A stretch of DNA of 34,130 bases from Phyllobacteriaceae bacterium. Its GTDB lineage: Bacteria > Pseudomonadota > Alphaproteobacteria > Rhizobiales > Rhizobiaceae. Within the stretch, counting starts at the first letter, position 1. Each line of letters begins with the position of its first letter. The notes beneath the pieces are model-generated. The model did no database searches. It was given only the letters and a program-made list of their open reading frames with translations, and was not told the origin of the DNA. Both the position numbers and the translations under genes were made by a program. The stretch lies in contig JAJUHJ010000024.1 of assembly GCA_029279965.1 (NCBI GenBank), positions 1 to 34,130 on the forward strand. Direction: 5' to 3'. This document shows positions 1 through 34,130 of this stretch, piece by piece.

Positions 1-549
1 AGACCAGATTGAAAGCAGGAGATGGCGCAACCGCTCGGCCGTCTGCTCATCAAGAGAGACAAACGGCTCGTCGAGGAACAACACCGCCGGTTCATTTGCA
101 AAGGCGCGGGCCAGCGCAGCGCGCCGCGCAAGCCCCAGCGAGAGTTCCGCGGGATAGAGGGAGCGCACGGCAGAAAGGCCGAGACTGTCGAACAGCCCCT
201 TAAGGTCCTTTTCCCTCTGGGCTTTGGGCAGCGCCAGCCGAACATTCTGCTCCACCGTCCGCCACGGCAACAGCGTCGGCTCCTGGAAGGCGGCGGCCAG
301 CCGTCCACCGCCGGCACCGGGAAGCTCGAATGTCCCCGTGAATTCCTTCTCAAGGCCAAGCAGGATGCGCAGCGTGGTTGTCTTGCCGCAACCCGATGGC
401 CCGAGAAGGCAGGCGAACTCGCCTTCCGGCACTTCGAAGGAAAGATCGCGCACCGCCACCAGCGGCACACCTTCGGCGGAGCGAAATGCCTTTTCGATGA
501 TGTCTACTTTAAGCGGGTTTTCCGCGCCAACGGGTGGAGTATCGTTCAA
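1..549 (-). CDS. NitT/TauT-type ABC transporter ATP-binding protein (3' end outside window)
   Basis: This is the ATPase subunit of an importer whose permease and binding protein lie directly upstream. The reading frame is open to the window edge, so the C-terminus is missing. Visible motifs, in order, are Walker A GPSGCGKT, a Q-loop AFQEP, a signature region ELSLGLARR and Walker B LFLDEP followed by a D-loop SLDE. The signature is LSLGL rather than the usual LSGGQ, so its second glycine position is altered while the rest of the site looks intact. The start is chosen as TTG at 549, giving MNDTPPVG; this overlaps the permease end by 41 bases, and no in-frame ATG lies near. It is presumably cytoplasmic and bound to the permease. 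The family assignment is secure; the substrate cannot be read from the sequence. Confidence 0.85.
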   Translation of the reverse strand, partial: MNDTPPVGAENPLKVDIIEKAFRSAEGVPLVAVRDLSFEVPEGEFACLLGPSGCGKTTTLRILLGLEKEFTGTFELPGAGGGRLAAAFQEPTLLPWRTVEQNVRLALPKAQREKDLKGLFDSLGLSAVRSLYPAELSLGLARRAALARAFANEPAVLFLDEPFVSLDEQTAERLRHLLLSIWS

Positions 550-1330
550 AGGGCTGCACCAGGAGAAGTTCGACGAGAAGCATGATGGCGACGAATGCCA
601 GCGTGTAGGCCAGAATGGCTGCGACATCGAAGAGCTGAAAATAAAGGTGAATCTGGAATCCCACGCCGTTTGGCCGGCCGAGGAGCTCGACCACGAGGAC
701 GATCTTCCATATCAGCGCTACGCCCGAACGGGAGGAGGCCGCGAAATAAGGTTGTAGCTGTGGGATTACCACATGACGAATGCGCTCAAGAAAGCTCAGC
801 CTATAAACCGTCGCCATCTCGCCATAGCGTGGGTCGAGCGCCCGCGCGCCCTCGCGCATCGTCACGACCACATTGGGAATTTTGTTGACCGCGACAGCAC
901 CGATTGCCGCCACCTCATTGAGGCCGAACCAGATATAGGCGAGCACGATAACCACCAGCGCGGGGATGTTGATGAACAAGACCACCCACGTATCGAAGAA
1001 GCGGTCAGCCTTCCTGTTCATCCCGAGAAGCACGCCGACCACCGAACCGATGAGCATGGCAAGAACGAAAGCGGCTGTCACGCGGCCGAGCGTCATGCCG
1101 AGATGAAAGAACAAATCGCCACTCGCCGCTTCTCTCAAGAGAGCCTGCCAAACGGCCAGCGGCGTCGGCAAGGCACGGCTCGGCCACGCTTGCGCGGCGA
1201 TCTGCCACAAGAGACAAAGCCCGATCAGCGAAGCCAGGACGCTGAGCGAACTGGCCACGCGCAATGGGAGACGACGCATTCTGGGCGATCGCGCTTGCTC
1301 ACGCCGCAGCGCGCCGCGCGCAAGACTCAT
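509..1330 (-). CDS. NitT/TauT-type ABC transporter permease
   Basis: The product is 273 residues, the usual size for a BPD-type inner-membrane permease of the nitrate/sulfonate/taurine class. It has a basic N-terminus, a first membrane segment around residues 25-48 and about five further hydrophobic segments. The cytoplasmic coupling region that contacts the ATPase lies near residues 165-200 (EGARALDPRYGEMA, then FLERIRHVVIPQ). The start ATG overlaps the stop of the binding-protein gene in an ATGA arrangement, and its end overlaps the ATPase gene, so all three are translationally coupled. Substrates in this family include nitrate, sulfonates, pyrimidine precursors and others; nothing here decides between them. 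Confidence 0.9.
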   Translation of the reverse strand: MSLARGALRREQARSPRMRRLPLRVASSLSVLASLIGLCLLWQIAAQAWPSRALPTPLAVWQALLREAASGDLFFHLGMTLGRVTAAFVLAMLIGSVVGVLLGMNRKADRFFDTWVVLFINIPALVVIVLAYIWFGLNEVAAIGAVAVNKIPNVVVTMREGARALDPRYGEMATVYRLSFLERIRHVVIPQLQPYFAASSRSGVALIWKIVLVVELLGRPNGVGFQIHLYFQLFDVAAILAYTLAFVAIMLLVELLLVQPFERYSTRWRGKPA

Positions 1331-2313
1331 TGCATGACACCGGTCCAGAACGTGCCGGGCGCCATCTCAGCGGAAGGTCCGACCAGCTGCTCTCCACCAA
1401 TGTCAGCGAGAATCTCGTATAGCTTGGCGGCATCGGCCTGCTCCTCCGAGACGGGGCGGCTGGGGATTCCCTCGCGGTACCGATCCCGCAGCTTGTCCAG
1501 TTCCTCGCCCTCCGCGCGGGCGAGCGGCGCCAGGCGCTGCCATTCCTCGTCCGAGGACGCAAGGAGGTCCTTGGCCGCCGTGGACGCATTCGCCAGACCC
1601 ATGACGGCCGCAGTGTTCTGTTCCGCCCAGGACTCGTGAAAAACATAGCCGAGCGCCGACACATCGCCTGCCGCACCGAGCGCCCTTGCCGCCTCATTGG
1701 CATCGACCAGTCGGCGAAAGCCGTTGGCTTCCAACCGCGCGCAATAATGCCAGAAATTCAGCACGGCATCGAGTTCGCCCTGCATCGCCTTCTCCGCCAG
1801 GAGCGGCGGCGCTCCATAGACGACTTCGTTCTCGCTGGGAAGGTCAAGATCGTGGTCACGGCGAGCAAGCGCCTGGATGAGGAGCCAACTCTTGTCCAGC
1901 GGACCGCCGGCAATGCCGATCTTCTGCTCTTTCAGGTCGGCAATTCCGGTCAACGGCGAGTCCTGTTTCACCATGATTGCTCCGACCGCGGTGGAATAAG
2001 GCAGGAGTGTCAGGTCATCACCCGCCGTGCGTTGTCTCGCCACCCACAGCCAGTCGGAAACGATGACATCGACGTCGCCGGCCAGCATGGCAACATTGGA
2101 GGCGTCTTCCCCGGCGAAATAGACGATTTCCAGATCGATTCCGTTCGCGGCATCAAACCCGTGATGCTTGATCGTGTCGAGTTCCCAATTCACTGTTCCG
2201 TACTTCAGCGCCCCCACCCGCACCGTCTCTGCGGCACCCGCCGGCCTGGGCCTCAGAACAAGCCCTGCCTGTGCCGCAAGGGCCAAAAACAGAATGTCAC
2301 GTCTGGAATACAT
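1327..2313 (-). CDS. ABC transporter substrate-binding protein, NitT/TauT type, with Tat-like signal
   Basis: This is a periplasmic binding protein of 328 residues. The ATG at 2313 is preferred over upstream starts because AGGAGG lies 8 bases before it and the product then begins with an export signal. That signal carries a twin-arginine motif (SRRDIL), a hydrophobic core and an alanine-rich end near residue 28 (AGAA), which suggests Tat export. The mature part has the family's pattern of a ligand-facing start (VGALKYGTVNWEL), a segment reading GDVDVIVSDW and a domain-crossing region near IADLKEQKIGIAGG. It is first in the operon with the permease and ATPase. The ligand is unknown; a role linked to the neighbouring cytochrome c would be a guess. 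Confidence 0.88.
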   Translation of the reverse strand: MYSRRDILFLALAAQAGLVLRPRPAGAAETVRVGALKYGTVNWELDTIKHHGFDAANGIDLEIVYFAGEDASNVAMLAGDVDVIVSDWLWVARQRTAGDDLTLLPYSTAVGAIMVKQDSPLTGIADLKEQKIGIAGGPLDKSWLLIQALARRDHDLDLPSENEVVYGAPPLLAEKAMQGELDAVLNFWHYCARLEANGFRRLVDANEAARALGAAGDVSALGYVFHESWAEQNTAAVMGLANASTAAKDLLASSDEEWQRLAPLARAEGEELDKLRDRYREGIPSRPVSEEQADAAKLYEILADIGGEQLVGPSAEMAPGTFWTGVMQ

Positions 2314-2351
2314 AAGCGCAGCCTCCTCGCCATGAACCGCCATTCGGCTAT

Positions 2352-2561
2352 TCAGATTGCAGTCTCTCTGTTGGGACCGATACATTTCCACCGCACGACC
2401 TCGAACTCCGGGTGATCCTCGGTCCATTGCGCAATATAGCCCGGCGCCCGCAGCATGCACTGAACGATCGAGCCGCTCTGCTCGATGTAAATATGCTCGG
2501 TGCGGCAGGCATCCGGGTTTGCGGCGAGACAAACTGTGAGGACGAGATCAACCGGATTCAA
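2352..2561 (-). CDS. Conserved small hypothetical protein, 69 residues
   Basis: This short gene lies 38 bases upstream of the binding-protein gene on the same strand. The TTG at 2561 is preferred to an earlier TTG at 2594 because AGAGG sits about 7 bases before it and the product then starts MNPVDLVLTVCLA, as I recall for similar small rhizobial proteins. Three cysteines (VCLA, DACR and VQCM) and a fourth near the end (RWKCIGP) are visible, with a middle part reading APGYIAQWTEDHPEF. There is no clear signal peptide or membrane segment. The function is unknown. The conserved look and spacing argue that it is a real gene, possibly cotranscribed with the transporter. Confidence 0.65.
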   Translation of the reverse strand: MNPVDLVLTVCLAANPDACRTEHIYIEQSGSIVQCMLRAPGYIAQWTEDHPEFEVVRWKCIGPNRETAI

Positions 2562-2714
2562 AGTGGCACCTCTCACGTTGCTCTGTTCAAGCAAGCCGCG
2601 CCCAGCGCGGAGATAACACGCGGTTTCCTGCGGTGCCCGAGCAGGAAGCCTAGCATCAAGCTACGCGCAAGGTGGGGTACCGTCAACACATCCGGCGCGG
2701 GTGCTCTCGAATTG

Positions 2715-2742
2715 TTGACTTCCTGCCAGCGGCGGCTAGCCT
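2715..2742 (+). promoter_or_regulatory. Weak candidate promoter for the cytochrome c gene
   Basis: TTGACT at 2715-2720 is followed after 16 bases by TAGCCT at 2737-2742. The -35 is a 5 of 6 match to consensus, but the -10 only 3 of 6. It lies in the roughly 300-base gap (2562-2864) between the divergent small-protein gene and the cytochrome gene. I see no other clear signal in that gap. Confidence 0.3.
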
Positions 2743-2864
2743 GCCGGATTGATGATGCAGCTCCTTCTCGTCAGCTTTGGGGAATGCTCCCCGGAGGGAA
2801 CGAAATGGAGGCGCATCATGTCAGGGCACCGCAACAGGCACCTATACGAATGAGGAAAATGCGT

Positions 2865-3239
2865 ATGCGATCGATTGCACTCATTATGCCGCTCTTGATG
2901 TTGGCGGCGGGTTCCAGCCATGCCCAGGACGCCGAGGCCGGCAAAAAGGTCTTCGCCAGATGCATGGCCTGCCACAATGCGGATGCCCCCGGAAACAAGG
3001 TCGGCCCTTCTCTTATGGGTGTCATGGGCAGAACGGCCGGGGTCTATGAAGGCTATAACTTTTCCAAAGCTATGGTCGAAGCCGGTGAGAACGGCCTTGT
3101 ATGGGATGATGAAACCATCAGGGAATTTGTGAAAGACCCGAGAGAGATGGTCGAAGGCACCAAAATGGTCTTTCCCGGCCTCAAGGATGATGAGGAAATC
3201 TCAGACCTCATCGCTTATCTGGATCAGTTCTCCGAATGA
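2865..3239 (+). CDS. Periplasmic class I c-type cytochrome
   Basis: The product is 124 residues and carries one haem. A signal peptide (MRSIALIMPLLMLAAG) ends near SHA|QD at residue 20. The haem-binding site CMACH is at residues 33-37, and the likely axial methionine is Met101 in TKMVFPGL, so the protein belongs to the cytochrome c2/c550 class of soluble electron carriers. The start at 2865 is chosen because GAGGA lies 8 bases upstream; in-frame ATGs at 2850 and 2859 would only lengthen the basic N-terminus. It stands alone on its strand. The partner enzyme is not evident. It could serve the respiratory chain or a periplasmic dehydrogenase encoded elsewhere. Confidence 0.9.
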   Translation: MRSIALIMPLLMLAAGSSHAQDAEAGKKVFARCMACHNADAPGNKVGPSLMGVMGRTAGVYEGYNFSKAMVEAGENGLVWDDETIREFVKDPREMVEGTKMVFPGLKDDEEISDLIAYLDQFSE

Positions 3240-3245
3240 GAACCA

Positions 3246-3310
3246 CCTTCCCCTCACCCTGCGGAGGCTCGTCGTTCTTTCGACCTTCGGCGGGATGCGG
3301 GTGAAGGAAG
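3246..3310. repeat. Imperfect inverted repeat, possibly a dispersed palindromic element
   Basis: The left arm (3246-3264, core CCCCTCACCCTGCGG) is imperfectly complementary to the right arm (3291-3310, core ATGCGGGTGAAGGAAG), around a centre that includes CGTCGTTCTTTCGACC. It sits just after the cytochrome stop codon. The shape resembles the short dispersed palindromes of rhizobial intergenic DNA, but no second copy is present in this window. Confidence 0.35.
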
Positions 3311-3358
3311 ATCAGCGGATCGGCATCGATTTTCCATTGCCGGCTCGGCGCAAACTCC

Positions 3359-3386
3359 GCCTTCAGCTTGAATTATAGCTGAAGGC
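3359..3386. terminator. Perfect stem-loop between convergent genes
   Basis: GCCTTCAGCT at 3359-3368 and AGCTGAAGGC at 3377-3386 form a perfect 10-bp stem with an 8-base loop. It lies between the convergent cytochrome and transglycosylase genes, where it could end both transcripts. No run of T follows on either strand, so intrinsic termination is not certain. Confidence 0.45.
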
Positions 3387-3427
3387 TGAGGCCGAACGGG
3401 GGCGGGTGTTCGCGCGATCGGTTCGCT

Positions 3428-4003
3428 CTACAATCGGCAGGCGCGGATCTGCGCATCATAATCGCTGGCCATTGCGGCTGCCTTGCGGGCATATCTCTGT
3501 ATGCCCGGATTGTTTTTCCATGCACCGCGCGCATAGCCCGCATGGCCGTGATAGTAGGCCAGATAGAGATTGTAGGTGTCGTTGAGGGCGATGCCGTTTC
3601 GCTCATGACTGCGACGGTGATACCAGCCGACAAAATCCACCGCGTCCGAGAAGTTGTTGCGACTGGCACCCCAGCGTCCCGTGGCCCGCTTATAGTCCAT
3701 CCAGGTGCCGTCAAGCGCCTGGGAATATCCGTAGGCACTGGAGGGGCGCTTCCAGGGAATGAAACCCAGCAGCTTGGAGCGCGGCGGCCGCGCATTGCCC
3801 TTGAAGCCCGATTCCACCCGGATGGTCGCCATAAGGACGGAAACAGGCACACCATAGGTGCGTTCGGCGCGTTTGGCCGAGGCATACCAATTGTTGAACC
3901 AGCCGTCCTTCTGCTGAAATACGGAACAGGCATTGTTGATATTGCTGGGAGCTGTGGCACAGCCGCCAAGCACGAGCAGGAAGACAAGAAGCGCAGCACG
4001 CAT
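3428..4003 (-). CDS. Lipoprotein lytic transglycosylase, SLT domain
   Basis: The 191-residue product begins with a lipoprotein signal: a short hydrophobic stretch ending in LGGC, with Cys15 the likely lipidation site. The rest is a soluble lytic transglycosylase-like fold that cleaves peptidoglycan glycan strands. The catalytic glutamate should be Glu64 in the typical RVESGF context, followed by SAYGYSQALDGTW and a later LAYYHGHAGY segment. The ATG at 4003 is chosen because GAGG stands 8 bases upstream and it gives the lipobox; a longer frame to 4087 would bury the signal. It is probably anchored in the outer membrane. It is a single gene with no obvious operon. Confidence 0.85.
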   Translation of the reverse strand: MRAALLVFLLVLGGCATAPSNINNACSVFQQKDGWFNNWYASAKRAERTYGVPVSVLMATIRVESGFKGNARPPRSKLLGFIPWKRPSSAYGYSQALDGTWMDYKRATGRWGASRNNFSDAVDFVGWYHRRSHERNGIALNDTYNLYLAYYHGHAGYARGAWKNNPGIQRYARKAAAMASDYDAQIRACRL

Positions 4004-4148
4004 GAACACAACCTCGCTTTTGCGAGGTGATCTATCGCAAAGTTCTAACATTCTGCTTAAGCGCGCGGTAAGGAATTGGGCAGACACACATCGCGTGGGG
4101 CATCAGACGATCGCCTGTCTTTTGACCGTCTTTGCGCTTGCGCCGGTA

Positions 4149-4169
4149 AGGCACACCTCATATGTGCCT
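4149..4169. other. Short dyad upstream of the DUF6460 gene
   Basis: AGGCACA at 4149-4155 and TGTGCCT at 4163-4169 form a perfect 7-bp inverted repeat with a 7-base centre. It lies in the 274-base gap between the divergent transglycosylase and DUF6460 genes, so it might be an operator. No other clear signal was seen in that gap. Confidence 0.25.
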
Positions 4170-4277
4170 GCTGAAGTGGTCCGCAGGGGATTTTTCCGCA
4201 TCGCAAATGCGACAGCTCAGAATATACGGGCGGAGATGCTACCGTCCCGCTCCCTACAAAGGTAACAGGATAAAGCC

Positions 4278-4541
4278 GTGTCAACATTGACGAGATTTCT
4301 CGGAGACAGTCCACTCCGCGTGATCGTGAAGCTCGCCGTCGTTTCGCTCATCGTCGGTTTCGTCATGAGCGCCTTCCACTGGACGCCGTGGGATGTGTTG
4401 TACACGCTGCGGGACACGGCGCTTCACATCTGGGACATGGGTTTTGCCGCCCTTGACAACTTCCTGGGCTACATTCTTCTTGGTGCGGTGATTGTCGTGC
4501 CTGCCTTTCTGATTCTCCGGCTGCTGAATTTCAGGCGTTAG
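4278..4541 (+). CDS. Small membrane protein, DUF6460-like
   Basis: The 87-residue product starts with GTG, preceded by AGGA at 8 bases. It has two hydrophobic segments, about residues 17-33 (VKLAVVSLIVGFVMSAF) and 63-82 (GYILLGAVIVVPAFLILRLL), and ends in a basic tail FRR. The overall pattern (FLGDSP near the start, then two helices separated by an amphipathic section) matches small integral membrane proteins annotated as DUF6460 in rhizobia. The role is unknown. It lies 80 bases upstream of the exporter gene on the same strand. Confidence 0.75.
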   Translation: MSTLTRFLGDSPLRVIVKLAVVSLIVGFVMSAFHWTPWDVLYTLRDTALHIWDMGFAALDNFLGYILLGAVIVVPAFLILRLLNFRR

Positions 4542-4621
4542 ATGCAGCCGGGGCTGGTACCGCGAAAAGCGCCAACCCCTTGCACTTGAAGCCGGAATGC
4601 GCATCTTGCGCGTACCGTTGC

Positions 4622-5989
4622 ATGTCTGGATTCACCGTGGATCAGGTTTCGATCAGCAGCCGCCATGCCCCGCCCTTCGAGGTGACGAACAGGCTGGTGC
4701 TATCAGTCGCCGTGCCGATGACGCTCGCCTATCTGACGACCCCGCTGCTCGGCATCGTCGACACGGCCGTTGTGGGCCAGCTCGGCGATCCGGTTCTCCT
4801 GGGCGGACTTGCCGCGGGAGCCATTGTTTTCGATGTCGTCTTCAACACCTTCAATGGATTGCGATCCAGCACGACGGGGCTGGTCGCCCAGGCTCTGGGC
4901 CGGCACGATACCGTCGAAGAGCAGGCGATCTTCCTGCGCTCATTGGCGCTTTCAATCAGCGCCGGGCTCGTCCTGATCCTTCTTGCGCCGATCGTCATTG
5001 CGTTCGGCGTCTGGTTCATCAGCCCGGACGAGCCGGTGGCCGATGCCATGGCGCTGTATATCGGCATACGCATACTGGCCGCGCCGCTTACCCTCACCAA
5101 TTTCTCGATCCTCGGTTATGTGCTGGGGCGGGGAGAGGGCGGCCTGGGTCTCCTGCTCCAGCTTGTGCTCAACGGAACCAACATCGCGCTTTCGATCCTG
5201 TTCGGGCTGGTGCTGGGCTGGGGAATCGAAGGGGTGGCCTGGGGTACGGTGGTCGGTGAGCTGTTCGGCGTCGCCGCCGCCTCTGTTATTCTTGCACCGC
5301 GCTTTCTTGCCGGGCCGCGACCGGGTTTGGCACGGATTCTCGATTTAAGGGCGATAACGCGCATCTTGTCGCTCAATGCAGACATCATGATCCGCTCTTT
5401 CTCCCTGCTTGCCGCTTTTGCACTGTTTGCGCGGCAGGGAGCTCAGTTGGGCACGGTGACGCTCGCGGCGAATGCAATCCTGCTCAATTTCTTCTTCGTC
5501 GCCGGCTATTTCCTTGATGGCTTTGCCACTGCCGCCGAGCAGCTCGCCGGCCGCGCCATCGGCGCCCACCATGCTCGCGCCTTCCGCCGCGTCATCCGCC
5601 TCGCCTGTCTTTGGGGACTGGGGCTGGCGGTGGTTTTCAGCTCCTTTTTTCTGATCATGGGCGAGACGTTGATCGAGCTCATCACCACCGCGCCTGAGGT
5701 GCGCGCGATGGCAACCGCATTCCTCCCCTGGGCGGCACTGACTGCCATTACCGGCGTTCTTGCCTTCGAAATGGATGGTGTGTTTATCGGCGCCACCTGG
5801 TCTCAAGACATGCGCAACATGATGCTCATGTCTCTGGCGATTTTCGTTCTCTGGCTCGTGGCTGTCGGCGACAGCCTTGGCAATCATGGTCTGTGGATGG
5901 CGCTGCACATTTTCCTGATCGTCCGTGGCGTCAGCCTGCTTATCATCCTACCGAAACGGATGCGCGAGACGTTCGGTGGGGACGAATAG
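4622..5989 (+). CDS. MATE-family efflux transporter, DinF-like
   Basis: The 455-residue product has about twelve hydrophobic segments in two halves, the size and layout of MATE multidrug/toxin exporters, which use a Na+ or H+ gradient. Near the N-terminus it reads PMTLAYLTTPLLGIVDTAVVGQLG, the hallmark first helices of the DinF branch. Later come FNGLRSSTTGLVAQALG and, in the second half, NFFFVAGYFLDGFATAAEQLAG. The ATG at 4622 is preferred to a TTG at 4580, though neither has a strong ribosome-binding site. In other bacteria DinF genes often sit with lexA; here a LexA-like S24 regulator lies about 2 kb downstream, which may be coincidental. The substrate is unknown. Confidence 0.88.
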   Translation: MSGFTVDQVSISSRHAPPFEVTNRLVLSVAVPMTLAYLTTPLLGIVDTAVVGQLGDPVLLGGLAAGAIVFDVVFNTFNGLRSSTTGLVAQALGRHDTVEEQAIFLRSLALSISAGLVLILLAPIVIAFGVWFISPDEPVADAMALYIGIRILAAPLTLTNFSILGYVLGRGEGGLGLLLQLVLNGTNIALSILFGLVLGWGIEGVAWGTVVGELFGVAAASVILAPRFLAGPRPGLARILDLRAITRILSLNADIMIRSFSLLAAFALFARQGAQLGTVTLAANAILLNFFFVAGYFLDGFATAAEQLAGRAIGAHHARAFRRVIRLACLWGLGLAVVFSSFFLIMGETLIELITTAPEVRAMATAFLPWAALTAITGVLAFEMDGVFIGATWSQDMRNMMLMSLAIFVLWLVAVGDSLGNHGLWMALHIFLIVRGVSLLIILPKRMRETFGGDE

Positions 5990-6151
5990 GTTGGTGCAGG
6001 CAAGAAACGGGTGGAGCGCGGCGACTTCTGCCCGCATATTGCAGCTTCTGGAGCATTTGCGGTCAGACGGGCTCGCCTGACGTCCGCATATGCCGAAAAA
6101 CAAGTACCGCCTTGAGCGCCGACAGAGACGCACATGCGCCGGGAGTTGCAC

Positions 6152-7051
6152 ATGATGAATGCAGAGCTTGCCATACTCGAACGGGACATCACACCGGTCG
6201 GAAGCGACTACGAGGTGGTGCGCCGCGTGATCGAGAAGATCAGCCTCGACTATCGCGAACAGCCCTCGCTGGAAGCGCTCGCTGCCGAACTCGGCGAAAC
6301 GACAACGGGCCTGCAAAAACTTTTCACCCGCTGGGCCGGGCTTTCGCCCAAGGCTTTTCTGCAGGCCATCACGCTCGACCACGCACGCCGCTTGCTCGAT
6401 TCAGGAATGCCGCTCCTGGAAACGGCGCTGGAGCTGGGAATGTCCGGCCCCGGCAGGCTGCACGACCTGTTTGTTACCCACGAGGCAATTTCGCCCGGCG
6501 AATACAAGGCGCGCGGCGCGGGTCTGACGATCCGCTACGGGTATCATCTCTCTCCCTTCGGCCATGCGCTCATCATGGTGACGGACCGGGGATTGGCCGG
6601 GCTTGCCTTCGCGGACCCGGGCGAGGAGCAGGCGGCTTTCGAAGACATGAGCGCACGTTGGCCAAACGCGGCCTATGTCGAAGATATGTCCGCGACCGCC
6701 TCTTATGCCGCGCGCATTTTCGATCCGGCACGCTGGAGGGCCGAAGAGCCTCTCCGCGTCGTCCTCATCGGCACCGATTTTCAGGTACGGGTGTGGCAAG
6801 CGTTGCTGAAAATCCCCATCGGCAGAGCGCGCGCCTACTCCGATATCGCTGCCGAGATCGGCTGTCCGGCCGCTTCGCGCGCCGTCGGTGCAGCCGTCGG
6901 CGCCAATCCACTATCCTTCGTCGTGCCTTGCCATCGGGCGCTGGGAAAATCCGGCGCGTTGACCGGCTACCATTGGGGCCTGACGCGCAAGCGCGCCATG
7001 CTCGGCTGGGAGGCGGCGCAACTTCAGAGGCCGGCCGAGGTTCGCCTTTGA
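6152..7051 (+). CDS. AraC-type HTH fused to methylated-DNA-protein-cysteine methyltransferase
   Basis: The 299-residue product has two parts. Residues 20-120 form an AraC-type helix-turn-helix (PSLEALAAELGETTTGLQKLFTRWAGLSPKAF). Residues 130-290 form an O6-alkylguanine transferase domain with the active-site PCHR motif, acceptor Cys260, preceded by the helix-turn-helix wing RAYSDIAAEIGCP. This is the Ada architecture without the N-terminal zinc domain whose cysteine senses methylphosphotriesters in E. coli Ada. It should repair O6-methylguanine; whether it still switches on genes is unclear. The ATG at 6152 is chosen because GGGAG is 6 bases upstream; an ATG at 6134 is also in frame. A ribokinase gene follows after 46 bases. 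Confidence 0.88.
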   Translation: MMNAELAILERDITPVGSDYEVVRRVIEKISLDYREQPSLEALAAELGETTTGLQKLFTRWAGLSPKAFLQAITLDHARRLLDSGMPLLETALELGMSGPGRLHDLFVTHEAISPGEYKARGAGLTIRYGYHLSPFGHALIMVTDRGLAGLAFADPGEEQAAFEDMSARWPNAAYVEDMSATASYAARIFDPARWRAEEPLRVVLIGTDFQVRVWQALLKIPIGRARAYSDIAAEIGCPAASRAVGAAVGANPLSFVVPCHRALGKSGALTGYHWGLTRKRAMLGWEAAQLQRPAEVRL

Positions 7052-7097
7052 CGAGAAAAGCGGATAGCTTTCCGCAGATTCTTCAGCGGAGGCATTC

Positions 7098-8009
7098 GTG
7101 ATCAACGTCATCGGCTCCATCAATCTTGATCTCATCGGACGCGTCGAGCGGCTGCCCAAACCGGGCGAGACTATTCCCGGCCAGGCATTTTCCACCACCC
7201 CCGGCGGCAAGGGTGCCAACCAGGCGCTTGCGGCACGCCGGGCTGGCGCCCCTGTGCGCATGGTCGGAGCGGTCGGCGCCGATGCCTTTGCCGGCGAGGC
7301 GTTGATGCTTCTGAAGGAATCGGGTGTGGACCTCGCTGGCGTCAAGGAAACGACTACGCCCACCGGTACGGCCATGATCCTCGTCGACAACGAGGGTGAA
7401 AACGTCATCGCTGTCATCCCCGGAGCCAATGCGGAAGTCTCCCCTTTCGATGTCGAAACCACGGCTCTCGCCCCGGGCGACATCGTGCTCCTGCAACATG
7501 AGGTGCCGCTTGTCACCGTCGAGGCCGCATTGCGGTCCGCGCGCCGAGCCGGCGCCGTTTCGCTGCTCAACACCGCCCCGTTCCATGCAGATGCCGCGCA
7601 TCTTCTCGAGCTTGCAGACTATGTCATCGCCAATGAAAGTGAATTCGACCTCTACGCGTCCGAGTTGCGGCTGCAGGGCCCGGATCGTGAAACGCGCATG
7701 CGTTCTTTCGCACGGCAGACCGGGCGCATTCTTGTGGTAACACTCGGAAAAGACGGTGTTGTCGCCACCACGCCCGATGAGTTTTTTCACGTTCCCACGC
7801 TTCGCATCGTGCCCGTCGATACGGTGGGTGCCGGTGACACATTCTGCGGCTACCTGGCGGCCGGCCTGGCGGAGGGGCTCGCGCTGGAGGGGGCGCTTTC
7901 TCAAGCAGCAGCCGCCGGCGCGCTTGCATGTCTCAAGCCCGGTGCGCAACCTTCCATTCCCCTGCGCAAGGAGGTTGACGAAGCGGCGCGTAAACCGCCT
8001 GCAGCCTGA
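7098..8009 (+). CDS. rbsK: Ribokinase (PfkB family)
   Basis: The 303-residue product phosphorylates ribose to ribose 5-phosphate with ATP in the cytoplasm. It shows the family's markers: an N-terminal GSINLDLI, the substrate loop GGKGANQA near residues 36-43, ANESEF with the NxxE magnesium motif, and the catalytic VGAGDTF with Asp247 as base. The start is GTG, with GGAGG 6-7 bases upstream. No ribose transporter is next to it, so it may act on nucleoside-derived ribose or another sugar. The PfkB family is certain; ribose specificity is likely from the ribokinase-type motifs. Confidence 0.88.
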   Translation: MINVIGSINLDLIGRVERLPKPGETIPGQAFSTTPGGKGANQALAARRAGAPVRMVGAVGADAFAGEALMLLKESGVDLAGVKETTTPTGTAMILVDNEGENVIAVIPGANAEVSPFDVETTALAPGDIVLLQHEVPLVTVEAALRSARRAGAVSLLNTAPFHADAAHLLELADYVIANESEFDLYASELRLQGPDRETRMRSFARQTGRILVVTLGKDGVVATTPDEFFHVPTLRIVPVDTVGAGDTFCGYLAAGLAEGLALEGALSQAAAAGALACLKPGAQPSIPLRKEVDEAARKPPAA

Positions 8010-8043
8010 GGCCGCCATTTGTAGACAACGCATCTGCGAGGGA

Positions 8044-8058
8044 TTAGAACATTTCTGA
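8044..8058. promoter_or_regulatory. Candidate operator dyad upstream of the S24 regulator
   Basis: TTAGAA and TTCTGA flank a 3-base centre, matching 5 of 6 positions as an inverted repeat. The site is 48 bases before the regulator's start codon, where an autoregulatory operator could lie. Such short dyads occur by chance, so this is tentative. Confidence 0.25.
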
Positions 8059-8105
8059 CGGAGGAAAATCGCCTCAATGAAGATCTCGCAGCGGAGGAGC
8101 AAACC

Positions 8106-8753
8106 GTGCTCTCGCACGAAAAGGTTTGGGCAGCCATAGACGCGCTAGCAGCCCGTCATTCCTTGTCCGCTTCCGGCTTGGCCAGAAAGGCCGGGCTCGA
8201 CTCCACCGCTTTTAATCGCTCCAAACGCTATTCTGCCGATGGCCGGCCGCGATGGCCCTCAACGGAGTCACTCGCCAAGATCATCGCTGCGACCGGGTCC
8301 TCGCTCAATGAGTTCCTGACGCTGCTTGACCGTGATGGGGGTCCGGCAGCCCCGTCTCGCCAAGGTCCGGCCAGCGTGCCGCTCATCGGTTTCGCGCAAG
8401 CTGGTGACGGCGGCTATTTCACGGACGCCGGTTTTCCGGCCGGCAGCGGGTGGGAGAACGTCGAACTGCCCGGCCAGGTTGGTGACGGCGCCTATGCACT
8501 GCAGGTGCAGGGCGACTCCATGCTGCCGCTCTACCGCCATGGCGATGTACTGGTGGTGGAGCCCGCCGCCGCAATCCGCCGCGGCGACCGCGTGGTCGTC
8601 AAGACCACCGAAGGTGAGGTGATGGCCAAGGTGTTGATGCGCCAGTCCCAGCGGCAGATCGAACTCCTGTCTCTCAACCCGGAACATCCGAACCGCGTTT
8701 TCGCGAAAGACGAAGTGGAGTGGATCGCCCGCATCGTCTGGGCAAGCCAGTAG
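8106..8753 (+). CDS. LexA-like S24 self-cleaving transcriptional regulator
   Basis: The 215-residue product has an N-terminal helix-turn-helix of about 75 residues (SASGLARKAGLDSTAFNRSKR) and a C-terminal S24 peptidase domain. The nucleophile is Ser138 in QGDSMLP and the general base is Lys175 in VMAKVL. The spacing of 37 residues equals that of Ser119 and Lys156 in E. coli LexA. An Ala-Gly pair at residues 99-100 (FAQAGDGG) is the likely self-cleavage site. The protein therefore looks like an inducible repressor of the LexA/phage CI type, but it is not LexA itself by its HTH. The start is GTG with GGAGGAG 7 bases upstream. It converges on the LysRS gene with only 7 bases between their ends. 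Confidence 0.85.
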   Translation: MLSHEKVWAAIDALAARHSLSASGLARKAGLDSTAFNRSKRYSADGRPRWPSTESLAKIIAATGSSLNEFLTLLDRDGGPAAPSRQGPASVPLIGFAQAGDGGYFTDAGFPAGSGWENVELPGQVGDGAYALQVQGDSMLPLYRHGDVLVVEPAAAIRRGDRVVVKTTEGEVMAKVLMRQSQRQIELLSLNPEHPNRVFAKDEVEWIARIVWASQ

Positions 8754-8760
8754 CGCCGCC

Positions 8761-10419
8761 CTATCCCGCCAATTCTCCTGCCAGGGCCTTCTCTATCAGC
8801 GTGCAGGTCTCCGACACGCCGTACAAGGCCGCGAACGAGCCGAAGCGTGGCCCGCGCTCCTGACCCAGGAGCACCTGATAAAGCATCTGGAAGAAAGCGA
8901 CGGAGACACCCGGCCCTCCAGACGGGCTCTTGCGCTTGTGATCCTGATACCGTTCGATGCTGCGCGCCACATCGAGCGCGGCATTCTGGATCGTTTCCCC
9001 ATCGGCTTCCGCCGGAAGCGATGTGAGCTCTGCCCGCAGCTGCTCCAGCGCCTGCCGTTCGACCGCATCGGGCGCACGGAAAGTCTTCGCGGGTTTCACG
9101 AAATCATCGAAATAACGGATGGCGTAAGCGGTCAGACGGTCGAGCTCGGGATGCGTTTCGGCCGTTACGCCCGGCGCATAACGCGAAATGAACCCCCAAA
9201 GCACCTCTTTCTCGTGCGCATTCGACGCGCTGACGAGGTTGAGCAGCAGCGCGAACGGCACCGGCAGGTCGATTTCGGGCGGCGCGCCGTCATGAATGTG
9301 CCAGACGGGATTGCCCAAACGGGTGCGCCAATCCTGGCGCGGATAGGCGGAAAGGAAGGAATAGTACTCATCGACCGCCTTGGGAATGACGTCGAAATAG
9401 AGCTTCTTGGCTGCCTTCGGCTTCTGGAACATGTAGAGCGACAAGCTCTCCGTGGGCGCGTAGGTAAGCCATTCGGTGATGGTCAACCCGTTGCCTTTGG
9501 ATTTGGAGATCTTCTGGCCGTTCTCGTCCAGAAAAAGCTCGTAGTTGAAGCCTTCTGGCGGCGTACCGTCGAGCGCCACGCAAATCTGTGCCGCCAATTT
9601 CACGCTGTCGATCAGGTCTTTGCCCGACATCTCGTAGTCAACGCCGAGGGCAGCCCAGCGCATCGCCCAATCGGGCTTCCACTGAAGCTTCGCCTGCCCC
9701 CCCGTCACCGGCGTCTCAAAGCGCTCGCCACTCTCGGGATCCCGCCAGACGATCGTACCGGCATCGAGCTTTCGCTCCTCGATCGGCACCTGCATCACCA
9801 CTCCCGACCTCGGATGGATGGGCAGGAAGGGCGAATAACTCTGCGCCCGCTCCTCGCGCAGCGAGGGCAGCATGATGGCCATGACCTCGTCGAAGCGCTT
9901 CAGGATCGTCAAAAGCGTCGCATCGAAGCGGCCGGACGTATAGTAGTCTGTCGAGGACGCGAACTCGTAATCGAAGCCGAACCGGTCCAGAAAGGCGCGC
10001 AGGCGCGCATTGTTTGCGGCGCCGAAGGAGCCATGTTCACTGCCATAAGGGTCCGGCACGCGTGTCAGCGGCTTGCCGAGATGCGCGCGCAGCATCTCCT
10101 GGTTCGGCACATTGTCCGGCACCTTTCGCAAGCCATCCATATCGTCGGAAAAGCACAGGATTTTCGTCTTCACCTTGTCCTCTGTGATGACGCGGAAGGC
10201 ATGGCGCACCATGGAGGTTCGCGCGACCTCGCCGAAAGTGCCGATATGCGGCAGGCCGGAGGGCCCGTACCCCGTCTCGAACAGGATTGTCTCGGGGAAT
10301 TCACGCCCTTCATATCGTTTGACGATCTTCCGCGCCTCCTCAAAAGGCCAGGCCTTGGTCTCGGCCGCGGCCTCGAGCAACTCGGGCGTGAGTTCAAGCG
10401 CGTCTGGAAACGTCGTCAT
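8761..10419 (-). CDS. lysK: Lysine--tRNA ligase, class I
   Basis: The 552-residue product charges tRNA-Lys with lysine in the cytoplasm. It belongs to class I, the type found in archaea, alphaproteobacteria and spirochaetes, not the class II LysS of most bacteria. The HIGH signature is PHIG at residues 57-60 ([15 protein letters not shown]) and the KMSKS-like motif is KISKS at about 303-307, followed by KGNG. The size is typical for class I LysRS. The ATG at 10419 has a purine-rich GGAAAG upstream. A TerB-like gene is divergent from it. This is an essential gene if no class II enzyme is present. Confidence 0.95.
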
Positions 10420-10588
10420 GTCAGCTTTCCGGTAATATCAATCCGCGTGCACCAGCATCTGTGCGCGTGCTCCGGCACGTGAGTAGGCGTGTAGGATGCG
10501 ACACACGGGGCGTCAATCGCGGCATGAATTTTTCGTTGCGGGCGGGAGATACCCCGCCTACCTTCGAGGTTTGAAGAAAGGATGCCGT

Positions 10589-11005
10589 ATGGACCAGACA
10601 CCGTCAACGCAGGAAGCGCTTATTTACCTGATGGTCATCATGTCGGCTTCCGACCGCGAGATGACCGATGCCGAGCTCGCGCGTATCGGCAGCATGATCC
10701 GTACGCTCCCGGTTTTTTACGGCTTCGACGAGGAGCGCATCATTGAGGTCGCGCGCGAATGCCAGGAGCGTCTGCAGCAGGAAAACGGGCCTGATCGCGT
10801 GCTCGACATCATACGCGATGTGGTGCCGACATCGCTTCACGATACGGCCTATTCCCTGGCTGTCGAGGTGGCGGCAGCCGACCTGTATGTCGAGCCGGAA
10901 GAAAAGCGTATGCTGCAGATCGTTCGCAGCCGTCTGAAAATGGAGCCGCTCGTGGCCGTAGCCATCGAACGCGCCGCTCGCGCCCGCCACCGCCACCTGG
11001 AGTGA
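10589..11005 (+). CDS. TerB-family protein
   Basis: The 138-residue soluble protein is all helical in appearance and has the TerB-like pattern of acidic metal-binding stretches: MSASDREMTDAELARIGSMI near the start and AAADLYVEPEEKRMLQIV near the end. TerB domains are linked to tellurite resistance and membrane stress, but many single-domain members have no known function, and no other ter gene is here. The ATG at 10589 has AAGGA 7 bases upstream; an earlier in-frame start at 10496 adds an unsupported basic segment. Confidence 0.8.
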   Translation: MDQTPSTQEALIYLMVIMSASDREMTDAELARIGSMIRTLPVFYGFDEERIIEVARECQERLQQENGPDRVLDIIRDVVPTSLHDTAYSLAVEVAAADLYVEPEEKRMLQIVRSRLKMEPLVAVAIERAARARHRHLE

Positions 11006-11031
11006 TCGCCGGCCCCCAACCCGCTGCGAGA

Positions 11032-11871
11032 TCAGTAAAAACCGACGGGAAAATAACGCAGATAAAGTTCGGCAAAGGTGCCGTTCGCCTCGATCTGCTG
11101 CAATGCATGGTTCATGGCCGTGGCGAGTTGCGGCCGGTCGCGTCCGACCGCGATTGCCAATCCCTGCCCGAGATACTCAGGCGCCAGATAAGGCCCGCCA
11201 GCGAATGTGCAGCAGGCCCGTCCGTCCTCCCCTGCCAGCCAGAACGAAAGCCGCATGCCATCGCCAAAGGCCACGCCGATCTTGCCCGATGCAAGATCCT
11301 GCCTCAGCTCCTCTTCCTGTTCGTAAGCGACCACCTGCGCGGTGGAAAACAGCTCGCGCAACATCTGTTCATGCGCCGTTTGCGCGAGCACTCCGACCCG
11401 ATGCCCGGCGATCGCCTGGTGAACGGGCCCCGTCAAATCAGACTCGCGACGCGCGACAAAGCGTGCGGGAAGTTGAAGATAGGAGCGCGAAAAGAGGACG
11501 TTCTCGCGGCTGTCGCTTGTGATCGCCAACCCTGCAATAATGGCCTCCCCGGCACCTTCCTCAAGTGCCGTCTGCAGTTCCTCGAACGGCAGCGCCTGGA
11601 TCTGGCAGCGTTCGATGACTTCCAGCTCCCGGCAGATGGCGCGCGCCAAATCCACGTGGAATCCGGTAAGGCGACCATCACCGTCGCGGAAATTGAACGG
11701 GAAGAAATCCGTTGATGTCAGAAAGCGCAGGCGGGACAGCGCGGCAAGATCCGGCTTGGCGATCTGCTGCGGACTTTCCCAGAAACCTGGCACCGACACC
11801 TGAGCGGCAGCCATCTTCCCCGCTGCCACGGCGAGTGCGGCGCTAAACAAAATAGTCGCTACGAGACGCAC
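11032..11871 (-). CDS. Family 3 extracellular solute-binding protein
   Basis: The product is about 279 residues with a signal peptide (VATILFSAALAVAAG, ending near AAAQ). The mature part has the amino-acid-binding protein pattern: FLTSTDFFPFNF, then GRLTGFHVDLARAICRELE, AIIAGLAITSDSRENVLFSRSY and VGVLAQTAHEQML. It should bind a small polar ligand in the periplasm, yet no permease or ATPase gene lies nearby, so it is an orphan component. The start is uncertain: ATG at 11925 has no ribosome-binding site and places a basic stretch before the signal, while GTG at 11871 follows GGAG at 11 bases and gives a normal signal peptide. Confidence 0.78.
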   Translation of the reverse strand: MRLVATILFSAALAVAAGKMAAAQVSVPGFWESPQQIAKPDLAALSRLRFLTSTDFFPFNFRDGDGRLTGFHVDLARAICRELEVIERCQIQALPFEELQTALEEGAGEAIIAGLAITSDSRENVLFSRSYLQLPARFVARRESDLTGPVHQAIAGHRVGVLAQTAHEQMLRELFSTAQVVAYEQEEELRQDLASGKIGVAFGDGMRLSFWLAGEDGRACCTFAGGPYLAPEYLGQGLAIAVGRDRPQLATAMNHALQQIEANGTFAELYLRYFPVGFY

Positions 11872-11925
11872 GCGTTTTTTATCTCCATCCGCCAATCCTC
11901 CTCTATAACTCCTCCTCTGTAGCAT

Positions 11926-12410
11926 TGTGGCCGGATCAAAATCACCAGGCGGTCCAACGCGACAAGAACAAGCAGCTTGAGCAAAAGCGGCGAGAACGGC
12001 CGCTCGGCTGGTGCTCTGCGATTGTTTTCAAAAGACCATTGACGGTTGCAATTTAGTTCCCCAATATAGACCAATACGGGTAACGGGACGCGACATCCCG
12101 AACCTAGAGGGGGCAATAAAAATGCGAACGGTACCTACACGGGACCGGCACCGGTGCCGTATTTTCGGCAACGATAGTAGCCGGTTACGCAATGCGTCAA
12201 CTCGAAAGTCGGAAGCGATCTTCGAAACGCAGGAACGGACATTCAAAATTATGGTGTGTCCTTCTTTGTCCAGCAGAGCAGACGTGCGGCAACGAAGCTC
12301 ATAATTGCAAACCGATGCTTCGCTTTGAGACGGACGGCCTGAGCGATCTGCTCACGGTCTGAACCGGCCACGCGACTCGCCGAAAATTAGGACATTCATG
12401 GAGGGTTGAT
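11926..12410. other. Long intergenic leader with several palindromes upstream of the glycosyltransferase
   Basis: This 485-base gap has no convincing gene. On the plus strand it holds TTGACG at 12039-12044 with a poor -10 region near 12062-12070, a 5-bp hairpin CGGGA/TCCCG (12084-12100), the perfect 14-base palindrome CGGCACCGGTGCCG (12146-12159) and a TGAGC/GCTCA hairpin (12340-12354). A 60-codon frame at 12122-12304 begins after GAGGGGG, but its arginine-rich product looks unlike a known protein. The stretch is best read as promoter plus a structured 5' leader. Confidence 0.4.
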
Positions 12411-12424
12411 GTGACGCATCACCC
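12403..12424 (+). promoter_or_regulatory. Hairpin covering the glycosyltransferase ribosome-binding site and start
   Basis: GGG at 12403-12405 and TGATG at 12407-12411 pair with CATCA and CCC at 12417-12424, leaving one bulged T and a 5-base loop. The stem takes up part of the GAGGG ribosome-binding site and the first base of the GTG start codon, so it could restrict translation. Confidence 0.45.
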
Positions 12425-14393
12425 AAGAGGGATCGATGCTCACGCATCGATCGCCGATATTCGCGCGCGTTCTCGGTCCACGTCGTTTTCGGACGGAACA
12501 GAGGCGGTAAAGCCCTCTGGCCTTGCCGAATGGCGCCCGATACTGAAGCAATTGAACATCACGACGCGGGAGATGCGCGCGGTCGAGACACGTGCAAGAT
12601 TGGCAGGCGTCCCCTTCCAGGTGGAACTCCTTGCATCCGGGGTGGTCGACGAGGCGGAATTGTTCCGCGGGCTTGCTGCCCATCTCGGCCTTCCCTTCGT
12701 CGCTCACCTGCGCCCGGAAAGCCTCTTCATGCGCGAAGAACAAGGCCTTGGGGAATTACGCCGCCAGGGCGGCGTGCGGAAGGCCGTTGCGGTCGATGAA
12801 ACCGGGCGAACCGTGCTTCTGATCGCTCCGGATCGCCTCGATATCGGTGCGATGGTGCGTTATCTTCGGAACCATCGGCGTATTGCCGGACATATGCGCG
12901 TGGTGCCGCCTTCGGTTCTAAGACAAGCTGTACAGCGCCGTGTTCGAACAAACCTTTCGCGTGTGGCCGTAAATGGCCTTTTCGATACCATGCCGGAGTT
13001 CTCCGCACGCTTCGTTCTGAATGCCTGGCAGGGGATCGTGCTTGGCGCCTCGAGCGTCGCCCTCGCAGTTTGCGTGGCACTGGCGCCGCTGACCTCCCTG
13101 TTTGTGTTGCACATAATCCTGTCGGTCTTTTTTCTCGGTTGCGTGGCGTTGCGGCTGGCGGTCAGCCGCAACGTACGCAAGAGGGAGGCACCGACGCTCC
13201 TGAGGGCCATGAAGACTGAAGAAATGCCGGTCTACACGGTGCTCGTCGCCCTCTACAAAGAGGCAGACGTTGTTCCCGACCTGCTGGTGGCCCTTGGGCG
13301 GATCGTCTGGCCGCGCAGCAAGCTGGAAATAAAACTGGTTTGCGAAAGTGATGACCGGGAAACCCTCGCCGCGATCCGGGCGCAGCAACTGCGTTCCTAC
13401 ATCGAGGTGATCGAGGTGCCGCCACAGGGGCCGCGCACCAAGCCCAAGGCGTTGTCCTATGCGCTGCCCATGACGACGGGCGAACTTCTCGTCCTTTACG
13501 ACGCAGAGGACCGGCCGCATCCGTTCCAACTGGTTGAAGCCTGGCAGCGTTTTCGTGCTAGCGGAAACGATCTTGCCTGTGTACAGGCACCACTGGAGAT
13601 CGCAAACCGGCGTGAAAGCTGGATCGCCGGTATGTTCGGCTTTGAATACTCGGCCCTTTTCAATGGCATCCTTCCCTGGTTGGCCGATCGCAATCTCGTG
13701 CTGCCGCTAGGGGGGACGTCAAACCATTTCCGCCGCGCGGTCCTGGAAAATGTTGGTGGCTGGGATCCGTACAATGTCACCGAGGATGCCGATCTCGGCC
13801 TGCGGCTGGCGCGGCTCGGCTACCGCACCGGCACGATCGCCTCTCCGACCTATGAGGATGCCCCGACAACCGCCAAGGTATGGCTGCCGCAGCGCACGCG
13901 ATGGTTCAAGGGCTGGGCGCAGACGTGGCTGGTGCATATGCGCGACATACGTCAGCTCTTGCGCGATCTCGGCCACGCTCCGTTCTACGTTTCTCAGATC
14001 CTGACCGCCGGAATGCTGATCTCCGCCCTCGCCTATGCTGTCTTTGTCGCGACCGTTTGCGGGCTGGTGGCCTATATCCTGGCCGGGCATATTCCGAGCT
14101 TCCCGCATTTCGGGCTTCTCTTGCTCGATACGATCAACATCGTTTTTGGTCACGGCGCTTTTCTGGCCCTCGGCTGGTGGACCTTGCCCCGGACAGAGCG
14201 CCGCGGACTGTGGAAACTCACCCTGCTCACACCGGTCTATTGGATGCTTCTGTCGGCGGCCGCATGGCGCGCCATCTGGCAGCTCTACCGCTGTCCCCAT
14301 ACCTGGGAGAAAACACCCCACCGGCCGAGCCGAACCCGAAAGGAAAAGTTGCGCGGTAATACCACCGTAGGCCCGGCACTGACGGCGCCATGA
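12411..14393 (+). CDS. Membrane glycosyltransferase (GT2) with MshEN-like N-terminal domain
   Basis: The 660-residue product probably makes or extends a surface polysaccharide at the inner membrane. Residues 40-170 resemble the N-terminal domain of type II secretion ATPases (MshEN/T2SSE_N), with RARLAGVPFQVELLASGVVDEAELFRGLA. Two membrane segments follow near 205-255. The GT2 core carries DAED (364-367), TED (457-459) and QRTRW (494-498), the residues of processive cellulose-synthase-like enzymes. Four more helices lie near 525-630. The GTG start has GGAGGG 6-7 bases upstream. No other polysaccharide gene is adjacent. Some MshEN domains bind cyclic di-GMP, so activation by it is possible but not shown. 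The sugar is unknown. Confidence 0.85.
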   Translation: MTHHPRGIDAHASIADIRARSRSTSFSDGTEAVKPSGLAEWRPILKQLNITTREMRAVETRARLAGVPFQVELLASGVVDEAELFRGLAAHLGLPFVAHLRPESLFMREEQGLGELRRQGGVRKAVAVDETGRTVLLIAPDRLDIGAMVRYLRNHRRIAGHMRVVPPSVLRQAVQRRVRTNLSRVAVNGLFDTMPEFSARFVLNAWQGIVLGASSVALAVCVALAPLTSLFVLHIILSVFFLGCVALRLAVSRNVRKREAPTLLRAMKTEEMPVYTVLVALYKEADVVPDLLVALGRIVWPRSKLEIKLVCESDDRETLAAIRAQQLRSYIEVIEVPPQGPRTKPKALSYALPMTTGELLVLYDAEDRPHPFQLVEAWQRFRASGNDLACVQAPLEIANRRESWIAGMFGFEYSALFNGILPWLADRNLVLPLGGTSNHFRRAVLENVGGWDPYNVTEDADLGLRLARLGYRTGTIASPTYEDAPTTAKVWLPQRTRWFKGWAQTWLVHMRDIRQLLRDLGHAPFYVSQILTAGMLISALAYAVFVATVCGLVAYILAGHIPSFPHFGLLLLDTINIVFGHGAFLALGWWTLPRTERRGLWKLTLLTPVYWMLLSAAAWRAIWQLYRCPHTWEKTPHRPSRTRKEKLRGNTTVGPALTAP

Positions 14394-14413
14394 GAATGAC
14401 CTTGCCATCGCGT

Positions 14414-14440
14414 GGCGCTTAGCGCGCCGTGCGTCTTTTT
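14414..14440 (+). terminator. Possible terminator of the glycosyltransferase gene
   Basis: GGCGC (14414-14418) and GCGCC (14424-14428) form a short GC stem, and five T residues follow at 14436-14440 after a 7-base gap. It stands between the convergent glycosyltransferase and M42 peptidase genes. The stem is short, so the call is weak. Confidence 0.35.
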
Positions 14441-14470
14441 GGAGGAGCCCCGCGCTCCCAAGCGCCCGCC

Positions 14471-15640
14471 TCAGCGAGGCTCCGGCAAAGTGCGGGGACG
14501 CTTGGGTTGATCGGCGGCTTCCGTCGGCTGCTCGGTAAAGCCTTCGATGTTGGACATCTCCTCCACGTCGCGCTGGATTTCCATCGGACTCGTGACATAA
14601 GCGGTCGTCAGTTCGGCAACGGAACGCAAGGCATGCATATGGACACGCTCATAGCCGTGGGAAGCGTCGACGCCGAAAGTGATGAGCGCCGTACGCACAT
14701 CATGTCCGGCCTCAAGCGCTGAGGCTGAGTCGGAGCGGTAGTGACGGAAGATATCCTTTTGATATCGGATGTCCTCTTCGCGGCACAGGTCCACAAACTT
14801 CTTGCTCAAGTGATAATCGAACGGGCCGGACTGATCGGCCATGGCGATGGTAACGCCGAATTCGGAGGAGTTCTGGCCGGGTGCGGTGGTGCCGTTGTCG
14901 ATGGTAACCATTGATGCGATCTCCGGCGTGACGATCGCCGAAGCGCCGACGCCCACTTCCTCGGAAATCGTGAAGAGCCAATGCGTATCGACCGGCGTGT
15001 CGGCCTGTTCGCGCTTGAGCGCCTGAAGGGACGCCAGCGCGATGGCGACACCCGCCTTGTCGTCCAGATGGCGCGAGACAATAAAACCATTGTCGAGAAA
15101 CTCAGGTTGCGGATCGATGGCGACAAAATCGCCGACATCGATGCCGAGGGCCATCGTCTCCTTGCGTGAGAAGGCAAGCGCGTCAAGGCGAAGCTCTACA
15201 TATTCCCACCCAACCGGCAATTCGTCGACGCCTTCATTGAAGGTATGACCGGACGCCTTGAGCGGCAGAATGGAGCCGCGGAAACTGCCCTTCTCCGTGT
15301 AGATGGTAACTCGCGCCCCTTCGGCGAAGCGAGCCGACCAGTGGCCGATGGGCACGATTTCCAGGCGGCCTGTATCCTTGACGCGCTTCACCTGCGCGCC
15401 CAGCGTATCGACATGGGTGATGACGGCGCGGGCACCGCGCCTCCGGGCGCCCCGCCACACCGCCCGAATGGCGCCGCGGCGCGTCAGTTCCGGTTCAAGC
15501 CCGAGGCGTGCCAATTCCTCGGTCACATAACGGACGATGGTGTCGGTGTAACCGGTGGGGCTGTCGATCGCCAGCAGGACCTTCAATTGCTCTGCAAGAT
15601 AATCGATGTCGATTTTCAGACGCGGCACGGATGAGGACAC
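14471..15640 (-). CDS. M42-family peptidase of the NAGGN osmoprotectant system
   Basis: The 389-residue product is a metallo-aminopeptidase-like protein (M42/M20 clan). Likely metal ligands are in THVDT (His76, Asp78), RHLDDKAG and SEEVGVG, with a later DASHGYERVH. It is third in the operon asnO-ngg-M42, starting 9 bases after the ngg stop. This family is recognised as part of NAGGN clusters; its role is not established and could be turnover or processing of the dipeptide. The start is GTG at 15640, with GAGGA almost touching it; an alternative GTG lies four codons in. The acidic and proline-rich C-terminal tail after about residue 365 looks disordered. Confidence 0.88.
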   Translation of the reverse strand: MSSSVPRLKIDIDYLAEQLKVLLAIDSPTGYTDTIVRYVTEELARLGLEPELTRRGAIRAVWRGARRRGARAVITHVDTLGAQVKRVKDTGRLEIVPIGHWSARFAEGARVTIYTEKGSFRGSILPLKASGHTFNEGVDELPVGWEYVELRLDALAFSRKETMALGIDVGDFVAIDPQPEFLDNGFIVSRHLDDKAGVAIALASLQALKREQADTPVDTHWLFTISEEVGVGASAIVTPEIASMVTIDNGTTAPGQNSSEFGVTIAMADQSGPFDYHLSKKFVDLCREEDIRYQKDIFRHYRSDSASALEAGHDVRTALITFGVDASHGYERVHMHALRSVAELTTAYVTSPMEIQRDVEEMSNIEGFTEQPTEAADQPKRPRTLPEPR

Positions 15641-15649
15641 TCCTCGAAT

Positions 15650-17446
15650 CTAGCCAAGCGCTTGCGTCGCTGACTTCAGACCCGTACGCGGGAAGAGAAG
15701 ATCGACGAAGCGTTCGGCAGTCGGTTGCGGTTCGTGATTGGCCAGCCCGGGCCGCTCGTTCGCTTCGATAAAAACATATTCGGGACGGTTTGGCGACCGC
15801 ACCATCAGATCAATCCCCACCACGGGAATATCGATGGCGCGTGCAGCGCGGCAGGCGGCATCGACAAGCGCAGGATGAACCTGTTCGGTGACATCGTGAA
15901 TCGAACCGCCTGTATGCAGGTTAGCCGTCTTGCGCACGATCACCTCTTCGCCTTCCCCGGGCACCGAATCCAGGCGCAAATCCTGGCCGGCAAGGCATCG
16001 TCGTGTCTCCTCATCCACAGGAACGATGCTTTCGCCGCCGGTCGCGGCCGAACGGCGGCGGGATAGATGGCCAATCAGTCTTTCAACGCTCGACATCCCG
16101 TCGCCGACGATGCGTGGAGCACGCCGCACCGCTGCGGCAACCAGACGATGATCGATCACGACGAGACGAAGATCCTCGCCCTCAAAACATTCTTCCAGTA
16201 GCACGCGGCTGGAAATCGCCGCCGCCGCCTCAATGGCGTCCTCTATGTCGGCAAGTGACTCCAGCCCGACGGCTACACCGCGGCCCTGTTCGCCCCGGGC
16301 GGGCTTGACCACCACGCGCCTATGCTTCTTCACGAAGGCTTCAATTGCCTGAGCGCCACTTGATGCGTCAATCTGCTCGGGAACCTTAAGTCCGGCCCGC
16401 TCGACGACCCGCCGCGTCACAGCCTTGTCGTCGCAGATCGACATGGCCACCGCCGACGTCAACTCCGATAGGCTTTCGCGGCAATGAATGGAGCGTCCGC
16501 CAAAGGAAAGGCGGAAAAAGCCTCCCTCCGCATCCGTTATATCGACAGCCACGCCGCGCCGGTGCGCCTCATCGACAATGATGCGCGCATAGGGGTTGAG
16601 CCGGTCGTACTCGGCCGGCGGGTGTGTGAACAGCTTCTCGTTGATCGGGTTCTTGCGCTTGACCGCGAAGACGGGAACGCGATGGAAGCCCAGCTTCTCG
16701 TACAATCTGATGGCATGCTCATTGTCATGCATGACAGACAGATCCATGAAGCTGGCGCCTCGCGCCTTGAAATGCTCTGCAAGCCTCCTCACCAGCATCT
16801 CCCCGACGCCGGGGTGCGCACACCGCGGATCGACCGCCAGACACCATAGCGAGGAGCCGTTCTCTGGATCGTGGAACACGCGGCGATGGTCGATGCCGGT
16901 CACGGTGCCGACGATGTCGCCGGTCGCGTCATCTTCGGCAACGAGGTAAACGATGGCGCGGCTGTCCCTGTTGGTCCAGAAAAAGTCCGGCCGCACCGTC
17001 ACCATGCTCCGGCTCTGGTAGATTGCATTGACCGCCTCTGCATCCGCCTCGGACGTAAGCCGGCGGATGAAGAAACCCTGGGAGCGGCGGCGGCTCGACC
17101 GGTAGGTAGCCAGATCCAGCCGATACGTATGAGATGGATCGAGGAACAGCTCCTGGGGAGCGAGAGACAGAAGCACATGCGGGTCGCGGATATAGAAGGC
17201 GATATCGCGTCGCGCCGGCCCTTCTTCGTTCAGGGCTTTCACGATCGCCTCGTTACTTTCGAATGTCTGCGCGAAGAGAAGTCGTCCCCAGCCGAGTTCG
17301 AGTGCCACCGACGGCTGCTCATCACTTTCCCCGTGGGTGATTGCTGGCTTCATCGTCTCGGTGCGCAGCCGCTTCAGGCGATGACCAAGCGCCTTGTCAC
17401 TGCGCCCCTGCCGATTGCGCGTGCCCACGTCTTCCTTTCTCGACAT
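15650..17446 (-). CDS. ngg: N-acetylglutaminylglutamine synthetase
   Basis: The 598-residue product joins two enzymes. Residues about 115-290 form a GNAT acetyltransferase (SLWCLAVDPRCAHPGVGEML, the acetyl-CoA loop region). Residues about 310-590 form an ATP-grasp ligase resembling cyanophycin synthetase (VVVKPARGEQGRGVAVG, then VVGIDLMVR and FIEANERPGL). Together they should acetylate glutamine and couple a second glutamine, giving N-acetylglutaminylglutamine. The product is then amidated by the upstream asnO enzyme. The ATG at 17446 lies 4 bases after the asnO stop, so translation is probably coupled. The basic N-terminus of about 30 residues is poorly conserved in look, and the true start could be later (Met at KPAITHG). 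Confidence 0.92.
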   Translation of the reverse strand: MSRKEDVGTRNRQGRSDKALGHRLKRLRTETMKPAITHGESDEQPSVALELGWGRLLFAQTFESNEAIVKALNEEGPARRDIAFYIRDPHVLLSLAPQELFLDPSHTYRLDLATYRSSRRRSQGFFIRRLTSEADAEAVNAIYQSRSMVTVRPDFFWTNRDSRAIVYLVAEDDATGDIVGTVTGIDHRRVFHDPENGSSLWCLAVDPRCAHPGVGEMLVRRLAEHFKARGASFMDLSVMHDNEHAIRLYEKLGFHRVPVFAVKRKNPINEKLFTHPPAEYDRLNPYARIIVDEAHRRGVAVDITDAEGGFFRLSFGGRSIHCRESLSELTSAVAMSICDDKAVTRRVVERAGLKVPEQIDASSGAQAIEAFVKKHRRVVVKPARGEQGRGVAVGLESLADIEDAIEAAAAISSRVLLEECFEGEDLRLVVIDHRLVAAAVRRAPRIVGDGMSSVERLIGHLSRRRSAATGGESIVPVDEETRRCLAGQDLRLDSVPGEGEEVIVRKTANLHTGGSIHDVTEQVHPALVDAACRAARAIDIPVVGIDLMVRSPNRPEYVFIEANERPGLANHEPQPTAERFVDLLFPRTGLKSATQALG

Positions 17447-17450
17447 CGTT

Positions 17451-19226
17451 TCAGATCCCGTGGGTCTGGAGCCACAATTCCAGAAGGCCGACCTGCCAGA
17501 GCGCCGAGCCCCGCAATGGCGTGATATGATCGGCCGGCGCGGCATAGAGCGTGTCCAGATAGTCCTGCCGGAACAGCCCGCGCTCACGCGCGGCTTGAGA
17601 GCTCAAGGCATCGCGCACCATCTCCAGATACGGACCGGCCACGTATTTTAGCTGCGGGACGGGAAAATAGCCTTTGGTGCGGTCGATCACTTCATGCGGG
17701 ACCACCTGGCGGGCGGCGTTCTTGAGCACGCCTTTTCCCCCTCCCTTCAGCTTTTCCTCCGGCGGAATGCGCGCGGCAAGCTCCACCAGTTCATGGTCGA
17801 GAAAAGGAACGCGCGCTTCAAGGCCCCAGGCCATTGTCATGTTGTCGACCCGCTTGACCGGATCGTCGACAAGCATCACCGAGGAGTCGAGCCGAAGGGC
17901 AGCATCGACGGGTGTATCCGCGCCGGGTCGCGTCAGATGCCAGGCGACAAGGGCACGGCTGACATCATCCTCCACCATCCACTCGGGCGCGAGCTGCTCG
18001 CGCAACCGTTCATGCGAACGGTCGAAGAAGACCTGCGCATAGTCGCCCACCACATCGTTCGAATTCATCAGCGGTGGATACCAGTGATAGCCGCCGAAGA
18101 CCTCGTCCGCCCCCTGGCCCGACTGCACGACCTTGATATGCTTGGATACCTCCTTCGACAGGAGGTAAAAGCCCACATTGTCATAGGAGACCATCGGTTC
18201 CGACATCGCCTGAAAGGTGCCAGGCAACGCGTCCATAAGCTTGTCCGACGGGACGAAAATCTTATGATGGTCGGTGCCGAAGTGTTCCGCGATCAGGTCG
18301 GAATAGACGAACTCGTCGCCCTTCTCGCCATGGGCTTCCTCGAAGCCGACGGAGAAGGTGGAAAGGCCCCTTTGCCCTTCCTCTGCGAGAAGGCCGACGA
18401 TCAGGCTGGAATCGACACCACCCGACAGGAGCACGCCAACCGGAACGTCTGCAACCATGCGGCGGCGGACAGCCGTTCGCAACGCGTCCAGAACACGGTC
18501 CCGCCATTCCTCCGAACTGAGCGACGCAAGCGCGGGATCGCGCTCATAGGGCGGGTCCCAATAGATGCGGTCTTTTCGGCTTCCATCGGCTTCAATGATG
18601 CGGATGGTGGCCGGTGGCAGCTTCTTGACGCCATTCAGTATGGTACGGGGCGGGGGCACAATGGCGTGAAACGTCATATAATGATGCAGCGCGACGGGAT
18701 CGATGGAGGTGTCCACCTCGCCCGCGGCCAGAAGGGCCGGTAGGGCGGAGGCAAATCGCAGGACGCTGGGCGTTTCGGAATAATAGAGCGGCTTGATGCC
18801 GAAGCGGTCGCGCGCCATGACGAGGCGGCCGGTATCGCGCTCGTGGAGCACGAAAGCGAACATGCCGTGAAAGCGTTCGACGCATGTTTCGCCCCAGGCA
18901 TGCCATGCCTTCAGGATCACCTCCGTGTCGCCGCTGGAGAAAAAGCGATACCCTTTTGCCTCCAGTTCGGCGCGCAGTTCCGGATAGTTGTAGATGCAGC
19001 CGTTGAACGCGATGGTGAGCCCAAGTTCGGGGTTCTCCATCGGCTGGCGCGACTTTTCCGAAAGGTCGATGATCTTCAGCCGCCGGTGACCGAAGGCGGC
19101 GTTGCCGTGCAGCACCACGCCCGCACCATCGGGACCGCGCCCCGTCAAGCATTCCATCATTTTCGTCAGGGTGACGGGTGACGGCTGAAGACCGTCGAAC
19201 CTCAACTCTCCGCAAATGCCACACAT
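17451..19226 (-). CDS. asnO: N-acetylglutaminylglutamine amidotransferase
   Basis: The 591-residue product is an asparagine synthetase B-like enzyme. The N-terminal glutaminase domain starts with the nucleophile Cys2 (MCGICGE), which fixes the start codon, and includes GRGPDG and FNGCIYNY. The synthetase domain has the PP-loop SGGVDSS at residues 268-274 and GQGADEVFGGYHWY. It uses glutamine-derived ammonia and ATP to amidate N-acetylglutaminylglutamine, giving the compatible solute NAGGN. The gene is first in the operon. Its only purine-rich ribosome-binding site (AAGGAG) is 14 bases from the ATG, with a small hairpin in between. A MarR-type gene is divergent, an arrangement also known for this cluster in Pseudomonas aeruginosa. 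Confidence 0.93.
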   Translation of the reverse strand: MCGICGELRFDGLQPSPVTLTKMMECLTGRGPDGAGVVLHGNAAFGHRRLKIIDLSEKSRQPMENPELGLTIAFNGCIYNYPELRAELEAKGYRFFSSGDTEVILKAWHAWGETCVERFHGMFAFVLHERDTGRLVMARDRFGIKPLYYSETPSVLRFASALPALLAAGEVDTSIDPVALHHYMTFHAIVPPPRTILNGVKKLPPATIRIIEADGSRKDRIYWDPPYERDPALASLSSEEWRDRVLDALRTAVRRRMVADVPVGVLLSGGVDSSLIVGLLAEEGQRGLSTFSVGFEEAHGEKGDEFVYSDLIAEHFGTDHHKIFVPSDKLMDALPGTFQAMSEPMVSYDNVGFYLLSKEVSKHIKVVQSGQGADEVFGGYHWYPPLMNSNDVVGDYAQVFFDRSHERLREQLAPEWMVEDDVSRALVAWHLTRPGADTPVDAALRLDSSVMLVDDPVKRVDNMTMAWGLEARVPFLDHELVELAARIPPEEKLKGGGKGVLKNAARQVVPHEVIDRTKGYFPVPQLKYVAGPYLEMVRDALSSQAARERGLFRQDYLDTLYAAPADHITPLRGSALWQVGLLELWLQTHGI

Positions 19227-19243
19227 GAGAAGCGGGTTTTCTC
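19227..19243 (-). promoter_or_regulatory. asnO: Hairpin between ribosome-binding site and start of asnO
   Basis: In the minus-strand transcript GAGAA pairs with TTCTC around a 7-base loop, and TTCTC abuts the ATG. The stem includes the last bases of AAGGAG. Folding would either mask the ribosome-binding site or bring AAGG close to the start codon, so it may tune translation. Confidence 0.35.
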
Positions 19244-19266
19244 CTTGTCGTTGCGTCCGACGGGAA

Positions 19267-19296
19267 TTAATAATAGCTCTAATATTTCGATGTCAA
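19267..19296 (-). promoter_or_regulatory. asnO: asnO promoter overlapped by a MarR-type palindrome
   Basis: On the minus strand a perfect -35 TTGACA (19296-19291) is followed by TATTAT after 15 bases (19275-19270) or TATTAA after 18 (19272-19267). Between and across them lies an 18-base palindrome (19269-19286): AATAATAG and CTAATATT around CT, complementary at 7 of 8 positions. This AT-rich dyad is of the size bound by MarR dimers and would block RNA polymerase when occupied. Confidence 0.6.
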
Positions 19297-19308
19297 AAGC
19301 TATCTGCC

Positions 19309-19863
19309 ATGAGACCTTCTGTCGAGAACGCTCCGGGTCCGGCCGGGTTCCCACAAGACGAACTCCGCGCAGTCGAAAAGGCGCTGCGTCGCATTCTGCG
19401 CGCCAACGACCTGCAATCGCGGGCACTCACAAAGTCGATCGGCCTGACGGCGCCGCAGCTTGCCGTGCTCAGAGCCATCGTTTCGCTCGGCGAGGTAACC
19501 ACGACCGCATTGTCCGCCGAAGCGGATCTCAGCCCGGCAACGGTGATCACGATCCTGGACAAGCTTGAAGAGCGCTCTATCATCCAGCGCTATCGTTCCA
19601 CTCACGATCGGAGGATTGTGCATACACGCCTGACGGACAAAGGCCGGATGCTCGTCGCCAACGCGCCCGAGCCGCTCGGTGAATCCTTCGCCACCCGATT
19701 TGCGGCGCTTGCCACACAACAGCGTCAAGAAATAATGCACGCGCTGGTCCTGCTGGCCGACATGATGTATGCCGAAAAAGGAATAGGCGCTGCTCCTGAA
19801 GCCTCTGGCACCACGGTTCGGGCGCAGAAAGATGTAGAAATCAGCGGTAAGATTGAGGCCTAG
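19309..19863 (+). CDS. MarR-family transcriptional regulator of the NAGGN cluster
   Basis: The 184-residue product has a typical winged helix: [49 protein letters not shown], with the wing [19 protein letters not shown]. It carries an extra charged tail after about residue 160. It is divergent from asnO with an 82-base shared promoter region that holds an AT-rich palindrome, so it probably controls asnO and itself. The ATG at 19309 is chosen as the first in frame; its ribosome-binding site is weak. A MarR-type gene also adjoins the cluster in Pseudomonas aeruginosa. The signal it senses is unknown. Confidence 0.87.
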
Positions 19864-19999
19864 CCTCGGCAATTCGCGCAAAGTTGATCGGGCACAGACA
19901 GGGTTTTTCAGACGGCGTGGCATTTTGCCGTCACAGCGGCGATGGACGCCCACCAGAGCCGCGTTTATGATCATGGCCCGCAACCCAGGAAAAGAGAGC

Positions 20000-21277
20000 A
20001 TGGATTATCAGCGGTTTTTTTCCGAGGCAATCGACCAGCTTCACGCCGAGCGGCGCTACCGTGTCTTCGCTGATCTGGAAAGAATAGCCGGCGCCTTTCC
20101 ACGTGCCTTATGGCGTGCAAACGGTCAATCGCGGGAGATCACCGTATGGTGCTCCAACGACTATATAGGCATGGGGCAGCATCCGGATGTGATTGCGGCC
20201 ATGCAAGAGGCAGCCGGCCGCATGGGCGCGGGTGCCGGCGGTACGCGCAATATTTCCGGCACGACTCACCCGCTGGTCGAGTTGGAAGCGGAGCTTGCCG
20301 ATCTGCACGGCAAGGAAGCTGCGCTCGTCTTCACCTCCGGATTCATTTCCAACGAAGCCTCCATTTCGACGATCGCCAGACTTCTGCCGGATGCTCTCGT
20401 GCTTTCCGACGAGTTGAACCACGCCTCCATGATCGAGGGCGTGCGCCGTTCGGGCGCGGAGAAAAAGATTTTCCGCCACAATGACCTGGCGCATCTGGAG
20501 GACCTTCTGAAGTCTGCCGGACGTGAGCGCGCCAAGCTGATCGTTTTCGAATCGGTCTATTCCATGGACGGCGACATTGCGCCCATCGCCGAGATCGCCG
20601 ATCTTGCCGACAAATACAACGCGATGACCTATATCGATGAGGTTCACGCGGTCGGCATGTATGGCGCGCGAGGCGGCGGGATCACCGAGCGCGAGGGTCT
20701 TGCCCACCGCATCGACGTGATCGAGGGCACGCTCGCCAAGGCGTTCGGCGTGATCGGCGGCTATATCTCCAGCTCGGCTGCGATCGTCGACGCCATACGA
20801 TCCTACGCGCCGGGCTTCATTTTTACCACGGCGCTGCCTCCGGCGATTGCCAATGCCGCGACCGCTTCGATCCGGCATCTCAAGAATTCCACTGTCGAGC
20901 GTGAGGCGCATCAGCGCCAGGCAGAACGCACAAAGGATGTATTGCGCGCCGCCGGGCTCCCGGTCATGCCCTCACAGACCCATATCGTGCCGCTGCTGGT
21001 CGGCGACCCGGAGTTGTGCAAGCGGGCAACAGACCGTCTGCTGGAACAGCACGGCATTTACATTCAGCCGATCAACTACCCCACCGTGCCGCGCGGCACC
21101 GAGCGCCTGCGCATCACGCCCACACCTTTCCATTCCGACGCGCTGATCGAGACGTTGAGGGATGCCCTCCTGGAAACCTGGGAAACGCTCGGCATTCCTT
21201 TCGATGAGACAGAGCAACCGGCGGCCGCTTCTTCCGGGCGCGTCATTCCTCTGGTGGTTTCCAAATCCGGCGGGTGA
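20000..21277 (+). CDS. hemA: 5-aminolevulinate synthase
   Basis: The 425-residue PLP enzyme condenses glycine and succinyl-CoA to 5-aminolevulinate, the first step of haem and bacteriochlorin synthesis in alphaproteobacteria. Seen in the sequence are [51 protein letters not shown] and the cofactor lysine Lys247 in TLAKAFG. The C-terminal end is about 15 residues longer than in short homologues. The ATG at 20000 follows the purine-rich AAGAGAG. A 136-base gap separates it from the MarR gene; no FixK/FNR box was seen there. It is convergent with the aminotransferase gene. Confidence 0.95.
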
Positions 21278-21295
21278 GCGAAGCCAAGCTCACCC
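21272..21295. terminator. Perfect stem-loop spanning both convergent stop codons
   Basis: GGGTGAGC (21272-21279) and GCTCACCC (21288-21295) form an 8-bp perfect stem with an 8-base loop. It contains the TGA of hemA (21275-21277) and the TGA of the aminotransferase gene (21292-21290). It could act as a bidirectional terminator, though no T run follows. Confidence 0.45.
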
Positions 21296-22462
21296 CCTCC
21301 GTTTGACGACCCATTTCGCCAGCCTCTCGGCGGCCTCGTCGAGCTGATCTGTGCGCCGGTTGAAACAGAGACGGAAAAAACGCTCGCCGCCGGGGCCGAA
21401 GGCCGTTCCCGGTGCCAGCCCGACGCCGGTATCCTCGACAATATCAATCGCCGCCCGCTTCGTATCCGCCACCCCATCGAGTGCGAAGAACAGGTAGAAG
21501 GCACCGTCCGGTTTTGCGAAGCGGACACGGCCAGTCTGCCCGAGAACGGCGCAGATGCGATCGCGGCCGGCCCGGGCGCGCTCCACCTGCTCTGCAATGA
21601 AAGCCTCGCCTTCCCGAAGCGCCGTCACCGCCCCACGCTGCATGAACTCGGCCACACCCGAGGTGGCGTATTGCACAAGATTTTCGAAAACCGGAGCGAG
21701 CGCCGGGTGCAACCGCACCCAGCCAATGCGCCAGCCCGTCATCGCCCAGTTCTTCGAGAACGAATTGGCGAAGAGAATCCGATCATCGTCCGATGCCATA
21801 TCGAAGAGGGACGGCGCCCGCGAACCGGCATAGAAATACCGGGTGTATATTTCGTCCGCAATGATCCACAGACCATGCCGGCGCGCAAGGTCGAGGAGCG
21901 CCCGGAGTGTGTCCTTATCGGCTGTCCAGCCGGTAGGATTGGAAGGCGTATTGATGAAGAGCGCGCGTGTACGCGGCGTCAGGGCCGAAGCAACACGATC
22001 GGGATCGAGGGTCCAGCCTTCCTCGGAGAAGTCGAGTTCTACGGGCACCGGCGTTCCACCAGCAACCGATAGGGCGGCGGGCATGTTGGGCCAGGCCGGA
22101 GAAAAATAGACGACCTCGTCTCCCGCCCCGGCAACCGCCTGCAGCGCAAGTTGGATCGCCTGCATGCCGCCGCCGGTGACGATAAATTCGTCCGGCGCAA
22201 AAGAGCGGCCGAACGTCCCTTCATGATAGGAAGCAAGCGCCGCACGCAGTTCCGGAATGCCACCCTGCCAGGTATAAAAGGTGTGGCCGGCCGCAAGGCT
22301 GGCCGCTGCCGCCTCACGGATGAAATCCGGCGTGGGTAGGTCGCCCTCGCCCACCCACAGCGGGATGAGGCCGGACCGCCCGCGGGCGTGTTCGACCACG
22401 GCCATGATGCCGCTTGGCGGCACCGAGCGCGCCTCGGCCCGCAGGCTTTCCTGCAAACTCAT
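21290..22462 (-). CDS. PLP-dependent class I aminotransferase
   Basis: The 390-residue product is a fold-type I aminotransferase related to aspartate and aromatic aminotransferases. Markers are VTGGGMQAIQLALQA, FINTPSNPTG with the conserved asparagine, ADEIYTRY, the cofactor lysine Lys237 in SFSKNW and the following MTGWRIGW, and FRLCFN with the carboxylate-binding arginine near the C-terminus. The ATG at 22462 has AAGGCGG 6 bases upstream. The substrate cannot be fixed from motifs. mscL lies 57 bases upstream on the same strand and could be cotranscribed. Confidence 0.88.
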   Translation of the reverse strand: MSLQESLRAEARSVPPSGIMAVVEHARGRSGLIPLWVGEGDLPTPDFIREAAAASLAAGHTFYTWQGGIPELRAALASYHEGTFGRSFAPDEFIVTGGGMQAIQLALQAVAGAGDEVVYFSPAWPNMPAALSVAGGTPVPVELDFSEEGWTLDPDRVASALTPRTRALFINTPSNPTGWTADKDTLRALLDLARRHGLWIIADEIYTRYFYAGSRAPSLFDMASDDDRILFANSFSKNWAMTGWRIGWVRLHPALAPVFENLVQYATSGVAEFMQRGAVTALREGEAFIAEQVERARAGRDRICAVLGQTGRVRFAKPDGAFYLFFALDGVADTKRAAIDIVEDTGVGLAPGTAFGPGGERFFRLCFNRRTDQLDEAAERLAKWVVKRRG

Positions 22463-22519
22463 TTCATCCGCCTTGACGAAGAGCGCGCCAGAAACGCAGT
22501 ACGATGGCTCTTTGTAGGT

Positions 22520-22939
22520 TTATTTCCTGCTTGCCAGAAGATCGCGAATTTCGGTGAGGAGTTGAACATCCTGTGGCGGCGCGCTTGGCGCAGCGGGTGC
22601 TTCCGCCTGCTTCCGGCGTATCCTGTTCACCCCCCGCACCATGAGGAAGATAATCCAGGCGAGAATGAGGAAATTGATGACGACCGTTATGAAGTTGCCG
22701 TAGGCAAGCACAGCCCCCTGCTCGCGCGCTTCGGCCAGAGTGCCAGCCGTTACCTCGGAGGCAAGTGGCAGGAAATGGTTCGAGAAGTCCAAACCGCCGA
22801 AAATCGCCCCGACGATGGGCATGATGATATCGTCCGTAAGCGAAGCGACGATCAGGCTGAATGCACCGCCGATGATGACGCCGACGGCCAGGTCCATGAC
22901 GTTGCCTTTGGCAATGAATTCCTTGAATTCATCCAACAT
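22520..22939 (-). CDS. mscL: Large-conductance mechanosensitive channel
   Basis: The 139-residue inner-membrane protein opens under membrane tension to release solutes during sudden dilution. The N-terminal amphipathic helix [13 protein letters not shown] leads into TM1 ([21 protein letters not shown]), with the conserved DDIIMPIVG loop. TM2 is [19 protein letters not shown], followed by basic residues and a C-terminal helix [15 protein letters not shown] that forms the pentameric bundle. The length is typical. The start ATG has GAGGGGG about 5 bases upstream. Confidence 0.96.
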
Positions 22940-23110
22940 ATCAACCCCCTCTGGTCATACGCGGCTCGCACCGCGTTGCTATGGATAGCAGAACTTCGGC
23001 GAGAGGTAATCCTTTTTGCGTTTCCGGATCGGTTGTGCGGCGAAAGAAGCATTGCGCGAAATGACTGGATTGTGCTTGGCTTCGCCCGTCGGGAGGAATG
23101 AGGGTCCGCC

Positions 23111-26100
23111 GTGCAGGGGTGGGTCATTGCGATCATCGCCATTGGCTATGTGACGCTGCTTTTCGCGATCGCAAGCCTTGGCGACCGCCGCGCTGCGATC
23201 CGGGAAACAGGATCGCGGCCCTACATCTATGCGCTTAGCCTTGCGATCTACTGCACATCCTGGACCTTCTTCGGTTCGGTCGGGCTTTCCTCCGAACGCG
23301 CCTTCGAGTTCCTGACGATCTATATCGGCCCCATACTGGTCTTCCTGTGCGCACACAGGCTGCTTGGCCGAATCATCCAACTCTCCAAAAGCGAGAAGAT
23401 AACCTCCATCGCCGACTTTCTGGCCGCACGCTATGGCAAGAGCTTTGCGGTGGCTTCGGTGGCCACATTCATCGCCACCTGCGGCACGATTCCTTATATC
23501 GCCCTACAATTGAAGGCGATTTCGGATTCAGTGCGGCTGATGATGGAGCACTATGACGGCACGCCGCCTCGGATCGACCTCTTTGTCGGCGATATCTCGC
23601 TGTTCATCGCTATGTTGCTGGCGTTGTTCGCCGTCCTCTTCGGGACACGCCACGCGGATGCCACGGAGCATCAGAATGGCCTTGTGCTTGCCGTGGCGGT
23701 GGAATCGGTGGTCAAGCTGGCAGCATTTCTGGCTGTCGGACTCAGCGTAACATTCGTGCTGTTCGGCGGTCCATTCGACCTCATTGCCCGAGTGTCCACG
23801 GAAAGTCAGGTGATCGAGGCCCTCAGCCGCCCCGCTTCACTGGCGAGCTGGGTCGTCATGACAACGCTCAGCGCTTGCGCCATCATCCTGCTGCCCCGGC
23901 AATTCTACGTCACCATCGTCGAGAACAAGAGCGCGGAGGAATTGCAGACGGCCACGCGCGTTTTTCCATTGTATCTTCTGCTCATCAATATCTTCGTTAT
24001 CCCCATCACCTTTGCCGGACTGCACCTTGTGGGGGAACGGACCAGCGCGGATCTGTACGTTCTGGCGATCCCGCTTCTGTCCGGGCATGATTTCCTCGCG
24101 CTCTTCGCCTTTGTCGGCGGTCTTTCCGCAGCAACCGCAATGGTCATCGTGGCCAGCGTTGCGCTGTCCATCATGATTTCGAACGATCTCATCCTTCCCC
24201 TGTTCGTACGACGCCTCCTGAGGTCCGAGGGCCGGGAAAAGGAGGACTGGTCCGCCGTTATTCTTAATATCCGCCGGGCGGCCATCTTTCTCATCCTGTT
24301 TGCCGCCTTCCTCTACTATCGGGAGATCACGACCAATATCGGGCTGGCGGCGATCGGCCTTATTTCCTTCGCCGCGATTGCCCAGTTCGCTCCGGCTTTT
24401 TTCGGCGGGCTCATCTGGCGCGGCGCCAACAGCCGCGGCGCGCTGGCGGGCATGACTGCCGGCTTCATCGTCTGGGCATACACACTGTTCTTTCCCTCGC
24501 TGGCGCCTGCTGAAACCGACATCATTATGCATGGTCCTTTCGGAATCGCCGCGCTGAAACCTGAGGCGCTCTTCGGCACCGACGCCGAGCCGCTCAATCA
24601 CGGCGTGCTGTGGAGTCTGGCGATCAACTCACTGTTCTTTATCCTGGGCTCCCTGTCTCGTGCCGCCAGGCCACTGGAGCGCATCCAGGCGGCAATCTTC
24701 GTGCCGCGAGAACCTGCACCGATGCCCAACCTGCGCCGTTTCCGCACGGCCGTGACGGTGAACGACCTCAAGGATACGATCGCGCGCTATCTCGGCGTAG
24801 AGCGCACGGAACGTTCCTTCCTCAGCTTCGAGACCGAGCACAGCACGCGGCTTAACGGCAACGAGCAGGCGGACGTGACCGTGATCCGCTTTTCCGAGCA
24901 ATTGCTGGCCAGCGCCGTCGGTTCGTCCTCCGCGCGGCTTATTCTTTCCTTGCTCCTGCAGCGCAACGACAGCTCGCCCCGCGACACGATGAGGCTGCTC
25001 GACGACGCCTCTCTGGCGCTCCAGCACAATCGCGACCTGTTGCAAACGGCGCTCGACCAGATGGAGGAAGGGATCACCGTTTTCGACCAGGATTTCCGCC
25101 TTACATGCTGGAACCGCCAATTTCGCGCCTTACTCGGCCTGCCTGCGACGATGGGTCAGGTAGGAGTGTCGCTACGTCAGATCGTCGACTATCTGGCAGC
25201 GCGGGGTGACCTTGGCCGCGATGCCGAGAGACTGATGCTGGATCAGTTGGTCTCGTTCGAATCGCCCTGGGAGCTTCGCCTGCACAACACGGGCCGCATC
25301 CTGGAAATTCGTTCGAACATGATGCCGGGCGGCGGCATGGTTGCGACCTATACGGATATCACCGACCGTGTCGCGGCGGACATGGCGCTGAAGCAGGCGA
25401 ACGAGACGCTGGAGCAAAGAGTTGCCAGCCGCACCGCCGAGCTCGTGCGCGTCAACACCGAACTGGCACAGGCACAGACGATTGCAGAAGAAGCAAATCT
25501 CGGCAAGACGCGGTTTCTGGCGGCAGCCGGACACGACATTCTGCAGCCGCTCAACGCGGCCCGCCTGTATTGCGCGCCTCTGAGGGAAAAGGCGGAAGAG
25601 GGAGACGTTCGCGCGCTTGTCGCCAATATTGAATCCTCGCTCGAATCCGTCGAAGCGATCCTCGGCGCGGTTCTCGACATATCGCGCCTGGACACAGGCG
25701 CATTGAGACCGTCGGAGACGATTTTCAGGCTCGACCTTCTGCTTCATCAGATCGGCACGGACTTTCAGCCACTTGCCGAGGAAAAGGGACTGGAATTCAC
25801 CATTGTGCCTTCCTCGATCGCAGTCCGCACCGACCGCAACCTGTTCCGCCGTCTGGTCCAGAATCTCGTTTCAAACGCCATCAAATACACGCGCTCAGGG
25901 CGCATTCTGGTTGGTGTTCGCCGGCGCGGCGAGCTGGTCGAGCTTCAGGTGATCGACACGGGAATCGGTATCGCCAGCGAACAGCTCAACGCGGTCTTCC
26001 GGGAGTTTACGCGCCTCCGCGAGGGCATGCGCGAGGCGCAGGGACTGGGACTTGGCCTTTCGATCGTTGACCGCATCGCGCGCGTGTTGCGGCTGGAGAT

Positions 26101-26593
26101 CAGACTCGATTCACACGCCGGCAGAGGCACCAGCTTTTCTGTCATTCTGCCCGTCAGCAGCGAAGAGGCGCCAAGCACCCCAAAGCGCCCTCTTCCTCCC
26201 GTCCACGGCATCACGCTTTCGGGGCTGGAGGTGCTGTGTATCGACAATGACGAGCGGATTTTGGATGGCATGCACCTCCTCCTGGAAAGCTGGGAATGCC
26301 GGGTGCACACTCTTCGGGGACTGCCGGAATACGGCTTACCCCTGCCCAAAACCCGACCGGACCTCATCCTTGTCGATTATCATCTGGACGGCGAGGACGG
26401 TCTTTCGGTGGTGCGGCGCCTGCGTGGCGCCTGGGGAGTAGACATTCCGGCTGTGCTGGTTACCGCTGACCGCAGCAGTGAGGTGCGCACCGCCGCCAAG
26501 GCATTGGATGTCCCAGTGCTCAACAAGCCAGTGAAACCAGCGGCCCTTCGCGCGCTCCTGATGCGCTACCAGCAGGTGCTGGCGGCGGAGTAG
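23111..26593 (+). CDS. Hybrid sensor histidine kinase with sodium/solute symporter-like domain
   Basis: The 1160-residue membrane protein joins several modules. Residues 1-530 form about 13 membrane helices of the sodium:solute symporter fold (CTSWTFFGSVG, then ITSIADFLAARYGKS). A PAS region lies at about 640-760 (DQMEEGITVFDQDFRLTCWNRQF), then a coiled coil. The kinase has His808 in GHDILQPLNAARL, an N-box NLVSNAIKYT, DTGIGI and GLGLGLSIVDRIA. The C-terminal receiver has Asp1089 in LVDYHLDGEDG and Lys in NKPVKP. The design is like Pseudomonas CbrA plus a receiver. No cognate regulator gene is adjacent. The start is GTG, with GAGGG 6 bases upstream. The ligand is unknown. Confidence 0.9.
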   Translation: MQGWVIAIIAIGYVTLLFAIASLGDRRAAIRETGSRPYIYALSLAIYCTSWTFFGSVGLSSERAFEFLTIYIGPILVFLCAHRLLGRIIQLSKSEKITSIADFLAARYGKSFAVASVATFIATCGTIPYIALQLKAISDSVRLMMEHYDGTPPRIDLFVGDISLFIAMLLALFAVLFGTRHADATEHQNGLVLAVAVESVVKLAAFLAVGLSVTFVLFGGPFDLIARVSTESQVIEALSRPASLASWVVMTTLSACAIILLPRQFYVTIVENKSAEELQTATRVFPLYLLLINIFVIPITFAGLHLVGERTSADLYVLAIPLLSGHDFLALFAFVGGLSAATAMVIVASVALSIMISNDLILPLFVRRLLRSEGREKEDWSAVILNIRRAAIFLILFAAFLYYREITTNIGLAAIGLISFAAIAQFAPAFFGGLIWRGANSRGALAGMTAGFIVWAYTLFFPSLAPAETDIIMHGPFGIAALKPEALFGTDAEPLNHGVLWSLAINSLFFILGSLSRAARPLERIQAAIFVPREPAPMPNLRRFRTAVTVNDLKDTIARYLGVERTERSFLSFETEHSTRLNGNEQADVTVIRFSEQLLASAVGSSSARLILSLLLQRNDSSPRDTMRLLDDASLALQHNRDLLQTALDQMEEGITVFDQDFRLTCWNRQFRALLGLPATMGQVGVSLRQIVDYLAARGDLGRDAERLMLDQLVSFESPWELRLHNTGRILEIRSNMMPGGGMVATYTDITDRVAADMALKQANETLEQRVASRTAELVRVNTELAQAQTIAEEANLGKTRFLAAAGHDILQPLNAARLYCAPLREKAEEGDVRALVANIESSLESVEAILGAVLDISRLDTGALRPSETIFRLDLLLHQIGTDFQPLAEEKGLEFTIVPSSIAVRTDRNLFRRLVQNLVSNAIKYTRSGRILVGVRRRGELVELQVIDTGIGIASEQLNAVFREFTRLREGMREAQGLGLGLSIVDRIARVLRLEIRLDSHAGRGTSFSVILPVSSEEAPSTPKRPLPPVHGITLSGLEVLCIDNDERILDGMHLLLESWECRVHTLRGLPEYGLPLPKTRPDLILVDYHLDGEDGLSVVRRLRGAWGVDIPAVLVTADRSSEVRTAAKALDVPVLNKPVKPAALRALLMRYQQVLAAE

Positions 26594-26595
26594 GC

Positions 26596-27390
26596 TCAAT
26601 CGCGCTTGAAGATCAGGCGGCCCAACCACCCTGTTATCATGGCAAGCAGAACCGCAAGAAGCCCGTACGCCAAGCTCTGCTGGTGGGCGAATTCGAAAAG
26701 GCGCTGTTCGGCGCCTGCCTTGCGGATTGTCAGAGCTGCCGATGTTTCCTTAACGAACACCCCGTTTCGGAACAGAAACGCGCGGGCGCGATGCGTGCCC
26801 ACGGGAACATTCGGCGCGAGGTGAAAGGTTGCTCTGAAGAGACTTCGGGACAGGAACTGTACACCGCCCGCCAGCTCGGTATAGAGGCCGCTTTCCTCCA
26901 TGCGGTTGCGCAAGGCAGTGGTGAACTCCTCCACCGCTTGCGGATCGGCATCGGCGGCGAGCGGGCGAAGGTTGAGATAAGGAATCCGCAGACCGAGGCG
27001 CTGGTAACTGGGCGTATCCGTAATGTCCTGCGGCTGCCGCGTCATGGCAATGGAATAGGATGCGGGAACGTCGGTAAAAACCATGGAGCGGGTGTTGATC
27101 CAGACGCCCAGCACTCGCGTTTTCTTGCGCACCACGATGGTGCGTCGCGGCCCCTCCAGAACGGCAACGATATCGTATCCCCCCTGTCGCTGGATCAGTG
27201 GATCGGCGTCATCCAACGCACCGAAAATGGTGAGATTAGCACCTCTGAAATCCGAGGTGATGAAGACGGTATCCGTGGACAGGCCGATTTCGATGTCCTC
27301 GGGTGCAGCATCGGCCAGTTGCGCCAATGCTCCCCCCGCGAGAAGGAGCAGAAGAAGAGGCATCGCCATCGCGGTAGCGGCAAGACGCAT
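26596..27390 (-). CDS. TIGR02186-type transmembrane protein
   Basis: The 264-residue product has a signal peptide (MAMPLLLLLLAGGALAQ), a large periplasmic part and one C-terminal membrane segment (SLAYGLLAVLLAMITGWLGRLIF), ending in a basic cytoplasmic tail. The periplasmic part reads IEIGLSTDTVFITSDFRGANLTIFGA, the hallmark of this family. It usually accompanies TauE/SafE exporters in alphaproteobacteria, as here, where it starts just after the TauE stop. The ATG at 27390 is taken, with a G-rich site 8 bases upstream; a TTG two codons earlier overlaps the exporter stop. The function is unknown but should be linked to the exporter. Confidence 0.85.
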   Translation of the reverse strand: MRLAATAMAMPLLLLLLAGGALAQLADAAPEDIEIGLSTDTVFITSDFRGANLTIFGALDDADPLIQRQGGYDIVAVLEGPRRTIVVRKKTRVLGVWINTRSMVFTDVPASYSIAMTRQPQDITDTPSYQRLGLRIPYLNLRPLAADADPQAVEEFTTALRNRMEESGLYTELAGGVQFLSRSLFRATFHLAPNVPVGTHRARAFLFRNGVFVKETSAALTIRKAGAEQRLFEFAHQQSLAYGLLAVLLAMITGWLGRLIFKRD

Positions 27391-27392
27391 GC

Positions 27393-28337
27393 TCAAATGC
27401 CCCCGATGACAAGCGAGTAAACATTGGATGGCCTCACAAAGAGATCGAAGGCGAGGCGCAGGGCGACAGCAAGCACCAGAAGCGCAAGCAGAGCTCGCAA
27501 CTGTTCGCCGCGCAATTTCTGCCCCACGCGCGCGCCGTACTGAGCGCCCGCCACGCCCCCCAGCATGAGGATGAATGCGAGAACGATATCCACCGTCTGA
27601 TTCGCGGTGGAGTGAATGATCGTCGTAAAGGCCGCCACGAAGACGATCTGAAACAGTGAGGTTCCAATGACGACGTTGGTCGGCACTTTGAGAAGGTAGA
27701 TCAAGGCCGGCACCATGATGAAGCCGCCGCCTACGCCCATGATCGACGCAAGAAATCCGATGAGCGCGCCGATCCCCAGCACCGGAATAACGCTCACGAA
27801 CAGCTTCGATGCGCGAAAACGCATCTTCAGCGGCAGGCGATGTATCCAGTTGTGCTGGCCCGAGTGCCGCAGGTCCGCCGTGCCGCCGTTGCGGGAACGG
27901 CGGATTGCCCGGACGCTTTCCACCAGCATCAGGCCGCCAACGGAACCGAGAAAGCCCACATAGAGCACCGAGACAATGAGATCGAGCTGGCCGAGACGCC
28001 GTAAATAAGCAAAGACGTAGATACCCAGGGAGGAACCGACCAGGCCGCCGAGGAGCAGCACCAGCCCGAGTTTCACATCGAGCGATCCACGCTTGAAATG
28101 GGCAAGAGCGCCGGAAAACGAAGAGGCGATCACCTGGTTCGCGCCCGTCGCCACGGCGATGGCAGGGGGAATGTTGTAGAAAATAAGCAGCGGCGTGATG
28201 AGGAAGCCTCCGCCGACGCCGAACATGCCCGAGAGGAACCCAACCGCGCCGCCCATGGCGAGCAGGATCACCATGTTAACGGACATTTCCGCGATCGGGA
28301 GATAGATACCCACCCGCGACACCAGTAAATTATGCAT
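27393..28337 (-). CDS. TauE/SafE-family sulfite/organosulfur exporter
   Basis: The 314-residue inner-membrane protein has about eight hydrophobic segments in two repeats. Each half carries the family motif GVGGGF: FGVGGGFLITPLLI near residue 40 and MGVGGGFIMVPALIY near 205. Members are proposed to export sulfite, sulfoacetate or related anions. It is upstream of and coupled with the TIGR02186 gene. The ATG at 28337 has a weak ribosome-binding site, and a GTG eight codons later (VGIYLPIAEM) is an alternative. The substrate is inferred from the family only. Confidence 0.87.
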   Translation of the reverse strand: MHNLLVSRVGIYLPIAEMSVNMVILLAMGGAVGFLSGMFGVGGGFLITPLLIFYNIPPAIAVATGANQVIASSFSGALAHFKRGSLDVKLGLVLLLGGLVGSSLGIYVFAYLRRLGQLDLIVSVLYVGFLGSVGGLMLVESVRAIRRSRNGGTADLRHSGQHNWIHRLPLKMRFRASKLFVSVIPVLGIGALIGFLASIMGVGGGFIMVPALIYLLKVPTNVVIGTSLFQIVFVAAFTTIIHSTANQTVDIVLAFILMLGGVAGAQYGARVGQKLRGEQLRALLALLVLAVALRLAFDLFVRPSNVYSLVIGGI

Positions 28338-28381
28338 TTGCGCCCGAGCGGCGCCATGCGCGTGGAACTTTACTGTTCTTG

Positions 28382-28397
28382 CGCCGCCAGGGCGGCG
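28382..28397 (-). terminator. GC-rich hairpin downstream of the PodJ-like gene
   Basis: CGCCGCC and GGCGGCG form a perfect 7-bp stem separated by 2 bases, 60 bases beyond the PodJ-like stop codon and 40 bases before the TauE start. No T run follows, and a 2-base loop is tight, so it may instead be a protein-binding palindrome. Confidence 0.3.
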
Positions 28398-28456
28398 AAG
28401 TCAAATATGCCGGCCGGAAAACTTTGAAACTGCGCAGAAAAATGCCTTGTGAGCAA

Positions 28457-31400
28457 CTACTGCGCGTTCTCGTTCGCTTCCAGAAGAGCGCTCACCAGCG
28501 CGTCATTGATCTCCCCGGTTTCGGTCATCTCGTTCGCTGCCTGGAAAGCGCGAATTGCAGAGCGTGTCTTCTCGCCCAGAACGCCGTCAGCCGGTCCCGC
28601 ATCGAAGCCGTTCTGGTTGAGGATCAGCTGAATGTTCCTGACGGCCTTTGCGGTGTCGACGCTGCCTGTGGTGATCGCCGCGCCTCCCATCCATGTCTCG
28701 GGAATATCGACCACATTGGTTTCCGGATGAGCCTGGCGCGCCTTCCACAGCTTGGCCCTGCCTCTCGCATTGGCCAGATCGGCGGGGGCCATGATCTGGG
28801 CGATTTCGTCACGCTTGGCGGCGGCGTCCTCGTCGCCGGCTCGGGCGACGATGTCGAACCACTTGTAGGCTTCAACAAGATCGCGGGAAACGCCGACACC
28901 CTTGGCCGAGAGAATGCCGAGATTGAACTGACTGTCGGTAACTCCAAGCTGCGCGGCCTTCTTGAACCAGCGTGCCGCGGTCTCGTTGTCGGCGACACCG
29001 TCCGCCCCCATTGCATAAAGCACGCCGAGATTGTGCATGGCGCTGGCGTTGCCCTGCTCCGCCGCAAGCTGATACCACATCTTCGCCTTCTCGATGTCCT
29101 GCTCTACGCCCGTTCCCTTCTCGTAGAGATTGCCGATCCGGTATTGCGCCGGGGCCAGCCCCTGTTCGGCTGCCAATTCATAGAACTTTGCCGCTTTGGC
29201 CATATCGGCATCGACACCGTAACCCCGCGCGTAGCGACTCGCGACCTCGTAAAGCGCCTTGGAAGCGCCATCCGCCGCGGCTTTGCGAAGAGGTTCGGGG
29301 CCAATTTCATTGGGAACATCCGGTATGCTGGTCCTGGCGGGCTCAAGCGCCGATGGTGCTGCCGCCGGCTCGTCGGGCACCGCAGGTGTGGGGGCCTGCG
29401 AGGGAAGCACGGCTTCCTTGCCCGGGGAGAGAGAGGCCGGCGTCTCCTTCTCCGTGGGAGTCACTGAGGCCGACGCTGCTATGGGCTGTGCAGCGGTGGA
29501 TGCTGTGGTGGAACGATCGAGCGTGGCTTCCTGTGCCGTGTGCATTGCATCGCCGGGCTGCTCTTCCCGCGCAGAGGCGCTGGCGTGGGAGCCCGTGTCC
29601 TCAGGTTCAATCGCGGCCTCGCCCATGTCGGACGTCGCACGTTCTTCCTGTGCCGGACCATCCGCCCGAACGGTCTGCCGTGATGCGCGTTCCTCCAGCA
29701 TCCACCAGGCAAGCGGGAGGCTGCCTGCGACGATGATGACGGCTGTAAGCGAGAGGAGCTTTCTACGATGCCGTGAAATGACCCTCCCCAACGCGGATCT
29801 CCCGCCCTTCTCGCCATGGTCGGCGCGCCGGTCCTTGAGGATTTCGGCTTCCGCGGCGGCGGCCTGGGCCGCACGCCTGGCCGCGGCAATGAAATCGGCC
29901 CTTGCCGCCTCGTCACTCGCCTGCTCCCGCATGCTGCGCTCATCCCGCACACGGCGCATGATGGCGTTGAGATCAGGCGCCCCGGAGCCCGGCTCCAGCG
30001 GTTCGTTCAAGCGTTCGTCCGCAAACGCCTCGTCCTCGTCCACCTGCCCTGCCGCCAACAGAGGTTCTTCGCGCCCCGCTTCTTCCGCTTCCGAAGCACG
30101 CCGCCCGGACAAAGCCCGCGAAAGCCCGCCCAGCACGGTCCGTCTTTCCGGCTGCCCGGATGCATCCGGATCATCGTCCATCAGCGCGGCTTCAGCCGCC
30201 GCGGCTGCCGCTTCCGCGGGCGTCAGCCGGGGCGAGGGTTCGGCATGATCGAGAGAAGGTGTCTGGCTGACGGCGATCCTTTCACCATCGGGGTCTGCCC
30301 CTGCCTCAAGCACGCCAAGTCGATCGACGATCTTGAGGAGGGTGTCGTGAATGGCCTCGAAGGTCTTGGTGTTGCGCTCGTCCGACTTGCGCGTCAGCGA
30401 ATGGAGTTTCTCGATTTCCTCCTTCAGCCTGCCATCGGTGGTTTCTCCCGCCGATGTTGTAAGCTTTTCGACGGCTTCCTCCGCAGCCTGACGTGCCGTC
30501 TCCAGGATGGCAGCGCGGCTCTCATCTATGGAACGCTCAATATTATCGAGCCGCGGGGCAATCTCCGCAGCTCCTTCATGGCCAGGCGCAGCAAGACGGG
30601 CAGCAAGGTTTGCCACCTGCGCCTCCAGGCTGCGGAACACCTCGGGATCAACGTGCGGGCTCTCCGGGATGGCATTTTGCAGCCGACCGGAGATGTCTTC
30701 CAGCCGTTCCTCCAGGGATCGCAAGGCCGACGTGTTTCCGGACCGCTCGATGCGCGCGGCAAGCTCTGCGAATCGGTCCTCCATCGCGCTCATGATCCCG
30801 GATTCACCGTAACCCGCACTCTGGCGGTCGAGCCGCTCGGCCACTTCCTCCAGACGCCGCTCCAGATCCTGGAACAGGGCCTGTCCATGCAGGATCGCGT
30901 CCTCCTGTCTGCGCTCAACGAGTTCTGAGAGACGAGCGAAGCGGCTATCGAAGCCTTGGAAAAGAAGGTCTGTCTCCTGTTGCGCCGGAGCGGTATCGAT
31001 TCGCTCCGAGATGCGGGAAAGATGGCCAGCCAGGCGGCTGACCACCTGCTCCGGGACCTCGATGCGACGGGCAACCTCCTCGACCCGCTCCGACAGCCCG
31101 TTGAGGCGTTCGACGATCATGCCCCCAGGCTGGTCCTGCACCACCTCGTCGAGCTGCTTTGCGAGCGAGCTGATGCGTGCCTCGATGCGGTCGAGCACGG
31201 AGTTGTCGAAGCTTGGGGCATGTGCGCGGGCCGCCGACGCGGCGATGGCGCGGGAGATCTCGTCAAGCCGCTCTTCAACCGTCGTGTAAAGGTCCGGCTG
31301 ATTGCGGTCGCCGCGAACGGCAAATTGTTCGAGCGCCTTGGCGAGCGTGCGAACCCTTTCTTCCAGAGAACGCAGGGAAAGCGATTCTGGCAGATTATGA

Positions 31401-32065
31401 ACGGCCGTACTGATCTCCTCCAGCCGCGCGGCGAGACGATTTATGGCAGGGTCGGACGTACCGAGCTGGAAACGGCTCTGGAAACCTTCCCAGCGTTCGT
31501 CCAACGCCTGCACGGACTCCTCGCGCGCCAGATTGGCAAGTGATCCCTTAAGCTGCGAAAGTTCCCGTTGCAGCATTTTGATGCTGCCTTCGTCGGTACG
31601 TTCGGAAAGCTGAGAAATCGCCTCGGAGAGGTTCTGGAATTCTGCCCTGAGGCGATCATCCAGTGCGTCCGACTGGCTGGCCGGTGCAAACCGCGCGAGT
31701 TCTTCGCGCAGCGTGACGAATTCACGGCGTATGCCTGCCTCCAGGGCGGCCTGCATATCTTCGCGCATTGTCCGCAGTTCGCCAGCAATGTTGACGCCGT
31801 TCGCAAACCGCTCTCCCCGCTGCAGCGACAGGCTATCACCTGCACCGGATTGAGACATCGCGCGCCGCTCACCGGCCTGGGTCGAAAGGCGCTCCATTCG
31901 CCGGGCGATATCGTCCTCGTTCGTTTGGCGCTCCCGGCGCGCGAACGCCTGCTCCAGACGACTTTCCAATTGCTCAAGCGTCTGGTTGATTTCATCGAGC
32001 GCAGTACCGGCCCTGCGCTGCCGCCCCGTGTTCAGATTATCCAGATATGACCGCGTGGTGTTCAT
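28457..32065 (-). CDS. podJ: PodJ-like polarity protein (coiled coil, TM, Sel1 repeats, PG-binding)
   Basis: The 1202-residue product has the layout of PodJ, a cell-pole organiser of alphaproteobacteria. Residues about 10-560 are mainly coiled coil in heptads (ALDEINQTLEQLESRLEQAF and many like LEERLEDISGRL). A charged linker follows, with a single membrane segment near 766-786 (LLSLTAVIIVAGSLPLAWWM). The periplasmic part has a Pro/Ala/Thr-rich stretch, four Sel1-like repeats at about 928-1092 (FYELAAEQGLAPAQYRIGNLY and similar) and a peptidoglycan-binding domain at 1138-1198 (IQLILNQNGFDAGPADGVLG). The ATG at 32065 is preferred to 32188, which would add a basic unrelated leader. A convincing ribosome-binding site is not seen. 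Confidence 0.88.
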   Translation of the reverse strand: MNTTRSYLDNLNTGRQRRAGTALDEINQTLEQLESRLEQAFARRERQTNEDDIARRMERLSTQAGERRAMSQSGAGDSLSLQRGERFANGVNIAGELRTMREDMQAALEAGIRREFVTLREELARFAPASQSDALDDRLRAEFQNLSEAISQLSERTDEGSIKMLQRELSQLKGSLANLAREESVQALDERWEGFQSRFQLGTSDPAINRLAARLEEISTAVHNLPESLSLRSLEERVRTLAKALEQFAVRGDRNQPDLYTTVEERLDEISRAIAASAARAHAPSFDNSVLDRIEARISSLAKQLDEVVQDQPGGMIVERLNGLSERVEEVARRIEVPEQVVSRLAGHLSRISERIDTAPAQQETDLLFQGFDSRFARLSELVERRQEDAILHGQALFQDLERRLEEVAERLDRQSAGYGESGIMSAMEDRFAELAARIERSGNTSALRSLEERLEDISGRLQNAIPESPHVDPEVFRSLEAQVANLAARLAAPGHEGAAEIAPRLDNIERSIDESRAAILETARQAAEEAVEKLTTSAGETTDGRLKEEIEKLHSLTRKSDERNTKTFEAIHDTLLKIVDRLGVLEAGADPDGERIAVSQTPSLDHAEPSPRLTPAEAAAAAAEAALMDDDPDASGQPERRTVLGGLSRALSGRRASEAEEAGREEPLLAAGQVDEDEAFADERLNEPLEPGSGAPDLNAIMRRVRDERSMREQASDEAARADFIAAARRAAQAAAAEAEILKDRRADHGEKGGRSALGRVISRHRRKLLSLTAVIIVAGSLPLAWWMLEERASRQTVRADGPAQEERATSDMGEAAIEPEDTGSHASASAREEQPGDAMHTAQEATLDRSTTASTAAQPIAASASVTPTEKETPASLSPGKEAVLPSQAPTPAVPDEPAAAPSALEPARTSIPDVPNEIGPEPLRKAAADGASKALYEVASRYARGYGVDADMAKAAKFYELAAEQGLAPAQYRIGNLYEKGTGVEQDIEKAKMWYQLAAEQGNASAMHNLGVLYAMGADGVADNETAARWFKKAAQLGVTDSQFNLGILSAKGVGVSRDLVEAYKWFDIVARAGDEDAAAKRDEIAQIMAPADLANARGRAKLWKARQAHPETNVVDIPETWMGGAAITTGSVDTAKAVRNIQLILNQNGFDAGPADGVLGEKTRSAIRAFQAANEMTETGEINDALVSALLEANENAQ

Positions 32066-32415
32066 CGAAATGCCCGCTTCTCCGCGGCTGACCGGACGCC
32101 GCGATTTAAGTTTTTGGCGTGGGGCGTGTGGACCGGCAAACGCATGACGCCGCGTCCGGCCTGGCCATTCCCCCTCGACCCGGAACACCGAAACACGAGA
32201 AGCAATTCACGCGGGCGTTCCAACGCCCTAACTTTCTCCCCGCGTGGTAAACAACAGGTTAAGCTTTCTTTGGAAATTGGATCGAAGGTCCATCAGGAAC
32301 AGGGAGGCAGTGCCTGGGCGGGCTGAGGCCAGCCGCTTGCGGCATAGCTGGTTTTCCGGCGCGAGGGGCGCGGATACGAGCCGCATATCACCCGCTTTTC
32401 CTACCCGCAAACCTT
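32066..32415. other. Intergenic region upstream of podJ and hsp20, no clear content
   Basis: This is the divergent gap between the PodJ-like gene and the hsp20 promoter. No gene and no strong promoter motif is evident by eye. It should contain the PodJ-like promoter on the minus strand. Confidence 0.4.
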
Positions 32416-32444
32416 CTTGAAGTTCCCAACAAAACCAACCATAT
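32416..32444 (+). promoter_or_regulatory. Candidate heat-shock (RpoH) promoter of hsp20
   Basis: CTTGAA at 32416-32421 is followed after 17 bases by CCATAT at 32439-32444, resembling heat-shock promoters recognised by sigma-32. Transcription would begin near 32450, right before the first stem-loop of the RNA thermometer. The -10 match is partial. Confidence 0.45.
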
Positions 32445-32452
32445 CAGGGCTA

Positions 32453-32510
32453 CCGGCAAAAATGCCTTTGGGGTTTTTGCCGGGTCACGTCGCTCTTTGA
32501 GGACAGAAAC
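32453..32510 (+). promoter_or_regulatory. ROSE-type RNA thermometer in the hsp20 leader
   Basis: Two hairpins are visible. The first has a perfect 10-bp stem, CCGGCAAAAA (32453-32462) with TTTTTGCCGG (32474-32483). The second pairs GTC-CTC (32489-32491, 32493-32495) with GAGGAC (32499-32504) around a TTT loop, leaving G32492 bulged. This matches the ROSE rule: a UYGCU segment (here TCGCT, 32490-32494 region) pairing with the AGGA ribosome-binding site with one unpaired G. AGGA at 32500-32503 is 7 bases from the ATG. ROSE elements melt at heat shock and free the site. Confidence 0.8.
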
Positions 32511-32936
32511 ATGACGCGTATGACGCCCTTTTCGAACCCGCTTCTTTTGGGGTTCGACAGTATGGAGAAGACGCTCGAACGCATCGCGAAATCGGGTGAC
32601 AGCTACCCGCCATACAACATTGAACGAATGCGCGATGACGAGGGTTGCACGGAACGGCTACGCATCACATTGGCTGTGGCCGGCTTTGCCGAACAGGACC
32701 TGGATGTCACCATCGAGGAAAACCAGCTCGTGGTGCGGGGACGGCAAAATGACGAGGGAGAACGCGAATACCTACATCGCGGCATCGCCTCGCGCCAATT
32801 CCAGCGCATCTTCGTTCTCGCTGACGGAATGCGGGTTCTCGGCGCCGAGCTCAAGAACGGGCTTTTGGCGATCGATCTGGACCGGCCCGAGCCGGAACGG
32901 CTGGTACGTAAAATCAACATATCGGTGAAAGAATGA
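32511..32936 (+). CDS. Small heat-shock protein, Hsp20 family
   Basis: The 141-residue product is an ATP-independent chaperone that holds unfolding proteins. An N-terminal arm (PFSNPLLLGFDSMEKTLERI) is followed by YPPYNIER and an alpha-crystallin domain at residues 36-132 (LRITLAVAGFAEQDLDVTIEENQLVVRGRQ, then FQRIFVLADGMRVLGAELKNGLLAIDL). The length and the IbpA-like N-terminus are typical of rhizobial class A proteins. The ATG is fixed by the ribosome-binding site in the thermometer. Expression is probably controlled at two levels, heat-shock promoter and RNA melting. A DUF1150 gene follows on the same strand. Confidence 0.92.
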   Translation: MTRMTPFSNPLLLGFDSMEKTLERIAKSGDSYPPYNIERMRDDEGCTERLRITLAVAGFAEQDLDVTIEENQLVVRGRQNDEGEREYLHRGIASRQFQRIFVLADGMRVLGAELKNGLLAIDLDRPEPERLVRKINISVKE

Positions 32937-33027
32937 TGGCCAACGGTCAAACCCATCGCTTTTACCGGAACCCACGAGCTCTTGCGCGGGTTGGTTCCAT
33001 GAACGGCCCGCAGGATAGGAGGCTGAC

Positions 33028-33285
33028 ATGACCCAGAACGAACACAAGACCACGGTGACCCCACAGCAGCTTGCCCATATCGGCGAGGGAGCAATCGCCT
33101 ATATGCGCGAAATGGACGTTGCTGACCTGAAGGGCAAATTCCCGGGCATGCCCGAGATGGAACCCGGTACGAAACTCTGGGCGCTTTTCGCTGCCGACGG
33201 CCAGCCCATTCTGCTCGCCGACGCCCGTGATGCGGCCCTCGCCGGCGCATTGCAGAACGACCTGCAGCCGGTAAGCCTACACTGA
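33028..33285 (+). CDS. DUF1150 family protein
   Basis: The 85-residue soluble protein follows the Hsp20 gene after 91 bases. It reads TPQQLAHIGEGAIAYMREMD near residues 11-30 and ends in TKLWALFAADGQPILLADARDAALAGAL, the conserved DUF1150 pattern. These proteins are common beside small heat-shock genes in rhizobia; the function is unknown. The ATG at 33028 has AGGAGGC 5-6 bases upstream. Cotranscription with hsp20 is likely. Confidence 0.9.
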   Translation: MTQNEHKTTVTPQQLAHIGEGAIAYMREMDVADLKGKFPGMPEMEPGTKLWALFAADGQPILLADARDAALAGALQNDLQPVSLH

Positions 33286-33293
33286 TTTCCCCT

Positions 33294-33330
33294 TTCGGGC
33301 GGTGAATGCCGATCGTATTTGCCGCCCGAA
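33294..33330 (+). terminator. Stem-loop after the hsp20-DUF1150 pair
   Basis: TTCGGGCGG (33294-33302) and CCGCCCGAA (33322-33330) form a perfect 9-bp stem with a 19-base loop, starting 8 bases after the DUF1150 stop. It is well placed to end the transcript, but no T run follows. Confidence 0.5.
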
Positions 33331-33513
33331 GTGCACGGCGGGTCAGCATATCGCCGGGCCGGCTATTCCTTCCCCAACTTGTTATGACAAAGGCGACGCG
33401 CGCAGATTCAATTGGATGCGCGTACTTGCGTCCAAAAAGACGCACGGCGCGCTCGAAAAGCGCTCTCGTCTTACGCGGATGACGGCATATACAGCGCTTC
33501 CAGTTTGCTTTTT

Positions 33514-33560
33514 ACGCATGTCTCTGTCTCGAACCGGTTCCCACTTTCCGGCGACATGCT
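33514..33560. repeat. Rhizobial-type intergenic palindromic repeat
   Basis: The element begins ACGCATGTC and ends GACATGCT, with the inverted arms GCATGTC (33516-33522) and GACATGC (33553-33559). Its centre contains GAACCGGTTCCCACTTT. This combination is, from memory, a frequent dispersed repeat in Mesorhizobium-like genomes. It lies just upstream of the methyltransferase gene. Only one copy was seen in the window. Confidence 0.6.
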
Positions 33561-33573
33561 CTAGAAGCACACC

Positions 33574-34130
33574 ATGAACGAGACCATTCAAACGCTCCTT
33601 TTCCCCTTCGAGCGGGACCTCTTGCCTTATCCCGGCGCGGGCGAACGCCTTCTTCTCTTCGGCGCGACGGGCGATTTCCGCCGCCCACCGTCTTTTGCTG
33701 CGCAAATGGAACTCGTCCAGGACTTCCGGCCCGATTTTCTGGCGCTCGAGCGGGCGGGGTTTTCACCTGTGCCGCGCGCGCGGATCGAGGGCGCCGATGC
33801 CGCGCTCCTGCTTCTCGGTCGCAGCCGGGCAGAGAACGAGACGCGTTTTGCCGAAGCGCTGCGTCGCGTGCGTCCGGGCGGCCTTGTCCTGGCAGCGGGT
33901 GCCAAGAAGGACGGCGCCCGAAGCATCGCGAACAGGGTGGCGCAATGGCTGCCGCTGGAAAATCGCCTGTCGAAGCACCACGGCATCGTCTTTTGGCTTT
34001 TCCGGCCAGGTATGCTGGACGAAGCTGTTCCCGCTGCGATGACCGCGCCTGCTTCCCCCACAATGGAAAACTATGAGACCGCGGTCGTCTGCTTCAGCGA
34101 AGGCAGTGTCGATCCCGGTTCACGTCTCCT
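33574..34130 (+). CDS. RsmC-like SAM-dependent methyltransferase (3' end outside window)
   Basis: The first 185 codons are present. The N-terminal part (LLFPFERDLLPYPGAGERLLLFGA) and the stretch ALLLLGRSRAENETRFAEALRRVRPGGLVLAAGAKKDGARS match the N-terminal half of RsmC-type rRNA guanine-N2 methyltransferases, which resembles a degenerate methyltransferase domain. The catalytic SAM-binding half lies beyond the window. The ATG at 33574 gives the natural start; the upstream ribosome-binding site is weak (AGAAG). The call rests on the N-terminal domain only. Confidence 0.75.
   Translation, partial: MNETIQTLLFPFERDLLPYPGAGERLLLFGATGDFRRPPSFAAQMELVQDFRPDFLALERAGFSPVPRARIEGADAALLLLGRSRAENETRFAEALRRVRPGGLVLAAGAKKDGARSIANRVAQWLPLENRLSKHHGIVFWLFRPGMLDEAVPAAMTAPASPTMENYETAVVCFSEGSVDPGSRL

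Follow-up and report, generated by a model that had tools for sequence, protein, structure and literature searches.

A candidate short two-hairpin ROSE-like RNA thermometer upstream of hsp20 in a Phyllobacteriaceae bacterium

The hsp20 locus and its promoter

The window, i.e. the whole stretch of 34,130 nucleotides that was analysed, is a contig (C24) of the 3.26 Mb genome of a Phyllobacteriaceae bacterium. The hsp20 gene on its forward strand (32511-32936) encodes an IbpA-type small heat-shock protein of 141 amino acids, which was recognized by Pfam PF00011 with 61.7 bits and is 48% identical with E. coli IbpA in an alignment; the NCBIfam IbpA model gave 105 bits, which is under its cut-off of 212. 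The nearest named homologues belong to Chelativorans (89-90% identity). The next gene on the same strand (33028-33285) encodes a protein of the DUF1150/BQ00720 family (PF06620, 97.5 bits; NF052376, 112.5 bits) and, judged by its position alone, is possibly co-transcribed or co-expressed with hsp20. A protein of 1243 amino acids, whose start was taken as predicted mechanically, is encoded divergently on the reverse strand (28457-32188) and carries four Sel1 repeats and a C-terminal peptidoglycan-binding domain.

The region upstream of hsp20 consists, in the 5' to 3' direction, of a promoter (32416-32444), hairpin I (32453-32483), hairpin II (32489-32504) and the ATG at 32511. The promoter is composed of CTTGAA (32416-32421), a 17-nt spacer and CCATAT (32439-32444), and we take it to be a heat-shock promoter of the sigma-32/RpoH type. 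The heat-shock-like promoter that the original prediction had placed just upstream of the hairpins was thus found again, and exactly the same promoter is present at 78 of the 80 named homologous loci (the best 80 of 169 relatives). Exact CTTGAA-N15..19-CCATAT sequences occur only three times in the genome, the window site included; the other two lie at C88:9595-9623 and C151:3958-3986. Judging from the promoter, the leader with both hairpins would be the 5' untranslated region of hsp20.

Conservation of the two hairpins

For the comparative analysis, 110 leaders were collected from the window, the 80 named loci and 29 further loci, many of them from the same genomes. They represent 91 distinct leaders, 78 of which were aligned after 7 long and 6 divergent ones had been left out.

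Hairpin II, the presumed thermosensor, is formed by GTC (32489-32491) and CTC (32493-32495), separated by the unpaired G32492, a TTT loop and GAGGAC (32499-32504). The ROSE motif UCGCU (32490-32494) with the bulged G32492 thus lies opposite the ribosome-binding site AGGA (32500-32503), which is situated 7 nt upstream of the ATG; AGGR was found in all 91 leaders. The stem over AGGA with a single unpaired G had been proposed before, and both the coordinates and the fold of the leader agree with it. The leader alone folds into hairpins I and II with -24.8 kcal/mol (z -3.55; none of 200 shuffles as low). The strength of this fold comes from hairpin I; the 41 bases around hairpin II gave only z -0.24, and 75 of 200 shuffles folded at least as stably. 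A 6-bp helix to GAGGAC with one bulge arose in 5129 of 20000 dinucleotide shuffles if G-U pairs were allowed, in 162 of 20000 if only Watson-Crick pairs were accepted and in 27 of 20000 if the latter helix also had to carry a bulged G at the diagnostic place. In a single sequence, hairpin II is therefore weak evidence and not rare by chance.

Conservation, in contrast, is strong evidence and raises hairpin II above chance. The motif YGCY..AGGR is present in 91/91 distinct leaders and the longer form GTCGCT..AGGRC in 90/91, while GUCGCU opposite the ribosome-binding site, including the bulged G, is invariant in the 78 aligned leaders. Four of the six pairs of hairpin II never vary and cannot covary; these invariant pairs thus provide little information on pairing. 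The exception is the inner pair, which is C-G in 61, U-A in 14 and U-G in 3 leaders. In 29 other genomes with an hsp20 match, YYGCT..AGGR was found upstream of the gene in 20 and was absent in 9.

Hairpin I carries most of the covariation. Standard pairs filled 95.0% of the pair cells of the 78 leaders, and two-sided changes numbered 150 as compared with 49.1 in shuffled alignments (0/500 shuffles as high). They are located mainly in hairpin I, in which 8 of 11 helix pairs change on both sides and G-U pairs are kept. In the window, the outer stem is formed by CCGGCAAAAA (32453-32462) and TTTTTGCCGG (32474-32483); all 10 pairs form, so that the perfect 10-bp hairpin described ahead of the sensor stem is indeed there. 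Inside this stem, the pair U32463-G32473 is followed by the unpaired G32464, and C32465-C32466 pair with two bases among G32470-G32472.

This second unpaired G, which the original prediction did not mention, is part of a motif Y(G)CY/RGG (32463-32473) of the same form as hairpin II. In the register of the family, G32464 is bulged. The window has one extra, fourth G, and in the best ViennaRNA fold C32465 pairs with G32471 and C32466 with G32470, because of which the unpaired G32464 faces G32472 as a one-by-one mismatch. The alignment columns 20-22 (GCC) and 30-32 (GGG) are invariant in 78/78 leaders, and the Y-G pair beneath the unpaired G is U-G in 42 and C-G in 36 of them. The letters of the tip are thus fixed except for Y, whereas the outer stem varies. 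RNAalifold left the G unpaired in both hairpins (79 leaders), and in single folds at 25 degrees the G of hairpin I was unpaired in 76/78 leaders. A tip of the form GCC/GGU, with no bulged G, was the choice of RNAalifold on the held-out alignment A4, but was rejected, as single folds of the 78 leaders favoured it in only 2 and the bulged-G register in 58. A conserved start codon within hairpin I (AUGCC) was considered and rejected as well, since C replaces U in 36/78 leaders.

Some homologous leaders differ in length. In L075 and L076 (region upstream of position 1501), about 55-60 extra nt separate hairpins I and II, L068 has a shorter insert, and the loop of hairpin I is enlarged in L078, L082 and L083; the first and last hairpins are kept while the middle grows.

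A match to the Rfam ROSE covariance models had been expected, and its lack had been named as evidence against a ROSE element. In this respect the expectation failed: neither the window nor the leader alone showed any match to a ROSE model, so that by the gathering score the element does not belong to RF00435, RF01832 or RF02523; the leader alone produced just three sub-threshold matches, all weak and to families unrelated to ROSE, and 18 homologous loci showed no match to the ROSE models at E 5 or less. This is probably a false negative that reflects a limit of the models, because another leader of the same genome (C10; L001 1304-1380), which has both ROSE hairpins and precedes a third hsp20 gene, scores just 21.8 of the 43 bits needed for ROSE_3. 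A classical ROSE element (52.8 bits) lies at C127:218-319 (L003) before yet another hsp20 gene, so that three forms of ROSE-like hsp20 leaders coexist in this genome. In 150 genomes of the order, RF00435 found matches in 11 and RF02523 in 1 at E 0.001; at its own cut-off, the latter found none.

Two covariance models were built from the leaders, R1 with the window included and R2 from 62 leaders with the window and its genus left out. R1 gave 66.4 bits for the window and 15.7 for the next site. The held-out R2 still assigned 55.1 bits to the window, the next of the scored genome sites reaching 11.2, which strengthens the ROSE-like reading a little. At E 0.01, R1 matched 36 of 199 genomes of the order and 14 of 190 genomes of the class, the window's own counted in both cases; an hsp20 frame started right after the match at 17 of 29 loci in the order and at 1 of 14 in the class. 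All 11 examined matches of at least 26 bits elsewhere lead directly into an hsp20 frame (one of these matches lies at a contig end), and many of the matches below 26 bits look like chance. Without filters, R1 did not find the classical ROSE element of C127 at E 10 and gave the C10 leader a mere 10.2 bits, on hairpin I; it thus recognizes neither of the two paralogue leaders. The three forms in this genome have therefore diverged. In Hyphomicrobiales, the public RNA models thus miss a set of hsp20 leaders of the short ROSE-like type.

Access to the ribosome-binding site and the proposed mechanism

The leader unites a conserved structure, motif, promoter and gene context. It has the pairing of U(U/C)GCU with the ribosome-binding site, the unpaired G and a further 5' hairpin before a small heat-shock protein gene that characterize ROSE-like elements. 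By analogy with these, we interpret it as a short two-hairpin ROSE-like RNA thermometer, to which we assign a probability of roughly 0.88. The minimal two-hairpin form suggested at the outset is favoured by the conserved motif, the covariation, the promoter, the gene context, the held-out model and the classical ROSE element before another hsp20 gene of the genome.

The hsp20 mRNA would be transcribed by a heat-shock sigma factor, as the promoter suggests. At growth temperature, hairpin II would pair UCGCU with AGGA, a structure to which both conservation and folding point, and would presumably block the ribosome. The bulged G is expected to weaken the helix, so that heat shock would open hairpin II and translation would start, as in proven ROSE elements. 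Hairpin I is a stable and conserved module on the 5' side, for which melting is not expected; it probably aids folding, stabilizes the RNA or serves as a contact site by means of its unpaired G.

The predicted cost of opening AGGA in the window leader is 5.1, 4.05 and 3.51 kcal/mol at 25, 37 and 42 degrees, respectively, close to the 5.17, 4.37 and 3.88 kcal/mol calculated for a 60-nt part of the ibpA leader of E. coli. Removing G32492 in silico raised the cost from 5.1 to 9.41 at 25 degrees; the C10 leader has a low predicted cost of 1.93 at the same temperature. ViennaRNA predicted almost no melting of the window leader up to 50 degrees, and the E. coli ibpA control likewise remained unmelted.

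The claim that AGGA is hidden at low temperature holds for the leader alone, in which it is paired. With 30 coding bases added and the RNA starting at 32445-32447, however, AGGA is predicted to be open (0.89 unpaired at 25 degrees for a start at 32446), and with a start at 32449 or later its opening would cost about 1 kcal/mol at 37 degrees. A free AGGA at low temperature had been named as evidence against a ROSE element, and in calculation it thus occurs in part. An alternative fold, in which CGUCG pairs with UGACG at the start codon, is then the best or nearly so, and these model calculations make it a real uncertainty for this species. A leader of this kind would have two states, CGUCG swapping between AGGA and the start codon, and control would act by pairing of the AUG and not of the ribosome-binding site only. 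We regard this as improbable, although for some RNA starts the calculation with 30 coding bases yields it as the most stable structure, and its five pairs can form in 37/91 leaders, to which the window and all named Chelativorans loci except L006 (9 of 10) belong. The C before GUCG and the G at the third base of codon 2 occur together in 36/91 leaders, which may reflect either pairing or shared descent. The fold is impossible in the other 54/91 leaders, which keep the hairpin II motif regardless, and codon 2 varies among Thr, Ser and Asn codons. With the fifth base after CCATAT taken as the RNA start, the unpaired proportion of AGGA predicted for 25 degrees is below 0.3 in 67/91 leaders without coding sequence, in 46/91 with 15 and in 63/91 with 30 coding bases; in the last case AGGA is mostly paired, with a median of 0.20 unpaired.

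Control by the heat-shock promoter alone, with hairpins that merely shield the 5' end of the mRNA, has a still smaller chance of being correct. The nearly universal presence of the exact promoter at the named loci would fit it, and a stabilizing role of hairpin I has been suggested in a study on Pseudomonas (Krajewski 2013, PMC3669281), but the invariant GUCGCU facing the ribosome-binding site in all aligned leaders would be left unexplained. Least credible is a role of hairpin I as a palindromic DNA operator, to which a repressor would bind, and not as an RNA hairpin. A perfect 10-bp inverted repeat near a promoter might suggest an operator, but an operator would keep its letters, whereas the arms of hairpin I change in a compensatory manner.

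The unpaired G of hairpin I and the known ROSE systems

We searched other leaders for Y(G)CY/RGG within a stem having at least 4 of 5 outer pairs. The motif was found in 76 of the 91 leaders (1.46 in shuffles) and in 17 of 19 further leaders (1.34 in shuffles), 16 of these 17 being outside the window's family; 20 further leaders had hairpin II, one of which could not be cut out. It was also present in 9 of the 12 classical ROSE matches examined out of 13 listed (0.84 in shuffles), although the ROSE model itself favours the motif. Other bulged bases appeared at most once in each set. Within this genome, the structural search detected the motif in the C10 leader and not in the classical ROSE element of C127. 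A set of 70 IbpA-type leaders from the whole phylum (30 best matches and 40 chosen by hand, an uneven sample with some genomes repeated) contained hairpin II in 34 of 39 non-alphaproteobacterial and 30 of 31 alphaproteobacterial leaders. Among those with hairpin II, the motif occurred in 23/34 and 22/30, respectively, whereas shuffles gave 0.92 and 2.18 and no other bulged base exceeded 3; the 11 and 8 leaders without it represent whole groups of related genomes. The 5' hairpin of E. coli ibpA passes the same test. The Rfam consensus structures of RF00435 and RF02523 draw an unpaired G in hairpin I, and the feature is therefore visible in the public models; we found no description of it in the accessible parts of the open-licence papers to which our literature search was limited.

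We tentatively propose, at somewhat less than even odds, that ROSE thermometers consist of two copies of one module, Y(G)CY/RGG in the 5' hairpin and again over the ribosome-binding site, and that throughout the proteobacteria the 5' copy has been preserved because of its shape and not as a ribosome-binding site, marking a second functional site. The question of the tip register lowers the odds a little. If the proposal were true, the site in hairpin I might, for example, dock a self-repressing Hsp20 or the ribosome, or take part in a tertiary contact by which the melting point of hairpin II is adjusted. In E. coli, IbpA is reported to repress its own mRNA through R93, and K98 is also needed (PMC10474464). 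The residues equivalent to Y34, R93 (R95 in the window protein) and R97 are kept in 80/80 homologues, again the best 80 of 169 relatives. At the position of K98, none of these 80 homologues has Lys or Arg, the window protein has Ile, and the C10 and C127 paralogues have Arg. Self-repression of Hsp20 through hairpin I was not adopted, since K98 is not kept, and remains an idea.

Like the window element, the E. coli ibpA leader (RF01832, ROSE_2) has UCGCU over the ribosome-binding site and a similar opening cost; it differs by an extra hairpin between the first and the last one, and the RF01832 model begins downstream of the 5' hairpin. The classical rhizobial ROSE element (RF00435) resembles the window element in the form of its first and last hairpins, with the unpaired G at the same place of hairpin I, whereas the middle part is missing from the window element, which also gives no match to the model. 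ROSE_3 (RF02523) has two hairpins and a consensus hairpin I, ugCGgGAUGCCGAAgUCGGGUCcCGca, with the same unpaired G, but the model misses the window element. In the same order, the class A small heat-shock protein genes mll2387, mll3033, mlr3192 and mll9627 of Mesorhizobium loti are reported to have ROSE elements (PMC3989490). This comparison is by description alone; the window gene may have its counterpart among these four, and the element of that counterpart would then already be in print.

The short ROSE-like thermometers of Pseudomonas ibpA belong to another lineage and have been proven by experiment, whereas the window element was recognized by computation alone. They share with it the two hairpins in a leader of 61-62 nt, a hairpin II in which U(U/C)GCU faces the ribosome-binding site, the small heat-shock protein gene and the heat-shock promoter (Krajewski 2013, PMC3669281). 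Deletion of the bulged G in ROSE elements blocks or lowers heat induction according to three studies (PMC3669281; PMC11342760; PMC4288164). In Pseudomonas, hairpin I remained unmelted, hairpin II alone still conferred heat control and disruption of hairpin I caused derepression; in B. japonicum the response became weaker after the loss of the first three hairpins (PMC3669281). The conserved G of hairpin I thus calls for a different role. What the ROSE 5' hairpins do was called not fully understood in the study on Pseudomonas (Krajewski 2013, PMC3669281), and the unpaired-G motif of hairpin I offers a handle on it.
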